Shown here: piece by piece, positions 1-64,000 of the stretch
How positions within the stretch are numbered: the stretch's first letter is position 1
How the letters are laid out: every line of letters starts with the position of its first letter
From: Flavobacteriia bacterium
GTDB lineage: Bacteria; Bacteroidota; Bacteroidia; Flavobacteriales_D; Crocinitomicaceae
Reading direction: 5' to 3'
Assembly (NCBI GenBank): GCA_947450325.1
Contig: CANFUT010000006.1
Span: forward strand, 1 to 64,000
Length of the DNA stretch: 64,000 nucleotides
Position numbers and translations under genes: made by a program
Notes under the pieces: generated by a model
Seen by the model: the letters and a program-made list of their open reading frames with translations, nothing else
Databases searched by the model: none
Told to the model about the DNA's origin: nothing

Positions 1-39
1 GTCCTTTGAGAATTGCTCAAAATCAAATTTCGTGTCCAT
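1..39 (-). CDS. 5' end of an unidentified gene (cut by window edge)
   Basis: An ATG on the minus strand at 39-37 opens a frame that runs unbroken to base 1, giving only 13 residues (MDTKFDFEQFSKD). A TATTTTTG element lies 4 bases upstream of the ATG, which is why I think it is a real start. The fragment is too short to assign a family. It is divergent from the oxidoreductase at 132. Confidence 0.4.
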   Translation of the reverse strand, partial: MDTKFDFEQFSKD

Positions 40-43
40 TTGT

Positions 44-51
44 CAAAAATA
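44..51 (-). promoter_or_regulatory. -7 promoter element of the truncated leftmost gene
   Basis: Minus-strand TATTTTTG matches the Bacteroidota -7 consensus TAnnTTTG. The ATG begins 4 bases downstream, so the transcript would be leaderless or nearly so. I see no clear -33 TTG at the expected distance. Confidence 0.35.
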
Positions 52-131
52 TCTTTTATAATTAAACCTAAAAAAAATATTTGACACAGTTTAATGAGCA
101 TACTCTGTACTTTTAACAAAAATCAATTTTC

Positions 132-1103
132 ATGAAAGCTTGCGTTTACACCCAATATGGACCACCAGAAGTAGTTAGCTTTATTGAAGCTAAAAAACCT
201 ATTCCAAAGTCAAATGAAATCTTGATTCAAGTTAACTATGCAACAGTAAATCGCACTGATTGTGGTTTTCGCAGTGCTGAATATTTCGTTTCTAGATTTT
301 TTAGCGGACTTTTTAGGCCAAAAAATACCATTTTAGGAAATGAATTTGCTGGAATTGTTGCTGAAATCGGAACAAATGTTTCTTCTTTTAAATTAGGTGA
401 CAAAGTTTTTGGTTACAACGATAAAACTTTTGGTACACACGCTGAATATTTGTGTTTGAATGAAAAATCTAATTTGGCTTTGATTCCTGAAAACATTGAA
501 ATATATCAAGCTGCGGCGATTTGTGAAGGTGCGCATTATGCTTTGTGTGATATCCGCGCAGCAAAGGTAAAAGCAGGATATCATGTATTGGTTTATGGAG
601 CGACAGGTGCAATTGGCTCCTCAGCAGTGCAACTTTTGAAACATTTTGGTGCAAATGTGACAGCAGTTTGCAATACTCAAAATGTTGATTTGATTTTGTC
701 TTTGGGCGCTGATAACGTGATAGATTATCAAAAAGAAGATTATTCGAAACGTCCGCAACAGTATGATTTTATTTTTGATGCAGTCGGAAAAACTTCATTC
801 AAAATTGGAAAAAAAGTATTGAAAGAAAAAGGCATTTACATTTCAACTGAATTGGGAAAAAATGGTGCCAATATTTGGGTGGCTTTATTGACACCTATTT
901 TTAGCAAAAAGAAAGTATTGTTTCCGATTCCGTTCATGTATTTGGAAGATGTCCATTTTTTAGCAGAATTGGTTCGTACAAATCAATTTAAACCTGTGAT
1001 TGATAGAACATTTAAAATGGAACAAATCGTTGAAGCCTATCAATTTGTTGAGTCGGCACAAAAGGTTGGAAATGTTTTGCTAGAAATAGATGCTTCATGC
1101 TAA
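132..1103 (+). CDS. NAD(P)-dependent alcohol dehydrogenase / quinone-oxidoreductase-like (MDR superfamily)
   Basis: This is a 323-residue medium-chain dehydrogenase/reductase. The N-terminal GroES-like fold (about 1-125) contains the family stretch around LGNEFAGIVAEIG. The Rossmann domain follows, with the dinucleotide loop GATGAIGSSA at 156-165. I see no cysteine cluster for a structural zinc, so it fits the zinc-free quinone oxidoreductase or crotonyl-CoA reductase-like branch, cytosolic and probably NADPH-dependent. The substrate cannot be told. Its last 7 bases overlap the start of the decayed gene at 1097, so the two may once have been co-transcribed. Confidence 0.85.
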   Translation: MKACVYTQYGPPEVVSFIEAKKPIPKSNEILIQVNYATVNRTDCGFRSAEYFVSRFFSGLFRPKNTILGNEFAGIVAEIGTNVSSFKLGDKVFGYNDKTFGTHAEYLCLNEKSNLALIPENIEIYQAAAICEGAHYALCDIRAAKVKAGYHVLVYGATGAIGSSAVQLLKHFGANVTAVCNTQNVDLILSLGADNVIDYQKEDYSKRPQQYDFIFDAVGKTSFKIGKKVLKEKGIYISTELGKNGANIWVALLTPIFSKKKVLFPIPFMYLEDVHFLAELVRTNQFKPVIDRTFKMEQIVEAYQFVESAQKVGNVLLEIDASC

Positions 1104-1462
1104 AAATCAATCAAATTAATCACGTAGCGATTATCTGCAGCGATATTGAAAAGTCAAAAACATTTAACACAGAAATTTTGGGTTTCAAAGTGCAAAGCGT
1201 AGTTGATGCTCAAAATACGTTCGCTAAAGCAGTTGAATATCAACCAGATTTGATTTTACTTTGTGTTTGATTAAAAAATAATATTTCGGGAATTTAAGCG
1301 GCAATAATAATACTAGCGTCTAGAATTCAAACGCCTATTATTTTTACAACCGGAAATTCTTTTGAAAGTACGAGCAGTCAAATCGAGGAGATCTCAAATG
1401 CTAACATTTTAATAAAACCAATATATTTTAAACAGTTATTTGATTTAATTTTGAATTTATGA
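1097..1462 (+). pseudogene. Chimeric gene remnant: VOC (glyoxalase) start joined to a response-regulator receiver domain
   Basis: One reading frame from the ATG at 1097 gives 57 residues and a stop at 1268-1270; the same frame then continues recognisably to 1462 with one more stop near 1295. The first 33 or so residues (INHVAIICSDIEKS, then EILGFKV) look like the beginning of a VOC/glyoxalase-family protein. From about residue 38 it reads like a CheY-type receiver: PDLILL before the phospho-acceptor site, then TPIIFTTGNS (the conserved Thr strand) and ILIKPI (the conserved Lys-Pro). The phospho-acceptor Asp position holds Cys. I infer a deletion that joined two genes, followed by decay. The 57-residue peptide could still be made. 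Confidence 0.6.
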
Positions 1463-1531
1463 GTGAATTCTCTAATTGTGTAAAAGCCATTTAGAAATAT
1501 TATTCTAATTTAGCATTAGATACCGATATAT

Positions 1532-1867
1532 ATGAAAAAGTCAATCCTTTATTTAAGTGCAATTTGCATACTTGTAGCTTGTTCTACGATGAAAACTGCT
1601 GAATTATCTCAACAAGATGTGGACAAAGTAAAGCCACTATATCCAAATTATACTTTGGCAGAATTAAAGGAAGGTAAAACCTTGTACAGTGAAAAATGTA
1701 CACTTTGTCATTCTTTGAAAAATCCAACTTCTGAGTCTTCTAAAAAATGGCCTCATATTGTTGCTGAAATGACCAATATGGCTAATGAAAAAACATTGAC
1801 AATCAGCCCGAAACAGGAAGATTTGATCATAAAATATTTAGTTACAATGACAACTACTTCTAAATAA
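1532..1867 (+). CDS. Small monoheme cytochrome c lipoprotein
   Basis: This 111-residue protein starts with a lipoprotein signal (hydrophobic stretch then LVAC, lipid Cys about residue 17). It has a single haem c motif CTLCH in the middle (CxxCH). Methionines near EMTNMANEK could supply the distal ligand. It is probably anchored in the periplasm or outer membrane and carries electrons; the redox partner is not visible. The esterase start codon lies 6 bases downstream, suggesting co-transcription. Confidence 0.75.
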   Translation: MKKSILYLSAICILVACSTMKTAELSQQDVDKVKPLYPNYTLAELKEGKTLYSEKCTLCHSLKNPTSESSKKWPHIVAEMTNMANEKTLTISPKQEDLIIKYLVTMTTTSK

Positions 1868-1873
1868 TTTTTA

Positions 1874-2851
1874 TTGATTGATTTGATTCAGAAATTTTTA
1901 GCTTTTCTATTTGTTTTTCAAATTTCGACAGTTTTAAGTCAAACTGATTTGATCGAAATAACCAATTTTGGTTCAAATCCAGGGAATTTGGAAATGTATT
2001 TGCACTCCTCTAAAAACCAGAAGTCAAAGAATGCTTTGGTGGTTGTTTTACACGGATGTACGCAAAATGCCAATTCAATTGCAGTGCAATCAGGATGGAA
2101 TGAATTGTCTGATAAACATGGGTTTACCGTGTTGTATCCGCAACAAAAAGTGCTAAACAACCCTAACGATTGTTTCAATTGGTTTCAAAAGAAAGACATC
2201 GACAAAAACAAAGGCGAGGTGTTTTCAATCAAGCAAATGATTGATTTTGCGGTTGATTCTTTGAACTTAAATCGAGATTCAATTTATGTTTATGGTTTAT
2301 CGGCTGGCGCTGCAATGGGCGTAGCGTTGATGGCGGATTATCCAGAAACGTTTCAGTCTGGAGCTATTCTCGCTGGAGGTCCGTTTTACAACGCAACAAA
2401 TCCTATGAAGGCTTTGGGAACTTTATTATCACCGCAACAAAAATCAGGAGAAGAATGGGCAAAACCAATTTTCAAACAACACCAAGATTCGATTAAGAAT
2501 TATCCCAAATTAATTGTCATTCACGGAACAAGCGATCAAATTGTGAACATTGAAAATTCACGGCAATTGGTACTTCAATGGACTGCTATTCATAACTTGT
2601 CTAATATTCCAAGCGACACGGTTTATGATTTCAAAGCTCATCAAGATTTTGTAAATTTTATTTACAAAGATTCTTTGAATAAGGAAGTTGTTTCATTTCT
2701 CGAAGTCCGTTACTTAGGACATGAGTTGATGGTAGATCCGGGAGAAGGAGAAAAGCAAGGCGGACAAACAGGAATATTTTCCAAAGACAAGGATTTTTAC
2801 AGTACCTATTGGATTGCTCAAAAATTCGGATTAATCGAAGAAGATTATTGA
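1874..2851 (+). CDS. Secreted PHB-depolymerase-like esterase (alpha/beta hydrolase)
   Basis: The protein is 325 residues with an N-terminal signal peptide ending near VLSQ (residue 23). It has the features of the Esterase_phb/LpqC group: oxyanion segment VVVLHGCTQN (57-66), nucleophile elbow GLSAG with Ser143, Asp221 in HGTSDQIV and His283 in LGHELM. Such enzymes cut short-chain esters, feruloyl esters or polyhydroxyalkanoate; the substrate is unknown here. No ATG precedes the signal peptide, so the start is a TTG at 1874 (a second TTG at 1883 is possible). It sits between a cytochrome lipoprotein and a secreted amylase, so the neighbourhood is extracytoplasmic. Confidence 0.8.
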   Translation: MIDLIQKFLAFLFVFQISTVLSQTDLIEITNFGSNPGNLEMYLHSSKNQKSKNALVVVLHGCTQNANSIAVQSGWNELSDKHGFTVLYPQQKVLNNPNDCFNWFQKKDIDKNKGEVFSIKQMIDFAVDSLNLNRDSIYVYGLSAGAAMGVALMADYPETFQSGAILAGGPFYNATNPMKALGTLLSPQQKSGEEWAKPIFKQHQDSIKNYPKLIVIHGTSDQIVNIENSRQLVLQWTAIHNLSNIPSDTVYDFKAHQDFVNFIYKDSLNKEVVSFLEVRYLGHELMVDPGEGEKQGGQTGIFSKDKDFYSTYWIAQKFGLIEEDY

Positions 2852-2958
2852 AAAAATCAAGTATAAGGTTATTTAATTTTTGTACTTTTACTTTAACGCT
2901 TCGAATTTTCACAACAGTCGAAAATAATTACCCCTTCATTTTTAGAAATTTACAAAGT

Positions 2959-4329
2959 ATGATTGATTTGAAATTTCCAGTTTTAATATGTATTACGCTT
3001 GCACTTTTTTCTTGTAAAAAAGAAAAAGATCCGATTGTTGAAGTTGGTCCAACTGGATATGTTCAATATGGAACGCCCTATGAAAATGTACCTGCGACAG
3101 AAGACATTATAATGTATGAAGTTAATTTACGCGCTTTTAGTTCAGCTGGGAATTTGCAAGGTGTTATAAGTAGATTGTCAGAAATAAAAGCGTTGGGAAT
3201 CAATACAATTTGGTTGATGCCAATTTATACTGAAGGTGTTTTGAATTCAGTGCATTCACCTTATTGTGTCAAAAATTACAAGGAAGTCAGCGCGGAATAT
3301 GGCAGTTTGGAGGATTTGAGACAATTGACAACGCTTGCGCATGCGCAAAATATGACAGTCGTTTTGGATTGGGTTGCGAACCATACTTCTTGGGATAATT
3401 CTTGGATTACTGCGCATCCGGATTGGTACACACAAGATGGCAATGGAAATATTGTTATTCCTGCCGGAACAAATTGGAATGATGTAGCGGATTTAAATTT
3501 TTCCAATACTGAAATGCGCGCTGAAATGATTGATGCAATGAAATATTGGGTTTTAGAAGCCAATGTTGACGGTTTTCGATGTGACTATGCTGACGGAGTA
3601 CCATATAGTTTTTGGAGTGAGGCGATTACAGCATTGCGGGGCATTCCCAATAGAAACTTGATATTTTTGGCAGAAGGAAGTAGGGCAGATCACTACACAG
3701 CCGGTTTTGATATGACTTATGGCTGGAATTTTTACACTGCAACACAAAATTGTTGGGGTGGAACAGCAACTTCTGGATTACTTTCAACGAATGTTACAGA
3801 ATATACATCGGTTCCGACAGGAAAACATAAAATTCGTTTTACGACCAATCACGATGAATCCGCTTGGAATAGCAGTCCTATGACCCTTTACAATGGTAAA
3901 TTAGGCGCATTGGCGGCTTCAGTACCAACGATTTTTATGCGAGGTGTTCCATTGATTTATTCAGGTCAAGAAGTGGGACGATCAAGTTTACAACCTTTTT
4001 TCACAAAATCACCGATCAATTGGAATGCAAATCAAGATATGTTGTTGGCATACAAGAATATGTTGCAATTTTATTCAACATCCAATGCTGCTAAAAAAGG
4101 AACTTTAGCAACTTTTGCTGGTTCATCAGACGTACTTTGTTTTCAAAAAGCGTATGGAACTGACAAAGTGTTAATTATGGTAAATGCAAGAGACAGCGTG
4201 GTTACTTATCCAATTCCAACTGCTTTGCAAGGCACTACTTGGATCAATGCGATGGACAATTCAAACATCACTTTTGCTACAAGTCAAATTTTGACAAATT
4301 ACCAATATTTGATTCTAAAAAATCAATAA
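2959..4329 (+). CDS. Lipoprotein alpha-amylase family glycoside hydrolase (GH13)
   Basis: The frame is open further upstream, but the ATG at 2959 directly begins a lipoprotein signal (lipid Cys19 in LFSCKK), so I choose it: 456 residues. The GH13 regions are all present: region I DWVANHTSW (137-145), region II GFRCD with nucleophile Asp209, region III FLAEGS with acid/base Glu239, and region IV TTNHDE with Asp299. The last 90 or so residues look like the usual C-terminal beta domain. The enzyme probably hydrolyses alpha-1,4-glucans at the cell surface. There is no susC/susD pair nearby, so it is not in a classic starch utilisation locus. Confidence 0.88.
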   Translation: MIDLKFPVLICITLALFSCKKEKDPIVEVGPTGYVQYGTPYENVPATEDIIMYEVNLRAFSSAGNLQGVISRLSEIKALGINTIWLMPIYTEGVLNSVHSPYCVKNYKEVSAEYGSLEDLRQLTTLAHAQNMTVVLDWVANHTSWDNSWITAHPDWYTQDGNGNIVIPAGTNWNDVADLNFSNTEMRAEMIDAMKYWVLEANVDGFRCDYADGVPYSFWSEAITALRGIPNRNLIFLAEGSRADHYTAGFDMTYGWNFYTATQNCWGGTATSGLLSTNVTEYTSVPTGKHKIRFTTNHDESAWNSSPMTLYNGKLGALAASVPTIFMRGVPLIYSGQEVGRSSLQPFFTKSPINWNANQDMLLAYKNMLQFYSTSNAAKKGTLATFAGSSDVLCFQKAYGTDKVLIMVNARDSVVTYPIPTALQGTTWINAMDNSNITFATSQILTNYQYLILKNQ

Positions 4330-4365
4330 ATTAGCATTTGAAAGATTATTTAACATGAAGTTAAA

Positions 4366-4728
4366 ATGAGATTTTGGATTTTAATATTGTTGGTTGTAAC
4401 AACTTCATTCCAAGTAGAAAGAGTCAAGAAAATTCAAGGAAAAAACTTTTCAAGTCAAGGTGATGAAAATTTAAGTTCCCTAGTATTAAAAGCGAATAAG
4501 TTTTCAAAACTCAAGATTGAGGAGATTTATGCAGATCGCATTTATTTAGTTCAAACATTGAATCCAGCTGAAAATAAATTAGTTATTGAAGCTGTTCGAA
4601 AAAGTGAACCTAAGAACCCGATGAATTATTATTTTGAGTTAGATATTTCAGGACTCAAAAAAGGCAATTATTTAATAGGTTCCCATGCTTGCTATTGGGC
4701 CGGACAAATGGAATTGATTATTTTTTGA
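4366..4728 (+). CDS. Small secreted protein of unknown function
   Basis: This 120-residue frame has a short hydrophobic N-terminus (MRFWILILLVVTTSF) that reads as a signal peptide. The rest is predicted beta-rich and ends in a hydrophobic strand (MELIIF). I recognise no family. It follows the GH13 gene by 36 bases on the same strand and overlaps the convergent gene at 4718 by 11 bases. Confidence 0.5.
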   Translation: MRFWILILLVVTTSFQVERVKKIQGKNFSSQGDENLSSLVLKANKFSKLKIEEIYADRIYLVQTLNPAENKLVIEAVRKSEPKNPMNYYFELDISGLKKGNYLIGSHACYWAGQMELIIF

Positions 4729-5164
4729 TTTCACTTTCCTTGAATTCTTCAGCAAATGAATCGTCCCACTTAAATTCATTTAAAATCCAACCATTGTTGT
4801 TTTTGTAATACGTATAAATCACACGAATTGCAGTGTTTTCGAATCTGATAATGTAAGTTTCTCGAATAGAAAAATCAGCAATTACTTCATTTTTAACTTT
4901 TTTAAAATCAATCGCTTTACCAAATCTATCTTCGATGATATTCATGTAACGCGTTGTCTTTTCTTGCAATGCTTCAATTTCATTTTCAGGTAGAGGCCAG
5001 TATTTTTGCAATTCTTTGAAACAATCATTCATTTTATTTTGAATGAAAAGATCTGTTGCTTTGGCGGATAATTTTTCCGTTTCCGATGGATCCTTCAAGT
5101 ATTTAAGTTGACCAAAAGATTGAAAACTGATAAGAAATAATACGGCAAAAAGTGATTTTTTCAT
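4718..5164 (-). CDS. Secreted hypothetical protein
   Basis: The product is 148 residues with a signal peptide (KKSLFAVLFLISFQSFGQ). The mature part is charged and mixed alpha/beta, and no family motif was recognised. The fold may resemble small DUF3887- or DUF4878-like domains, but I cannot support that from sequence. It is convergent with the gene at 4366 (11-base overlap) and divergent from sucD across a 226-base spacer that holds the sucD promoter. Confidence 0.6.
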   Translation of the reverse strand: MKKSLFAVLFLISFQSFGQLKYLKDPSETEKLSAKATDLFIQNKMNDCFKELQKYWPLPENEIEALQEKTTRYMNIIEDRFGKAIDFKKVKNEVIADFSIRETYIIRFENTAIRVIYTYYKNNNGWILNEFKWDDSFAEEFKESEIKK

Positions 5165-5324
5165 AAAGTTGATGTGTGAATGAATTCAGCTAAAGTACAG
5201 AGATTTTTAACAGTTTCAAGTTCATTTTTGATTTATTTTGTCGGTTAAGTGAATTAAAATTGGAAGTTTCCATTTTCATGTATTCCTAATTACCAAATTG
5301 ATTTGATATTTTCTAAATTTTCTC

Positions 5325-5355
5325 TTGTCTATCCGAAATCAAAAACCTAAATTTG
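5325..5355 (+). promoter_or_regulatory. sucD promoter
   Basis: TTG at 5325-5327 and TAAATTTG at 5348-5355, separated by 20 bases, match the Bacteroidota -33/-7 consensus (TTTG, TAnnTTTG). The ATG of sucD is 35 bases further on. Confidence 0.65.
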
Positions 5356-5390
5356 ACATCAAATAAATAAGCAAAATAAAATCCGCAAAA

Positions 5391-6269
5391 ATGAGCGTAC
5401 TTGTAAATAAAGATTCAAAGGTAATTGTTCAAGGTTTTACTGGAAGTGAAGGTACTTTTCACGCAGGTCAAATGATTGAATATGGAACAAACGTTGTAGG
5501 AGGTGTAACTCCAGGAAAAGGTGGTTCTTCTCATTTAGATAGACCAGTTTTTAATACAGTAGCTGACGCAGTAAACACAACGGGTGCTGATGTTTCTATT
5601 ATTTTCGTTCCACCAGCTTTTGCAGCAGATGCAATCATGGAAGCGGCTAACGCAGGAATCAAAGTTATTGTTTGTATCACAGAAGGAATTCCAGTTAACG
5701 ACATGGTGAAAGCTAAAGAATATTTGAAAGGTTCTGGTGCGCGTTTAATCGGTCCAAACTGTCCAGGTGTTATTACTGCTGGTGAAGCGAAAGTAGGTAT
5801 TATGCCAGGATTCGTTTTTCACAAAGGTAAAATTGGAATTGTTTCTAAATCAGGAACATTAACATACGAAGCTGCAGATCAAGTAGCAAAAGCAGGATTA
5901 GGCATCACAACTGCAATCGGAATCGGTGGAGATCCAATTATTGGAACAACTACGAAAGAAGCGGTTGAATTATTGATGAATGATCCAGAAACTGAAGGAA
6001 TCGTAATGATTGGTGAGATTGGTGGAAATTTAGAAGCTATCGCTGCTCGTTGGATTAAAGAAAATGGAACTAAACCAGTTGTTGGTTTTATCGCAGGTGA
6101 AACTGCTCCAGCTGGACGTACAATGGGGCACGCAGGTGCAATTGTAGGTGGACATGACGATACAGCAGAAGCTAAAAAACGCATCATGAGAGAATGCGGA
6201 ATTCACGTAGTTGATTCTCCAGCAGAAATCGGAAAGAAAATGGCAGAAGTAATGGGCGTTATCGCTTAA
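5391..6269 (+). CDS. sucD: Succinyl-CoA ligase, ADP/GDP-forming, alpha subunit
   Basis: This is the alpha subunit of succinyl-CoA synthetase (TCA cycle), which with SucC interconverts succinyl-CoA and succinate with ATP/GTP synthesis. The 292-residue length is normal. The CoA-binding Rossmann part comes first ([10 protein letters not shown], 15-24; [11 protein letters not shown]), then the ligase domain with the phospho-histidine loop [10 protein letters not shown] (His247). sucC is not adjacent, a common split arrangement in Bacteroidota. The gene has its own promoter and is followed by a strong hairpin terminator. Confidence 0.97.
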
Positions 6270-6290
6270 TTACAATCCTTATAATTATTG

Positions 6291-6316
6291 AAAGCCACAG
6301 CAATGTGGCTTTTTTT
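6291..6316 (+). terminator. Rho-independent terminator after sucD
   Basis: A perfect 9-bp stem (AAAGCCACA with TGTGGCTTT, 6291-6299 and 6304-6312) closes a GCAA tetraloop and runs into a T tract. It lies 22 bases after the sucD stop and argues that the next gene starts downstream of it. Confidence 0.85.
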
Positions 6317-6359
6317 GGCTTCCACTTTTTTTAAATATATTTTTTCATTCCAATTTATT

Positions 6360-7079
6360 ATGAAATTTTCATTTGCTCTACTGATTTTTGCCATGCTTAA
6401 TGTACTTCAATCATTCGCGCAAGATCTTGATTCTAATTTAGTTTTGAAATATCTCATTCGAAAACCACTAGTAGAAACTAAATCGCCAAAATTATTATTG
6501 TTTCTGCATGGAGTTGGTAGCAATGAGCAAGATTTATTCACTTTCGCACCCAAAATTCCTGCTGATTTTTTAGTCGTATCAGCACGAGCTCCTTTTGTTT
6601 TAGGTGAAAATAGTTTTGCTTGGTATCACGTTGATTTCTCAACAGGAAAGCCCGTTTTTAATTTGGAGGAAGAAGAAAAAAGCCGATTGCTATTGATTGA
6701 ATTTATCAATCAGTTAGCTGAAAAACATGAGATTGACAAAGATTCAATTTGTTTGGTGGGTTTCAGTCAGGGTGCTATTATGAGTTACAGTATTGCGTTG
6801 ACTTCTCCTGAACTCATCAGTGGAATAGCCATTTTTAGTGGACGATTGTTGGAAGAAATTAAGCCACAAATTCAACTTCAAAATCTGAATAAGTTAAACG
6901 TTTTTATAAGTCATGGAAAACAAGATTCAATATTGCCAATTACTTATGCTCAATCGGCGGATTTATTTCTTAGATCGATTGGTTTGAAGCCTGAATTACA
7001 TGAATATTCTGCGAAGCATGAAATTACAGCAGCGATGTTTTTAGATTTTCTAACGTGGTTGGATAAAATTCAAAAATAA
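6360..7079 (+). CDS. Secreted phospholipase/carboxylesterase-type alpha/beta hydrolase
   Basis: The frame is open from 6288, but the sucD terminator lies in that extension and the ATG at 6360 begins a clean signal peptide (FALLIFAMLNVLQSFAQ), so I set the start there: 239 residues. It has the small carboxylesterase (acyl-protein thioesterase-like) pattern: LLLFLHGVGSNEQD (45-58), nucleophile loop GFSQG with Ser136, Asp189 in HGKQDS and His220 near the end. Likely substrates are short acyl esters or lysophospholipids in the periplasm. Confidence 0.8.
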   Translation: MKFSFALLIFAMLNVLQSFAQDLDSNLVLKYLIRKPLVETKSPKLLLFLHGVGSNEQDLFTFAPKIPADFLVVSARAPFVLGENSFAWYHVDFSTGKPVFNLEEEEKSRLLLIEFINQLAEKHEIDKDSICLVGFSQGAIMSYSIALTSPELISGIAIFSGRLLEEIKPQIQLQNLNKLNVFISHGKQDSILPITYAQSADLFLRSIGLKPELHEYSAKHEITAAMFLDFLTWLDKIQK

Positions 7080-7098
7080 TCTCAGAATTGTATTATTT

Positions 7099-7692
7099 TT
7101 AATCTAGATCTTCTTCAATTTCTTCCACACCATAATCTAATCGTTTCGTCGTTATATAGCGTGGAATATAGTATTTACTTCCGACAAAATTATCGATGAC
7201 AACACCGCGAGAAGTAGAAGAGTGAATAAATTTAATTGAATTCGGACCAACTTCCACCACCATAGCCACGTGGCCAATTCTGGAACTTTTGGTGCTACTA
7301 CCTTTGAAAAACATCAAATCGCCAGGACGAATGTCAGCCAATTTTACTGTTTTTCCAAATTCTGCCATTCCGTAGCTTGAATGCGTTAGTGTCAATCCAA
7401 AATTCCCCATAACGTAGTAAATGAAGCCAGAACAATCGAATCCAGATGGAGTCATTCCCGCACTTCGATAGGGTGTTCCCAGAAAATTTTTAGCGTAATT
7501 GATGATTTTATCCACATGTTCGCTGTTTTTGCGAACGGTAGTGTCAAATTGAATTAAACCCAATGAATCGAGCGTCGATAAAGTAGTTTTTGGTTTGAGT
7601 GTATCTACAACTTGTTCTTGCGCACGCAATTGAATCGTTGATAAAAACGAAAAAATGAATAAAAAATATAATTTCAACCTGATTCTTTGCAT
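7099..7692 (-). CDS. NlpC/P60 (C40) cell-wall peptidase, copy 1
   Basis: A 197-residue secreted cysteine peptidase, probably cutting peptidoglycan stem peptides (gamma-D-Glu-diaminopimelate bonds). It has a signal peptide to about residue 24 (QLRAQ), then the NlpC/P60 domain with catalytic Cys87 in FDCSGF, His141 in IGHVAMV and the third polar residue His157. The frame is open further upstream, but the ATG at 7692 gives the signal peptide and sits 8 bases after a -7 element. It is a close paralogue of the gene at 18995: the catalytic residues fall at identical positions. It is divergent from the MerR gene. Confidence 0.88.
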   Translation of the reverse strand: MQRIRLKLYFLFIFSFLSTIQLRAQEQVVDTLKPKTTLSTLDSLGLIQFDTTVRKNSEHVDKIINYAKNFLGTPYRSAGMTPSGFDCSGFIYYVMGNFGLTLTHSSYGMAEFGKTVKLADIRPGDLMFFKGSSTKSSRIGHVAMVVEVGPNSIKFIHSSTSRGVVIDNFVGSKYYIPRYITTKRLDYGVEEIEEDLD

Positions 7693-7700
7693 TGCGGTTG

Positions 7701-7708
7701 CAAAAATA
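7701..7708 (-). promoter_or_regulatory. -7 element of C40 peptidase copy 1
   Basis: Minus-strand TATTTTTG fits TAnnTTTG and ends 8 bases before the ATG at 7692. Initiation a few bases downstream would give a leaderless or nearly leaderless mRNA, as also predicted for the paralogue at 18995. Confidence 0.5.
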
Positions 7709-7739
7709 TAACTATTTTCACACTTTAAACAATAAGGGT

Positions 7740-8102
7740 TTGAACAAAGTAGCTGAAAACGAATTGACAAAATTGTATTACTCCATCGGTGAAGTAGCCG
7801 TGATGTTTGGGGTAAACACTTCTTTGATAAGATTTTGGGACAAAGAATTTGACATCATTACTCCGAAAAAAAACAAAAAAGGCAATCGTTTATTCACGCC
7901 AAAAGACATAAAAAATTTCAATAAAATCTACGATTTAGTTAAAAATCAAGGATTCACATTAGAAGGAGCAAGAAAAGCCCTCAAACGCCGAACCTCCGCA
8001 CAAAAAGAAATTGAAACTACCGAAGAAAACACCACCTCAAAAGACGTCATCGAAAAATTGGAAACGATTAAAAGTCGTTTGATTCAATTGAAAAACTACT
8101 AA
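7740..8102 (+). CDS. MerR-family transcriptional regulator
   Basis: A 120-residue DNA-binding protein. After about 8 residues comes the winged-helix MerR domain: YYSIGEVAVMFGVNTSLIRFW, then the wing KKNKKGNRLFTPKDI and a helix with GFTLEGARKAL. It lacks a long effector domain, so no inducer is evident; short MerR proteins of this type are common in Flavobacteriales. The start is probably TTG at 7740, since the in-frame TTG at 7692 adds residues that overlap the neighbouring promoter. It is divergent from C40 copy 1, which it may regulate (inference). Confidence 0.82.
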   Translation: MNKVAENELTKLYYSIGEVAVMFGVNTSLIRFWDKEFDIITPKKNKKGNRLFTPKDIKNFNKIYDLVKNQGFTLEGARKALKRRTSAQKEIETTEENTTSKDVIEKLETIKSRLIQLKNY

Positions 8103-8407
8103 AAAGACCTTCTTAGCTGTTAGACAATAGATGTTAGAACCGTTGCTATGCAGCTCTTAGACAAATTTTAGATTATTAGACTTTTTGATTTTTAGATTGT
8201 TGGCTTCTCCAAATTGCTTAAATTTAATGTGTTAGTTTTAATGTCTTTAGTCTAATGTCTTAGGTCTTAGGTCTAATCTCTTCAGTCTAATGTCTTAGGT
8301 CTTAGGTCTAATGTCTTCAGTCTATTGTCTCAAGTCTTAAAATCCTAAAATCTTAATATCCTAATATCTTAAAATCTTAAAATCTAAAAATCTAAAAATC
8401 TCCTTCA
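8103..8407. repeat. Gene-free spacer with tandem and degenerate CTTAG/TCTAA repeats
   Basis: This 305-base gap holds no gene. Its core is a 35-bp tandem unit beginning TCTAATGTCTTAGG at 8251-8285 and 8286-8320, with one mismatch between copies, plus a third partial copy at 8321-8340. After it come many short variants of TCTTAAAA / CCTAATA up to 8405. The flanks (8110-8220) carry looser TTAGA words. A shorter block of the same words is upstream of rpsP (about 50165-50206). Confidence 0.8.
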
Positions 8408-10477
8408 TTAAAAACTCATCATCAACTGCACCGTAATATCTTGTTTTCTATTTCCAGAAATCTGTTCACTTCCAGAACTAAGACTTGTTCGATTTGAATA
8501 AATGAAAGAGCCATAACGCACCCATAAATCAAATTTTCGGAGGAAAGAATAACGAACCATTACATAAGCGCGACTTCCTTGATAGTAATATGCTGGAACG
8601 GAGAATACATATAGCGCGTTGGTTTCAAAAGTATATAATCTTGTGTCGTATGAATCAGTGTCAAAAAAAGCATATCTAATTGCAATATCGAAAGGCATAC
8701 TTTTCGGTTTGATCAAAATATCTTGAGAAACCATCATTCCCTTTTCAGGTGTATTGCTCTTGCGATTGATGGTTACATATTCAATTCTACTTTTTAATTG
8801 AATTCCTTCGGTTACTTGAAAAGTAAAATTCAAGCGGTAATTGCGTTGAAAAACATCTTCAATTTGGGTGATGGTTCCGTCAGAATCTCGGCTGTTTTTT
8901 TGTCTCAATTGTTGCCTAAATCTCCCATAAACTTCCATTTGCTTGTTCGGCTTATAACTTGGCTGAAATAAAAATTCATGACCCGAAGAGGGCGCATCTA
9001 CTTGGTATTTCAACCATGGTTGTTGGAAAAAATCCATGTAAGTATTGATAGACCAAGCGCTGTTCATGCGAACTTTCAAGCCTACGTATAAACCAGATTC
9101 ATTTTGCGTATTGCTTCCTTCAGAAAAACCTGTGTTGTAAAAAGTTTGGTAGCCTCTTGTATAATTTCTGTATAAGACGCTCAATGAAGCTTTTGAATCA
9201 AGCGCAAAAATCAGTCCTTGTAACAAAGCAGTTTTTCCCGAATATCCAGCGCGCGAAATTTCACCAAATAAATTCACATTTCTCCAGACATAACTGTAAT
9301 CACCACTGATACTTGTATTTACTTTTCCCCTAAAATCAAATTGATTGTAAAGTTGTAAAGCTTTCGAGTAGTCTTTGTTATATCCTTGGTAAATCCCAGC
9401 AATTCCCATGGTCAAATTGCGTCTTCCGTAACGCAAATTCCCCCCAGCAATGGTTTCAACCAAATTATTTTTCTTAGCAATTTCTGACGTCGTACGATGA
9501 AAACCAGAAACATTGATGCTAGACACAAATTCAATAACATCATATAACGAGTCAGACATTACGGAAGCATCTACTTTTTTGTGTGAACCAAAAAGTGTCA
9601 ATGCAATATTTTTATATCCTAAATCAATCGCCGCGCCGCGCATGAATCTGTTTTCATCCACAGAAGTATATGGTTTTAAAGTTTGTGCATTTTTTTTAAT
9701 ATTGGTAACATCCGCTGTTTTTCCAAATGCATATCCAGACCATAAATTCAATCCCTGTCCAATTTGAATTTGGTAATCACCCAATGCGATACCTTTCAAA
9801 TATTTTCCACCTTTATAAAATGCGTGCATTGAATAAAAGTCAAAACCATTTTTTTGAGATCCACGGAAAAATTGCTCGCCAGGATCTTTTTCTGCGGTAA
9901 TTCCCATGCTCAAATTGTTTCTATAGCTATATCTCAGACGAGTGTAATAGCGATCGGCATTCCCGTAATAATATTTGTTACTCAATAGTTTCACAGAATC
10001 TGGCACTTTGTCATAACCACTTTTTGGCTCAGGTACTGTTTGAAAACGTAGAAAAGCTTCAAATTTCCCAAATTTTAATGCCTCTTTCAAAGAAACGTGC
10101 AATTGATCTAATTTATCATCAACTTGCACAAATGGTCTTACCAATTGAATGGTTTGTAAATCCCAATATTTTAAAGATTGTAGTTCATAAATACTGATTA
10201 ATTTTCCAGTTTGCTTGATGTGTAAGATTAAATCATTGATTTGAATATCAGTCAATAATTCTAAACTTTTCAATTCCTCTGCAGTTGCATTATTGAGATT
10301 CAAAGGTCGATCAAAATAGTAGTTCAATTGTTCAATTACGTTGGTCAAATCAATTTCTTCGGACTCAAGTTGTTCAGAAATAAATTCGATGCGCTGTTGA
10401 ATCAATTCTGAACGACTTTGTCCCATCGAAAAGAAAGGTATAAAAAGCAAAAAGAGTAAAAAGTATTGCTTATTCAT
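8408..10477 (-). CDS. Outer-membrane protein with N-terminal helix-hairpin-helix region
   Basis: A 689-residue exported protein. The signal peptide (QYFLLFLLFIPFFSMGQ) begins at the ATG at 10477; a longer in-frame start is less likely. Residues about 30-115 form a ComEA-like helix-hairpin-helix region (RPLNLNNATAEELKSL, then LILHIKQTGKLISIYELQSL). The remaining 550 residues alternate like a beta-barrel and end in the aromatic-rich strand ITVQLMMSF, typical of outer-membrane proteins. Function is unknown. It overlaps the upstream barrel gene by 8 bases, so the two are made together. Confidence 0.7.
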   Translation of the reverse strand: MNKQYFLLFLLFIPFFSMGQSRSELIQQRIEFISEQLESEEIDLTNVIEQLNYYFDRPLNLNNATAEELKSLELLTDIQINDLILHIKQTGKLISIYELQSLKYWDLQTIQLVRPFVQVDDKLDQLHVSLKEALKFGKFEAFLRFQTVPEPKSGYDKVPDSVKLLSNKYYYGNADRYYTRLRYSYRNNLSMGITAEKDPGEQFFRGSQKNGFDFYSMHAFYKGGKYLKGIALGDYQIQIGQGLNLWSGYAFGKTADVTNIKKNAQTLKPYTSVDENRFMRGAAIDLGYKNIALTLFGSHKKVDASVMSDSLYDVIEFVSSINVSGFHRTTSEIAKKNNLVETIAGGNLRYGRRNLTMGIAGIYQGYNKDYSKALQLYNQFDFRGKVNTSISGDYSYVWRNVNLFGEISRAGYSGKTALLQGLIFALDSKASLSVLYRNYTRGYQTFYNTGFSEGSNTQNESGLYVGLKVRMNSAWSINTYMDFFQQPWLKYQVDAPSSGHEFLFQPSYKPNKQMEVYGRFRQQLRQKNSRDSDGTITQIEDVFQRNYRLNFTFQVTEGIQLKSRIEYVTINRKSNTPEKGMMVSQDILIKPKSMPFDIAIRYAFFDTDSYDTRLYTFETNALYVFSVPAYYYQGSRAYVMVRYSFLRKFDLWVRYGSFIYSNRTSLSSGSEQISGNRKQDITVQLMMSF

Positions 10478-11297
10478 GCACCTTGGATTTGAAATCATAA
10501 GTCAATCCAAAATGTGGCGACCAACCCAAATGCTGTTGCCAAGCTGATCCCATATCTAACTTGAAATTGTTTTTGAACCAATAGCCAAATCCAAATGTTA
10601 ATTCCATTGGATTGGATGCGGCACCTGCTCTGATATAAAATCTTTCCAAAAGCTCATATTCCAACCCTGCTTTCACATTTAAAGGTGATTCAATTTCTTT
10701 GTCAGCTTCTGCTAAAATCATCACTTTGTCCGAAAGTTGGTAATTGATTCCCAAACGCATATATGTTGAAAAACGATCATCTTGGAATTCTGAAAGTTTT
10801 GCTCTTCCAAAGTTTAAAATGCTAAAACCAACTGAAATTTTTTCATTGATTTTTGCCAAAACTCCTGCTTCAGCAGTAACACTGTTTTTGGATCCATAAT
10901 TTTCAATGCGCAAACCTTGATAGTTCAATTGCACTCCGGCCGATAATTTCTCTCCCAATTTCATGCTATAACCAAATCCAATTCTTGTCGTGCGGTACAC
11001 TTTGTATCCATACGATTGTGCACCAGCTGAAAGAACACCAACTTTTAATGGAATTGCCAAGACAAAAGCTTGGGTTTGCAACTCTTTCAAAAGGTAACGA
11101 TTTTCATAACTCAATCCCGCAGAGGATTGTTTCAAATTGGCCAAAGCTCCCGGATTATGGTGAAAACTCCAAACATCAGAAACGGCGACTGTACTGTTAG
11201 CCATCGACATCGAACGAGCTCCTACAGGTTGCCAACCTTGTGCATTCCAAGATTGATAAATGATTAGCATGATAGCAATTAAGCAGATTTTTGTCAT
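10470..11297 (-). CDS. PorV/PorQ-like outer-membrane beta-barrel protein
   Basis: This 275-residue protein has a signal peptide and a segment near the mature N-terminus (GARSMSMANSTVAVSDVWSFHHNPGAL) typical of FadL/PorV/PorQ-type barrels of Bacteroidota, some of which serve the type IX secretion system. The rest is repeated amphipathic strands. It is followed by the helix-hairpin-helix barrel with 8 bases overlap. The T9SS link is inference; a structural porin role is also possible. Confidence 0.65.
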   Translation of the reverse strand: MTKICLIAIMLIIYQSWNAQGWQPVGARSMSMANSTVAVSDVWSFHHNPGALANLKQSSAGLSYENRYLLKELQTQAFVLAIPLKVGVLSAGAQSYGYKVYRTTRIGFGYSMKLGEKLSAGVQLNYQGLRIENYGSKNSVTAEAGVLAKINEKISVGFSILNFGRAKLSEFQDDRFSTYMRLGINYQLSDKVMILAEADKEIESPLNVKAGLEYELLERFYIRAGAASNPMELTFGFGYWFKNNFKLDMGSAWQQHLGWSPHFGLTYDFKSKVHE

Positions 11298-11454
11298 GCA
11301 GTAAAAATAATAATATTTCTTTTCAAAAGTTAAGGACTGTTAAAATTATTATTGTCAAATCGTTGAAAATAGATTTGTTGAATTTTTTCAATTTTAGAAT
11401 ATTGATTTTTTGTAATTTTACTTATTCAAATTTATATTCAAAAAAAATACAATC

Positions 11455-12123
11455 ATGTTAGAAAATCACAAACTTAAAATTGAAATTTGGTCAGATGTAA
11501 TCTGCCCATTTTGCTACATTGGAAAAAGAAAAATCGAACATGCATTAAATGACTTTCCGAACAAAGAAAAAGTCGAAATCGAATGGAAAAGCTTTCAATT
11601 AGATCCATCAACAAAATCGCAACCAGGGAAATCAACGTATGATTATTTGGCTGAAAAGTATGGGCGAGATAGACAATGGTCAATCGAAATGCACGAAAAT
11701 GTTACGAATCAAGCTAAATCTGAAGGCTTGGAATACAATTTTGACAAAGCTGTTATCGCTAATTCATTTGACGCGCATAGATTATCGCATCTTGCAAAAA
11801 AATACGGAAAGGGAAACGAATTAGAAGAATTGATTTTCAAAGCCTATTTTACTGAAGGAAAAAATTTTTCTGAAATTGAAACCTTGGTTGAATTGGGTAC
11901 AAATGTTGGTTTAGATGAAACTGAAATTAGAAATATGTTGGCTTCCAATCAATACAAAGACGCCGTGCAAAACGATATCATCGAAGCGCAGCAAATAGGA
12001 GTGAGAGGAGTTCCATTTTTTGTTTTGGATCGCAAATATGCTATTTCAGGAGCACAACCGACTGAAGTTTTCCAAGAAACACTTGAAAAAGCATGGGAAG
12101 GTTGGGTAGGAAAGCAAAACTAA
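11455..12123 (+). CDS. DsbA/FrnE-family thiol oxidoreductase
   Basis: A 222-residue cytosolic protein of the DsbA-like FrnE group. The thioredoxin-fold redox motif is CPFC (Cys17, Cys20) in SDVICPFCYIGKR, followed by the helical insertion and the late cis-proline loop GVRGVPFFV. There is no signal peptide, so it acts inside the cell. FrnE relatives are disulfide isomerases linked to oxidative stress; 2-hydroxychromene-2-carboxylate isomerase shares the fold but lacks the CxxC. Confidence 0.88.
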   Translation: MLENHKLKIEIWSDVICPFCYIGKRKIEHALNDFPNKEKVEIEWKSFQLDPSTKSQPGKSTYDYLAEKYGRDRQWSIEMHENVTNQAKSEGLEYNFDKAVIANSFDAHRLSHLAKKYGKGNELEELIFKAYFTEGKNFSEIETLVELGTNVGLDETEIRNMLASNQYKDAVQNDIIEAQQIGVRGVPFFVLDRKYAISGAQPTEVFQETLEKAWEGWVGKQN

Positions 12124-12187
12124 TACGGTTTTTTACAATTATTTTATAATGTGACCATTGTAACGAAGTGTTGAAATACAAAAGTTG

Positions 12188-12195
12188 TATCTTTG
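12188..12195 (+). promoter_or_regulatory. -7 element upstream of the CstB-like gene
   Basis: TATCTTTG matches TAnnTTTG, 23 bases before the ATG. TTG triplets occur at 12158 and 12171 but neither has the usual spacing, so only the -7 part is convincing. Confidence 0.4.
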
Positions 12196-12218
12196 AATAC
12201 AAATAATCAAAAATAACG

Positions 12219-13631
12219 ATGAGAATAGAACAAATTTATACAGGATGTTTAGCGCAAGGAGCATATTATATTGTTAGCAATGGAGAAGTGGCAATCATTG
12301 ATCCATTAAGGGAAGTAGACGCATATATCCAAAAAGCAAATGCAGACGATTCCAAAATTAAATACATTTTTGAAACACATTTTCACGCTGATTTTGTCAG
12401 TGGACATGTAACACTTTCTGAAAAAACAGGAGCAGAAATCATTTATGGACCGACTGCCAATCCAGATTTTAAAGCAACAATTGCTGCAGATGGACAGATT
12501 TTTGAATTGGGAAACGTGCAAATCAAAGTATTGCATACGCCTGGTCATACGATGGAAAGTTCGACTTTCTTACTAATCGATGAAAATGGCAAAGACCATT
12601 GTGTTTTCAGCGGTGATACACTATTTTTAGGGGATGTAGGTCGTCCAGATTTAGCGCAAAAAGCGGCTGAAATTACGCAAGAACAATTGGCAGAGATTTT
12701 ATTTGATAGCTTGAGAACAAAAATCATGACTTTGGCAGATGATGTGATTGTGTATCCAGGACACGGTGCTGGTTCTGCTTGTGGAAAAAATATGTCGAAA
12801 GAAACAGTTGGAACAATCGGTGAACAAAAGCAAATCAATTACGCTTTGCGCGCTGACATGACCAAAGCAGAATTTGTAGAAGAAGTGACTGATGGTTTGG
12901 TTGCGCCTCCTGCTTATTTTCCTTTGAATGTAATGATGAACAAAAACGGCTATGAAAGCATTGATGAAGTAATCAAACGAGGAACATTGGCTTTGAATCC
13001 AAAGGAATTTGAAGTTGCTGCGAATGAAACAGATGCAATGATTTTAGATGTTCGAAATGAAAAAGATTTTGTGAAAGGACACATCCCAAATTCAATTTTT
13101 ATTGGAATCGATGGCGGATTTGCACCGTGGGTTGGCGCTTTGATTAAGGATGTGAAACAAGAAATTCTATTGGTTGCTCCTGAAGGAAGAGAAGAAGAAG
13201 TAATTACAAGATTGGCGCGCGTTGGTTTTGACCACACCATCGGATTTTTGAAAGGAAGTTTTGATGCATGGGAAAGCGCGGGAAAAGAGATTGCTACAAT
13301 TGAATCAATTTCTGCAGAAGAATTCAAGTCAAAAGTTGAAGTGGATAAACATCCGATTTTTGATGTTCGTAAAATCAGTGAATTTGAAGCAGAACATTTA
13401 AATGATGGTAAAAATACGCCGTTGGATTTCTTGAATGATCATTTAGCTGAATTCCCAAAAGATGAAACTTTTTACGTACATTGTGCTGGTGGATACCGTT
13501 CTGTGATTGCTGCTTCGATTTTAAAAAGTCGTGGAATTCACAATTTGATTGATGTCGCTGGAGGATTTGGCGCAATCAAGAAAACAGGAATGCAAACATC
13601 TAATTTTGTTTGTCCTTCCACACTGAAGTAA
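12219..13631 (+). CDS. CstB-like metallo-beta-lactamase fold protein with two rhodanese domains
   Basis: A 470-residue cytosolic sulfur enzyme. The N-terminal half (1-250) is a persulfide-dioxygenase-type metallo-beta-lactamase domain with metal ligands His54, His56 and Asp58 (THFHAD), His110 (TPGH) and Asp133 (FSGD). Two rhodanese domains follow. The first (about 265-360) has lost the active cysteine (APEGRE at 320-325); the second (about 370-465) keeps it (Cys422 in HCAGGYRS). Relatives such as CstB oxidise low-molecular-weight persulfides and transfer sulfane sulfur, so a role in sulfide detoxification is likely. A terminator follows directly. Confidence 0.85.
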   Translation: MRIEQIYTGCLAQGAYYIVSNGEVAIIDPLREVDAYIQKANADDSKIKYIFETHFHADFVSGHVTLSEKTGAEIIYGPTANPDFKATIAADGQIFELGNVQIKVLHTPGHTMESSTFLLIDENGKDHCVFSGDTLFLGDVGRPDLAQKAAEITQEQLAEILFDSLRTKIMTLADDVIVYPGHGAGSACGKNMSKETVGTIGEQKQINYALRADMTKAEFVEEVTDGLVAPPAYFPLNVMMNKNGYESIDEVIKRGTLALNPKEFEVAANETDAMILDVRNEKDFVKGHIPNSIFIGIDGGFAPWVGALIKDVKQEILLVAPEGREEEVITRLARVGFDHTIGFLKGSFDAWESAGKEIATIESISAEEFKSKVEVDKHPIFDVRKISEFEAEHLNDGKNTPLDFLNDHLAEFPKDETFYVHCAGGYRSVIAASILKSRGIHNLIDVAGGFGAIKKTGMQTSNFVCPSTLK

Positions 13632-13648
13632 GAAAATAAAATTCTTGT

Positions 13649-13682
13649 AAACGGTCGGGATTTTATTTCGACCGTTTTTTTA
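13649..13682 (+). terminator. Rho-independent terminator after the CstB-like gene
   Basis: A 9-bp stem AAACGGTCG (13649-13657) pairs with CGACCGTTT (13669-13677) around an 11-base loop and is followed by T residues. It separates the sulfur enzyme from the hydrolase at 13702. Confidence 0.82.
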
Positions 13683-13701
13683 TAATTTTAAATGAAGTAA
13701 C

Positions 13702-14718
13702 ATGTCATTAATCAGTCGTTTAAATAAGCAAAAAGTAATCTTGTTACTAGGATTACATTTTAATTTGGCTGCCCAAGTAGATTACAAAACGGATGTTTTA
13801 GGAGATGCGTTTGAGCAAGCTACAATCCAACAACCTGATGATTATGAAGGTAAAGTGACATGTACTTTGGTGAAAAGAAAAGATGCTCAAGCAAAAATTG
13901 GAGTTTTGTATATTCATGGTTTCAGTGATTATTTTTTCCAAACTGAAATGGCGGATAAATTTACCAAACAAGGATATGCGTTCTACGCGTTGGATTTGAG
14001 AAAATATGGTCGGTCACATTTAGAGCATCAGAAAATTTGCAACGTTCGAAATTTGAACGAATACTTTGCCGATATTGACACAGCGTTGAGTATCATGCAC
14101 CATGAAGGCGTTGACAAAATTCTCCTTTCAGGTCATTCCACAGGTGGATTAGTTGTTTCATTATACGCAAATCAGCGAATTGGAAAAGAATTATTTGATG
14201 CAATTTATTTGAATAGTCCGTTTTATGACATGAATCTCAATCCGATATTGAAAAAAGTAGTTTTGCCTTTAGTTGTAAAAAAAGGTGACAAAAAGCCAGA
14301 AAAATTGATGAAAGGAGGACTTTCGCCTTGGTACGGAATGAGTATTTACTACAAAGACAAAGGTGAATGGCAGTATAATTTAACGTGGAAACCTCACAAC
14401 GCACCAGCGGTAAATTATGGTTGGTTGAAAGCAATTTGCGATGGACAAAAGCAAATTCACAAAGGAATTAAACTTTCTAAACCAATATTGGTAATGCATT
14501 CAAACAATTCTGTTTACACCAAAAAATGGATAGACGAAATGTTAACAGGCGATGCAGTTTTGAATGTAAAACACATTGAAAAATACTCCAAAAAAATAGA
14601 TGGAAATGTTCAAATTCAATCGATTGAAAATGGAATGCACGATTTGATTTTGTCGAAAAAATCGGTTAGAGATACTGTCTACGATCAATTATTCAATTGG
14701 CTCAAAACTACGATGTAG
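13702..14718 (+). CDS. Alpha/beta hydrolase, serine aminopeptidase S33 / monoacylglycerol-lipase-like
   Basis: A 338-residue protein with a hydrophobic N-terminus ending LAAQ (about residue 25), so probably exported. It has the Hydrolase_4 pattern: VLYIHGFSDY for the oxyanion strand, nucleophile elbow GHSTGG, and a His near the C-terminus (ENGMHDL). The closest named families are lysophospholipases and monoacylglycerol lipases. The ATG at 13702 follows a terminator by about 20 bases, so the gene is transcribed independently. Confidence 0.75.
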   Translation: MSLISRLNKQKVILLLGLHFNLAAQVDYKTDVLGDAFEQATIQQPDDYEGKVTCTLVKRKDAQAKIGVLYIHGFSDYFFQTEMADKFTKQGYAFYALDLRKYGRSHLEHQKICNVRNLNEYFADIDTALSIMHHEGVDKILLSGHSTGGLVVSLYANQRIGKELFDAIYLNSPFYDMNLNPILKKVVLPLVVKKGDKKPEKLMKGGLSPWYGMSIYYKDKGEWQYNLTWKPHNAPAVNYGWLKAICDGQKQIHKGIKLSKPILVMHSNNSVYTKKWIDEMLTGDAVLNVKHIEKYSKKIDGNVQIQSIENGMHDLILSKKSVRDTVYDQLFNWLKTTM

Positions 14719-14763
14719 AATTAAAGCCATGAACATTTGATTCCTAATTCCTAAGAAAAATAA

Positions 14764-15312
14764 TTAAATCCTTGGTCGCCAAGCTTGTTCTTCCGCACCT
14801 AAATCTTGGGCAATTTTTCGTCCTAAAACAAATAAATAGTCGCTTAATCTGTTCAAATATTGCATCACAATTGGCGCAACAAATTCGTGTTCATCTAGAT
14901 TTGTGGTGATTCGCTCAGCTCTTCTGCAAACACATCTAGCTAAATGACAATAAGATACAGTTGTGTTTCCACCTGGCAAAATGAAGAATTTTAATTCTGG
15001 AAGTTGTTCATCCATTTCATCCATTTTATTCTCTAAAAATTGCACATCGGAGTCGATCAAGTCTGGCAATTTCATTTTAGATTTTTCTGGATCTGCTGCC
15101 AACGAGGAACCAATTGTAAATAAACGATCTTGAATTTCAAGTAATTGTATTTTGTATTTTTCATCAATCGCTTGGTCGCGAATTAATCCGATGTATGAAT
15201 TCAATTCATCGACCGTTCCATATGATTCAATTCTTAGCGAATGTTTAGGAACTCTCGTCCCGCCAATCAATGATGTTGTTCCTTTGTCTCCGTTTTTCGT
15301 GTAAATTTTCAT
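14764..15312 (-). CDS. Cob(I)yrinic acid a,c-diamide adenosyltransferase (PduO type)
   Basis: This 182-residue enzyme adds the adenosyl group of ATP to cob(I)alamin to make coenzyme B12. It shows the PduO signature: N-terminal MKIYTKNGDKGTTSLIGG, SYGTVDELNSYIG, and the helix with CRRAER near residue 125. No other cobalamin biosynthesis gene is near, so it probably serves B12 salvage (for example for methylmalonyl-CoA mutase). It lies 18 bases after a methyltransferase gene on the same strand. Confidence 0.93.
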   Translation of the reverse strand: MKIYTKNGDKGTTSLIGGTRVPKHSLRIESYGTVDELNSYIGLIRDQAIDEKYKIQLLEIQDRLFTIGSSLAADPEKSKMKLPDLIDSDVQFLENKMDEMDEQLPELKFFILPGGNTTVSYCHLARCVCRRAERITTNLDEHEFVAPIVMQYLNRLSDYLFVLGRKIAQDLGAEEQAWRPRI

Positions 15313-15330
15313 GTCTTTTTGATTGTGGAT

Positions 15331-16119
15331 TTAAAATCCAGATAAAACGTTCTTTAATTTGATAACAAAATGTTCCTTGACTTGTTGCGGTCTTCGAATA
15401 ATAATTCCCATTCTAAACAAATCCATTGTTAAATGGAATTCTTCTAAAGATTTGATTTCATTCCAACTTTCAAACATATCCTGACTCCAGCGTATATCGT
15501 CTAACAGGAAGATGGTATTTTCATCCGTGAAATTAGATAACAATTTCAAGTATTTTTTCAGTGCTTTTCCATCGTGATGACCATCAATGTAAACTAAATC
15601 GTATTTCGTTTGGTTTTCTTTTGTTAAAAAGTCTTCGAATTTAGCATGTACAACATCAATGTTTTTTAAATTCAGCTTTGCAAAGTTCGATTCAGCGATT
15701 TCTAAAGTGTTCTTGCACGCATCAATTGTTGTTACTTTTGCTTTTGGATTTCCTAGTGCCAAATGTATGGTTCCAATTCCTAAACTTGTCCCTAATTCCA
15801 GGATGTTTTTCGGTTCGTATTGATTTGAAAGTTGGAAAAGAAGTTTGGCATAAACACCTTTACATGAAGCTGTTTTATAAATCGACTTAACAGATCTTTC
15901 GTTTGACAGTTTTTTTGAACCAGCTCCTGCATCTTCGATTTGAATGAGTGAATTGTTAGAAGAAAGTGTTTTCTTGAGCTGATTTAATTTAGATACAAAT
16001 TCAGCAGGAATTTTGATTTTTAGACATTTATCCAAAAGATCATATACAAAAGGCGAATGAATTCCGTGTCTTCCTTTGGAATTGATGAAGTATTTGATAT
16101 ATTCGTTGACGAAATTCAT
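15331..16119 (-). CDS. Class I SAM-dependent O-methyltransferase-like protein
   Basis: I place the start at the ATG at 16119 (262 residues: MNFVNEYIKYFINSKGRHG), because a longer reading would run into the divergent gene at 16158. The N-terminal 45 residues with KGRHGIHSPFVYDLL are typical of a Bacteroidota methyltransferase group. The SAM-binding loop is ILELGTSLGIGT, then TTIDACK and VYIDGHHDG in the style of O-methyltransferases (Methyltransf_24). The substrate is unknown. It is probably co-transcribed with the adenosyltransferase. Confidence 0.82.
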   Translation of the reverse strand: MNFVNEYIKYFINSKGRHGIHSPFVYDLLDKCLKIKIPAEFVSKLNQLKKTLSSNNSLIQIEDAGAGSKKLSNERSVKSIYKTASCKGVYAKLLFQLSNQYEPKNILELGTSLGIGTIHLALGNPKAKVTTIDACKNTLEIAESNFAKLNLKNIDVVHAKFEDFLTKENQTKYDLVYIDGHHDGKALKKYLKLLSNFTDENTIFLLDDIRWSQDMFESWNEIKSLEEFHLTMDLFRMGIIIRRPQQVKEHFVIKLKNVLSGF

Positions 16120-16157
16120 ATCACAAAGAAATAAAAAACAAACGAATTGAAGGAGAA

Positions 16158-17552
16158 ATGGAAATGAATACTTCTTATTTAGAGAGTCAAAGAGCGAAAG
16201 TTTTTGGAGAACAGCCAGAAGTAAAATTGGTTGCTCCATGTAAAATGGGAGAGGGAATTATTCATTTTTTACAAGTTCAAAGAGATAACTTGATTAAAAA
16301 CTTTGAACATGCAGGTGTAAAAACTACTTTTTTTATTCCTGCGTCTGGCTCCGGTTCTCGTATGTTTCATTTTCTTTTTGAGTTTTTGGAACGTCCAAAT
16401 GAAGAAAATAGAGGTCAGGTCGAAAGATTTTTGAATAATATGGAAGATTTTGCTTTTTTTCAGAAAATCCCCCTAGAAATTCGAGAAAATCTGAAATCTC
16501 ACAATGTCAATTTAGATGAATTTGTAGATTATTTACTCAATAAAGAGGGAATGTCATTTGGTGAATTGCCTAAAGGATTGATTCCTTTTCATAAGATTGG
16601 ACCTTTTGTTTTAAATCCATTTCAAGAACAAATTTTACAGGGAATTAAGGTAAATGAGGGGAATTCTTCATTTCACTATTCCATTAAACCAGAACATGAA
16701 GCTTCCATAAAAAATGGAATTGAAAGTACCGAGCAACTTTCTGGTGGGAAATTCGACGTTACATTTTCTGTTCAAAATGAAGCTACAAATTCTATTGCTT
16801 TTGATAAAGATCAACAACCTTTATTGATTGATGGAAATGAGATTTTAACTCGTCCAGCCGGTCATGGTGCTTTGTTAGAAAATTTGAATTCCATAGAAAG
16901 TGATATCATTTTTATTAAAAACATTGATAATATTCAACATTTTGGCAAAGCCACTTTAGCGATAGATACATGGAAATATCTTGGTGGAGTGGCTATTTGG
17001 TTCGAAGATGAAAAGAATAAAGTATTGCAAAATCCAACAATCGATGGCCTTATATCATTAAACAAACATTTTCAATTCATTGCTGATTCAGAAATTGAAA
17101 AATTAAAAGTTGAGGATATTTTTAAAATATTAAATAAACCTTTTAGAGTTTGTGGCATGGTTCGCAATGAGGGTCAGCCTGGTGGAGGTCCTTTTTGGGT
17201 TGAGGAGAATGGAGAAGTAACAAAGCAAATTGTCGAAAAGTCACAAATTTCAATGCGCGGCGAACAATATCGCTTGATGGTTCAAAGCACCTACTTTAAT
17301 CCGGTTATGATTGCCGCTGTCAATAAAGATGCGAATGGAAAACCATTTGACTTATTTGAATTTAGAGATGAGAACAAATATTTTGTCGTAAATAAAAATT
17401 TCAAAGGAAAAGACATTTATTTCTCTGAACTTCCTGGACTTTGGAATGGTTCTATGGCACATTGGAATTCCATTTTTGTAGAAATCCCATCTGAAACATT
17501 TAGTCCTGTAAAAACAGTTTTGGATTTATTAGACAATTCACACAAAGAGTAA
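16158..17552 (+). CDS. DUF4301 family protein, nucleotidyltransferase-like
   Basis: The 464-residue protein matches what I know of DUF4301, a Bacteroidota family with a glycosyl-nucleotidyltransferase-like core. The loop PASGSGSRMF (61-70) resembles the GxGxR phosphate-binding loop of sugar-phosphate nucleotidylyltransferases; GHGALLENLN and IFIKNIDN later resemble the UDP-sugar pyrophosphorylase active site. I infer activity on a sugar phosphate, unproven. It is divergent from the methyltransferase by only 38 bases, and the convergent DinB gene ends one base downstream. Confidence 0.8.
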   Translation: MEMNTSYLESQRAKVFGEQPEVKLVAPCKMGEGIIHFLQVQRDNLIKNFEHAGVKTTFFIPASGSGSRMFHFLFEFLERPNEENRGQVERFLNNMEDFAFFQKIPLEIRENLKSHNVNLDEFVDYLLNKEGMSFGELPKGLIPFHKIGPFVLNPFQEQILQGIKVNEGNSSFHYSIKPEHEASIKNGIESTEQLSGGKFDVTFSVQNEATNSIAFDKDQQPLLIDGNEILTRPAGHGALLENLNSIESDIIFIKNIDNIQHFGKATLAIDTWKYLGGVAIWFEDEKNKVLQNPTIDGLISLNKHFQFIADSEIEKLKVEDIFKILNKPFRVCGMVRNEGQPGGGPFWVEENGEVTKQIVEKSQISMRGEQYRLMVQSTYFNPVMIAAVNKDANGKPFDLFEFRDENKYFVVNKNFKGKDIYFSELPGLWNGSMAHWNSIFVEIPSETFSPVKTVLDLLDNSHKE

Positions 17553-17553
17553 A

Positions 17554-18015
17554 CTATCGAAATACAATGAAATTTGTTGGTGGAATTTGAAACCCCAATT
17601 CTTTAGATTTTAATGCGATTTGAGCGCGATGGTAGTTAGAATGATTCAATAAATGATAAAGGATATCCATCGTTTCTTTTTCCATCGGAACGCCTTCGGA
17701 GTCATGATAATTGACTTTTTCGGACAATGAATGTTGCTCCAAAAATTTAATCGATTGGTTGTAGTTTTCAAACAAAAATCTTTCAAAATAGGCGAGAGGC
17801 AATAAATCCCAATCGTCTGATTCTGATATTTTATTCATCAATCTTGCATTCCAAATATGATGCACATTGATGATGTGCGACATCCATTTCGATAGTTCTT
17901 TTAGATTATCGGTTTCTAAAACATCTTCGTTTTCTTCTAAAAATTTCAACCACCCTAAATTTGAATGTAAGTCATATTCAAATTTCTCTTTGAAAAATGC
18001 TTGGAAAGTGATCAT
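17554..18015 (-). CDS. DinB-family four-helix protein
   Basis: A 153-residue protein with the DinB/YfiT-like metal-binding bundle: histidines in MSHIINVHHIWN (about 45-56) and in LLNHSNYHRAQIALK (near 130) form the typical three-His site. Some relatives are thiol-dependent transferases; no substrate can be named here. Its start overlaps the rpe stop by 4 bases (ATGA), so translation is probably coupled. Confidence 0.85.
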   Translation of the reverse strand: MITFQAFFKEKFEYDLHSNLGWLKFLEENEDVLETDNLKELSKWMSHIINVHHIWNARLMNKISESDDWDLLPLAYFERFLFENYNQSIKFLEQHSLSEKVNYHDSEGVPMEKETMDILYHLLNHSNYHRAQIALKSKELGFQIPPTNFIVFR

Positions 18016-18662
18016 AGATTTTTTAAATCCGAAATTGTTTTGGATGGATTTTCAGAATTAAACACAAAACTTCCAGCAACCAAGGCATCAATACCAGCTT
18101 TGACTAATTCTAAACCTGTTTCAAGATTTACACCTCCATCAACTTCAACCAATGCGTGAGAGCCTTTCATGTGAATTAAATTTTTCACTTGTTCCACTTT
18201 CAAAATGGCATTATTGATGAACTTTTGTCCTCCAAAACCTGGATTTACTGACATGATTAAAACCAAATCCAAATCTTCAATCACATCTTGTAAAAAATCT
18301 ACCGGTGTATGTGGATTTAATGCAACACCAGCTTTCATTCCTGCAGCTTTGATTGCTTGGATTGTTCTGTGCAGATGCGTACAAGCCTCATAATGCACAG
18401 TCAAAATATCTGCGCCTGCTTCTTTGAAGGCATCAATATATTGATCTGGATTTTGAATCATCAAATGAACATCCAATGGTTTTTTAGCATGTTTTTTTAT
18501 CGCTTGAATTACAGGAAAACCAAAGGAAATATTCGGTACAAAAACGCCATCCATTACATCCACATGAAACCAATCAGCATCACTTTGGTTTATCATTTCA
18601 ACATCGCGTTGGATGTTTGCAAAATCACAAGATAATACTGAAGGGGAGATAATAATTGACAT
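18012..18662 (-). CDS. rpe: Ribulose-phosphate 3-epimerase
   Basis: Interconverts D-ribulose 5-phosphate and D-xylulose 5-phosphate in the pentose phosphate pathway. The 216-residue length is standard. Family motifs are all visible: SPSVLSCDF at the start, HVDVMDGVFVPN with His33, Asp35 and Asp38, LDVHLMI, the loop MSVNPGFGGQKF, and EVDGGVN with the catalytic Asp. It has its own promoter and the DinB gene follows with 4 bases overlap. Confidence 0.97.
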   Translation of the reverse strand: MSIIISPSVLSCDFANIQRDVEMINQSDADWFHVDVMDGVFVPNISFGFPVIQAIKKHAKKPLDVHLMIQNPDQYIDAFKEAGADILTVHYEACTHLHRTIQAIKAAGMKAGVALNPHTPVDFLQDVIEDLDLVLIMSVNPGFGGQKFINNAILKVEQVKNLIHMKGSHALVEVDGGVNLETGLELVKAGIDALVAGSFVFNSENPSKTISDLKNL

Positions 18663-18685
18663 TTTATTTAGTTTTGATTGAGTGA

Positions 18686-18714
18686 CAAAGTTACTTAAAA
18701 TATAAAGTTATCAA
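18686..18714 (-). promoter_or_regulatory. rpe promoter
   Basis: On the minus strand, TTG (18714-18712) and TAACTTTG (18693-18686) are separated by 18 bases, matching the Bacteroidota promoter pattern. The rpe ATG is 23 bases downstream. Confidence 0.55.
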
Positions 18715-18980
18715 GTTTTAAAAGATTCACAATTCAGTGATTTAATCAACAATTTGACTTGTTAAATAATTCCTAAATTGGCGTATAATTCTGCTAAAAA
18801 ATGTGAAAAACGAAACCTTATATGTAATCAAATTTTTGTATCAAGGAATATCAATTTCTCGTTGTATTAGTCGTTTTCAAAGGATTGAAAAATAGTTTTA
18901 AAGCAAAAACTAAGTCTAACAGCCAGATTTAATTGTCTTTCCCACTGTTTAAAAACGGTCAAAAATCGTCTTAAAATCAC

Positions 18981-18988
18981 TACTTTTG
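18981..18988 (+). promoter_or_regulatory. -7 element of C40 peptidase copy 2
   Basis: TACTTTTG ends 6 bases before the ATG at 18995. Transcription would start at or beside the A of the start codon, giving a leaderless message. A -33 TTG at normal distance is not evident. Confidence 0.5.
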
Positions 18989-18994
18989 CCACGC

Positions 18995-19564
18995 ATGTAT
19001 TTGATTTTAAATAAAAATAGCATTCTTTTTTCGATTTTTTTCTGTTTGAGTTTAACAGCGTTTTCTCAAGAAAATTTGGTGCAAGATACTTTAAAAGTCA
19101 TACAAAGTGCTGGTGATTCGTTGAAATCAAATCCTGCAGACACAATTGTCAAAGCCAAAAATCCTGAAAAAATTGACAATATTATCAACTATGCCAAAAA
19201 ATTCATGGGAACTCCTTATCGATACGCTGGAATGACTCCTTCCGGTTTCGATTGTTCTGGTTTCATCAATTATGTCATGGGGAATTTTGGAATTAGTTTA
19301 TCCAGAACAAGTTACAACATGGCAGAATATGGAAAAACAGTCAAATTAGCTGACTTAAAACCTGGTGATTTGATGTTTTTCAAAGGAAGTAATGTTCGTT
19401 CAACATCCATAGGTCATGTGGGATTGGTAGTGGAAGTCAATCCAGGTGAAATAAAATTTATTCATTCAGCCAACGGAGGTGTGCAGATTACGACTTTCAA
19501 TAAAAGTAAATATTACGTTCCGCGATTTATTAAAGCCACAAGGCTCGATTATGGCGTAGAATAA
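18995..19564 (+). CDS. NlpC/P60 (C40) cell-wall peptidase, copy 2
   Basis: A 189-residue secreted NlpC/P60 cysteine peptidase. The signal peptide ends near TAFSQ (residue 25); catalytic Cys87 lies in FDCSGF, His141 in IGHVGLV, and His157 in KFIHSAN. These positions equal those of the copy at 7099-7692, and the catalytic domains are largely identical, so this is a recent duplicate or a maintained paralogue pair. A TTG nine bases upstream lies inside the -7 element, so I take the ATG. It is probably a peptidoglycan endopeptidase. Confidence 0.88.
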   Translation: MYLILNKNSILFSIFFCLSLTAFSQENLVQDTLKVIQSAGDSLKSNPADTIVKAKNPEKIDNIINYAKKFMGTPYRYAGMTPSGFDCSGFINYVMGNFGISLSRTSYNMAEYGKTVKLADLKPGDLMFFKGSNVRSTSIGHVGLVVEVNPGEIKFIHSANGGVQITTFNKSKYYVPRFIKATRLDYGVE

Positions 19565-19570
19565 AGATAT

Positions 19571-19603
19571 TTTGTATCTTCCCTTGAATTTTAATTACCT
19601 TTG
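19571..19603 (+). promoter_or_regulatory. Promoter of the 85-residue protein gene
   Basis: TTTG at 19571-19574 and TACCTTTG at 19596-19603, 21 bases apart, match the Bacteroidota consensus closely. The ATG at 19621 is 17 bases downstream. Confidence 0.6.
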
Positions 19604-19620
19604 TGCTCAAATTTATTAAA

Positions 19621-19878
19621 ATGGCTAGTAAAAGAATTTTCAAAAGAGACTTAAATAAAATGGTTTTTGATGTTGTTGAAGAATGTTTCAGCGTTCAATT
19701 ATACAATGAATCAAAAACGGATGCATCCAATTTATTGATTGATGAAGCAGTTGAATTTAGAAATAGCATGACTGAAAAAATCCACGCTGCGAAAGACAAA
19801 AAAGCTTTCAAAGCATTGCACGCTGAAGTTGAGGATGCAGCAGTTGATTTCATACATAAAATCAACGGATTGCACTAA
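19621..19878 (+). CDS. Conserved-looking small protein of unknown function
   Basis: An 85-residue, probably all-helical and soluble protein starting at the ATG at 19621 (MASKRIFKRDLNKMV). A longer in-frame start at 19603 would overlap the -7 element. There is no signal peptide and no recognised domain; the charge pattern (KKAFKALHAEVEDAAVDF) suggests a small helical bundle. A good promoter and a strong terminator bracket it, so it is a real monocistronic gene. Confidence 0.7.
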   Translation: MASKRIFKRDLNKMVFDVVEECFSVQLYNESKTDASNLLIDEAVEFRNSMTEKIHAAKDKKAFKALHAEVEDAAVDFIHKINGLH

Positions 19879-19901
19879 AATATTTTATTTTATCATATTT
19901 G

Positions 19902-19931
19902 AAGCATTGTTTTTTAGCAATGCTTTTTTTA
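19902..19931 (+). terminator. Rho-independent terminator after the 85-residue protein gene
   Basis: An 8-bp perfect stem AAGCATTG (19902-19909) pairs with CAATGCTT (19918-19925) around an 8-base loop, followed by a T run. Confidence 0.85.
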
Positions 19932-19942
19932 TGCAGAAAAAT

Positions 19943-21061
19943 CTATAATCGAACCCTTTCTAAGCGCCACGTCTTTTTGGTGACAACACCATCATTTTGA
20001 TAAAGATTTATTTTCTTGTCCCTGAAAATAAAATAAATCGGAATAGAAGCGCCAATTCCAATCAATCCAATTCCAGCTGTAGTATAGTATTTGCTTTGGT
20101 TGAAATTTCCAGTTTTGTAATTAATACTTATAAGTGGTGCGATGATCAACGTTGTTATGGTTGAAAATAATGCTACTGTTGGGCTAATGCCAGATACCAT
20201 GAATTTTTGTGAAATTTCTATATCTGTGATGTTTTTCAGTAATATTTCCTTTTCTTCATATTTTTCATTTCTCCACAAAGGGTCAATCTCCGTTTTGTCG
20301 TCTTTGTAATAGTTATTTTCAATATTTGCAGTTTTACCGTTTTCATAATCTACATTTATGTTTTCTTGATGAAAAATAAACCGTATGGATGAATCTGTGA
20401 AATCTTTGATTGCGCCATTGAAGTAACCTGTTTGATTTAAAACTCCTTTTTCTAATTTGCTTTCCTCGTAATCTATATAATATTGAAATTCATCGAAATA
20501 TAGTTTTTTTCTTTTCAATGGATTTAGTGCATTAACTAAAAAATAATACGAAGATAATGAATCAATTTTCACATCTTTAAAAGATTTCTGTTTGGCTTCA
20601 AAGGTCATATTTTCCTCAAAAGTTTGATTAACTCCTTCTTTTTGAAACCGAAATTGGACTGTTTGATTGAATTTTTGATCAGCGAAAGTAAAGAATGCTG
20701 AACTCAAATAGTTTAAAGCGTATTCTTTTTCGAAAATAAATATTTTGCCATTTGAGTAATATCGTTCTTCGTCTCTGTAAAGTCTCAATATTTGAGTTTC
20801 TTCATTCCAATTCCATTTCCCATAATGAATAATTGTATCAAGTTGATTGTCTTTTAATTGGATATTAATTTTGGAGAAAGTGTAATCATCTTTGAAATAA
20901 ATTGTTTCAAGATTCCACGAATTTGTTGGATAAAAAGTGCCTGAAAATTCAAATCCTTGATTTATCCATTTACCAAAAAACTTGAAATCTTCTGGGACTT
21001 GAGCATTTATTTGAATGAAACTAAACAAGCCGATGATGAATGTGAGTAGTTTGATTTTCAT
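19943..21061 (-). CDS. Secreted/envelope hypothetical protein with C-terminal membrane helices
   Basis: A 372-residue protein with a signal peptide (LTFIIGLFSFIQINAQ). The middle is beta-rich and includes FGKWINQGFEFSGTFYP, like secreted lipocalin-type stress domains, but I cannot assign a family. Near the C-terminus two hydrophobic segments (VALFSTITTLIIAPLIS and AGIGLIGIGASIPIYFIF) are probably transmembrane. It follows the DUF4421-like gene by 9 bases on the minus strand, so they likely form one unit. Confidence 0.65.
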   Translation of the reverse strand: MKIKLLTFIIGLFSFIQINAQVPEDFKFFGKWINQGFEFSGTFYPTNSWNLETIYFKDDYTFSKINIQLKDNQLDTIIHYGKWNWNEETQILRLYRDEERYYSNGKIFIFEKEYALNYLSSAFFTFADQKFNQTVQFRFQKEGVNQTFEENMTFEAKQKSFKDVKIDSLSSYYFLVNALNPLKRKKLYFDEFQYYIDYEESKLEKGVLNQTGYFNGAIKDFTDSSIRFIFHQENINVDYENGKTANIENNYYKDDKTEIDPLWRNEKYEEKEILLKNITDIEISQKFMVSGISPTVALFSTITTLIIAPLISINYKTGNFNQSKYYTTAGIGLIGIGASIPIYFIFRDKKINLYQNDGVVTKKTWRLERVRL

Positions 21062-21070
21062 AGTGTTAAT

Positions 21071-22099
21071 TTAAAATATTTTAATCTTTTTTTCTTTCTT
21101 TTCTTTGGTTTTTTCTTTTTTGTCTAAACGAATGCCAGCTAAAAGTCTCACAGTATAGTTATTATTTTTGTATTTAAGTTCATTAAAATGAATCGATTTA
21201 TTGTCAAATTCCGTGGAAAGCATCACAAACCATTTTGGAACATTGTAGCCTGCAATCAAGCGAAGGTCGTATCTCGGCGCCAATCCGAAAAATCCTCTTG
21301 TAGTTTCGTTAACAATGTAAAATTTAGACTGAATAACTGGTCCAAAACCAAACATTCCAGCATATTGCCAATTTTTATATTTGTTTGCATATCCAATTCC
21401 TGGTATTGATCCAAAATCAAAGGATGAAATCGTTGTAGCTTTCGTTTTGGTGTTTAAACTGTCTGTCAATTCAATTGGAATAATACTTTCAACGTCGCCA
21501 ATTCCTTGCACATTGATTGTGTTTTTTAAATACCAAGTGATTACTTGTCTGTTAAAATGACCTACTTTTCCTTTCATAGGGGGCATTTTAAAATCTTTGT
21601 TATGAAAATACCAGCCGTTTAGCGCAATAGAAAGTGTGCTTGCATTGGTTCTGATTTCGTTGGTATTATCTCCTCCAAAACTGGAATTGTAGACAACTGC
21701 ATTTTTGATAGAATAACCTTTGTAGTTTCGAAAATCAAATTCAAAATACATCTTCTTTATTGGAAAATCAAGTCCAATGTCAATGTAGGATGTTTTGCCG
21801 TATTTACTTACAGGTTTTAGATTTTTGGTCAATGCAAAAGCCAGTCTTACTGCAAACCATTTGTAAGAACCGCCAAAACCCATGACAACTCCCAAATTAT
21901 TTCGGTATTTCAGTTTGGTGATTGGTGTTGTAGCTGATTTAAAGTTGATTGAATAGGGGGAAGTACTGAACCCTAAATCTGAGTACAAAACAATTTTATC
22001 CTTAAATAAAGTGTACGCATCAACTTTTTGCTCCGACTTTCTTTGCGAAAAAGCGGAAGAGACGACGCAACAAAAAATGATAATAAAATTATTTTTCAA
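21071..22099 (-). CDS. DUF4421-like outer-membrane barrel protein
   Basis: A 342-residue protein with a signal peptide (MKNNFIIIFCCVVSSAFSQ) and many amphipathic beta-strands. Features such as YRNNLGVVMGFGGSYKWFAVRLAFAL and the closing strand NYTVRLLAGIRLD fit the DUF4421 family of Bacteroidota outer-membrane proteins. A short lysine-rich tail (KEKTKEKKEKKIKIF) follows. Its start overlaps the end of the oligopeptidase gene by 11 bases. Function unknown. Confidence 0.7.
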   Translation of the reverse strand: MKNNFIIIFCCVVSSAFSQRKSEQKVDAYTLFKDKIVLYSDLGFSTSPYSINFKSATTPITKLKYRNNLGVVMGFGGSYKWFAVRLAFALTKNLKPVSKYGKTSYIDIGLDFPIKKMYFEFDFRNYKGYSIKNAVVYNSSFGGDNTNEIRTNASTLSIALNGWYFHNKDFKMPPMKGKVGHFNRQVITWYLKNTINVQGIGDVESIIPIELTDSLNTKTKATTISSFDFGSIPGIGYANKYKNWQYAGMFGFGPVIQSKFYIVNETTRGFFGLAPRYDLRLIAGYNVPKWFVMLSTEFDNKSIHFNELKYKNNNYTVRLLAGIRLDKKEKTKEKKEKKIKIF

Positions 22100-24200
22100 T
22101 TCCTTCCAAATTCAAAATAAACGCAAATTCTTTCGCGACTTCCAATCTCTCATTGCTTCTTCCTGAACCACCGCCATGTCCAGCGTCCATATTGCAATCA
22201 AAAATCAACGGATTGTCGTTTGTTTTCATCGCACGAAGTTTCGCAACCCATTTGAGCGGTTCCCAATATTGAACCTGAGAGTCGTGATAACCTGTAGTAA
22301 TGTACATTGCTGGATAATCCATTTTTTTGACGTTGTCATAAGGCGAATAATTCAACATATACCAATAATATTCAGCTTCATTCGGATTTCCCCATTCTTC
22401 ATATTCGCCTACAGTTAAAGGAATTGTGTCGTCCAACATGGTTGTTACAACATCCACAAATGGAACTTGCGCGACGACTCCCTTCCACAAATATGGAGCC
22501 ATATTGGTAACAGCGCCCATTAATAATCCACCAGCACTTCCGCCTTGCGCATAAATTCTTTCGGGATCGCAATAGCCTTGTTTCCCCAAAAATTCTGCTG
22601 CATTGATAAAGTCTGTAAAAGTGTTTTTCTTTTTCAAAAATTTGCCGTTCTCATACCAGTTTTCACCCAAGTATTTTCCGCCGCGAATGTGCGCAATGGC
22701 GTAAACAAATCCTCTGTCAACCAAACTCAATCTTAAAGCACTAAAGCTTGCTGGAATTGTAACGCCGTATGAACCATAGCCATACAAAAGGAGCGGTGCT
22801 TTAGACAAATCAATTCCTTTCTTATAAATCATTGAAACAGGAATTTTCGTTCCGTCATTCGCTGTCACCCAAATGCGTTTCGTCTCATAATTTGAAGGAC
22901 TAAATGAAGGGTCGATTAATTTCTTTTGAAAGAAAACTGACTTTGAATTGTTTTTCAAATCAAACTCGTAAATGGTTGCTGGAGTTGAAAGTGAAGTGTA
23001 GTTTACATAAATTGTTTTGGCATGGTAATCATCGTTAAAGCCTATTCCTGCTGAAAAAGTTTGTTCGGGAAATTGAATGAAATTAACAGATGCATTATCG
23101 ATACTTCGAACTTCAATTTGTTGCAACCCGTCAATTCTACTTTGCACGACCAAATTATTTTCAAGAGTCAAAATTCCTTCAATTAATTTTTTGGAATCAT
23201 GTGGAATAATTTCTTTTCCAACTTCATTTTCATCGGGAATATTTGCAAAGAAAATTACTTTTTTATTAGGTGCATTTTCATTTGAAAGTACGTAAAATCC
23301 TTTTTCATGGTGATCGATTTCATACAAATGTCCGCTTTTTCGTTTCAAAAAGATAACCGGTTTCTCTGCTGGTTGATCTGCATTAATCAAACTGATTTCG
23401 GAAGTGGTCGAACTTTGAGAATGAATACAAACGTATTTATCAGTAATTGTCTTCGTTATAAAAACTGAAAATCTTTCATCATCTTCTTGATACACTAATT
23501 TATCATTCGAAGAATCTGTTCCCAAAACGTGAGAATAAACTTGAAATTCTCGCAATGTTTTCACGTCTTTTTTGACATAGAAAACCGTTTTGTTATCGTT
23601 CGCCCAAACGATTGAACCATCTGTATTTTTGATTTCATCCGCCAACATTTTTCCGCTTTTTTCAATGCGGAAGAAAATGCTGTATTTCCTTCTTCCTATT
23701 TGGTCTTCACTGAAAGCTAAAATTGAATTGTCTTTAGAAGGAGCCCATTCTCCCAAATCATAATAGCTTTTTCCTTTAGAGCGTTCATTTTGATCAAAAT
23801 AAACAATGGATTTTTCTTTTTCAAAAATCAAAATTTGCTGGTAATCTTTTCCTTCAATATTTTGGTATTGGTATTTTTTTCGTTGAATGAAAAATGGCGA
23901 ACTTTGGTCGTTAGGATCAATGCGGTTGTCAAATTCATCCAATAAAGTGTTTTGTAAAGTTTTTAAGGGTGCAAAATAGCTGTCTTTGTATTTATTTTCT
24001 TCCGCGATGTAGTCTAAAACTTCTTTCGAATCTCTTTCATTCATCCAAAAATAAGGGTCAATGCGCTCGTGTCCTAAATTGATAAGTGATTTGTCTTTTC
24101 GAATTGCTTTGGGTTGTTCTTGACTCATTGAATGATTATTTTGGCTACAAAAATATAAAATTGAAAGGCAAATGAAGGGCGTTTTACCTGATAGTTTCAT
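22089..24200 (-). CDS. Oligopeptidase B-like S9A serine peptidase
   Basis: A 703-residue prolyl-oligopeptidase family enzyme with a seven-bladed propeller (about 80-430) over an alpha/beta hydrolase domain. The catalytic Ser lies in GGSAGG, the Asp in GYHDSQVQYWEP and the His in DAGHGGG. The N-terminal hydrophobic stretch (FICLSILYFCSQ) suggests export, perhaps as a lipoprotein, before the usual start of the propeller domain (RIDPYFWMNERD). S9 enzymes cut short peptides, oligopeptidase B after Lys/Arg. It leads a three-gene minus-strand group. Confidence 0.88.
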   Translation of the reverse strand: MKLSGKTPFICLSILYFCSQNNHSMSQEQPKAIRKDKSLINLGHERIDPYFWMNERDSKEVLDYIAEENKYKDSYFAPLKTLQNTLLDEFDNRIDPNDQSSPFFIQRKKYQYQNIEGKDYQQILIFEKEKSIVYFDQNERSKGKSYYDLGEWAPSKDNSILAFSEDQIGRRKYSIFFRIEKSGKMLADEIKNTDGSIVWANDNKTVFYVKKDVKTLREFQVYSHVLGTDSSNDKLVYQEDDERFSVFITKTITDKYVCIHSQSSTTSEISLINADQPAEKPVIFLKRKSGHLYEIDHHEKGFYVLSNENAPNKKVIFFANIPDENEVGKEIIPHDSKKLIEGILTLENNLVVQSRIDGLQQIEVRSIDNASVNFIQFPEQTFSAGIGFNDDYHAKTIYVNYTSLSTPATIYEFDLKNNSKSVFFQKKLIDPSFSPSNYETKRIWVTANDGTKIPVSMIYKKGIDLSKAPLLLYGYGSYGVTIPASFSALRLSLVDRGFVYAIAHIRGGKYLGENWYENGKFLKKKNTFTDFINAAEFLGKQGYCDPERIYAQGGSAGGLLMGAVTNMAPYLWKGVVAQVPFVDVVTTMLDDTIPLTVGEYEEWGNPNEAEYYWYMLNYSPYDNVKKMDYPAMYITTGYHDSQVQYWEPLKWVAKLRAMKTNDNPLIFDCNMDAGHGGGSGRSNERLEVAKEFAFILNLEGIEK

Positions 24201-24374
24201 TTTGGAATTTGTTTTTTAGTTAGTAGCGAAGTTACCATTTATTTAATTTAATTCAGAATTTTAAAAATCCATTTTTTAACCTCTTCGACTTTCTGTATAT
24301 TTGAAAATTATTTTAGTTAGAAATCAAGTCTATTTTTTCCTGAAAAGCGAAAAATTGACATTCAAAAAGCACAA

Positions 24375-25157
24375 ATGAAGAAACTTTATAAGTTTTTAAT
24401 CAATACGTTACCTCGACCTTTGTTGATTAGGTTGAGTTATCCTTTCAAGAAAGTAGCTCCATTATTATACAAAGGCAACAATGTTACTTGTCCGGTTTGT
24501 GAACGCAATTTTAGCAAGTTTTTGTCTTATGGTTCAGAAGTTACGCACAGAGATAATGTGCTTTGTCCGTATGATTTGACGCTTGAAAGACACAGATTGA
24601 TGTGGTTGTATTTGAAAAATGAATCCAATTTTTTCACTGCGGAGAAATTGAACGTTTTGCACATCGCTCCAGAACAATGTTTTCACAAAACTTTTAAAGC
24701 GCAACAAAATTTAGCTTATTTGACGGGTGATTTACTGTCACCAATCGCAGATATGCATTTTGATTTGCACAGTATTCCTTTGGAAGACAATCGTTTTGAT
24801 GTTGTTTTTTGTAATCACGTACTTGAACATGTAGACGATGCTTTGCAATGTATGAGAGAACTACATCGCGTGATGAAACCAGGAGGTTGGGGAATCATGC
24901 AAGTTCCACAAGACATGACGCGTGAGGTAACTTATGAAGATCCAACAATTGTGACTCCAGAAGACAGAGAAAAACATTATTGGCAGTACGATCACGTTAG
25001 ATTATTTGGTAGAGATTATCCAAATTGGTTGAAAAAAGCAGGTTTTGAAGTAAAAGAGTTCATTCCTTCAGAACATTTTTCAGATGAACAAATTGACCGT
25101 TATCGATTGATGAGAAAAGAAATTTTATACATAGTTAGCAAATCGTCAAATGATTAA
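24375..25157 (+). CDS. SAM-dependent methyltransferase with N-terminal cysteine motif
   Basis: A 260-residue class I methyltransferase (Methyltransf_11 type). Before the SAM domain is a probable metal-binding stretch with CPVC (Cys39, Cys42) and Cys64 in VLCPYD. The SAM domain has VLHIAPEQ, DLHSIPLEDNRFDVVFCNHVLEHVDD and the MKPGGWGIMQVP strand. It ends inside the MbnP-like gene (8 bases overlap), which makes it the first gene of a three-gene operon. The target could be a small molecule or a protein; unknown. Confidence 0.85.
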   Translation: MKKLYKFLINTLPRPLLIRLSYPFKKVAPLLYKGNNVTCPVCERNFSKFLSYGSEVTHRDNVLCPYDLTLERHRLMWLYLKNESNFFTAEKLNVLHIAPEQCFHKTFKAQQNLAYLTGDLLSPIADMHFDLHSIPLEDNRFDVVFCNHVLEHVDDALQCMRELHRVMKPGGWGIMQVPQDMTREVTYEDPTIVTPEDREKHYWQYDHVRLFGRDYPNWLKKAGFEVKEFIPSEHFSDEQIDRYRLMRKEILYIVSKSSND

Positions 25158-26121
25158 AAAAAGTATTTTTTCAATATTTTTGGGTTTTACTATATTTGTG
25201 AATGCACAAAATCCATTGCTTTTAAATTTTAGATTTTTAAATGGCAATGCTACATTTTCATCTCTTGTAGCAATACCTGATTTAAATGGAACTTATTATC
25301 AAGCGCATGATATTGCATTCTACATTTCTAAACTAAAAATAACACACGATGGTGGACAAATTTTAGATTTTCAAGATTCCGTTTTCTATGTAAACAAAAG
25401 AGCGAGTCTTTTTGATTTAGGTTTGCAAAATGTTGATTTAGTGGAATCTGTTGATTTTCAAGTGGGCGTTCCTGCATCAATTAATCATTCTGACATTACG
25501 GCGTATCCTGTTAAGCATCCGTTATATTTTCAAAGTCCTGCCATGCATTGGGGTTGGGCTGCTGGATATACATTTTTACTGATTGACGGTGAAGCAGATA
25601 ACAATGGAGATAATATTACCGATGTTCCTTTTGAGTTACATTGTTTAGGTGATTCAAATGTTCAGCAAGTTCATGTTATAAATACTGCAACCATCTATCC
25701 AGATGGGACCAGAGAAATTTTTCAAAATGTTAATATTGATCAATGGTTACATGATGTAAATTTATCAACTTTAGATATCCAACACGGTAGTACTGGAATC
25801 AATGCGGATGTGATGATGAACGTGCAGAACTATCCAGTTTTTACAGCACCTTTGAATGCAAATGTAAATGTAATTTCGAACGTAATTGGTGAAGCTTTTT
25901 TTCTTCAAAATGGAAAAGAATCTTCAATCAGCTGGAAAGGAATGAAAAATTTGGAAAAAGTGCAATTAATTGACCTTTCAGGAGCAGAAGTAGATGAATT
26001 TTTATCCAAAGATATAAATGGAAAATGGCAGATGTCAAATTTGAGCAGTGGCGTTTATTTTTTGCGATTTGTCAGTGATTCAGGTCAATTGTTGAATCAA
26101 TTGAAAGCAGTGCAACCATGA
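25150..26121 (+). CDS. MbnP-family copper-binding protein with T9SS-type C-terminal domain
   Basis: A 323-residue exported protein (signal peptide to NAQ, residue 20). Residues about 22-230 fit the MbnP-like domain: LNFRFLNGN at the start, then the hallmark HWGWAAGYTFLLIDG with His133, Trp134 and Trp136. In characterised methanotroph MbnP, a tryptophan is oxidised to kynurenine by MbnH and the site binds copper. The last 70 residues (LIDLSGAEV, then SSGVYFLRF) look like a type IX secretion sorting domain. The MbnH homologue follows with 4 bases overlap. Confidence 0.82.
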   Translation: MIKKSIFSIFLGFTIFVNAQNPLLLNFRFLNGNATFSSLVAIPDLNGTYYQAHDIAFYISKLKITHDGGQILDFQDSVFYVNKRASLFDLGLQNVDLVESVDFQVGVPASINHSDITAYPVKHPLYFQSPAMHWGWAAGYTFLLIDGEADNNGDNITDVPFELHCLGDSNVQQVHVINTATIYPDGTREIFQNVNIDQWLHDVNLSTLDIQHGSTGINADVMMNVQNYPVFTAPLNANVNVISNVIGEAFFLQNGKESSISWKGMKNLEKVQLIDLSGAEVDEFLSKDINGKWQMSNLSSGVYFLRFVSDSGQLLNQLKAVQP

Positions 26122-27113
26122 ATTTGTTGAGAAAAATCAATTTGCATATATTATTGATTTTCTCAATAATATCTTTGATTTGTCTTAGATGTTCAGTTTC
26201 AAAATCAGATTTTGTGAGTCCTTTAGGCGTAGCAAAATTACCAGTTGACAATCCATTAGATACCGCGAAAATTGCTCTTGGAAAAGAGTTTTTCTTTGAT
26301 AAAAGATTGTCTATAGATGAATCTATTTCTTGCGCCGTATGTCATAAACCAGGTTTAGCGTTCACCGATGGATTAAAATTTAGTGATGGTGTTTTAGGAA
26401 GAAAATCGGGAAGAAATTCTCCAACTTTATTAAATGCTGCTTTTCTACCGAAAGTGATGTTTGACGGAGAGATACCAACTTTAGAAATGCAGTCAATCGT
26501 GCCTATTCAAGACCGCAATGAAATGGGAATGGACATTAAAGAATTATTAGTTCGACTGAAAGCAGTACCAGAATATCAAGCAGCAGCTAAGCGAATTTTC
26601 AATCGCGACATGGACGTTTGGGTACTTTCTCGTTCTTTAGCTGCCTATCAACGAAGTTTGATATCAGACAATTCACCTTTCGATAAATTCTATTATGGAA
26701 AAAAGAAAATGGCGATGAGTGCCTCTGCCAAACGCGGTTGGACGATTTTTTCTGAAAAATTATATTGTACAAAATGTCATCCTGCGCCTTATTTTACAAC
26801 TTATACAGTAGAAAATAATGGTTTGTTTGAAGCTTATCCGGACAATGGAAGATTCAGAATCAACAACGATTCTACTGAGATGGGGAAATTCAAAGTTCCA
26901 ACGTTGAGAAATATTCAAATTACAGATCCTTACATGCACGATGGTTCGTATGAATCTTTATCTGATGTAATCGATCACTACGCGTCTGGAGGAAAAAATC
27001 ACAAAAACAAATCTTCAATCATTCAACCTTTTACGTTAACAAAAAAGGAGAAAAATGATTTGATTGAATTCTTATATTCGTTGACGGATATGAGTTTCAT
27101 GGAACGACTTTAA
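26118..27113 (+). CDS. MbnH/MauG-type dihaem cytochrome c peroxidase-like protein
   Basis: A 331-residue exported protein of the dihaem peroxidase family (CCP/MauG/MbnH). Two haem c motifs are present: CAVCH (72-76) and CTKCH (217-221). Family segments GKEFFFDKRLS, FDGEIPTLEMQ and DPYMHDGSYESL are in order. Next to an MbnP homologue, its likely job is oxidising the MbnP tryptophan rather than only destroying peroxide. The N-terminus is hydrophobic with cysteines at 22 and 25, perhaps a lipoprotein. Confidence 0.85.
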   Translation: MNLLRKINLHILLIFSIISLICLRCSVSKSDFVSPLGVAKLPVDNPLDTAKIALGKEFFFDKRLSIDESISCAVCHKPGLAFTDGLKFSDGVLGRKSGRNSPTLLNAAFLPKVMFDGEIPTLEMQSIVPIQDRNEMGMDIKELLVRLKAVPEYQAAAKRIFNRDMDVWVLSRSLAAYQRSLISDNSPFDKFYYGKKKMAMSASAKRGWTIFSEKLYCTKCHPAPYFTTYTVENNGLFEAYPDNGRFRINNDSTEMGKFKVPTLRNIQITDPYMHDGSYESLSDVIDHYASGGKNHKNKSSIIQPFTLTKKEKNDLIEFLYSLTDMSFMERL

Positions 27114-27135
27114 TAATACTTAGCATAGAATTGAT

Positions 27136-28128
27136 ATGGTACAAAGACGGACATTTATAAAATGGGGTGCGATTGGAGCACTAGTTGGAATAGTGAAGCC
27201 ATCTTTGGCCGTTGAACCACTTGGGAAAGGATTGCGAAGAATGGCGATCACACCAAAAGTTATTTCCACATGGGAACACGGATTGGCAGCAAACAAAGCG
27301 GCTTGGGAAGTGATTTCTGCAGGCGGAAAATCGATTGATGCTGTTGAAAAAGGATTGCGAGTGACAGAATCAGATATCACCAATCGAAGCGTTGGAATTG
27401 GCGGAAGACCCGATGAACAAGGTCATGTGACGTTGGATGCTTGTATCATGGATGAAAAATCTCGTTGCGGTTCCGTTGCTTTTTTGGAAGGAATTGATCA
27501 TCCAATTTCAGTGGCACGAAAAGTAATGGAAGATACACAACACGTGATGCTAGTAGGAGAGGGAGCAAAAGAATTCGCTCTTTCAAAAGGTTTTGGAAAG
27601 ATTAAAACGCCACTTCCAGAAGTCAAAAAAGACTATAAAAAGTGGAAAAAAGAACAAGAAGAGTTGGCGAAAAAACCTGCAATCAATGTTGAAAATCACG
27701 ATACAATTGGCATGTTGGCAATCGACAGTTTTGGCAATATCAGTGGTGCTTGTACAACATCTGGTTGGGCTTATAAAATGCACGGAAGAATTGGAGATTC
27801 ACCGATTATCGGCGCAGGTTTGTTTATTGACAATGAAGTTGGTGGTGCTGTAGCAACAGGATTAGGTGAGGCAATTATTCGCGTAGCTGGAAGTCATACT
27901 GTGGTCGAATTGATGCGACAGGGAAATTCTCCTGAGGAAGCTTGTAAATTAGCGGTAGAAAGAATCATTTCGAAACACGAAAATATGGAAGGTTTACAAT
28001 GTGGTTTTATCGCCATTGATAAATTCGGAAATGTTGGTGGTTATTCGGTTTTTAATGGTTTCAATTATGCGTTTACAGATGCGCAAAAACATATAATGGT
28101 TGACACATCGTTTGATAGAAAATGGTAA
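27136..28128 (+). CDS. N4-(beta-N-acetylglucosaminyl)-L-asparaginase (glycosylasparaginase), Tat-exported
   Basis: A 330-residue Ntn-hydrolase. It begins with a twin-arginine signal (QRRTFIKWG, then a hydrophobic stretch), so it is folded before export. The autocleavage site is HDTIG with nucleophile Thr190; the precursor splits there into two chains. Substrate-contact segments such as GSVAFLEGI and the GTGLGEAI-like VATGLGEAII are present. It cleaves the bond between asparagine and the first GlcNAc of N-linked glycans. It lies 22 bases after the MbnH gene and just before a beta-mannosidase. Confidence 0.92.
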   Translation: MVQRRTFIKWGAIGALVGIVKPSLAVEPLGKGLRRMAITPKVISTWEHGLAANKAAWEVISAGGKSIDAVEKGLRVTESDITNRSVGIGGRPDEQGHVTLDACIMDEKSRCGSVAFLEGIDHPISVARKVMEDTQHVMLVGEGAKEFALSKGFGKIKTPLPEVKKDYKKWKKEQEELAKKPAINVENHDTIGMLAIDSFGNISGACTTSGWAYKMHGRIGDSPIIGAGLFIDNEVGGAVATGLGEAIIRVAGSHTVVELMRQGNSPEEACKLAVERIISKHENMEGLQCGFIAIDKFGNVGGYSVFNGFNYAFTDAQKHIMVDTSFDRKW

Positions 28129-28147
28129 TTCATTTTCAGGTTATAAT

Positions 28148-30634
28148 ATGAAGATATTTTTTATTCTACTTTTCTTAAGTTTTCATTGCATGACATTTTC
28201 ACAAAAAAATGAACTTGAGTGGAATTTCTTTCATCCAATTAAAAAAACTTGGTTGCAAGCAGGTAAATGTGGCTCTGTGCAAGAAAAGTTAATTGAATCC
28301 AAAGAATTACCAAATCCATTTTATGGCGAAAATGAAAAACTTTTCACTTGGATTGAAAAGTATGATTGGGAATTTAAATCTTCCTTTACTTTAAATGAAT
28401 CGCAGTTTGCGGAAAAATTCATTGAGTTAGATTTTCCAGGAGTTGACACTTATTCAAAAGTTTACATCAACGATTCATTGGTATTGAGAACGGAAAATGC
28501 CTTTCATCCATATATTCTGCAAATTAAACCGTTCGTAAAAATCGGTAAAAACAATGTGAGAGTTGTATTTACATCTCCTGTCAATTATCACAGAAAGGCT
28601 TTTGAAGCAAAATCGCCTAAACTGCCTGCACCAAATGATTTAGGGGAAATTGCAGTTTCATCGATGTCACGCAAACCTCAGTATCAATTCGGATGGGATT
28701 GGGCGTTGAGAATGAACACGATTGGATTTTTGAAACCTGTACAATTGAGGACATATTCTACAAACAGAATTTTGCTTCAAAAGGTTGCGACTAAAAGTCT
28801 GATTGATAATCAAGCAAACTTGGAATTGTCGCTGATTTGTGCTGTGAAAGCAACACAAAAAATAAGATTTGAAAGTGAGATTTGGGGAAATTTTGACAGC
28901 TTGAATTTAGTCAATGGTGAATTGAAAGTTGACGCAGGATTGTTGAATCCTCAATTGTGGTGGCCACGTGGACAAGGCGAACAATATTTGTATCAAGATA
29001 AATGGAAAATATTTGATTTAGCAGGCAATTTAATCGACAGTTGTTCGGTAACATTTGGTGTCAAAACCAGCGAATTGGTTCAAGAAAAAGATCAGTTTGG
29101 AACTTCTTTTTATCTCAAAATCAATGGTCGTCCCATTTTTTGTAAAGGCGCAAATTACATTCCGCAAGAAGTTTTTCCTTCCAAAATAACGACAGAGTCT
29201 ATCCAAGATTTAGTTGAACAAATGCGTGTTTCGAATTTCAATATGGTGCGCGTTTGGGGCGGAGGTTTTTATCCAGATGAAGCATTTTTTGAAGCGTGCG
29301 ATCGCGCAGGAATTATGGTTTGGCAAGATTTTATGTTCGCTTGTGCAATGTATCCTGGAGATGCGGCATTTTTAGCCAATGTGAAACAAGAATTGGAATA
29401 TCAAGTTCCAAGAATTTCTGCGCATCCATCGTTGGTATTGTTCAATGGAAACAATGAAGTAGATGTTGCTTGGAAAAATTGGGGATTTCAAGTCACCTAC
29501 AAAATTCTGCCAAAAGCGCAGAAATCAATGGAGGAAGATTATCGAAAATTGTTCAAAGAGTTGATTCCAAGTGTTGTGAAAGCGCGCAGTTTTATTCCTT
29601 ATGAGCATACTTCTCCACTTAGTAATTGGGGAAAAGACGAATATTTCAACCATGGAACGCAACATTATTGGGGCGTTTGGCATGGAAAAGATCCAATCGA
29701 AGATTTTGGTTTGAAATCAGGTCGATTCAATGCGGAATATGGTTTTCAATCTTTTCCAGAATTTAATACTTTGTTGGCTTTCAGTGAGAAAAAAGATTGG
29801 GATTTAGATTCAGCTGTCATGAAATGGCACCAAAAAAGCTATGTCGGAAACGGAATGATTAAAAAACAATCAGACATTTTATTTGGTGAGAGCAAATCGT
29901 TTGAAGAGTTTGTTTATTTGTCACAACTGACACAATCAAAAGCGGTATCGATTGCTGTTTCGAGTCATCGTTTGGGTTCTCCGCGATGCATGGGCACATT
30001 GTATTGGCAATTGAATGATTGTTGGCAAGCGCCGACATGGTCTAGTATCGATTATCACGGAAATTGGAAAGCGTTGCAATATTCGGTAAAGCAAGATTTT
30101 GAGGATGTTGCAGTTCTCGAAAAAACGACAAAAATTGGCAGTGAAAAATATTTTATCATATCCGATGAGGAAACGAGTTTTGATTCTCCCTTGAATTGTT
30201 TTATTTACGATTTGCAAGGAAATTTGATTTTCAAAACCATAGATACGCTGACACTAAAACCTGGATTTCAGAAAGAAATTTGCACGGAATGTCAAGCTGA
30301 TTCAATTCAAAATATCAAATATGTTTTAGATGTGGAATGGCAAAACAGCAAAGGTGAAGCAAAGCACAGGACATTTACCCATCTCCCAAATCAACGAAAT
30401 AAGGCACTTATAGAATCATTTCAAGTGAAATTATTGAACGTTGACGAATCGAAAAAAACAGCGACAATTGAAATTGAAAACAAAGAATTTTTGCACAATT
30501 TCTGGATTTATTCAAATAAAAAAGGAGTTCGTTTCTCAGAAAATTTCATCGATTTATTGCCAGGAAAACATCTTGTCGAAATAAGATTCATCGACCTTCC
30601 AAAATTTGAAGATTTTGGTTTTCAATGGTTGTAG
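28148..30634 (+). CDS. Beta-mannosidase (GH2), secreted
   Basis: I start at the ATG at 28148, which begins a signal peptide (FFILLFLSFHCMTFSQ); the product has 828 residues. Domain order is sugar-binding (20-200), Ig-like (200-310), then the (alpha/beta)8 catalytic domain. Acid/base Glu437 lies in FNGNNEV and the likely nucleophile Glu530 in FNAEYGFQSFPE. MVRVWGGGFYPDE and VWQDFMFACAMYP are typical of GH2 beta-mannosidases. It removes beta-1,4-mannose, the linkage at the core of N-glycans, which fits the adjacent glycosylasparaginase. Confidence 0.92.
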   Translation: MKIFFILLFLSFHCMTFSQKNELEWNFFHPIKKTWLQAGKCGSVQEKLIESKELPNPFYGENEKLFTWIEKYDWEFKSSFTLNESQFAEKFIELDFPGVDTYSKVYINDSLVLRTENAFHPYILQIKPFVKIGKNNVRVVFTSPVNYHRKAFEAKSPKLPAPNDLGEIAVSSMSRKPQYQFGWDWALRMNTIGFLKPVQLRTYSTNRILLQKVATKSLIDNQANLELSLICAVKATQKIRFESEIWGNFDSLNLVNGELKVDAGLLNPQLWWPRGQGEQYLYQDKWKIFDLAGNLIDSCSVTFGVKTSELVQEKDQFGTSFYLKINGRPIFCKGANYIPQEVFPSKITTESIQDLVEQMRVSNFNMVRVWGGGFYPDEAFFEACDRAGIMVWQDFMFACAMYPGDAAFLANVKQELEYQVPRISAHPSLVLFNGNNEVDVAWKNWGFQVTYKILPKAQKSMEEDYRKLFKELIPSVVKARSFIPYEHTSPLSNWGKDEYFNHGTQHYWGVWHGKDPIEDFGLKSGRFNAEYGFQSFPEFNTLLAFSEKKDWDLDSAVMKWHQKSYVGNGMIKKQSDILFGESKSFEEFVYLSQLTQSKAVSIAVSSHRLGSPRCMGTLYWQLNDCWQAPTWSSIDYHGNWKALQYSVKQDFEDVAVLEKTTKIGSEKYFIISDEETSFDSPLNCFIYDLQGNLIFKTIDTLTLKPGFQKEICTECQADSIQNIKYVLDVEWQNSKGEAKHRTFTHLPNQRNKALIESFQVKLLNVDESKKTATIEIENKEFLHNFWIYSNKKGVRFSENFIDLLPGKHLVEIRFIDLPKFEDFGFQWL

Positions 30635-30711
30635 TTATTGATTAAGCCAATTTTAAGATTTCACAAGGATTTTGTTTCTAAACAAAAATCAAAAAAAATC
30701 ATCTAAAAAAG

Positions 30712-30739
30712 TTGTAACCAAAAAAAATTATTACTTTTG
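30712..30739 (+). promoter_or_regulatory. Promoter of the STAS-domain gene
   Basis: TTG at 30712-30714 and TACTTTTG at 30732-30739 (17-base spacer) match the Bacteroidota consensus. The ATG at 30756 follows 16 bases later, and this helps rule out the longer upstream frame. Confidence 0.5.
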
Positions 30740-30755
30740 GTCAACACGACAACAC

Positions 30756-31097
30756 ATGAAATTCGATATAACTCAACATACACAATACACTTTAGTCGAA
30801 TCTAAAGTTGAAAAATTGGATGCTTCTAATGCTTCTGAGTTGAAAGTTGAACTCCAATTATTGAACAAATCAGGCGTAAATTCTATTATTTTAGATTGTT
30901 CTAGAACAAAATATTGTGATTCATCAGGTTTGAGTGCCATTTTGACTGCGAATCGTTTGTGTAAAGATACCAATGGTAAATTTGTTTTATGTGGATTACA
31001 GCCAAATGTGGCTAAAATGATAGGCATTTCTCAATTAGATAAAGTGCTTTCAATCGCAGACTCAGCTGAATTGGCTCAAGAAATTATCTTGAATTAA
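30756..31097 (+). CDS. STAS-domain anti-sigma factor antagonist-like protein
   Basis: A 113-residue single STAS domain. The phosphorylatable loop is intact: DCSRTKYCDSSGLSA (48-61), with Ser56/Ser57 in the position phosphorylated in SpoIIAA-type proteins. STAS proteins bind anti-sigma kinases; no kinase gene is near, so the partner is elsewhere. I use the ATG at 30756 since the open frame upstream covers the promoter. tRNase Z follows by 5 bases, so they are probably co-transcribed. Confidence 0.87.
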   Translation: MKFDITQHTQYTLVESKVEKLDASNASELKVELQLLNKSGVNSIILDCSRTKYCDSSGLSAILTANRLCKDTNGKFVLCGLQPNVAKMIGISQLDKVLSIADSAELAQEIILN

Positions 31098-31102
31098 TTT
31101 GA

Positions 31103-32014
31103 ATGAGTTTTGAAGTAACTATTCTAGGCTCAGGCTCCGCACTTCCCACTTTAAGAAGAAATCCAACCGCTCAATACGTTGCTTGTAATGATCGTCATAT
31201 TTTGATTGATTGCGGCGAAGGAACTCAGAATCAATTGCGAAAATTTGGAGTAAAAATCCAAAAAATCAATCACATTTTAATTTCTCACATGCATGGAGAC
31301 CATTTTTTTGGTTTGGTCGGCTTGTTGAGTTCTATGCATTTGCTAGGAAGAGACAATGGAATTACCATTTATGGACCGAAGGAATTGGAGCAAATTATTC
31401 GTTTACAATTGGAAATTGGCGGTGCTAAAATGAATTTCAATATGAATTTTGTTGTGTTGGATAATTCAAAACCAACGGTGATTTTTGAAGACAAAATGAT
31501 TGAAATTCATGCTTTTCCGATGAAACACCGCATTCCTGTTAATGGATTTAGAATTCAAGAAAAAGTAAAAAGTTTCAATATCATTGGCGAAGTTTTCAAA
31601 GAATCTGGACTGTCGTTAATGGCAATTCCTTTTTTCAAAAAAGGCGAAGATTTTGTGGATGAAGAAGGTAAAATTCATTTCGCGGAAGACTTCGTAATGG
31701 CGAAAAAGCCTTCAAAATCTTATGGTTATTGTTCAGATACTGCCTATTTTGAGCCATTGATTGATTCTATTAAAGGTGTCGATTTATTGTATCACGAAGC
31801 AACTTTCGTGGAAAAATTGGCAGACAGAGCCAAAGCAACATTTCATTCGACAGCCAAAGAAGCCGCAACGATTGCGCAAAAAGCCAATGTTAAAAAATTG
31901 ATTCTCGGACATCTAAGCGCCCGCTACGATTCTGGAGACGACCATTTAAAAGAAGCCCAAACCATTTTTGAAAACACCGTTATTGTTGAAGACGGAATGG
32001 TTTTTCAAGTTTAA
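31103..32014 (+). CDS. rnz: Ribonuclease Z (tRNase Z, short form)
   Basis: Cuts 3' trailers from tRNA precursors. The 303-residue length is normal for the short form. Metal-binding HMHGDH (His62 to His67 in SHMHGDHFFG), the start TILGSGSALPTLRRNP, GYCSDTAY, the late HEATF and HLSAR motifs are all present in order, and the exosite region is intact. It lies 5 bases after the STAS gene. Confidence 0.95.
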   Translation: MSFEVTILGSGSALPTLRRNPTAQYVACNDRHILIDCGEGTQNQLRKFGVKIQKINHILISHMHGDHFFGLVGLLSSMHLLGRDNGITIYGPKELEQIIRLQLEIGGAKMNFNMNFVVLDNSKPTVIFEDKMIEIHAFPMKHRIPVNGFRIQEKVKSFNIIGEVFKESGLSLMAIPFFKKGEDFVDEEGKIHFAEDFVMAKKPSKSYGYCSDTAYFEPLIDSIKGVDLLYHEATFVEKLADRAKATFHSTAKEAATIAQKANVKKLILGHLSARYDSGDDHLKEAQTIFENTVIVEDGMVFQV

Positions 32015-32572
32015 ATTTTCGAAATAAATTAGTCACAAATCAACTTTGCAAAAAGATCAACTAAATTAATTTAAATTGATGCCCAAGCATATTTTATTTG
32101 GTGCAAAATAATCCCTTTTTACAGATTTGGCATTTGAAGAAAGGTTTTAAAATGTGAACTGAAAATGTAGACTTTTGGAGGAAGCTACGTAACGCTAGTG
32201 TAGTAGATCACCGACAAAATCACGTTTTCAGGAGCTTTTTAAATAAAGCGCCTTTGGAGAAAATCAAATAATGGATAAAAAATTGCGCTTTAACTTTCTG
32301 AAACAGCCTTGATTTTTGGGTTCGTTTTGATCAAGCAAAAGGAACGAGAATATTTTAGTTGAAGGATGCTTGTTTAGCCTAAAAATTGAATTTTTTAACT
32401 GCCTTTCCTTTTCCACGAAAAAAAGTTAAAAACTACTAATAACTTATTCAAAATCATTCGTCACGATTGATTAAATTTGCTAGTTATCGTTCACAATTTA
32501 TTGTTTTTTTTGAATTTTAAAACTGAGTTTTTAATTTTCAAAATAAAGTAATTTTTAAAATTAGCGAGTTAA
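32015..32572. other. 558-base non-coding region upstream of parE
   Basis: No intact gene is visible in either strand. The segment 32170-32230 (around GGAAGCTACGTAACGC) and an inverted repeat CTTGAT...ATCAAG at 32308-32335 have the look of dispersed Bacteroidota repeats or a decayed insertion, but there is only one copy here. The right third is AT-rich and contains a possible -7 element TAAATTTG at 32472-32479 that would serve parE. Confidence 0.5.
32472..32479 (+). promoter_or_regulatory. Possible parE -7 element
   Basis: TAAATTTG matches TAnnTTTG and lies 93 bases before the parE ATG. There is no TTG at the normal -33 distance, so this is tentative. Confidence 0.35.
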
Positions 32573-34465
32573 ATGGCAGAAAATCAATATACAGAAGACA
32601 ATATTCGGTCATTAGATTGGAAAGAACACATTCGACTGCGTCCTGGGATGTACATCGGTAAACTCGGCGATGGTGCGGCTGCAGATGATGGAATTTACAT
32701 TTTGGTCAAAGAGGTTATCGACAATTGCATCGATGAATTTGTGATGGGAAATGGCCGTCGCGTTGATGTGAAAGTGAAAGAGGGCAAAGTAACCGTGAGA
32801 GATTACGGTCGTGGCGTTCCATTAGGGAAAGTGGTGGAAGTTGTTTCCAAAATGAATACCGGTGGAAAATATGATTCCAAAGCATTTAAAAAATCTGTAG
32901 GTTTAAATGGAGTAGGAACAAAAGCTGTGAATGCTTTGAGTAGTCATTTCATGATTTATTCAGTTCGTGAAGGCGAGAAAAAACAAGCTTCTTTTTGTCG
33001 TGGTAACTTGGTGGAAGAATCAGGTATTGAAAAAACCGACGAGGCAAATGGAACCTACGTGGAATTTATTCCGGACGATCAAATATTTAAAAAATTCAAT
33101 TTCAAATCGCCGTATTTGATTAAAATGTTTTGGAACTATTGTTACCTAAACAGAGGTTTAAGCATTTATTTTAATGGCGAAAAATACCAGTCTAAAGACG
33201 GATTGAAAGATTTGTTGGAAGACAACATGGACGGCGATCCATTGTACCCAATTATCCACTTGGAAGGCGATGACATTGAAGTAGCTTTCACACACGGAAA
33301 AACATACGGTGAAGATTACTATTCTTTCGTAAATGGTCAACACACAACCCAAGGTGGAACGCATCAGAGTGCCTTTCGTGAGTCGATTGCCAAAGTAATT
33401 CGTGATTTCTTCAATAAGAATTACGACGCTTCAGACATTCGCCAATCTATTGTGGCTGCGATTGCGGTGAAAGTAGTTGAACCTGTGTTCGAATCGCAAA
33501 CCAAAACCAAATTAGGTTCGCAAGAAATCGAACCGGGCGGACAATCAATGCGTTCGTTTATCAACGATTTCTTGAAAGACAAATTAGATAATTATCTCCA
33601 TAGAAATCCGCAAGTTGCTGAAACGATTGAGAAAAAAATCAAGCAATCAGAACGCGAAAGAAAAGAACTTTCTGGAATTCGAAAATTGGCGCGTGATCGT
33701 GCTAAAAAATCGAGTTTACACAATAAAAAATTGCGTGATTGCAGAATACATTTGACTGATATCAAAGACGCTCGACGAGAGGAAACAACACTTTTCATTA
33801 CCGAGGGAGATTCTGCAAGTGGATCCATCACGAAATCAAGAGATGTAAATACACAAGGTGTTTTTTCATTGCGTGGAAAACCGCTGAATTGTTTCGGATT
33901 GACCAAGAAAATCGTGTATGAAAACGAAGAATTCAACTTGTTGCAAGCAGCATTGGATATCGAGGAAGACATGGACAATTTGCGCTACAATAACATCGTG
34001 ATTGCAACAGATGCCGATGTCGACGGAATGCACATTCGCTTGTTGTTATTGACATTTTTCTTACAATTCTTTCCAGATTTGGTGAAACGAAATCACGTTT
34101 ATGTATTGCAAACGCCACTTTTCAGGGTTCGAAATAAGAAAAAAACGATTTACTGTTATTCAGAAGAAGAGCGTAGAAATGCAATTGCTGAATTGGGTAA
34201 AAATCCCGAAATAACGCGATTTAAAGGTTTGGGGGAAATTTCACCAGATGAGTTCAAACATTTTATAGGTGAAGAAATTCGATTAGAACCAGTAATTCTT
34301 TCCAAAGAAGCGTCGATTGAAACAATTTTGTCTTATTACATGGGTAAAAATACGCCTGAAAGACAAGATTTTATTATCGATAACTTGCGTGTTGAGAAAG
34401 ATTTAGAAGATGGTTTAAGCGGAGATAAAGTTGAAAACGACGAAGAAATAGATAAAGCTTCTTAA
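32573..34465 (+). CDS. parE: DNA topoisomerase IV subunit B
   Basis: The ATPase subunit of a type II topoisomerase that decatenates chromosomes. It has 630 residues. The GHKL ATPase site shows Glu47/Asn51 ([11 protein letters not shown]), DYGRGVP (77-83) and [13 protein letters not shown] (110-122). The Toprim domain has [11 protein letters not shown] and DADVDGMH. The EGDSA-S-GS sequence is typical of ParE-type proteins of this phylum. parC follows after 3 bases. The short non-coding spacer with a possible promoter precedes it. Confidence 0.94.
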
Positions 34466-34468
34466 AAA

Positions 34469-37162
34469 ATGGCTGAAGACGAAATTGAAGATCATACAGA
34501 AGATTTTTCAGAGGAAAATCCCTTTGAAAACTCGAGTGTTGACGATAAAATCATTCCGCTGAATGGTTTGTATGAAAATTGGTTTTTGGATTATGCATCT
34601 TACGTAATCTTAGAACGCGCTGTTCCTGCTTTGTTTGATGGTTTGAAACCTGTTCAAAGAAGGATTTTACACTCCATGAAGGAGTTAGATGATGGTCGAT
34701 ACAACAAAGTGGCGAATATCATTGGAAATACGATGAAATATCACCCGCACGGTGATGCTTCTATTGGTGATGCGTTGGTTGCGCTTGGACAAAAAGATTT
34801 GGTCATAGATTGCCAAGGAAACTGGGGAAATACTTTGACAGGTGATGGCGCTGCTGCACCGCGTTATATTGAGGCTAGACTTTCGAAATTTGCTTCTCAT
34901 GTTGTTTTCAATCCAAAAACTACGAATTGGCTTTTGAGTTACGATGGTCGAAACAAAGAGCCAGATCAATTGCCAGTTAAATTCCCATTGCTTTTGGCGC
35001 AAGGAGCTGAAGGAATTGCAGTTGGGATGGCTTGTAAGATTTTACCGCACAATTTTATTGAATTAATAGATCAGTCAATCAATCACTTACGAGGGAAAAA
35101 GATTGAAATTTATCCCGACTTTTTGCACGGTGGTATGGCTGATTTCACCAATTACAACGATGGTTTAAGAGGCGGGAAAGTGCGTGTGCGCGCCAAAATC
35201 AAGAAAGTGGACAACAAAACCTTGGTCGTAACGGAAATTCCTTTCGGAACTACTACAAGTTCATTGATTGATTCGATTTTGAAAGCCAACGACAAAGGAA
35301 AAATTAAAGTCAAAAAAATTGAAGACAATACTTCTGCGGTTGTAGAAATTATCATTCACTTGGCGCCTGGCGTTTCTCCTGATAAATCCTTGGACGCATT
35401 GTATGCATTTACTGATTGCGAAGTTTCGATTTCACCCAATGCTTCGATTATTGACGGTGAAAAACCAAGATTTATTGGCGTAAGTGAAATTCTGCGAATC
35501 AATACCGACAATACCGTTCAGTTGTTGAAATGGGAATTGGAAATTCGCTTGCAAGAATTGATGCAACAGTGGCATTTCTCTACCTTAGAGAAGATTTTCA
35601 TCCGAGAGGAAATGTACATCGATTTCAAATTATATGGCGATAAAGAAAATTTATACGCGTATTTATACAAACGTTTTGAGAAATTCAAAAAGATGTTTGT
35701 GCGTGAAATCAACGATGAAGATTTACACCGTTTGACGCAAATTCAAATGATTCGTATCACCCGTTTTGACAGCGATAAAGCGGATGAATTGATCTTGAAG
35801 TTGGAAGACGAAATGGAGCAAGTCAAACAGAAATTGAGTAATTTGATTGACTATGCCATCGAGTATTTCAAAGACTTGAAAAAACGTTTTGGCGAAGGCA
35901 GAGAACGCAAAACAGAAATCAAAGTTTTCGACAATATTACGGCTACAAAAGTAATTATCGCGAACAAAAAATTATACGTTGATCCAGAAGAAGGATTCAT
36001 CGGTTGGGGATTGAAGAAAAGCGATCCTGTGAACGATTGTTCTGAAATTGATGATATTATCATTTTCTTCAGCACGGGAAAAATGATGGTAACGAAAGTT
36101 GCCGACAAAAAATTCGTTGGAAAAGGCATCGTCCATGCAGACGTTTGGAAAAAAGGCGATACACGCACCATTTACCACGTCATGTATCAAGATGGAGTTG
36201 GAGGACCAACGATGATGAAACGTTTCTTTGTAAACAGCATCACGCGTGATACGGAATACGATTTATCGAAAGGTGCCAAAGGTTCTAAATTGCTTTATTT
36301 TGCCGTGCATCCAAACGGTGAACGAGAAGTTGTTTCGATCATGTTGAGACCAAGACCGCATTTGAAACGTTTGCGATTTGACATTGATTTCGGTGAACTT
36401 TTGATCAAAGGTAGAGCCGCTTCAGGAAATCGCGTGACGAAAGAAATCGTTCAGAAAATTATCCAAAAAGAAGTCGGAGGTTCCACTTTGGCAGCACGTA
36501 AAATTTGGTATGATACCGTTGTTGGTCGTTTGAATGACGAAGGAAGAGGTAAATTTTTAGGTTCTTTCAAAGGAAATGATAAATTGCTAACCTTATACAA
36601 AACAGGAGAATACAGACTTTCAAGTTTTGATTTGGCGACGCATTTTGACGAGGACATGATACACATTGAAAAATGGGTTCCAGACAGACCAATTTCTACT
36701 GTTTATTACGATGCTGAGAAAGAATTACATTATGTTAAACGTTTCTTGTGCGAAGTAACATCCGATAAAAAAGTGCTTTTCATCTCAGAATCTGAAGGTT
36801 CATACATGGATACAGTTTCAACTTCATTTAGACCAGAAGTGCGCATTGTATACAATAAATTACTCCGAGAAACCAAGAATTTACCAGACAATGTAGTAAA
36901 TATCGCTGATTTGATTGAGGTAAAAGGAATGAAAGCACAAGGAAATCAAATGACGAAATTGAAAGTCAAAGAAATCGTTTTGACGCACGAAATCGATGGC
37001 GGCGAACCTTGGCCAATCGAAGAAGGCGACATGCCAGCGTTGGACTTGGATGGAATCGTAGATTTCGACTCAGATTCTGACGGAGATTCTCCAACCATCG
37101 AATGGGACATTTTGCCCAAAAAAGATGATGAGGACGAATCGCAGATTAAGTTGTTTGAATAG
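34469..37162 (+). CDS. parC: DNA topoisomerase IV subunit A
   Basis: The DNA-cleaving subunit, 897 residues. The catalytic tyrosine is Tyr133 in AAAPRYIEARLS, preceded by the conserved KPVQRRILHSM (60-70) and YHPHGDASIGDAL (91-103). The breakage-reunion domain is followed by a beta-pinwheel-like C-terminal region, and it ends in an acidic tail (DFDSDSDGDSPTIEWD). The N-terminal 25 residues are also acidic. parE precedes by 3 bases. A hairpin terminator follows. Confidence 0.93.
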   Translation: MAEDEIEDHTEDFSEENPFENSSVDDKIIPLNGLYENWFLDYASYVILERAVPALFDGLKPVQRRILHSMKELDDGRYNKVANIIGNTMKYHPHGDASIGDALVALGQKDLVIDCQGNWGNTLTGDGAAAPRYIEARLSKFASHVVFNPKTTNWLLSYDGRNKEPDQLPVKFPLLLAQGAEGIAVGMACKILPHNFIELIDQSINHLRGKKIEIYPDFLHGGMADFTNYNDGLRGGKVRVRAKIKKVDNKTLVVTEIPFGTTTSSLIDSILKANDKGKIKVKKIEDNTSAVVEIIIHLAPGVSPDKSLDALYAFTDCEVSISPNASIIDGEKPRFIGVSEILRINTDNTVQLLKWELEIRLQELMQQWHFSTLEKIFIREEMYIDFKLYGDKENLYAYLYKRFEKFKKMFVREINDEDLHRLTQIQMIRITRFDSDKADELILKLEDEMEQVKQKLSNLIDYAIEYFKDLKKRFGEGRERKTEIKVFDNITATKVIIANKKLYVDPEEGFIGWGLKKSDPVNDCSEIDDIIIFFSTGKMMVTKVADKKFVGKGIVHADVWKKGDTRTIYHVMYQDGVGGPTMMKRFFVNSITRDTEYDLSKGAKGSKLLYFAVHPNGEREVVSIMLRPRPHLKRLRFDIDFGELLIKGRAASGNRVTKEIVQKIIQKEVGGSTLAARKIWYDTVVGRLNDEGRGKFLGSFKGNDKLLTLYKTGEYRLSSFDLATHFDEDMIHIEKWVPDRPISTVYYDAEKELHYVKRFLCEVTSDKKVLFISESEGSYMDTVSTSFRPEVRIVYNKLLRETKNLPDNVVNIADLIEVKGMKAQGNQMTKLKVKEIVLTHEIDGGEPWPIEEGDMPALDLDGIVDFDSDSDGDSPTIEWDILPKKDDEDESQIKLFE

Positions 37163-37184
37163 AAAAAAACAAAATATTAATCGG

Positions 37185-37216
37185 AAAAGCATCTTTGGAA
37201 ACAGAGGTGCTTTTTT
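37185..37216 (+). terminator. Rho-independent terminator after parC
   Basis: AAAAGCATCT (37185-37194) pairs with AGGTGCTTTT (37205-37214), 10 pairs with one G-T, around a 10-base loop and ends in T residues. It isolates the topoisomerase operon from the following cassette. Confidence 0.82.
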
Positions 37217-37254
37217 GTTTTTGAAAAATAGGTGATTTTGTTATTTAAAGAAAT

Positions 37255-37608
37255 CTATTTATCCTTAAGCTTCAACATTTCAATTTTCAACTGATTGATT
37301 TCGCTTTCTAGCCTACTCAATTTACTGTCATTTTCTTGATAACTGATATTTATACTATCAGATGACAAATTATTTACGGTCACATTTGATTGAAGATTTT
37401 GAAAGAAAGATAGAATGTCAAATTTATAATTATCTAGCATTTCATACAATCTTGAAACAGTCATTTCGGTTTCGCCTCTTTCTAAATTGGAAAGTGTAGA
37501 AACGGATATTTTTAACTCATCAGAAACTGCTTCTAAACTCATGTTTTTGCTTAAGCGAATCATTCGAATTTGTTCTCCTATACGCTTGTTTATTGACTTG
37601 TCTTTCAC
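37255..37608 (-). CDS. HTH XRE-family regulator with C-terminal coiled coil
   Basis: A 117-residue protein. Residues 8-65 form an XRE/Cro helix-turn-helix: IGEQIRMIRLSKNMSLEAVSDELKIS, then STLSNLERGETEMTV. A linker (66-95) and a short heptad-like helix (SRLESEINQLKIEMLKL) suggest a dimer zipper. It is divergent from the GTPase cassette with a 170-base spacer that holds a direct repeat (37711-37745), so it is the likely regulator of the cassette. No toxin partner sits beside it. Confidence 0.85.
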   Translation of the reverse strand: MKDKSINKRIGEQIRMIRLSKNMSLEAVSDELKISVSTLSNLERGETEMTVSRLYEMLDNYKFDILSFFQNLQSNVTVNNLSSDSINISYQENDSKLSRLESEINQLKIEMLKLKDK

Positions 37609-37687
37609 AATTGTAAAGGTATTTTCAAATAAGTAAAGTTGTTTATTGAATTAGTGTAAAATTTATTAATTAGTTGGAAATATTTTA

Positions 37688-37695
37688 TATATTTG
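37688..37695 (+). promoter_or_regulatory. Candidate -7 element of the GTPase cassette
   Basis: TATATTTG matches TAnnTTTG, 83 bases before the first gene. The TTG at 37674 is too close for a normal -33 element, so the promoter may need an activator or lie elsewhere. Confidence 0.35.
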
Positions 37696-37710
37696 GGAAA
37701 AATTATAATT

Positions 37711-37745
37711 ATAAGTTTTAACTATTCGATATTATAGTTTTAATT
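37711..37745. repeat. Direct repeat between the HTH regulator and the cassette (candidate operator)
   Basis: The word ATA(A)GTTTTAA occurs at 37711-37721 and 37734-37743, with AGTTTTAA at 37714 and again at 37736: a 22-base period, about two helical turns. It lies between the candidate promoter and the first cassette gene, the usual place for binding by a dimeric XRE repressor. The region is very AT-rich, so chance is possible. Confidence 0.4.
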
Positions 37746-37778
37746 ACTGTATTCACAATAAATATAAAAGATTAAAGA

Positions 37779-38816
37779 ATGAATAACAATAACAGCGTAA
37801 CAGACCTTTTTTTAGCAATTCTAGCCATAATGTTAATTGGTGTCAGTTTTTATCAAACTTGGCTCGGTTTACAACAAATTTTTGGAGGAAGTTCCTTGAT
37901 TATTTCAATGGTTTTGTCTCTATTACTGCTTTTTCTGCTTTGGCAGTTACGTTCAGCTAAAGTCAATGGTACTGCTACGGCGGGACTCAAAGGGATTTAT
38001 GTATTTATTGCTTCATTTTGTTTTATTGCAAACTTTAATGCACTTTATACTAGATTCATGAGAACCGATATTTTTAAAACAGAGCTTAGGAATATTAACG
38101 ATAAATTTAGTGACTTAGAGACAAACGTAGAATCAAAATTAAATTATACTGTTCCAGATTCTAAAACAAGGCAAGCAATTGGCAGCGAACTTAGTTTGCT
38201 TAAAATACAGATTACAGATCCTAAAAATTCTAGTATTGGACCTGAAGCTAGAAGAATAATTTCAAGAATTGAAAAAATGATAGGCAAGAAGGTCACTCCT
38301 TTGACTCCGATTAGTCAAACACCTTCAGGTTATCAAGATTTAGCTGATAGAATGGAAGAGCAAATCACAGGTATGGTTTATAATTTAACTCCAGAAGAAA
38401 AGAATTTAATGGCTGAAATCAATAATTCTACATTGAAATGGAATAAAGAAATACAAAATCTATTACTTCGTAGTGGGAATGATGTAGATGAGATGGCTCA
38501 AGGTCAGATTGATAAATCGTTATCAGAGTACAATAAATTAGGTAATAAGGCACATTCAATTTTAGGAGAAGATAAATTTAAATTTGAATCTGCTCATGCA
38601 AATACACAAGAAGTTGGAAAAATTGGTTTTGCATTCAGCCATGCCTTAAACAATTTTGGTATGTATCAATTTGTCGTTTTGATGGGATGTATATTGTTAG
38701 ATTTTGGAATCATGATTATTATTCTTCTAGTACCAACTGCACCAAACAAAGGGAAAGGAAATGGAGGAAGTGTTTTTAATCAACAAAGAAAAGGAAAAAC
38801 AATTATACCTAACTAA
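37779..38816 (+). CDS. Four-span membrane protein of the GTPase cassette
   Basis: A 345-residue protein of no family I recognise. Hydrophobic helices are at about 9-30, 38-57, 70-90 and 297-319. The basic loop after helix 2 (QLRSAKVNG) and the basic C-terminus (GKGNG, QQRKGKT) suggest both are cytosolic, which places the 200-residue stretch 92-296 in the periplasm; that stretch is helical and charged. It is the first gene of the cassette, 11 bases before the GTPase. Role inferred: membrane anchor or sensor. Confidence 0.7.
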   Translation: MNNNNSVTDLFLAILAIMLIGVSFYQTWLGLQQIFGGSSLIISMVLSLLLLFLLWQLRSAKVNGTATAGLKGIYVFIASFCFIANFNALYTRFMRTDIFKTELRNINDKFSDLETNVESKLNYTVPDSKTRQAIGSELSLLKIQITDPKNSSIGPEARRIISRIEKMIGKKVTPLTPISQTPSGYQDLADRMEEQITGMVYNLTPEEKNLMAEINNSTLKWNKEIQNLLLRSGNDVDEMAQGQIDKSLSEYNKLGNKAHSILGEDKFKFESAHANTQEVGKIGFAFSHALNNFGMYQFVVLMGCILLDFGIMIIILLVPTAPNKGKGNGGSVFNQQRKGKTIIPN

Positions 38817-38827
38817 AACGTAAAACT

Positions 38828-39742
38828 ATGAGTGAAGAATTCGAAGATTTAAAGCCCCTTTCATTTGAAGATGATACAGATACATTTAATACACTGCCAT
38901 TTGAAAATTTAAACGAGGAACCCGTTCCATTGATGGGGTCTTCAAATGAGGTAAAAAATAAAGACAGTAATTTTGTATTCTTTTTTGGTACTTCAGAGTC
39001 TGGTAAATCTGTCATTTTATCGTCAATGTTGTATTATTTAAAATCGCAGGCGGGTGATTTAAGACCTAAAAAAGGAACCCCAAACACAACTGAAGCAGAA
39101 GTTTTATTGTCAGATTTTTTTGAAAATATAAGTCAAGGTATATTGCCAAGCAGAACAACAAGGGATAAAGTTACTAGATTAGATTTGGTATTCGAACCTA
39201 ATAATAAATCAAAAAAAGTACATCCTATTAATTTGACTTTTCTTGAAACATCGGGCGAAAATCATAACGAAATCAGAAGAGGTGGTAGCTATCACAGTAG
39301 TATTGAGTCTTATTTAAATGATAACATTCCCCTAACTTTTATAATAGTCACCAGCTATGATACAGCTCATAAAGATGATAATCTCATCAATGATTTCTTT
39401 AATATTTTGGAAAGAAAAGAAAAAAATCTGCGGTCTATTAATGTTATTTTAGTTGTCTCAAAATGGGACAAATCTGGAAGAATGGGAGTTGATTCACGTG
39501 AAGAATTAGACAATTTTGTCAAAGATAAATTACGGATGACTAACATGAAACTTAATACTTTTGGATTGAGTAAAACTTTTTATACAATTGGAGATGTTCA
39601 AAGTAAAAATGGAGAACAAAGAATCGCTATGCTTAGTTTAGCGACAGCTGAAGTACTATCGAAATGGCTTTACGAAAATATTCATGGATTTCCATTGGAT
39701 TATCAGGGTACTTTTTGGGAACGTTTAAAATTTAGTTTTTGA
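38828..39742 (+). CDS. P-loop GTPase (TRAFAC-like), cytosolic
   Basis: A 304-residue protein. Residues 1-45 are acidic and low in complexity. The P-loop GTSESGKS (54-61) follows strand FVFFF; a switch I threonine is probably T110/T111 (PSRTTRD). The G3 position reads LETSGEN (139-145), with Glu in place of the usual Asp of DxxG. G4 is SKWD (211-214). It therefore belongs to the TRAFAC-like GTPases of bacterial conflict-type systems rather than translation factors. The coiled-coil membrane gene begins 5 bases after its stop. Nucleotide specificity is inferred. Confidence 0.78.
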   Translation: MSEEFEDLKPLSFEDDTDTFNTLPFENLNEEPVPLMGSSNEVKNKDSNFVFFFGTSESGKSVILSSMLYYLKSQAGDLRPKKGTPNTTEAEVLLSDFFENISQGILPSRTTRDKVTRLDLVFEPNNKSKKVHPINLTFLETSGENHNEIRRGGSYHSSIESYLNDNIPLTFIIVTSYDTAHKDDNLINDFFNILERKEKNLRSINVILVVSKWDKSGRMGVDSREELDNFVKDKLRMTNMKLNTFGLSKTFYTIGDVQSKNGEQRIAMLSLATAEVLSKWLYENIHGFPLDYQGTFWERLKFSF

Positions 39743-39747
39743 CAATT

Positions 39748-41322
39748 ATGAATAATAACATAAACTTTCTTGCATTTGGTACTTTTGGAAATCCAAATGG
39801 TTTTAGGCAAACCGTTATTGGCGGTAATAGTATGTTATCAAAAAACATAAAGACGTTTGATTTAAATACTAATGCAATAAAACTATTTCCTTCTAGTAAG
39901 GTCTATTCACTTAGAAAAGAGTTTATTAATAATCAGAAAAGTATTTCTTATTCGATTTATACTTATGCTAAGGAACAAAATTCAGATCGAAGTGGAACTT
40001 TTATTGGGTCTTGTATATTGTATCAAGATCTAATTGCAGATGAACTTATTACAATTAAGATATTAAATGATTTTCACAAGGAACTGGTTAGTAAAAATGT
40101 TATAAGAGATGTTATTACAGTTAATCATTCAGATAATTTTAGTATAGTTAGGCCAATAGATATTGAAAATATTGAATTTAATCTCAAAAAAATAGGTGAT
40201 TTAAATTTTCAATCAAATTCTAACAATAATCTTATCGTTTATACCCAAACTAGTGAAGAAATATTGAAAAAATTGTTTAGTGACTCATTAGAGTTGCTAA
40301 ATATTTATGATATCATCTATTTTACAGATAGTCTAGAAGTTGCAAAGTTTTCTCAACAAAAAAAGTTATTTAAGGTTATACAACTTGATATTTTTAACAA
40401 AGAAATTGAAAATTTCAAAAGCGAAAGGAAAGCTAAAATTATCAATTCAATAAATGAATTTGATAATAGAATTCAGGAATTAGATAGGGATAGAGAGCAA
40501 ATGAAACAAGATTTTAGTTTGCAAATTCAAAGGAATATTTCTTTACATCAAGAAAATGCTTCAAAAATCGAAGAATCTAAAAGAGATTTAGAAAAAGTTT
40601 TAGGATATTACGATGATTTTTCAAAAAAGATAAAAGAGCTTAATAGTCAATTAAATTTGGGTAAAAACCCTGAAAAAGTTAGGGCGCTATTCAGTGAAAA
40701 TAAGAGGATTTTTATAAATTCAATTGATCAACTTAAGAGACCGTCTTTTGTTAATCATATTCAAAAAGCAAAAGCAAAATCTAATTTACGAGTAGATTCT
40801 ATTCCTTCGAGACAAACAGAGAAAAATATTTATTTGGAAAAAGAAAAAGAGTTAGTAGAAGATTCAAAACAAATCTCGATAAAAGATTATTTTACTGCAT
40901 CAAATATTTTCTTTGGTTTGATAATTTTATTGGTTTTTGTAATAGGATATGTTTTATTTTCAACTTTTGGAGAAAGTTCAGATTCTGATTTTGGAAATCA
41001 AGAACAGAAAATTTTTAATGAAAGTAATTCTTCAAATTCAAGTATGACATTTGAAAAGCCAAATGGTAGGTTAACAGAAACGGATTGTTTAAACGTAAAA
41101 AGTAATTTAAGTCCTGAAATGAAAATTAATGAGGTTGTTGATGTGATTATAAAATTAAACCCAAATGAAGTTGGTCAATATTTCTCAGATCAAAAAAGCT
41201 TTTATTCTCAAATATTGTATGAAAGAAACAAAGATTGTTTTAAAATAAATAATATCGACACTGTTTTGAAAAGTAAAGAATCTCTAGATGATATTCCTAA
41301 TTTGGTAACAGGAGGGCATTAA
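39748..41322 (+). CDS. Coiled-coil, single-span membrane protein of the GTPase cassette
   Basis: A 524-residue protein starting at the ATG at 39748. Residues 1-210 are a predicted mixed alpha/beta cytosolic domain with the motif FGTFGNPNGFRQTVIGG (10-26), and a Gly-Thr-Phe core (RSGTFIGSCILYQD). Residues about 217-305 are a long coiled coil. One membrane helix is at 386-407 and about 115 residues follow outside. By layout the N-terminal domain resembles GTPase-associated proteins (GAP1-type) of computationally described GTPase conflict systems, but I cannot prove homology. It looks like the link between GTPase and envelope. Confidence 0.68.
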   Translation: MNNNINFLAFGTFGNPNGFRQTVIGGNSMLSKNIKTFDLNTNAIKLFPSSKVYSLRKEFINNQKSISYSIYTYAKEQNSDRSGTFIGSCILYQDLIADELITIKILNDFHKELVSKNVIRDVITVNHSDNFSIVRPIDIENIEFNLKKIGDLNFQSNSNNNLIVYTQTSEEILKKLFSDSLELLNIYDIIYFTDSLEVAKFSQQKKLFKVIQLDIFNKEIENFKSERKAKIINSINEFDNRIQELDRDREQMKQDFSLQIQRNISLHQENASKIEESKRDLEKVLGYYDDFSKKIKELNSQLNLGKNPEKVRALFSENKRIFINSIDQLKRPSFVNHIQKAKAKSNLRVDSIPSRQTEKNIYLEKEKELVEDSKQISIKDYFTASNIFFGLIILLVFVIGYVLFSTFGESSDSDFGNQEQKIFNESNSSNSSMTFEKPNGRLTETDCLNVKSNLSPEMKINEVVDVIIKLNPNEVGQYFSDQKSFYSQILYERNKDCFKINNIDTVLKSKESLDDIPNLVTGGH

Positions 41323-41332
41323 AGATTTAAGT

Positions 41333-41872
41333 ATGAAAATTTCTTTTTTTTTATTTCTTTTTTCAACTGTTTTTTACTCATGTGAACATCCAGAAAGTAA
41401 AATTTATGAAAGAAATAGTGGCAAAGATTCTTACTTTCAAAATAGTGAAGATTTGAATTCAGAGGATAATTTATCTAATTCCGAAGAAGCGAATATTCTA
41501 GATATGGACGTAAAGAATGGGGTTAAATATGTTTGGATTGAAATAAATGGTTTAAATCTGAAATTTATATTTGATACTGGAGCAAGTAATATTTGTATTT
41601 CCAGTGCAGAAGCAGCTGTTTTGTATAGACAAGGAACATTGACGAATGAGGATATTTTATCAACTGAATACTTTCAGGATGCTACGGGTAAGATTTCTGA
41701 AGGTACCGAAATAAATTTAAGAACTGTTAAAATTGGCAATGTGGTGTTAGAAAATATTAAGGCGACAATAATTGATAATCCAAATGCACCTTTGTTATTA
41801 GGTCAGACTGTATTAGAGCGATTTGGAAATATCGAGATTGATAATACTAATAATAGAATTATTTTAAAATGA
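41333..41872 (+). CDS. Lipoprotein retropepsin-like aspartyl protease
   Basis: A 179-residue protein with a lipoprotein signal (lipid Cys17 in VFYSCEHP) and a 45-residue polar linker. Residues about 60-175 form a single clan AA aspartyl protease domain: FIFDTGASNICIS with catalytic Asp81 (80-86) and the late hydrophobic-Gly pair PLLLGQTVLERFG (153-165). Such single-domain enzymes act as dimers. It follows the coiled-coil protein by 10 bases and overlaps the next gene by 4. It probably cuts a substrate in the periplasm or at a membrane surface. Confidence 0.8.
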   Translation: MKISFFLFLFSTVFYSCEHPESKIYERNSGKDSYFQNSEDLNSEDNLSNSEEANILDMDVKNGVKYVWIEINGLNLKFIFDTGASNICISSAEAAVLYRQGTLTNEDILSTEYFQDATGKISEGTEINLRTVKIGNVVLENIKATIIDNPNAPLLLGQTVLERFGNIEIDNTNNRIILK

Positions 41873-42270
41873 ATTTAATCAAAAAAACACTAATCCTCCT
41901 TCTATTTATTCTATCAAGTTTTGCATTAAAAGCACAAGCAAGCCTAACCATAAAAAACAACTCTGGTAGGTCGATGACCCTAAAGGTTATGAAGGGAAGC
42001 TATACAAATAATTCAATTTATGAAACTGTTTACATAAGTGCTTACAGTGAAAAAACAGTAAATTTTTATGAAAGTGGAAATTATTTTACCAAAACTAAAG
42101 CGGTTTTAAAAGGTAAAGATCCTGTTTATCAAAAAGGTCAGGTTTTTTATGTTACGAATGATGATTCGGGGTATTCGGTGCTAACAATCACATTTTCAAT
42201 TACAGAATCATCAGTTCCACAACTTAGCGGAGGAAAACAGATTTCCAAAACCGAATTCGATAAAAACTAA
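41869..42270 (+). CDS. Small secreted beta-rich protein, cassette member
   Basis: A 133-residue protein with a signal peptide (LILLLFILSSFALKAQA). The mature part (SLTIKNNSGRSMTLKVMKG, and later YSVLTITFSITES) reads as a beta-sandwich. No family recognised. The ATG overlaps the stop of the protease gene (ATGA, 4 bases), so translation is coupled; it may be a partner or substrate of the protease (inference). Confidence 0.6.
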   Translation: MNLIKKTLILLLFILSSFALKAQASLTIKNNSGRSMTLKVMKGSYTNNSIYETVYISAYSEKTVNFYESGNYFTKTKAVLKGKDPVYQKGQVFYVTNDDSGYSVLTITFSITESSVPQLSGGKQISKTEFDKN

Positions 42271-42275
42271 TTACT

Positions 42276-42578
42276 ATGCAGATAGCCCTAAAATCAATAC
42301 TCGTTATACTTTTACTTTTGTGTTTGGCAGATATGCCATACGCTTATTATGAAATCACGCGATTTATAGCGTGTATTGGTTTTGGGATTTTTTCTTTTCA
42401 GTGTTTTCAAAATGAAAGAAAAATCGAAGGCGTGATTTTCATTGTATTAATTGTTCTTTTTCAACCTTTTGAAAAATTAGCTCTAGGCAGAACACTTTGG
42501 AATATCTTAGATGTAATTGTGTCAATATATTTGATTGCATCAATGTTTTTGGAATCAGGAGCCAAAAAGAAAAGTTAA
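42276..42578 (+). CDS. DUF6804-like small membrane protein
   Basis: A 100-residue protein with about four hydrophobic segments. The pattern YAYYEITRFIACIGFGIF, FQPFEKLALGRTLWNILDVIV resembles the DUF6804 family of small integral membrane proteins. Function unknown. It is 5 bases after the secreted beta protein, and the hairpin after it marks the end of the cassette. Confidence 0.68.
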   Translation: MQIALKSILVILLLLCLADMPYAYYEITRFIACIGFGIFSFQCFQNERKIEGVIFIVLIVLFQPFEKLALGRTLWNILDVIVSIYLIASMFLESGAKKKS

Positions 42579-42610
42579 TTTTTATCTATTAATCAACTTT
42601 CTATCTCCCC

Positions 42611-42640
42611 AAAAAGAATCAGAAAACTCCATTCTTTTTC
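42611..42640 (+). terminator. Hairpin after the GTPase cassette
   Basis: AAAAAGAAT (42611-42619) pairs perfectly with ATTCTTTTT (42631-42639) around an 11-base loop. The stem is AT-rich and the T run is part of it, so it is a weaker terminator than the others here. Confidence 0.5.
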
Positions 42641-42784
42641 TCAATTTAACAGATAAAAAAACCAATTATTTTCCTTCAATTTCGGAAAATATTCAAATTG
42701 AAATTTGCCATTTCCCAAAATTCTACTTATCTTCATTCTAACCAAAAACCACCACATACAACTTTCACAATTAAATCTAATTTT

Positions 42785-43486
42785 ATGTATCCTACGGGCA
42801 ACAACCAAACTATCAAATCTTGGGCAGACGATGATCGACCCAGGGAAAAGCTATTAAACAAAGGTAAAAGTGCACTTTCAGACGCTGAATTATTGGCAAT
42901 ACTGCTCGGTTCGGGAACAAGGTCGAAAACTGCGGTCGAACTGGCGCAGGAAATTCTGGAAACTTTTGATAATAATCTTTGTCATTTTTCAAAGGCAAGT
43001 TTTGCAACTTTATGCAAGTTTCATGGAATAGGAGAGGCGAAAGCGGTGACAATTTTGGCGTCGTTGGAACTAGGAAGGCGAAGAAAAGAAAGCGAACCTT
43101 TACGACGTGTAAAAATTACATCATCAAGAATCATTTATGATTATTTAAAGCCGATTTTTGAAGATTTGGAGCACGAAGAATTTCATATCATCCTCCTAGG
43201 AAAATCAAATGACATCCTCAAAACAATTAAAATTTCTCAAGGTGGAATTTCAGGAACTGTGGTCGATGGAAAAATGGTTTTTCGAGCAGCTTTAGACAAC
43301 AATGCACGTTCTATCGTACTGTGTCACAATCATCCAAGTGGACAAAATAGACCCAGTGGAAGTGATTTGAAACTGACAAAAGATCTGTTCGCTTTTGGAA
43401 AAATGATTGATTTACAAATCCTAGATCACCTGATATTTACAGATAATGGTTACTTTAGCTTTTCAGATGAAGGATTATTACAATGA
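42785..43486 (+). CDS. radC: RadC-family JAMM-domain protein
   Basis: A 233-residue protein beginning at the ATG at 42785 (a longer frame is open but adds an unlikely tail). A helix-hairpin-helix region (GKSALSDAELLAILLGSG; FHGIGEAKAVTIL) is followed by the JAMM metalloprotease-like domain with HNHPSG and a further Asp (GSDLKLT). Its true function is debated; the early DNA-repair claim was withdrawn. It overlaps wecB by 4 bases. Confidence 0.92.
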   Translation: MYPTGNNQTIKSWADDDRPREKLLNKGKSALSDAELLAILLGSGTRSKTAVELAQEILETFDNNLCHFSKASFATLCKFHGIGEAKAVTILASLELGRRRKESEPLRRVKITSSRIIYDYLKPIFEDLEHEEFHIILLGKSNDILKTIKISQGGISGTVVDGKMVFRAALDNNARSIVLCHNHPSGQNRPSGSDLKLTKDLFAFGKMIDLQILDHLIFTDNGYFSFSDEGLLQ

Positions 43487-44628
43487 TTAAGATTTTAACA
43501 GTAATTGGAGCAAGACCGCAAATTATCAAAGCTTCAGCACTTTCACGTGCGATAGAGACACATTTTTCAGACCAAATTACGCAATTATTGGTGCATACAG
43601 GTCAACATTATGACGAGAATATGTCGAATGTTTTCTTTGATGAAATGGGTATTCCAGCGCCAGATTTTAATTTGCACGTGGGAAGTTCTTCTCATGCATT
43701 GCAAACAGCGAAAATCATGGAAGGAATTGAAGATTTGATTTTGTCTGAAAAACCAAATGCAATTTTGGTTTATGGCGATACAAATTCAACAATCGCTGCT
43801 GCTTTGGCTGCATCCAAAATGGAAATTCCAGTCATTCACGTGGAAGCAGGATTGAGAAGTTTTAACAAATCGATGCCAGAAGAAATCAATCGCATTTTGT
43901 GTGACCATGTTTCCACTTTGCTCTTTTGTCCAACTGAAACTGCCATCAAAAACTTGTCGCAAGAAGGTTTTAAATTGGCTGAAAATGAAAAAGCAACTAT
44001 CGATTCACCGATCGTTTTTGCTTGTGGTGACATCATGTACGACAACAGTCTTCATTTTTCAGAAGTTTCTGCACAAAAATCGACCATCTTAGCTGAAAAT
44101 GAATTGACAGCTAATCAGTTTATTTTAGTGACGATTCACCGAAATGCGAATACGGACAGCGAAACAAATTTAAATGCGATTTTTCAAGCCTTGGAAAAGG
44201 TGCAAGTTGAATCTGGTTTAGACATCGTTTTGCCATTGCATCCGCGTACGAAAAAAATGATGGAAACATTGCTGAGCGAGGATTTAAAAAATAAATTAGC
44301 TGACAATAATCATTTCAAAATCATTCCTCCCGCTGGATTTTTAGACATCATCGCATTGGAAAAAAATGCGCGTTTGATTATTACAGACAGTGGCGGATTG
44401 CAGAAAGAAGCTTTTTTCTTTGAAAAACCTTGTGTGATTTTGCGTCCAGAAACGGAATGGGTGGAAATTGTAAACAATGGAAACGCATTGCTAGCTGACG
44501 CAGATGAAGAGCGTATTGTTAGTGCTACTTTTCAACTCTTGAATAAAAAAGATTTCACATATCCTCCCATTTTTGGCGATGGAAAATCAGCTTTATTTAT
44601 TGCACAAAAAATAATTGAAAAGTTGTAA
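43483..44628 (+). CDS. wecB: UDP-N-acetylglucosamine 2-epimerase (non-hydrolysing)
   Basis: Converts UDP-GlcNAc to UDP-ManNAc for surface polysaccharide synthesis. It has 381 residues. Motifs: IGARPQIIKASAL near the start, HTGQHYDENMS, VHGDTNST-like VYGDTNST, VEAGLRSF, and ITDSGGLQKEAFF near the end, with the active-site residues of the family. radC precedes with a 4-base overlap and the deacetylase follows one base after the stop. Confidence 0.9.
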   Translation: MIKILTVIGARPQIIKASALSRAIETHFSDQITQLLVHTGQHYDENMSNVFFDEMGIPAPDFNLHVGSSSHALQTAKIMEGIEDLILSEKPNAILVYGDTNSTIAAALAASKMEIPVIHVEAGLRSFNKSMPEEINRILCDHVSTLLFCPTETAIKNLSQEGFKLAENEKATIDSPIVFACGDIMYDNSLHFSEVSAQKSTILAENELTANQFILVTIHRNANTDSETNLNAIFQALEKVQVESGLDIVLPLHPRTKKMMETLLSEDLKNKLADNNHFKIIPPAGFLDIIALEKNARLIITDSGGLQKEAFFFEKPCVILRPETEWVEIVNNGNALLADADEERIVSATFQLLNKKDFTYPPIFGDGKSALFIAQKIIEKL

Positions 44629-44629
44629 A

Positions 44630-45919
44630 ATGTTGTTGATTTACGTCGATGAAGTAACGGAAAGATTGATTTACACGCTTGATTTTATTTTCAAGGACCG
44701 TGGAATCTATTTTAAAATTACCAACGACCCAATTCAATTTCAACAATCTGCTGAAATCAAGTTCAATTATTCCAATCGACATTTTGAAAATTGCCTCGAA
44801 ATTGCGCCGGCAACCGTTTTGTTTGACGAAGGCATTTTTCCGTATTCGATTTCTGAAAATCAATTTGAAGATGAATTTTGCTTTTCATTTGACAATATTG
44901 TAGATCCTTTTTCTTCGATATTTTACGTGTTGACTCGAATGGAAGAATATGTGAGTGACAAACGAGATGAACACGAGCGATTTGCTGCTCGATTTAGCAT
45001 TCTACATCAATATGGAATTTTGCAAAAAGCGATGTGCGACCGTTGGTCCGTCGCTATAATCAAGCATATTGAACGAAATCTAGCTGTTTCCTTGAATCCT
45101 TGGCCGATTGATGTGAGAATTGTTCCAACATTCGATATCGACAATACTTACGCTTTCAAATGGAAGCAAAATTGGCGTCGTTTTTTAAGCTCTGTCAAAG
45201 ATTGGATGAAGAAAGATCACGATCGATTGAAACGCAGAATTGCAGTTTTGAAAGGGTTGGAAAAAGATCCGTATGATACTTTTGATCAAATGATTGACAT
45301 TTCAAACAAAGGATTTGATGTGCATCTTTTTTGGTTGTTGGGAGATTATACCAAATACGACAAAAACATTTCCAGCATGGATCAACGCCACAAAAAGTTG
45401 ATTTTAGACATGTCGAAAAGTGTTAAAATTGGTTTGCATCCGAGTTATCGTTCCAATGAAGCTAGCTTTTATTTGGAAAGAGAAAAATCGCGAATTGATT
45501 CTATTTTGGGACATGAAGTGAAAATTTCGAGACAGCATTTTTTGAAACTTTCTTTGCCTGTAACTTATCAAAACTTGATTAAAAAAGGTTTTACTGACGA
45601 TTTCTCCATGGGATTCGCTGATGAAATTGGTTTCAGAGCAGGAACCGCTCGACCATTTAGATTTTTTGATTTAAGTAAAAACTCCGTTACAGATTACACC
45701 ATTCATCCTTTTGCTTACATGGATGGAACGATTCACGAGTACAAAAAATGGTCAATCGACGAAAGTAAAATCGAAATTGAAAAAATATTCTGCGAAGTGA
45801 AAAAATTTGGCGGAGATTTCATTTGCATTTGGCACAATGAAACAATCGGTAATTTTTCAAAATGGAAAGGTTGGACTGAAGTATTGGATTTTACCTTGAA
45901 CTTAAACACAAAATCATGA
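44630..45919 (+). CDS. Polysaccharide-deacetylase-like protein (Bacteroidota surface polysaccharide type)
   Basis: I start at the ATG at 44630 (429 residues). Residues about 1-150 are a domain found before such deacetylases in Bacteroidota. The NodB-like part shows PTFDIDNTYAFK, DVHLFWLLGDY and VKIGLHPSYRS, which provide the Asp and His metal ligands. A late His (CIWHNETIG) closes the site. The protein has no signal peptide and would act in the cytosol or at the inner membrane. Neighbours wecB and GSCFA support a role in capsule or exopolysaccharide. Confidence 0.82.
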   Translation: MLLIYVDEVTERLIYTLDFIFKDRGIYFKITNDPIQFQQSAEIKFNYSNRHFENCLEIAPATVLFDEGIFPYSISENQFEDEFCFSFDNIVDPFSSIFYVLTRMEEYVSDKRDEHERFAARFSILHQYGILQKAMCDRWSVAIIKHIERNLAVSLNPWPIDVRIVPTFDIDNTYAFKWKQNWRRFLSSVKDWMKKDHDRLKRRIAVLKGLEKDPYDTFDQMIDISNKGFDVHLFWLLGDYTKYDKNISSMDQRHKKLILDMSKSVKIGLHPSYRSNEASFYLEREKSRIDSILGHEVKISRQHFLKLSLPVTYQNLIKKGFTDDFSMGFADEIGFRAGTARPFRFFDLSKNSVTDYTIHPFAYMDGTIHEYKKWSIDESKIEIEKIFCEVKKFGGDFICIWHNETIGNFSKWKGWTEVLDFTLNLNTKS

Positions 45920-46860
45920 AGCTAAAACTCGATTTTGAATTTCAATTAAACACACCAAAAATTCAACATGGCGACCAAATCATTTTGATTGGAAGTTGTT
46001 TTTCAAATGAAATGGGTTTACAGTTTGAAAACAATGGTCTTAAAGTCAATTCAAATCCTTTTGGAACGATTTTTCACCCGATTCCACTGGCGAAGTTAAT
46101 TCTAGATGCAACAAATCAAAATCAAGAAAATCAAATATTTCCGCGCAAAGATTTGTTTTTCTCTTGGGATGCTGCAGGAACTGTTTTTGATTATTCCGAA
46201 TCAGCTTTGAATACATTTTTGAATCACACAAAAGCACAGTTTAGGCAAGATTTGCTTGAAGCAAAATACTTATTCATCACTTTAGGTTCATCGTTTGGAT
46301 ATGTTCACAATCAATTGAATAAAGTCATAGCGAATTGTCATAAAATGCCATCAACTACATTTGAAAAATCGTTGACAGATTTAGATTCGATGGCTGAGAT
46401 TTGGAGCGAAACCTTGATTCAACTGAAAACTTTAAATCCAAAATTGGAGGTTGTTTTTACAGTAAGTCCGATTCGACACATCAAAGACGGTTTAATCGAA
46501 AACAATAGGAGCAAAGCCAGATTATTTGAATTGATTGAAAAATTAAAGACCAACTTTCTAATCCATTATTTCCCAGCATTTGAAATCATTTTAGACGAAT
46601 TGAGGGATTACCGATTTTTCAAATCAGATGGAATACATCCGAATGAAATGGCGATTCAATATGTTTGGCAAAGGTTGACTGAAACTTTGATGTCAGCCGA
46701 AACACAAAAGCTTTGTCAGGAAATGGTGCAATTGCGACAAATGGAAAATCATCTTTCTTTGTATCCAAAAAGTGTCGAGCATCAAGAATTTATTCTGAAA
46801 ACAAAGGAGAAAATTCAGCACTTTTTAGCAAAAAATCCATCGATTATTTGGCAAAAATAA
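45916..46860 (+). CDS. GSCFA domain protein
   Basis: A 314-residue protein whose N-terminus reads ILIGSCFSNEMG, the name-giving motif of the GSCFA family, with later stretches FITLGSSFGYV and FTVSPIRHIKDG (SGNH-like hydrolase cores). It probably modifies surface polysaccharides as an acylesterase or acyltransferase. It overlaps the deacetylase by 4 bases (ATGA) and ends just before a hairpin. Confidence 0.85.
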   Translation: MKLKLDFEFQLNTPKIQHGDQIILIGSCFSNEMGLQFENNGLKVNSNPFGTIFHPIPLAKLILDATNQNQENQIFPRKDLFFSWDAAGTVFDYSESALNTFLNHTKAQFRQDLLEAKYLFITLGSSFGYVHNQLNKVIANCHKMPSTTFEKSLTDLDSMAEIWSETLIQLKTLNPKLEVVFTVSPIRHIKDGLIENNRSKARLFELIEKLKTNFLIHYFPAFEIILDELRDYRFFKSDGIHPNEMAIQYVWQRLTETLMSAETQKLCQEMVQLRQMENHLSLYPKSVEHQEFILKTKEKIQHFLAKNPSIIWQK

Positions 46861-46888
46861 AACCCTGAAAGTTTTCACTCCCAGGGTT
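46861..46888 (-). terminator. Hairpin between convergent GSCFA and MuiA-like genes
   Basis: AACCCTG (46861-46867) pairs with CAGGGTT (46882-46888). Read on the minus strand the stem is followed by TTTATTTTT, so it terminates the MuiA-like gene; on the plus strand it stands right after the GSCFA stop but has no T run. Confidence 0.7.
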
Positions 46889-46909
46889 CCAAATCAAAAC
46901 TATATTTGA

Positions 46910-48592
46910 CTATAGACTTTTATTCTTGTCAAATTTCACGGTGTAACTGAAATTCAAGGTCTTACTTTCTTTGGTTTTCAGATTGATTTCCCATTCAAGC
47001 TCTCCGGTAACTAAATCGTGTTTTGCTTTCCCTGTGTTTGTTGGTTCAATGATAATTTCACTGTTTTGTGTAATTGGCATTTGATCTTGAACAACAATGG
47101 TGGCATTCGTTGATTTCAAATTTTTGATTTCAATTTGGAAATTATTAGTTCTTTCGATTTTATCTCCAATAACTCTTTCTTTGCTTTCTTTTTTCAAAAG
47201 TGTTCTTTTCACAATTAAATTCGGATCTTTTCCTAAACTCAAGCTCAAAGTATCTTCCATAGAACTTGGGTCGATATAGGTTTCACCAATATAACTTCCG
47301 TCGAAGAAAATATTTGCTTTTGCAGGCACAAGTTGCAAGTCATCCAATTTAGATATTTGAGCGACCAAATAAACCGAAGCATCCATTTTAGGAACTGTGT
47401 AATATTTGTAGTTTGCTGCCAAATCAGTATTAGAAATCAAAACCATGTGTTTTTCATTTGTTGATGGAATCGTGTATTGTAAATCAATTCTAAATTCCGC
47501 TGAAATCATTTGACTAATGATTTGGGTAAATTGCGCTGACGTTTCAGCATCATCTTCTTGAGCTCTCCAAGAATCTTTCGATGTTACTTTTTCATAAGCA
47601 CTGGCATTAGCACTCATAGTAACGGGTGCCATATATCCATTTGAATTTATTGAACCCGGCACAGGACGCGCTTGATAGTAATCAATGTACCAAGGATTCA
47701 AAGTTGGTTTGATTTTATTTTGAAATGGATTGTTGGTTGAAATCGTCAATCTTACATCTTCCCATTTAGATCCTGTATTTTGGTAAACTTGCGCTTTGTA
47801 ATTTAAATTCACTTTTCCAGCTGCCAATTCACTTCTGATATCATACAATGGAATCCAACCAGCACCAGAAACTAAATAAGAAAGCGTAATTTTTCCGTTT
47901 GTAATTTCTTTACTAGAAACAGTTACAATAATTCTGTGCGTCGGTCCCAATTGTTCTATTTCTTGGTTCGAAGTACTTTGGTAGTTTCTCAAATTATTCA
48001 AGCGATTTTGCATGTCAGATTTATGAACATTTTTCTCCGCCTTACGACGATTCAATTTCAATAGTTGCTTATTGATTTCATTCATTTTGATCGCATAATA
48101 ATCAACAGCTTGTTTCAAAAGTTGAATAGAATCATTCACTTTTCCCTGTCCGCGAATGGCACCGTTATTCGATAAAATGCTTTTGGTTGCATTCAAAACA
48201 TCAATTTCATCTTGAATTTCTTGAATTTCATAGCCAATGACCAAAATGGAATCTTCAACAAGGAAGATGTCTTTTCTGATTTTCAAAGGTAAACCATCAA
48301 TGGTTGCAGTTAATTTTGGTTCTGGATAAAACATGGAATATTTGGAATCCAAAATGACAATGTTTCCGGTAGCCTTCACTTGTAAACTTTTCGCATCAAT
48401 CGTTGGACAAATTCCGTCAATGATGATTTCAGTGATTCCTGGTTTGACATTGTAAGTTGCTTTTCTGAAAATTTGAGCACCTTGCGTGTAAACGGTTACA
48501 TCTGTAATCGTAGATTTAACATTTTCTTTGTCGCCAGCAAAAAGCTGTGATGTGAAACAAAGAATAAAAAGACTTGCAAATATTTTTTTCAT
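46910..48592 (-). CDS. Mucoidy inhibitor MuiA family protein (DUF4140/DUF4139)
   Basis: A 560-residue exported protein: signal peptide (FASLFILCFTSQLFA), N-terminal DUF4140 domain (STITDVTVYTQGAQIFRKA), a coiled-coil stretch (about 130-200), then the DUF4139 beta-rich region (ITLSYLVSGAGWIPLYDIRS, and VYQNTGSKWEDVRLTISTNNP). Members are widespread in Bacteroidota, function largely unknown; one was reported to affect mucoidy in Rhizobium. It ends at a hairpin. Confidence 0.85.
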   Translation of the reverse strand: MKKIFASLFILCFTSQLFAGDKENVKSTITDVTVYTQGAQIFRKATYNVKPGITEIIIDGICPTIDAKSLQVKATGNIVILDSKYSMFYPEPKLTATIDGLPLKIRKDIFLVEDSILVIGYEIQEIQDEIDVLNATKSILSNNGAIRGQGKVNDSIQLLKQAVDYYAIKMNEINKQLLKLNRRKAEKNVHKSDMQNRLNNLRNYQSTSNQEIEQLGPTHRIIVTVSSKEITNGKITLSYLVSGAGWIPLYDIRSELAAGKVNLNYKAQVYQNTGSKWEDVRLTISTNNPFQNKIKPTLNPWYIDYYQARPVPGSINSNGYMAPVTMSANASAYEKVTSKDSWRAQEDDAETSAQFTQIISQMISAEFRIDLQYTIPSTNEKHMVLISNTDLAANYKYYTVPKMDASVYLVAQISKLDDLQLVPAKANIFFDGSYIGETYIDPSSMEDTLSLSLGKDPNLIVKRTLLKKESKERVIGDKIERTNNFQIEIKNLKSTNATIVVQDQMPITQNSEIIIEPTNTGKAKHDLVTGELEWEINLKTKESKTLNFSYTVKFDKNKSL

Positions 48593-48678
48593 AATTTCTG
48601 AATTTGGGGTAAGGTACAGCCAATGATTTTATCGGTTCAACCGTATTTGGTTTTTAGGAAAAAATTAACAAATGAGAT

Positions 48679-49323
48679 TTATTTCAATTCAATCTCTTTG
48701 AAAAATTGATTCAAGAAATCTTCCATCACTTGATGGCGTTCAATAGCGAGTTTTTTGCCTGTTTCGGTGTTGAATCTATCTTTCAAAAGGAGTAGTTTCT
48801 CGTAAAAATGATTAATAGTATGACTTTTAGAAACTGCGTAATCTTCAAAAGAATTATGGAGCGTTGGTTCAACTGTAGATTGATAAATCGGACGATTTTT
48901 GTTTCCTCCAAAAGCAAAAGCGCGGGCGATACCAACTGCACCAATGGCGTCCAATCTGTCAGCATCCTGAACAATTTGTTGTTCTAAACTGATTTTTTTG
49001 TCCTCAACCAAAGCGCCTTTGAAAGAAATATTGTCAACCAATGCAACAACTTGGTCAATTATTTCAACTGAATAATTTAATTCGACCAAAATTTCTTTGG
49101 CAATTACACCGCCGTGATTTAAGATTCCGCCGTTCATTTTATGGTCTGAAATATCGTGCAACAAAGCGCCTAAAGTCACAATTTCTAGGTTTCCACCTTC
49201 TTTACTTTGGATGAATTTGGCATTGTTTAAAACGCGCAAAATATGATCCCAATCGTGACCTGAAAAATCATTTTCGAAATGTGATTTGATTTTTTCTATA
49301 AGTTTGTTGATTTTATCTTCCAT
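48679..49323 (-). CDS. HD-domain phosphohydrolase
   Basis: A 214-residue cytosolic HD-superfamily protein. It shows His27 (GHDWDHILRV), the doublet His56-Asp57 (GALLHDISDHK) and a later Asp in QDADRLDAIG. YedJ-like proteins have this layout and act on nucleotides or phosphate esters. The exact substrate cannot be named. It is divergent from the barrel gene at 49349 with 25 bases between, so promoters overlap. Confidence 0.85.
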   Translation of the reverse strand: MEDKINKLIEKIKSHFENDFSGHDWDHILRVLNNAKFIQSKEGGNLEIVTLGALLHDISDHKMNGGILNHGGVIAKEILVELNYSVEIIDQVVALVDNISFKGALVEDKKISLEQQIVQDADRLDAIGAVGIARAFAFGGNKNRPIYQSTVEPTLHNSFEDYAVSKSHTINHFYEKLLLLKDRFNTETGKKLAIERHQVMEDFLNQFFKEIELK

Positions 49324-49348
49324 GTTGAGATTTTAATTGAACAAATGT

Positions 49349-50152
49349 ATGTATAAATTTAGCTTTTGTATCGCCCTTTTATTAAGTGGTTTTTCAACCT
49401 TTTCGCAAGGACCAACCATTTCAGCTTTTGTTGGGTATGGATTTTCTGCACCTTCTGATGTTTTGGGAATTCAGATTGAACCTGAGAAGACTACCAATAT
49501 TTATGGCACTTTGGGTGCAGGCTTAAATTACGAATTGAATGCAACATACATGTTGAAACCAAATTTTGGAATGGAATTGGGTTTCAATTATTTTAATGGT
49601 ACTAGAACATTGACTTCTAGAGTAGAAAATGGTTTTGGAGTATATGAATCATTTCAAAATTCCAATCAATTTCGATTGACACCAAAATTGACCTTGCAGC
49701 ACAACGGAGAAAAATTAGGATTCTATTTCAAACCGGGCTTGGTTTTGCCAATTTCAAATGTTTCGTATTTAGAGGAAACAGAATCGGGTTCAGGAACAAT
49801 TGCTCAATTCGGACAAACTGTTTCCTCTAAAAGTGAGACAAAATATTTCTTCGCAGTTGGTTATTCAGCCGCAATAGGTGGCACAGTAAAGTTGACGAAA
49901 AAACTTTCTCTTTTTGGCGAAATGAATGGAATTTCGTTGAAAACCTTAACGAAATCTAAAACGAAGACGTCCTATGTTTTTAACGGAATTGAAGATATTG
50001 ATAACATCAAAACTGTAGATAAAATCACGACTTACGATGATCAAATTGATACATTCGTCAACAATGATGAGAATGTATCTAAAAAAGCATTGTCGTTGAA
50101 ACACAACTACAGTGCAATTTTCTTAAACGTTGGATTGAAGTTTAGTTTTTAA
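49349..50152 (+). CDS. Outer-membrane beta-barrel protein
   Basis: A 267-residue protein starting at the ATG at 49349 (an in-frame TTG at 49337 would add four residues). A signal peptide (KFSFCIALLLSGFSTFSQ) precedes alternating strands: AFVGYGFSAPSD, GMELGFNYFNGT, FYFKPGLVLPI, and the end strand AIFLNVGLKFSF. It is an OmpW/OmpA-barrel-like porin of unknown role. It is followed by a repeat-rich spacer before rpsP. Confidence 0.75.
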   Translation: MYKFSFCIALLLSGFSTFSQGPTISAFVGYGFSAPSDVLGIQIEPEKTTNIYGTLGAGLNYELNATYMLKPNFGMELGFNYFNGTRTLTSRVENGFGVYESFQNSNQFRLTPKLTLQHNGEKLGFYFKPGLVLPISNVSYLEETESGSGTIAQFGQTVSSKSETKYFFAVGYSAAIGGTVKLTKKLSLFGEMNGISLKTLTKSKTKTSYVFNGIEDIDNIKTVDKITTYDDQIDTFVNNDENVSKKALSLKHNYSAIFLNVGLKFSF

Positions 50153-50164
50153 TTTTGGAGTATT

Positions 50165-50206
50165 ATTAAGTCTTAACATCTTAAAATCCTAACATCTTAA
50201 CATCTA
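50165..50206. repeat. Short CTTAA/CCTAA repeat block upstream of rpsP
   Basis: Several copies of the words TCTTAACA, TCTTAAAA and CCTAACA follow one another, the same words as in the 8103-8407 spacer. They end 13 bases before the -33 element of rpsP. Confidence 0.6.
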
Positions 50207-50218
50207 GTTTACCAAAAC

Positions 50219-50249
50219 TTGCATCATAACTAAAATATACTTACTTTTG
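50219..50249 (+). promoter_or_regulatory. rpsP operon promoter
   Basis: TTG at 50219-50221 and TACTTTTG at 50242-50249 with a 20-base spacer are a near-perfect Bacteroidota promoter. Transcription should start near 50256, giving a leader of about 47 bases. Confidence 0.7.
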
Positions 50250-50270
50250 CACCCTTAATTAATTATTAAC

Positions 50271-50287
50271 TGGAGTTTCGTACTCCA
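50271..50287 (+). promoter_or_regulatory. Leader hairpin of rpsP
   Basis: TGGAGT (50271-50276) and ACTCCA (50282-50287) form a 6-bp stem with a 5-base TTCGT loop, 15 bases before the rpsP ATG. It could affect translation of the operon; there is no T run, so it is not a terminator. Confidence 0.5.
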
Positions 50288-50302
50288 ACTTATAAACATA
50301 AA

Positions 50303-50878
50303 ATGGCAACACGTATTAGATTGCAAAGACACGGGAAAAAATCAAAAGCATTTTTTCACCTTGTAGTCGCTGATTCAAGAGCGAAAAGAGATGGTAAATT
50401 CATCGAAAAATTGGGTACTTACAATCCAAACACTAATCCTGCAACAATCGAAATCAATTTCGAATCTGCTTTGCAATGGGTTCGTACTGGAGCTGAAATG
50501 TCTGACACTGCGAGAGCTTTGTTGTCTTACAGAGGTGTATTGTACAAAAACCACTTAATCAATGGTATCAAAAAAGGTGCTTTGACTGAGGCTGATGTTG
50601 AAACTAAATTTGCTGCTTGGGAAGCTGAGAAAGCAAACAAAATCAACAACAAAAAAGATGGTTTGGCAAACAGTGCTGTAGCTGCTAAGGCTGCTGCTTT
50701 GAAAGCTGAAGCTGAATCAAATGCTGCAAAAGCGAAAGCAATTGAAGCAAAAAATGCTCCTGAAGTTGAAGAAGTTGCTGAAGAAGTAGCTGAGGAAACA
50801 ACAGAAGAAACTGCAACTGAAGAAACTTCTACTGAAGAAGCTTCAACAGAAGAAGGTACAGAGGAAACTCAAGCATAA
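50303..50878 (+). CDS. rpsP: 30S ribosomal protein S16 with acidic C-terminal extension
   Basis: The S16 core occupies about residues 1-85 ([18 protein letters not shown], then [22 protein letters not shown]). A 105-residue tail rich in Ala, Glu and Thr follows ([15 protein letters not shown], then [15 protein letters not shown]), longer than the 80-90-residue S16 of most bacteria. Such tails are known in Bacteroidota. It is first in the rpsP-rimM-trmN6 operon. Confidence 0.95.
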
Positions 50879-50893
50879 GAACAAAATATTTAA

Positions 50894-51424
50894 ATGAAAA
50901 AAGCAGATTGCTATCATTTAGGATATGTAGCGAAACTTCACGGATTCAAAGGTGAAGTTTCGTTTTTTTTAGACGTTACAGATCCAACTGAATACACCAA
51001 ATTAGATTCAGTTTTCATTGATATAAACGGTCAACTAACTCCCTTTTTTGTTGAATCTTTCCAACTCAAACCTCGCGGTTTTGCTGCAGTAAAACTAGAA
51101 GGTGTTGATTCTGAAAATGACGCAAAAGTGTTGATGAGGAAAAATCTTTACTTGCCTTTGACAGAATTACCAGAATTAACAGGAACTCAATTTTATGACC
51201 ACGAAGTTGTAGGTTTTGAAGTTATAGATGATAATTTTGGCCCTGTTGGAATTCTTGAAACAATCGTCGACTTACCAGTAAATCCTTTGATTCAAATTAA
51301 AAATCCAAACGGGAAAGAAGTTTTGATTCCATTCGTGAAAAATTTGGTTCAAGAAGTGGATCGAAAAAATCGAATTTTAAGAGTCAACGCTCCTGATGGA
51401 TTAATCGCTATTTATTTGGGCTGA
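50894..51424 (+). CDS. rimM: Ribosome maturation factor RimM
   Basis: A 176-residue protein needed for 30S assembly, binding S19 and the 16S head. The N-terminal beta-barrel (LGYVAKLHGFKGEVSFF) and the C-terminal PRC-barrel domain (FYDHEVVGFEVID, VLIPFVKNLVQEVD) are both present. It lies 15 bases after rpsP and overlaps trmN6 by one base. Confidence 0.95.
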   Translation: MKKADCYHLGYVAKLHGFKGEVSFFLDVTDPTEYTKLDSVFIDINGQLTPFFVESFQLKPRGFAAVKLEGVDSENDAKVLMRKNLYLPLTELPELTGTQFYDHEVVGFEVIDDNFGPVGILETIVDLPVNPLIQIKNPNGKEVLIPFVKNLVQEVDRKNRILRVNAPDGLIAIYLG

Positions 51425-52128
51425 TGTCCATTTTCAAATTCAAACATTTCGAAGTCAATCAAACGAATTCAGCCATGAAAATTGGAACTGATTCTATGGT
51501 TTTTGGTTCTTTGATTGATGTTGAAGGAAAGTCAATCGCTTTAGATATTGGAACCGGAACGGGTGTTTTGAGTTTGATGACAGCACAAAGAAATCCTCAA
51601 CTAAAAATTACTGCCATTGAGATTGAAGCCAATGCTTTTGAAGAAGCTAAAATGAACTTCAAAACTTCAAAATTTGACAGTCAATTAGCGGCATTGCATG
51701 TTGACTTTTTAGACTACGATCCAGAAACAAAATTTGACCTTATTTTTTCAAATCCGCCTTATTTTGAAAATGCGTCTAAATCTTTAAATCAAGAAAAGAA
51801 TTTAGCAAGACACGATGATAGTTTGCCTTTGGAAGTACTTTTTGAAAAAGTAGCAAATCATTTGACTGAAGATGGTCATTTTTGGGTAATTCTTCCCAAT
51901 TTGACTTTTGATACTTATTTGGAATTTGCAAAAGAAATAGGACTTCAATTGGTGAAACAAATCGAAATCTTCGGCAAAGAAAATCAGTTAGTTAGAAAAA
52001 TTGGTGCGTTTTCCAAGATTAATATTGCACTTGAACATTCCAATTTGATTATTCGAAATAATGATGGGAATTACACCGATGAATACAAAAAACTAACAAT
52101 TGAATATCACTTTAACGAGTTGAAATGA
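51424..52128 (+). CDS. trmN6: tRNA1(Val) (adenine(37)-N6)-methyltransferase
   Basis: A 234-residue class I SAM methyltransferase of the TrmN6/YfiC group. Features: FEVNQTNSAMKIGTDSMVFG at the start, SAM loop ALDIGTGTGVLSLM, and FSNPPYF for adenine binding (NPPY). It methylates A37 of tRNA1(Val). The ATG overlaps the rimM stop by one base. A bidirectional hairpin follows the stop. Confidence 0.92.
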   Translation: MSIFKFKHFEVNQTNSAMKIGTDSMVFGSLIDVEGKSIALDIGTGTGVLSLMTAQRNPQLKITAIEIEANAFEEAKMNFKTSKFDSQLAALHVDFLDYDPETKFDLIFSNPPYFENASKSLNQEKNLARHDDSLPLEVLFEKVANHLTEDGHFWVILPNLTFDTYLEFAKEIGLQLVKQIEIFGKENQLVRKIGAFSKINIALEHSNLIIRNNDGNYTDEYKKLTIEYHFNELK

Positions 52129-52129
52129 A

Positions 52130-52154
52130 AAAAGCGATGAATTTCACCGCTTTT
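52130..52154. terminator. Bidirectional hairpin between trmN6 and the thioredoxin-like gene
   Basis: AAAAGCGATGA (52130-52140) pairs with TCACCGCTTTT (52144-52154) with one mismatch and a 3-base loop. A and T runs flank it, so it can end transcription both ways. Confidence 0.78.
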
Positions 52155-52160
52155 AATCTG

Positions 52161-52718
52161 TTATAATGTATTTTTAATCTTCTCGTTTAGTTCTTCTTGC
52201 AAACTTACTCCAGCATCTTGATTATACCAATTCTGCAAAGCGATTTTTATTTCTCCAAACTCAGCGCTATCCGATTTGAGTTGTTTAAAAATCACTTGAC
52301 ACCCAGCAGGTCTAGGACCCCAAACAGCTAAATCTTTCCCGTTTTCATCTCTAATCACTAAAATTGGAATTGATTTGCCGCCATTTGTTAGATACTTTTC
52401 AATCTCCGAATTAGAATCTCTCAATTGAATTTCAAGTTGAATATTGTCATTCAATTCACTGATTAAATGAATAAAAGGAACACTGTGTGCAGCGTCTCCA
52501 CACCACGGTTCAGTTATCAAAATCCAATGTTGCGTTTTATTAATTTTACTAACAGTTTCAATAATTGATGGGGCAATTTCACCCATTTTCATCCAACGTT
52601 TACTTCTTGTCTGATTCATTTTAGTGTAAACTAAAAAATCAGGACTATCGTAAGGTGCTTTTGGATTTGTGTCTTGTAGAATTTCCTCGAAGTAATTGTT
52701 GTATTCAGTCCACTTCAT
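52161..52718 (-). CDS. Thioredoxin-family protein
   Basis: A 185-residue protein starting at the ATG at 52718 (the open frame extends further). The thioredoxin-like motif is EPWCGDAAHSVPF, with one active-site cysteine instead of CxxC, and a later cis-proline (GGKSIPILVI). It fits the Thioredoxin_9/YbbN-like thiol group common in Flavobacteriales. No signal peptide. It is downstream of the small lipoprotein gene by 41 bases. Confidence 0.8.
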   Translation of the reverse strand: MKWTEYNNYFEEILQDTNPKAPYDSPDFLVYTKMNQTRSKRWMKMGEIAPSIIETVSKINKTQHWILITEPWCGDAAHSVPFIHLISELNDNIQLEIQLRDSNSEIEKYLTNGGKSIPILVIRDENGKDLAVWGPRPAGCQVIFKQLKSDSAEFGEIKIALQNWYNQDAGVSLQEELNEKIKNTL

Positions 52719-52759
52719 GTTGTTAATTTGTATTGTTTGAGAGGACCAAAGATACTGAT

Positions 52760-53161
52760 TTATTGAGGATAACAAGTTACAATTCTTTCAAAACTTTTCA
52801 AAGTTCCATCATGATCAATTGCTACATCGACTGTTATTTTCATTTCAGAAGTATCAGCAACTGTGTTTTTCCAAGCTTCGTTCATCGTATATGAAGATTG
52901 ATGCAAATGATAGCCTTGATTTAAAACATTCATCCCCGTTTTCATGTTTTTGATGATAACATTGTAACCGTGCATTTCATAGTCTGCTGATACAGTTCCA
53001 ATTACTTTGATGGTATCGCCGAAATTGTAAGTTTCGTTCAAAACAGGCATCGTTAAATTGAAAGTAGGATCCGCTAAAACCGTAGGCTCATACGTCTCTT
53101 TTTTGCATGAAATCACTGTCAATGAGATGATTCCTAATAATATAATAAGTGCTTTTTTCAT
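52760..53161 (-). CDS. Small lipoprotein, possibly metal-related
   Basis: A 133-residue lipoprotein (lipid Cys19 in SLTVISCKKE). The mature part is an immunoglobulin-like beta domain with several histidines (MHGYNVII, GYHLHQSSY, AIDHDG), as in DUF4625-type proteins. It overlaps the CDVCGC barrel gene by 4 bases. Function unknown; the neighbours suggest metal handling. Confidence 0.65.
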   Translation of the reverse strand: MKKALIILLGIISLTVISCKKETYEPTVLADPTFNLTMPVLNETYNFGDTIKVIGTVSADYEMHGYNVIIKNMKTGMNVLNQGYHLHQSSYTMNEAWKNTVADTSEMKITVDVAIDHDGTLKSFERIVTCYPQ

Positions 53162-54072
53162 TTTTTTGTAATAAAATAATTAATACCAAAACGGAATGCT
53201 GTTTGTTGAACAACATATCCATTTCCTAAATTTTGATACACTGGTGCAAAATAATTGGCTGAAAACATCCAATTTTTATAAATCGCAGCCACTGTAAATT
53301 GTGCGTTTAAAATTGTTCCTCCGTTGTAAGAATCATCGGTAACTTTTCCATTGATTCGATCTCTAAAGTTGTGGTTATAATTGAATCCAACTTGCGGAAG
53401 AATTCTCAGATTCTCGTTCAAAACCCAGCGATAAAACGCCAAATGAGTAGTTCCCAAGGCATGACCAAATTGGTAATCGTATTTATTTTCAGTCTTGTAA
53501 CTAAAACTCGATTCTGTCAAATATCCCCAGCTTCCTTTTTGGATTGAATAATTCAAGGAAGCAATGAAATCAATTGTCCCAGTACCTGGAAGCATATTGC
53601 GATTATTGACATTTGTATTGTCAAATTTCCCAGTAGGAAGTTTTGTGCCAATTCCAAAAGTCCCGGCTTGTTTGAATTTTCTTGCAAGCGAATCTGTGTT
53701 TTGAATAAAAACATAATTTCCCATCAAGGTGATATCTCCTAAACCTTGATTGATGATGGTTGTTTCATTCGTTTTCTGAGAATTATAAACGTAAGGAACT
53801 ACCGCCATTAATTGAAAATGACGATTAATTTTCCATCTTCCCATCAAGTCAGTGGAAGTAAATACTTCCTTCGTTGACGGATCTTGAAAGCCAAAAAGTG
53901 GAGGATGTGTTGTTTGAAAAGATCGAATATTGGATCTAATCCCAATAAAATGATGGTTTGAACTTGGCAATAATCCCAAGGAAAATGAACTTGCAGCACA
54001 GCCACAAACATCGCACGCCATTGATTGATTTGCCAATATAATCAAACCGAAAAACAAGATGATTTTCTGCAT
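53158..54072 (-). CDS. Outer-membrane transporter-like protein with N-terminal CDVCGC
   Basis: A 304-residue protein. After the signal peptide (LANQSMA) comes CDVCGCAASS at the mature N-terminus, a cysteine motif likely to bind a metal. The remainder is a beta-barrel with strands such as LMAVVPYVYNSQ, DITLMGNYVF, FGIGTKLPTGKF, ending in FRFGINYFITKK. It overlaps the lipoprotein by 4 bases and follows the Cys-rich small membrane protein gene by 56 bases. A metal-related role is inferred. Confidence 0.72.
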   Translation of the reverse strand: MQKIILFFGLIILANQSMACDVCGCAASSFSLGLLPSSNHHFIGIRSNIRSFQTTHPPLFGFQDPSTKEVFTSTDLMGRWKINRHFQLMAVVPYVYNSQKTNETTIINQGLGDITLMGNYVFIQNTDSLARKFKQAGTFGIGTKLPTGKFDNTNVNNRNMLPGTGTIDFIASLNYSIQKGSWGYLTESSFSYKTENKYDYQFGHALGTTHLAFYRWVLNENLRILPQVGFNYNHNFRDRINGKVTDDSYNGGTILNAQFTVAAIYKNWMFSANYFAPVYQNLGNGYVVQQTAFRFGINYFITKK

Positions 54073-54128
54073 GATTTAAATAATAAAATTGAAAACTTAA
54101 ATTGTCAACTGAACAATTTATTTAATAA

Positions 54129-54518
54129 TCAAATTATTATTTGCGATGGAGGATGGAAAATACAACCTGAAAATTCGTTAACAGCTTGAATTTTATTTTG
54201 AAAAATATCTTTTTCTTTTGATTCAATAGCAGCAAATAGCAAATTTATTTCAAGTGGAGTAGAGATGAACTCAAATTTTAGATTGTTGTTGAAAGGATTG
54301 GTTTTAGAATTGTGATTTTGCTCCTTTTGTTCCAATTTTTCCAATTGCTTCGAAAGATAACATTTACCATTGCAATGCAACATTGGCTTGGCTTTGTTTT
54401 CACATTTTTCTGCAATAATTTGTTCTTGATTGACTTTAAACCATATTTCCCAACCCAAGCGAGCAATGTCTTTCGCAAGGAATCCAGTAATACAGAAAAT
54501 GACAATCAATGTTCTCAT
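54129..54518 (-). CDS. Small Cys-rich membrane-anchored protein
   Basis: A 129-residue protein with an N-terminal hydrophobic helix (TLIVIFCITGFLAKDIARLG). The middle has the motif CENKAKPMLHCNGKCYLSKQ with three cysteines and a histidine, then a coiled stretch (KQLEKLEQKEQ). This motif is recurrent in Bacteroidota near metal-transport genes. It is the first gene of a four-gene minus-strand group. Confidence 0.68.
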   Translation of the reverse strand: MRTLIVIFCITGFLAKDIARLGWEIWFKVNQEQIIAEKCENKAKPMLHCNGKCYLSKQLEKLEQKEQNHNSKTNPFNNNLKFEFISTPLEINLLFAAIESKEKDIFQNKIQAVNEFSGCIFHPPSQIII

Positions 54519-54533
54519 TTAATTTAAAAAATT

Positions 54534-54562
54534 AAGTCCGAAAATAATAATCTTCGGACTTT
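54534..54562 (-). terminator. Terminator after the E1 gene
   Basis: AAGTCCGAA (54534-54542) pairs with TTCGGACTT (54553-54561) around a 10-base loop. On the minus strand the stem is followed by TAATTTTTT, which suits the E1 gene ending at 54568. Confidence 0.78.
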
Positions 54563-54567
54563 AAATA

Positions 54568-57012
54568 TCAATATAGAGCTGGATATTTTGAAGGAGAAAC
54601 CTCACTCATCATTCCATAAACTTTTTCAAAAATATCGTCAATACTTGGTTTAGAAAAATAATCACCATCTGAACCATACGGTGGCCTGTGATCTTTTGCA
54701 CTCAATGTTTCTGGGGCAGAATCTAAAGTAAAGTATGATTTTTGTTCAACTAAAATTTTATCCAACATGTAAGCCGTTGCTCCTGAACTTACGTCTTCAT
54801 CCACAATCAATAAACGATTTGTTTTTTGCAACGATTTACCAATTAAGTGGTTGATATCAAATGGAATTAACGTTTGTGCATCAATCAATTCTACTGAAAT
54901 ATCATGTTCAGCCAATAATTTACAAGCTTGCTCACACAAGTTGAAAGTTGAACCGTAAGAAACCAATGTCAAATCAGCACCTTCTTGAACGATTTCAGGA
55001 ATTCCCAAAGGTGTTTTAAATTCACCGATATTTGTTGGGATTCTTTCTTTCGTTCTATAACCATTCAGTGGCTCAATCACCAATGCAGGCTCATCTCCTT
55101 GCAACAAAGTATTATAAAATCCTGCTGCTTTCGTCATGTTTCTTGGTACACAAACATACATTCCACGCAAAGAATTGATGATCATTCCCATTGGACTTCC
55201 ACTGTGCCAAATACCTTCCAAACGGTGACCACGCGTACTAACAATCAATGGTGCTTTTTGTCCACCTTTGGTTCTGTATTGAACAGTTGACAAATCGTCA
55301 GACATAATTTGAATAGCGTACAACAAATAGTCTAAATATTGGATTTCAGCGATTGGTCTCAAACCTCTCATCGCCATTCCAATTCCTTGTCCGATAATCG
55401 TACACTCTCTAATTCCAACATCAGAAACACGCAATTCGCCAAATTCTTCTTGCATGCCTTCCAAACTTTGGTTTACACCACCGATTTTACCAGCGTCTTC
55501 ACCGAAAATCAAAGTTTGAGGATATTTTTTGAAGATTTCTCTAAAATTATCACGCAAGATAATTCTTCCGTCTTCCATTTTTACTTCGTCAGCATATTGA
55601 GGCTCAACACCTTCAATTTTTACAGCATTGAATGCTGACTCAGAATAAAGATGAGAACTATATCTTGATTTATTGTTTTCGATTTGCAATTGAATCCACG
55701 CTGCAAGCATCGATTTTGAAGCAATATTTTCAGATTTGATTGTACGCAAAACTTTTCTTGCAGAAGACAAAATATCTTTACGAATAGGATCCATCGCTTT
55801 TTGTAAAGTAACAATTTCAGCTTGGATGAATTCAGTATGTTTTGTTTCAGACTCAATTGCTTTGTACAATTGAATTACTTCAGCCAAATCGTTTTTCAAA
55901 CCGTCAGTGAAATCTTTCCATGCGATTGATTTGAAATCACGCACTTCTTTTTTGGCATCTTTCTCAATGTTTTCAATGTCCTCTGGAGTAGCGATCGCAT
56001 TTCCATCAGCATTGAAACTCAAAATCCATTCTTTGAATTTATTGATACAATCAAATTCAGTTTCCCATTTTAATCTTTCTTCAGATTTATATCTTTCATG
56101 AGAACCAGAAGTGGAGTGTCCTTGCGGCTGATTCACTTCTTGCACGTGAACCAATACTGGAACATGTTCTTCACGTGCAATGGCTACTGCTTTTTCGTAA
56201 GTTTCAACTAAATGAGCGTAATCCCAACCTTTTGTAGTGAAAATTTCATAACCAGGTTTGTCAGCTGTTCTTTGCATTCCTGCCAAAGCTTCTGAAATAC
56301 TTCCCTTAGTCGTTTGTTTGTCTCTTGAAACTGAAATTCCAAAACCATCATCCCAAACAGACATCACCATCGGAACTTGTAAAACGCCTGCAGCATTGAT
56401 TGTTTCCCAGAATGGTCCTTCAGATGTACTCGCATCTCCAATCGTTCCAAAAGCAACTTCATTTCCACCATTGGTGAACTTTTGAAAATCAGCTAATTCT
56501 TTCAATTCAGGATGATTTCGATAAACTTTTGAAGCTTGAGCCAAACCAAGTAAACGCGGCATTTGACCAGCAGTTGGTGAAATATCAGCAGAACTGTTTT
56601 TTTGTTCCATCAAATTTAACCAATTACCATTTGCATCTAAATTTCTAGATGAATAATGTCCACCCATTTGTCTACCTGCAGATTGCGGTTCTAAATCAAG
56701 GTTTGTTTCACCATATAATCCTGCAAAATATTGTTGAATGTTGAGTTGACCAATAGCCATCATCAACGTTTGATCTCTATAATATCCAGAACGGAAATCT
56801 CCATTTCTGAATTGTTTTGCTAAGGCGATTTGTGCTAATTCTTTTCCGTCACCGAAAATTCCAAATTTGGCTTTTCCAGATAAAACTTCACGTCTTCCTA
56901 ACAACGATGCTTCGCGTGATAAACAAGCCGATTTGTAGTCTGCAATCACTTCATTTTTGAATGTTTCAAAATCTACAGGGGTAACTTCAATTTCAGTCGA
57001 TTCTTTTGCCAT
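54568..57012 (-). CDS. 2-oxoacid dehydrogenase E1, fused alpha and beta subunits (branched-chain type)
   Basis: An 814-residue fused thiamine-diphosphate enzyme. Residues about 1-400 are the alpha part with the ThDP loop TIGDASTSEG and SVWDDGFGISV; about 460-814 are the beta part (GEDAGKIGGVNQSLEGMQ, REC-type TIIGQGIGMAMRGLRPIAEI, and the C-terminal transketolase domain EPALVIEPLNGYRTKE). The fusion is common in Bacteroidota and is annotated as branched-chain 2-oxoisovalerate dehydrogenase E1. It fits leucine dehydrogenase 3 kb away. E2/E3 are not nearby. Confidence 0.9.
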   Translation of the reverse strand: MAKESTEIEVTPVDFETFKNEVIADYKSACLSREASLLGRREVLSGKAKFGIFGDGKELAQIALAKQFRNGDFRSGYYRDQTLMMAIGQLNIQQYFAGLYGETNLDLEPQSAGRQMGGHYSSRNLDANGNWLNLMEQKNSSADISPTAGQMPRLLGLAQASKVYRNHPELKELADFQKFTNGGNEVAFGTIGDASTSEGPFWETINAAGVLQVPMVMSVWDDGFGISVSRDKQTTKGSISEALAGMQRTADKPGYEIFTTKGWDYAHLVETYEKAVAIAREEHVPVLVHVQEVNQPQGHSTSGSHERYKSEERLKWETEFDCINKFKEWILSFNADGNAIATPEDIENIEKDAKKEVRDFKSIAWKDFTDGLKNDLAEVIQLYKAIESETKHTEFIQAEIVTLQKAMDPIRKDILSSARKVLRTIKSENIASKSMLAAWIQLQIENNKSRYSSHLYSESAFNAVKIEGVEPQYADEVKMEDGRIILRDNFREIFKKYPQTLIFGEDAGKIGGVNQSLEGMQEEFGELRVSDVGIRECTIIGQGIGMAMRGLRPIAEIQYLDYLLYAIQIMSDDLSTVQYRTKGGQKAPLIVSTRGHRLEGIWHSGSPMGMIINSLRGMYVCVPRNMTKAAGFYNTLLQGDEPALVIEPLNGYRTKERIPTNIGEFKTPLGIPEIVQEGADLTLVSYGSTFNLCEQACKLLAEHDISVELIDAQTLIPFDINHLIGKSLQKTNRLLIVDEDVSSGATAYMLDKILVEQKSYFTLDSAPETLSAKDHRPPYGSDGDYFSKPSIDDIFEKVYGMMSEVSPSKYPALY

Positions 57013-57173
57013 AGCTTAAAATAATGAATTGCAAATATACTATTTTCGGCTCTTTTTTTCAAGCTGAAAACATAGATTCTTATCAATCATTCATTGTTTA
57101 TAAAAAGTATGTCGATAAAATGACAGAAACAAAAGAAATTTTGGTGATCAAAATTTGATTAATTGTTTTAAAA

Positions 57174-58478
57174 TCAATCTAGTAATTCTACTTTTACAAT
57201 TCCGTCTCGGTCGATTTCAGTCAATCGTACTTTACGAAACTGATTGATTAAATTTTCATTAAATGGGATTTTGACTTTGACATAGTTTTCAGTAAAACCA
57301 TGCATCACCCCATTTTCTTCTTCGGATTCAAATAAAACAGTTCTTTCTGAGCCTAAATTTTGCTCGTAAAATGCTCTTTTCTTCTTGTCAGAAAGAATAT
57401 GTAACATTTTGCTGCGCTCTTTTCGTTTTTCCATTGGAACAAATTCGCCTAATTTTGGCGCGCCGGTGTTTGCTCTTTCTGAATAAGTGAAAACATGCAA
57501 ATAAGAAATATCAAGGTCCTTGATGAAATTCAAAGAATCCATAAATTCTTCGTCCGTTTCTCCAGGAAATCCAACGATTACATCTACGCCGATGCAGCAA
57601 TCTGGTCTCAATGATTTGATTTGAGCAACTCTTTCTGCATACAAACTGCGCTCATATTTTCTGCGCATTGCTTTCAAAATTCGGTCGTTTCCGACTTGCA
57701 ATGGAATGTGAAAATGCGGAACAAATCTTTCTGCTTTTGACAAGCAAAAATTAATAATTTCGTTGCTCAATAAGTTGGGTTCGATGGACGAAATTCGAAA
57801 ACGATCAATTCCGTCAACTTTATCTAATTTCTGAACCAATTGATAAAAATTTTCATCACCACCTTGACCAAAATCACCAATATTTACACCAGTTAACACA
57901 ACTTCTTTGATATCCGTTTTAGCAATTTTCTCTGCTTCAAAAAGTGTTGATTCAATGCTTGCATTTCTGCTTTTTCCTCTTGCTAAAGGAATGGTGCAAA
58001 AAGTGCAGAAATAGTCGCATCCATCTTGAATTTTGAGAAATGATCTTGTTCGATCGCCAATGCTAAAAGAAGGAATAAATTCTTTGGTTTCTTTGATGTT
58101 TTTGAATGAAATCTGTGCTTCTTTTTTCTTGTCAGATTCAGCGATGTAATTTAGAATATCAAATTTTTCGTTGGCTCCTAAAACCAAATCTACACCCGGG
58201 ATTTGACCAATTTCGACTGGTTTCAATTGCGCAAAACAACCAATAATCGAAACAAATGCATTTGGATTTATTTTGAGCGCTTTTTTGACCAATTGTTTGC
58301 ATTTCTTGTCTGCATTCTCAGTTACAGAACAAGTATTGATTACATAAATATCTGGCGTATCTTCAAAATCAACCTTAGCAAATCCGGCATCTTCGAAAAG
58401 ACGTGAAATCGTGGAAGTTTCTGAAAAATTTAATTTACAACCAAGCGTGTAAAAAGCTACTTTTTTATATTGAATCAT
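57174..58478 (-). CDS. mtaB: tRNA (N6-threonylcarbamoyladenosine(37)-C2)-methylthiotransferase
   Basis: A 434-residue radical SAM methylthiotransferase that makes ms2t6A37 in tRNA. The N-terminal UPF0004 domain has cysteines for the auxiliary cluster (FYTLGCKLN, NTCSVTENAD, SIIGCFAQ). The radical SAM CxxxCxxC motif is CDYFCTFC, and a C-terminal TRAM domain closes the protein. The start is the ATG at 58478. It is oriented with the ABC gene, 96 bases downstream of it. Confidence 0.93.
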   Translation of the reverse strand: MIQYKKVAFYTLGCKLNFSETSTISRLFEDAGFAKVDFEDTPDIYVINTCSVTENADKKCKQLVKKALKINPNAFVSIIGCFAQLKPVEIGQIPGVDLVLGANEKFDILNYIAESDKKKEAQISFKNIKETKEFIPSFSIGDRTRSFLKIQDGCDYFCTFCTIPLARGKSRNASIESTLFEAEKIAKTDIKEVVLTGVNIGDFGQGGDENFYQLVQKLDKVDGIDRFRISSIEPNLLSNEIINFCLSKAERFVPHFHIPLQVGNDRILKAMRRKYERSLYAERVAQIKSLRPDCCIGVDVIVGFPGETDEEFMDSLNFIKDLDISYLHVFTYSERANTGAPKLGEFVPMEKRKERSKMLHILSDKKKRAFYEQNLGSERTVLFESEEENGVMHGFTENYVKVKIPFNENLINQFRKVRLTEIDRDGIVKVELLD

Positions 58479-58574
58479 AATGCGATTGCAAAGTTATTGA
58501 GAAATTTTGAATGTGAAAATTTATCGACGATTTAAAAACAGTGAAAAGAACCAAAAAAGTGTATTCTTTTGTAC

Positions 58575-60332
58575 TTATTTCTCAGAATCCGCCAATTGCT
58601 TTTCATACATTTCAGAATAAATTCCAGCTTTGGAAATCAATTCTTCATGCGTTCCTTCTTCAATTTTAGCGCCGTTTTCTAGTACAATAATCTTGTCAGC
58701 GAATCGCAAGGATGAAATTCGATGACTTACAATTAAGGTCATATTTTCTTTGGATTCTTCGGCCAAAGATCTCAAAATAATATCTTCAGTTTCAGTATCG
58801 ACTGCTGATAAACAATCGTCCAATAAGAGCAAATTGGGTTTTCTCAATAAAGCCCGTGCAATGCTAATTCTTTGCTTTTGTCCACCACTCAAATTCACAC
58901 CTCGCTCACCTAGAATGGTTTCAAAACCTGTACTAAATTCTTGAATGTTGTGGTAGACATGCGCTTTTTTGGTGACTTCAATCAATTCTTTTTCATCAAC
59001 TTCGCGCTCGTTTACACCAAATTTGATGTTGTTTCCAATCGTGTCAGAAAACAAGAATACTTCCTGAGGCACTACGCCTGATTGTCTTCTGTATGCATCT
59101 AAATTGATGCTTTTTAAGTTTTCGTGATTCACCAAAATCTCACCCGATGTAGGATCTAATTGTCGCATTACTAAATTCAATAAGGTGCTTTTTCCACTCC
59201 CAGTGCGACCAACAATTCCCAATGTTTCTCCAGATTTAAGTGCGAAACTCAAATTTGAAATAGCATCAATCCCAGCGTTTTCATGTTTGAATGAAACATT
59301 TTTGAATTCAATCGATGAGATGTTACCCAATGGTTTGTCACTTGTGTTTACTATTTCTGGCTGAATTCTGAGAAATTCATTGATTCTTTCTTGAGATGCT
59401 GCAGCACGTTGATTGATTGAAGTGACCCAACCAACACTTGCAAATGGCCATGTCAACATATTAATAAAGTACACAAAAGCAACAATGTCACCAGGTGTAA
59501 TTTGTTTTGAATAGGTCAATAAACCGCCGTAATAAATGGCCAATAAGTTACTTAGTCCAATTAAAAAAACGATTGTCGGCATAAAAAGCGCGTTGACAAC
59601 GACCAATTTCATTGTTTTTGCTTTGTAATTTTCGGCAGATTCATTGAACTTTTGATTCATTTCCCGTTCACGCAAATAAGCTTTGATCACGCGAATTCCA
59701 GAAAAAGTTTCTTGCACAATGGTTGACATCAAAGATTGCTCAACTTGAACCGCTTTGCTGAATGCATTCATTTTACTGGAGACTTTGTAGATCAGAAATG
59801 ACAAAACAGGTAAAGGTGCCAAAACGATTAATGTCAAACTCACATTAATTCTAAGCATTGTAGTGATGCAAAAAGCAAATAAAATGACCAAGTTGATAGT
59901 GTACATTAAACCTGGACCTAAATACATTCTCACTTGTGAAACATCTTCGGAGATTCTATTCATTAAATCTCCCGTTTTTGATTTTTTGTAAAATGAATAA
60001 TTCAGTTTCTGATATTGTTCATAAACTTCATTTTTTAAGTCATATTCAATAAATCTTGATACAATAATGATTGATTGACGTGTTAAAAAAAGAAAAAATC
60101 CTTTGCCTAGAGAAAGCAGCATGTAGAAGCCAAATAATTTCAAACTCAAAAAGGCAATGTTCTTGAAAGTCTCGTTGGGATTGATATTCCCAATAAAATC
60201 ATTGACTGCTCCTTTGACTATTTTGGGCATTTCTACTCCAAAATAATTGGAAGCAATGATGCAAAGCACACCAAAAAGTAGGCGCCATTTATATTTTATT
60301 AAATATTTGTTGAGATAGCTTAAAGACTTCAT
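58575..60332 (-). CDS. ABC transporter, fused membrane and ATPase domains
   Basis: A 585-residue half-size exporter of the MdlB/MsbA type. Residues about 15-310 are the six-helix membrane domain; 340-580 the ATPase with Walker A GRTGSGKST, signature LSGGQKQR and Walker B LLLLDDCLSAVD, where the usual catalytic Glu is Asp. Two copies must pair (with itself or a partner), exporting a lipid or drug. The substrate is unknown. It is divergent from leucine dehydrogenase with 93 bases between. Confidence 0.88.
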   Translation of the reverse strand: MKSLSYLNKYLIKYKWRLLFGVLCIIASNYFGVEMPKIVKGAVNDFIGNINPNETFKNIAFLSLKLFGFYMLLSLGKGFFLFLTRQSIIIVSRFIEYDLKNEVYEQYQKLNYSFYKKSKTGDLMNRISEDVSQVRMYLGPGLMYTINLVILFAFCITTMLRINVSLTLIVLAPLPVLSFLIYKVSSKMNAFSKAVQVEQSLMSTIVQETFSGIRVIKAYLREREMNQKFNESAENYKAKTMKLVVVNALFMPTIVFLIGLSNLLAIYYGGLLTYSKQITPGDIVAFVYFINMLTWPFASVGWVTSINQRAAASQERINEFLRIQPEIVNTSDKPLGNISSIEFKNVSFKHENAGIDAISNLSFALKSGETLGIVGRTGSGKSTLLNLVMRQLDPTSGEILVNHENLKSINLDAYRRQSGVVPQEVFLFSDTIGNNIKFGVNEREVDEKELIEVTKKAHVYHNIQEFSTGFETILGERGVNLSGGQKQRISIARALLRKPNLLLLDDCLSAVDTETEDIILRSLAEESKENMTLIVSHRISSLRFADKIIVLENGAKIEEGTHEELISKAGIYSEMYEKQLADSEK

Positions 60333-60344
60333 GCGATAAATTCC

Positions 60345-60352
60345 TACTTTTG
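60345..60352 (+). promoter_or_regulatory. Possible -7 element for leucine dehydrogenase
   Basis: TACTTTTG matches the consensus, 73 bases before the ATG at 60426. No TTG stands at the normal -33 distance. The mirror-image element on the other strand is at 60376-60383. Confidence 0.45.
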
Positions 60353-60375
60353 CAACGCTATTTTGATTTGAAAAG

Positions 60376-60383
60376 CAAAAGTA
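60376..60383 (-). promoter_or_regulatory. Possible -7 element for the ABC transporter
   Basis: Minus-strand TACTTTTG, 43 bases before the ABC start at 60332. With the plus-strand copy at 60345 it forms an inverted repeat TACTTTTGC...GCAAAAGTA, so the two start points would face each other and overlap. Confidence 0.45.
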
Positions 60384-60425
60384 GCAATTAGTAATGAATT
60401 TTCGTTCTTAATACTTATCGAGAAT

Positions 60426-61523
60426 ATGTTTGAGGTTAAAGACATCAAAGACACAAATCTGGCAGAAAATCCAGTGATTGCTCAAATGAGCAAATACAAC
60501 CACGAGCAGTTGTTGTTTTGTAACGACAATGCCACAGGTTTAAAAGCTATCATCGCAGTTCATAACACCGTTTTAGGACCAGCTCTTGGAGGAACAAGAA
60601 TGTGGGCTTACAACAACGAGCTTGAAGCATTGAATGATGTTTTGCGTTTATCTCGCGGAATGACTTACAAAAATTCTCTTGCTGGTTTGAATTTAGGTGG
60701 TGGAAAAGCTGTAATTATTGGCGATTCTCGTACAATGAAAACAGAAGCTTTCATGAGACGTTTTGGTAAATTCGTAAACAGTTTAGGTGGTAAATACATT
60801 ACTGCTGAAGATGTTGGAATAGGAACTGCTGACATGTCATGGGTAAACATGGAAACAGATCACGTGGTTGGTTTGGCTGGTAAAAGTGGAGATCCTTCTC
60901 CTGTTACTGCGCACGGTGTTTACGTAGGAATGAAAGCTTGTGCGAAAGAACAATTTGGTTCTGATTCATTGGCTGGAAAGAAAATTGCCGTTCAAGGTGT
61001 TGGTCACGTTGGTGAATATTTAGTTGCTTCACTTGCAAGAGAAGGTGCTGAAGTTTTCATTACAGACATCCACCAAGAAACGTTAGACAGGGTTTCAAAA
61101 ACGTACGGCGCTAAAATTGTTGGCTTAGATGAAATCTACGACATCGACATGGATATTTATGCTCCTTGTGCGCTTGGTGCTACTGTAAATGATGAAACCT
61201 TGTCTAGATTGAAATGTTCAATAATTGCTGGTGCTGCAAACAATCAGTTGGCAATCGAAAATGTACACGGTCAAGCGGTAATGGATAAAGGAATTATTTA
61301 TGCTCCTGATTATGCATTGAACGCTGGTGGTGTAATCAACTGTTATTCTGAAGTAAAATCGTTGTCTTCTGAATGGGCAATGGGTAAAGCTGAAGAAATT
61401 TACACAACAATTCAAAACATTGTTCGTCGTTCTAAAGCAGATAATATTCCAACATACCAAATCGCAAATAAAATGGCAGAGGAAAGGATTGCCGCTATCG
61501 GAAATGTTAAATTACCGATGTAA
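60426..61523 (+). CDS. Leucine/valine (Glu/Leu/Phe/Val) dehydrogenase
   Basis: A 365-residue NAD-dependent amino-acid dehydrogenase, oxidatively deaminating leucine, valine or isoleucine. The substrate domain has GPALGGTRM, the catalytic lysines K82 and K94 (in GGGKAV), and the Rossmann loop VQGVGHVGEYL (189-199). ALGATVND and AGAANNQL near 255-275 are typical. It supplies 2-oxoacids for the branched-chain E1 nearby. nusB follows by 9 bases. Confidence 0.93.
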   Translation: MFEVKDIKDTNLAENPVIAQMSKYNHEQLLFCNDNATGLKAIIAVHNTVLGPALGGTRMWAYNNELEALNDVLRLSRGMTYKNSLAGLNLGGGKAVIIGDSRTMKTEAFMRRFGKFVNSLGGKYITAEDVGIGTADMSWVNMETDHVVGLAGKSGDPSPVTAHGVYVGMKACAKEQFGSDSLAGKKIAVQGVGHVGEYLVASLAREGAEVFITDIHQETLDRVSKTYGAKIVGLDEIYDIDMDIYAPCALGATVNDETLSRLKCSIIAGAANNQLAIENVHGQAVMDKGIIYAPDYALNAGGVINCYSEVKSLSSEWAMGKAEEIYTTIQNIVRRSKADNIPTYQIANKMAEERIAAIGNVKLPM

Positions 61524-61532
61524 AAAACAGAT

Positions 61533-62480
61533 ATGCTAAATAGAAGACATTTAAGAATCAAAGTATTACAAGCACTTTATGCTTATTTTCAGTCCGACGA
61601 GGAAAATTATAGACGTACTGAAAATGAAATGATGGATAACATAGATCGTATTTTTGATTTATATTTATTCTTATTACTATCGTTTGGTGAATTAAAGGAA
61701 ATTGAGTTGAGAAGATTGGAAGAATTGAAATCTAAAATTCGTCCAACTGCTGCTGACTTGAATCCAAATTTGAAGTTTGTTGAAAATAAAGTTTTCGAGC
61801 TGATTGATACAAATGCGCCTTTAAGAAGAGCTTCTGAAGAGAATAAAGTGAATTGGTTAGGTGACGAACACCAAGAAATGTTCAGAAAAGTGATGGCTCA
61901 AATTCGTGAAAGCGAAACTTACTTTGCTTATATGAGTCAAGAGGAAAGCAATTTTGAGAGCGACATGGAATTTGCTTGTGCACTTTTCAAAGTAGAAATC
62001 GCCAATTCACCTTTGATTTACAATTTCTTTGAAGAGAAAAGTATTCAATGGTTAGATGATATCGACCTTGCTTGTTCAATGGTATTGAAGACAATTAAAA
62101 CTTTTTCAGTGGAAGGGAAAAATGAGATTTTACCTTTGTATAAAGATCCTGAAGATGAAAAAGAATTTGTCAGAATTTTGTTGAGAAAAACAATCGACAA
62201 AGACCAAGAAAATTTAGCATTAATTGATGATTTGACAAAGAATTGGGAGTTGGATCGTATTGCCAAAATGGACATTATCTTAATGAAAATGGCGATTACT
62301 GAGTTACAAGAATTCAATAATATCCCTAAAAAAGTTACTTTAAACGAGTACATCGAAATTTCGAAATATTACAGTACTCCAAAAAGCAACGGATTTATCA
62401 ATGGTATTTTGGACAAAGCAGTTGATAGATTAGAAAAAGAAAATAAGATTTCCAAAATTGGAAGAGGTTTAATGGATTAA
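61533..62480 (+). CDS. nusB: Transcription antitermination factor NusB, long form
   Basis: A 315-residue protein with a long N-terminal extension; the NusB core is in the C-terminal half (WLDDIDLACSMVLKTIKTF, then KNWELDRIAKMDIILMKMAITEL and VTLNEYIEISKYYSTPKSNGFINGILD). Long NusB proteins of about 300 residues are usual in Bacteroidota. NusB assists rRNA antitermination with NusE. It starts RRHLRIKVLQALYAY and precedes the DUF1573 gene by 11 bases. Confidence 0.9.
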   Translation: MLNRRHLRIKVLQALYAYFQSDEENYRRTENEMMDNIDRIFDLYLFLLLSFGELKEIELRRLEELKSKIRPTAADLNPNLKFVENKVFELIDTNAPLRRASEENKVNWLGDEHQEMFRKVMAQIRESETYFAYMSQEESNFESDMEFACALFKVEIANSPLIYNFFEEKSIQWLDDIDLACSMVLKTIKTFSVEGKNEILPLYKDPEDEKEFVRILLRKTIDKDQENLALIDDLTKNWELDRIAKMDIILMKMAITELQEFNNIPKKVTLNEYIEISKYYSTPKSNGFINGILDKAVDRLEKENKISKIGRGLMD

Positions 62481-62491
62481 TACCAAATATT

Positions 62492-62887
62492 ATGAATAAA
62501 ATTTTCGCAAGTATTTGTTTGTCATTTTTATTGTTTGCTTGCAGCGACAGTGAAAATGTTGAAGTTGGAAATAAAACTGAAATGGAAGTTCAATCTGTTG
62601 TTGACGCAGGAAAAGTAATGTTGGGCGAAATCGTTCATGCTTCCTTTACTGTTAAAAATACAGGAGATTATCCATTGATTTTAGCTGAAGTAAAAGGTTC
62701 TTGTACTTGCACAGTTGCTGAGTATCCAAAAGATCCGATTGCGCCAGGTGAAAGTGCTACAATCAAAGCAAACATCAAAACCGAAAGAGCTTCGCCAGGA
62801 ACTTTGAGTAAAGAAGTAAGAATTGTTGCAAATACAGAACCTTCAATTACTCCAGTTTTAATCAAAGCGAACGTGATTAGAAAATAA
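62492..62887 (+). CDS. DUF1573 lipoprotein
   Basis: A 131-residue protein with a lipoprotein signal (lipid Cys17, LLFACSDS). The domain is DUF1573: FTVKNTGDYPLILAEVKGSCTCTVAEYP, IAPGESATIKA and ending HANV-type strands, resembling an MSP/Ig-like fold. Function unknown, common in Bacteroidota. It sits between nusB and yajC in one operon. Confidence 0.88.
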   Translation: MNKIFASICLSFLLFACSDSENVEVGNKTEMEVQSVVDAGKVMLGEIVHASFTVKNTGDYPLILAEVKGSCTCTVAEYPKDPIAPGESATIKANIKTERASPGTLSKEVRIVANTEPSITPVLIKANVIRK

Positions 62888-62916
62888 TTTAAGAACAATA
62901 ATTTAAATCAAATAAA

Positions 62917-63189
62917 ATGCAAGGAGGAGCAGGTCAAATAGTAATGTTGTTGATGATTGTAGTAGTTTTCTACTTTTTCATGATCAGACCACAACAGAAA
63001 AAACAAAAAGAACAGAAAAATTTCAGAGCAAATTTAGCTCCTGGAGATAAAGTAGTTACAATTGGAGGAATCCATGGTAAAATTTTGGAAGTTACAGATT
63101 CTACAGTTTTGTTGAATTGCGAGGGAAGTAAAATTCGTTTTGCTAAATCAGCAATCGCTCAAACAGCAAACGATCAATTAGAAGCTTAA
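62917..63189 (+). CDS. yajC: Preprotein translocase subunit YajC
   Basis: A 90-residue protein of the SecDF-YajC complex. One membrane helix near the N-terminus (IVMLLMIVVVFYFFMIRPQQKKQKEQ) and a small cytosolic domain (LAPGDKVVTIGGIHGKILEV). It is the last gene before a hairpin; secDF is not adjacent in this window. Confidence 0.94.
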   Translation: MQGGAGQIVMLLMIVVVFYFFMIRPQQKKQKEQKNFRANLAPGDKVVTIGGIHGKILEVTDSTVLLNCEGSKIRFAKSAIAQTANDQLEA

Positions 63190-63208
63190 TTTTTCTTTTT
63201 TGAAATTG

Positions 63209-63243
63209 AATCGGATTACAGAAATGTGGTCCGATTTTTTTTG
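63209..63243 (+). terminator. Rho-independent terminator after yajC
   Basis: AATCGGA (63209-63215) pairs with TCCGATT (63230-63236), with further ACA/TGT pairs inside, followed by a T run. It ends the leucine dehydrogenase-nusB-yajC direction before the convergent gene at 63246. Confidence 0.82.
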
Positions 63244-63245
63244 TT

Positions 63246-63938
63246 TTATTTTAAGGAGTTGGCTTTTTTGAGTTTTTTCTTCTGCTTTTGAATCTCTCTT
63301 TGTTTTTGTTTCCACTCTTTCATTCTCTTTTTTGATTCTTTGACATTTGCTCGATACTCCTTCATATTGATTTTGTATTGCTTTTTGTCAATCATTTGAG
63401 GTTCTGGATTAAATTCCAATACTTCATCTTGAATCTGCAAAATGATTTGTTCTGTCATGTAATCTTCTCCGGCAGGATCATATTTCACATTGAAATTTTG
63501 TTCCCAAATTTTCCCAATCTGTTCAAACCATTCAGCTTGAAATTTACCTCTGTATTTTTCAATAATTTCAGAAGCAGTCAAACCAGTTTCTCTGTGAATC
63601 AATTTCATCAACAAAACACCATCGTCACGATATAGATCTCTGATTACATAATTATAATCTTCTTTGAGTTTTTCATGTGCTTTCTTGTTGTACTTTTTCT
63701 TTTTTCTTTTGGAATCAATTTCTGCAAGTTCAGCATCAAATTTTTTCAATAAACCTGCAGCATGCAACGCGTAAGGATAAAGTTTTCTGATTTTGTTGAC
63801 TTGTCTCTCAAAAGCCCATTTATTTTGGAAAACAGTCAATTCACTTAATCTCTGAATATGTAATGTATCTTTTACTTGAGCATGTATATTAACACTGCTC
63901 AACATTAAAAATCCAATGAGACAAATTGTAATTTTCAT
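63246..63938 (-). CDS. DUF4294 family secreted protein
   Basis: A 230-residue protein with a signal peptide (LIGFLMLSSVNIHAQ). The middle matches DUF4294: QNKWAFERQVNKIRKLYPYALHAA, and KEDYNYVIRDLYRDDGVLLMKLIHRETG. The C-terminus is very basic (KQKQREIQKQKKKLKKANSLK). Function unknown. It is convergent with yajC. Confidence 0.85.
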   Translation of the reverse strand: MKITICLIGFLMLSSVNIHAQVKDTLHIQRLSELTVFQNKWAFERQVNKIRKLYPYALHAAGLLKKFDAELAEIDSKRKKKKYNKKAHEKLKEDYNYVIRDLYRDDGVLLMKLIHRETGLTASEIIEKYRGKFQAEWFEQIGKIWEQNFNVKYDPAGEDYMTEQIILQIQDEVLEFNPEPQMIDKKQYKINMKEYRANVKESKKRMKEWKQKQREIQKQKKKLKKANSLK

Positions 63939-64000
63939 TTAATTGAAAATAAAATATATTAAATCAACAATTTATTTGATCCAAAAATCTTTGTTATTTT

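Follow-up and report, generated by a model that had tools for sequence, protein, structure and literature searches.

The MbnP/MbnH gene pair is known; what was unexpected is a clade-wide replacement of the inter-heme tryptophan of MbnH beside MbnPs in which the expected copper-site residues are intact. Judged from sequence alignment, the MbnH encoded in the window, by which we mean the whole 64,000-nucleotide stretch of DNA that was analysed, is a member of this clade. The identity of the genes, the MbnP fold, the conserved ligand residues, the pairing of the two genes and the replacement of the Trp are directly supported.

An MbnP–MbnH pair behind a methyltransferase gene

Three overlapping open reading frames on the + strand form the operon, with 8 bases shared by the first two and 4 by the last two, and all three products score over the cut-offs of their Pfam families:

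24375–25157, + strand: class I SAM methyltransferase (MTase) of 260 aa; N-terminal motif C39-x2-C42...C64; widespread in the host order (Methyltransf_11, 56.2 bits; cut-off 21.2)
25150–26121, + strand: MbnP-family copper protein, 323 aa (MbnP, PF20243, 73.5 bits, cut-off 27; predicted fold; TIGR04183, 25.2 bits)
26118–27113, + strand: MbnH-like di-heme c-type enzyme, 331 aa (CCP_MauG, 165.1 bits, cut-off 25.6; 6e1c, E 1.6e-42)

This layout is as the earlier note had described it, with HWGW in MbnP (residues 133-136), two CxxCH motifs in MbnH, the 4-base overlap between them and, upstream, an overlapping methyltransferase with a Cys motif (C39, C42 and C64 are all present). MbnH lies downstream in 27 of 27 distinct MTase-MbnP pairs that have at least 500 nt of sequence beyond MbnP, so the order of the three genes is not due to chance. 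Similar operons were found in L034, a MAG labelled 'Chryseobacterium gleum' (82% identity in MbnP), and in L035, labelled 'Flavobacteriia bacterium' (77%). No tRNA and no Rfam RNA (at the gathering score) was found in the window, and no evident copper transporter or regulator was among the 18 window proteins scanned with Pfam.

The second gene encodes a true MbnP, as judged by family score, fold and conserved residues. It is filed here under Pfam PF20243 and not under the MbnP equivalog TIGR04052, because it reaches 47.8 bits with the latter against a cut-off of 140. Searches of the PDB by sequence found no relative, and a profile search of the PDB returned T9SS tails together with weak, chance-level rows. 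The match to a solved MbnP came from the fold search: the six best Foldseek matches of the AlphaFold (AF2) model (pLDDT 90.6) were the six chains of Methylosinus MbnP 7l6g, with which the model aligned over 200 residues (Z 17.3, rmsd 2.8). Apart from MbnP and T9SS tails, the fold matches were mostly widespread Ig-like folds, on which nothing is built here. The parts of the protein are as follows:

Protein parts of MbnP: signal-like N-terminus; MbnP domain, about residues 19-234; T9SS-like C-terminal domain, about residues 247-323
25543–25557, + strand: M132-H-W134-G-W136, which supplies the Met and the WxW expected at a copper/kynurenine site; M132, W134 and W136 unchanged in 15 of 15 and in 47 of 47 MbnPs
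25639–25641, + strand: His164, a likely copper ligand, invariant in 15 of 15 distant MbnPs and present in at least 90% of the 47
25888–26118, + strand: T9SS-like C-terminal domain (TIGR04183, 25.2 bits; fold comparison; relatives)

The alignment of 15 MbnPs consists of the window protein and 14 diverse relatives, among them the three further MbnPs of its genome, and has seven invariant residues (G106, M132, W134, W136, G139, Y140 and H164); the set of 47 comprises long MbnPs, the window's own among them. In Methylosinus MbnP, the first Trp of the WxW is reported (PNAS, 2021) to be turned into kynurenine, and the copper reportedly lies near this kynurenine, a His and a Met. M132, H164 and W134 of the window MbnP presumably correspond to these copper-site positions. 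The first MbnP profile was dropped in favour of a domain-only one because it included the T9SS tail; among twelve matches that had the appearance of an MbnP without WxW, the domain-only profile dropped eleven and retained one, L031.

Residues 247-323 of MbnP form a separate beta domain, whose assignment by sequence is borderline since it lies over the cut-off of TIGR04183 (25.2 bits against 23) and under that of Pfam PF18962 (24.5 bits against 27). In structure comparison, T9SS tails (Z 8.4-8.7) stood level with generic Ig/FN3 folds. TIGR04183 matched 31 of the 47 long MbnPs at E<=0.001. The window's genome encodes SprA (2393.8 bits), and a genome-wide search for such tails gave 112 matches, 110 of them over the cut-off, the tail of the window MbnP being among the weakest. 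We take this tail to be a divergent T9SS-type domain that makes surface export of MbnP likely, and from it we infer a surface location. The T9SS-type domain that had been proposed from the DNA alone is backed by TIGR04183 and by the presence of SprA, but is borderline with Pfam. A possible order of events suggested by this arrangement is that the kynurenine copper site forms in the periplasm and is then displayed on the surface by the type IX system.

The window's genome holds four MbnPs and four MbnHs, all of them paired, and MbnP occurs in 185 of the 199 sampled genomes of the host order. MbnB (TIGR04159) has no match in the window's genome, and a methanobactin operon was rejected on that ground. 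Kenney and Rosenzweig wrote in 2013 that conservation of the MbnP/MbnH pair reaches well outside the methanobactin producers and that dedicated TIGRFAM models exist for it (PMC3621798), and MbnPH-like genes have been described as members of operons that begin with the copper regulator CruR (PMC9426467), according to the accessible text of both sources. A methanobactin-free pair is therefore ordinary, being in print since 2013 and represented four times in this genome. Of the surface copper function without methanobactin that the earlier note had put forward, the independence of the pair stands and a surface location is plausible given SprA and the tail, but the idea is not new, and a functional part for the methyltransferase is not supported. 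Nor is the pair strictly obligate in cis, as each gene occurs without the other: MbnH without an adjacent MbnP in 18 of 40 sampled host-family loci, and MbnP without MbnH in the stretches of genomes G109 and G261.

Replacement of the inter-heme tryptophan

By sequence, the best solved relative of the window MbnH is 6e1c (E 1.6e-42), which we take to be the MbnH of Methylosinus trichosporium OB3b, the database entry being named only 'Di-heme enzyme'. The window enzyme is called MbnH-like because it does not reach the cut-off of TIGR04039 (257.3 bits against 362.85); none of the four MbnHs of its genome does, so this cut-off also excludes the ordinary pairs of the genome. The following residues were located by aligning 87 MbnHs to 6e1c and a peroxidase:

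26331–26345, + strand: heme site 1, CAVCH, residues 72-76 (Cys, Cys and His in 87 of 87 aligned MbnHs)
26766–26780, + strand: heme site 2, CTKCH, residues 217-221 (Cys, Cys and His in 87 of 87 aligned MbnHs)
26442–26444, + strand: Phe109, a position held by Trp in 6e1c and throughout the other group (32 of 32 rows) but in none of the 55 rows of the window clade
26460–26462, + strand: Phe115, in the place of the inter-heme Trp that 6e1c and the CCP 3o5c have
26739–26741, + strand: Trp208, clade-specific, a possible alternative electron path (21 of 24 triad MbnHs, 0 of 32 in the other group)

Tyr272 is kept in 86 of the 87 aligned MbnHs. The column of Phe115 is presumably that of the inter-heme Trp, an assignment that combines the alignment with known structures. 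Both 6e1c and the peroxidase have Trp in this column, as do 31 of the 32 other-group rows: 30 as counted and one shifted row, L036_8625, which shows Phe only through a one-column alignment shift and has kept its Trp. In the window clade, Trp was found in none of the 24 MbnHs from MTase-MbnP-MbnH triads, in none of the 12 rows in which no MTase was seen, and in 5 of the 19 rows from MTase-MbnH loci without MbnP. Conversely, Trp168 is present in 15 of the 24 triad MbnHs and, like Trp208, in none of the 32 other-group rows. A slower tree of the 87 rows set the 55-row window clade apart at 100/100. The loss of the inter-heme Trp from the window MbnH had been absent from the earlier note.

A wider sample of 146 MbnHs was then arranged by FastTree, which gave a clade of 75 (support 0.984) with 70 members lacking the inter-heme Trp; the five exceptions are enzymes of genus g9 that adjoin the MTase and have no adjacent MbnP. 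Among the 71 MbnHs outside this clade, 65 have the Trp. Sorted by partner, MbnHs that accompany short MbnPs (<300 aa) with the pattern M[FYI]WxW have the inter-heme Trp in 34 of 37 cases, leaving aside two short MHWGW rows (one a cut gene) and three short MbnPs without an MxWxW pattern, and MbnHs that accompany long MbnPs with M[HYQD]W[GS]W have it in 11 of 58, all eleven being of the FFWDGR type. Because the loci were chosen by similarity to the queries, these figures are counts and not frequencies. The residues observed at the inter-heme position were Trp, Phe, Tyr, Arg, Gly, Leu and Ala (the last in L024, for example), a natural series at one position that offers a test of the electron path needed by Trp-modifying di-heme enzymes. 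A literature search over titles and abstract openings, in which the 2019 MbnH paper and the 2021 MbnP paper did not fall, returned no Trp-less MbnH and no T9SS-tailed MbnP.

A proposed route to kynurenine and its rivals

We propose that MbnP would be exported to the periplasm, where MbnH, with H2O2 at its two hemes, would oxidise Trp134 of the WxW to kynurenine, and that this kynurenine would let MbnP hold Cu(I) together with Met132 and His164. The type IX system would then move mature MbnP to the cell surface, where the copper would be bound. The enzymes of the window clade would work without the inter-heme Trp of MauG, the peroxidases and 6e1c, with electrons passing either directly or by way of Phe/Tyr together with newly gained Trp residues, Trp208 for example, and the MTase would be an independent, widespread gene whose position is inherited in the host family. 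We lean, with some reserve, towards this explanation as a whole, namely periplasmic kynurenine made by a Trp-less MbnH, a Cu(I)-holding MbnP on the surface and an MTase that stands apart. For the window system we infer the kynurenine, the copper, the surface location and the electron path; given how strictly the MbnP site is conserved, kynurenine formation at W134 still appears to us the likeliest function.

The inter-heme Trp is present in MauG and in previously characterised peroxidases, and in MauG it is needed for stabilisation of bis-Fe(IV) and for cofactor synthesis, as the accessible text of PMC6405878 states. A Trp-less MbnH may therefore have lost its activity. In BthA, described in the same source, Ser occupies the inter-heme position and bis-Fe(IV) is still formed, so the missing Trp does not exclude the chemistry but removes its usual path. 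More tentatively, the Bacteroidota clade as a whole might form kynurenine in surface MbnPs without the inter-heme Trp, either by another route of hole transfer, over Phe/Tyr, Trp208 and Trp168, or by sharing the work with a second MbnH that has retained the tryptophan. If this were true, the clade would provide a naturally occurring exception to the rule that long-range tryptophan oxidation needs an inter-heme Trp.

The main rival is a two-enzyme arrangement seen elsewhere, in which the Trp-less MbnH would not itself oxidise, or would only dock, and the chemistry would fall to another MbnH that has the Trp, encoded by an adjacent gene at those loci and acting in trans here as one of the genome's three further MbnHs. 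A Trp-bearing MbnH comes next in 7 of the 13 sampled cases in which an MbnH has Arg or Gly at the inter-heme position (L036, L244, L245, L251, L253, L264 and L265), and L246 combines an Ala MbnH with a further, Trp-bearing MbnH behind an MFWTW MbnP. Similarly, 5 of the 11 Trp-bearing MbnHs of FFWDGR type, which stand behind long MHWGW MbnPs, adjoin a Trp-less MbnH (Phe) on the other strand (L225, L232, L233, L236 and L240), and the inter-heme Trp is present in every other MbnH that the window's genome encodes (L001, L002 and L004). By contrast, the Trp-less enzyme is the sole MbnH in 23 of 24 distinct triad stretches, 15 of the 24 spanning only ~4 kb, and the exception is L216, with a Trp-bearing pair downstream. 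Downstream of the Arg or Gly enzyme, no second MbnH was found in the stretches of L037-L040, L248 and L256; on the L248 contig, a further MbnH flanks MbnP on its opposite side. The heme sites of the window MbnH, moreover, are intact, and we regard this two-enzyme rival as rather unlikely.

Less probable still is that MbnH acts only as a peroxidase that shields a surface protein and that the window MbnP no longer carries kynurenine. Such a role would fit the absence from the window MbnH of the two Trp residues that mark the other group, as well as the turnover of peroxide by BthA, which does without the inter-heme Trp (PMC6405878, accessible text); yet M132, W134 and W136 persist in all 47 long MbnPs, which would be unexpected for a dead site. 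We retain kynurenine formation by the Trp-less MbnH as the preferred reading.

Distribution of the methyltransferase and known systems

The MTase (METHYLTRANSFERASE) was found in 190 of 200 host-family genomes at E<=0.001, weak matches counted. Its fold is of the general class I type: the 50 rows listed from a fold search were all methyltransferase-like folds of this class. Among the 150 MTase matches listed, an MbnP like that of the window lies directly downstream in at least 70 pairs from six genera, a count for which 137 of the listed MbnP matches were used and the weakest at the end of the list were excluded. The 40 host-family loci without an MTase-MbnP pair comprise 18 in which MbnH directly follows the MTase, with no MbnP between; 21 with neither gene, including G210 of the window's own genus; and L196, whose MbnP is cut by the contig end. 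Outside the host family, neither MbnP nor MbnH was found near the MTase in any of 60 stretches reaching up to 4 kb to each side, 45 of which were at least 8 kb long and 15 shorter because of contig ends. The neighbours are different elsewhere: in L126, which belongs to a different family, Pfam places the MTase between RbfA and TsaE-AlaDh, with gene sizes alike in most other loci there; in L130, from a third family, it is next to pantothenate kinase; and in L173 (genus g14 of the host family) next to a PLP enzyme. The Cys motif is kept across 136 MTases (C39 in 120, C42 in 119 and C64 in 119) and is therefore a trait of the MTase family and not of the copper operon.

The site occurs in the forms MTase-MbnP-MbnH, MTase-MbnH, MTase alone and MbnP alone, pointing to members lost one by one. 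MbnP alone is the state in G109 and G261, where neither MbnH nor MTase is in the stretch and an S9 peptidase-like gene still adjoins; the genome of G109 has no MTase match and that of G261 a weak one only. The window's genome has one MTase match against four MbnP-MbnH pairs, and the MTase shows no signal peptide by inspection, whereas MbnP is predicted to be exported. These observations indicate that the MTase is probably a passenger of the operon, and a dedicated role for it in copper binding is not supported. As a candidate for a dedicated MbnP partner it was rejected because neither MbnP nor MbnH accompanies it in any of the 60 stretches sampled beyond the family or in 21 of the 40 loci sampled within it. 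That the MTase is instead a working part, for example by methylating MbnP or a copper ligand, is very improbable: its adjacency to MbnP across six genera, its place directly upstream of MbnH in the 18 loci and the overlapping frames of the window are outweighed by its spread through the family, by the stretches that lack both partners, by the single match against four pairs, by the survival of MbnP in G109 and G261 and by the missing signal peptide. The earlier note had placed the methyltransferase in one operon with MbnP and MbnH; a functional part in the MbnP system is not borne out for such a widespread gene, often without MbnP or MbnH nearby. Its co-occurrence with MbnP, checked in other genomes, was seen in many members of the family and in none of the 60 stretches outside it.

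With the MbnP/MbnH of Methylosinus trichosporium OB3b, the window system shares two adjacent genes, the MbnP fold (Z 17.3), the Met, WxW and His, and a di-heme MauG-like partner whose closest solved match is 6e1c. It differs in having no MbnB in the genome, a T9SS-like tail on MbnP and an MTase upstream, and in the replacement of both the inter-heme Trp and the second Trp of MbnH by Phe. MopE- and CorA-type systems likewise place a surface copper protein beside a di-heme peroxidase, according to the accessible text of PMC3621798, PMC3912023 and PMC3423442, whereas the window protein is an MbnP by sequence and fold, and its export by the T9SS is likely. BthA of Burkholderia is similarly a member of the bCCP/MauG superfamily without the inter-heme Trp; it has Ser at that position and the accessible text on it mentions no MbnP partner (PMC6405878), whereas here the position is taken by Phe or Tyr and the partner is an MbnP.

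Methyltransferase motif and downstream genes

Two features of the operon region extend its description:

24657-24674, + strand: motif I of the class I SAM methyltransferase, LHIAPE
27136-30634: Asparaginase_2-family protein and glycoside hydrolase family 2 enzyme, closely downstream of MbnH

The LHIAPE sequence is unusual in that it replaces the usual glycine-rich loop. In an alignment of 56 members of the methyltransferase family, H96, A98, P99 and E100 of this motif were invariant.

Genes similar in size to the Asparaginase_2-family and glycoside hydrolase family 2 genes of the window were also found downstream in three sampled comparison loci (L034, L035 and L205). In L034 (CAMDFX010000001.1), the operon is present and its MbnP shares 82% identity with that of the window; the species title of this MAG, Chryseobacterium gleum, looks doubtful.

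Loci with partial gene sets

At L166-L168, L171, L172, L180-L183, L185, L188-L191 and L197-L200, an MbnH-like gene lies immediately downstream of the methyltransferase gene, and no MbnP separates the two. The MbnH of one of these loci, L185, forms the longest branch of the MbnH tree.

MbnP also occurs apart from its partners. L230 (genome G261) and L231 (G109) retain a window-type MbnP adjoining an S9 peptidase-like gene, and neither methyltransferase nor MbnH was present within the stretch examined. No MxWxW motif was found in the MbnP-like protein of L031 (G104), nor any MbnH next to its gene within this short locus.

A further kind of long MbnP

Six loci (L221-L224, L237 and L238) encode a further kind of long MbnP, in which Asp precedes WxW in the motif MDW[GS]W. 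MbnP genes occur as tandem pairs in L223, L224 and L237. Each of the six loci has a single MbnH, with Leu at the inter-heme position, which is occupied by Phe115 in the window's MbnH and by Trp in 6e1c.
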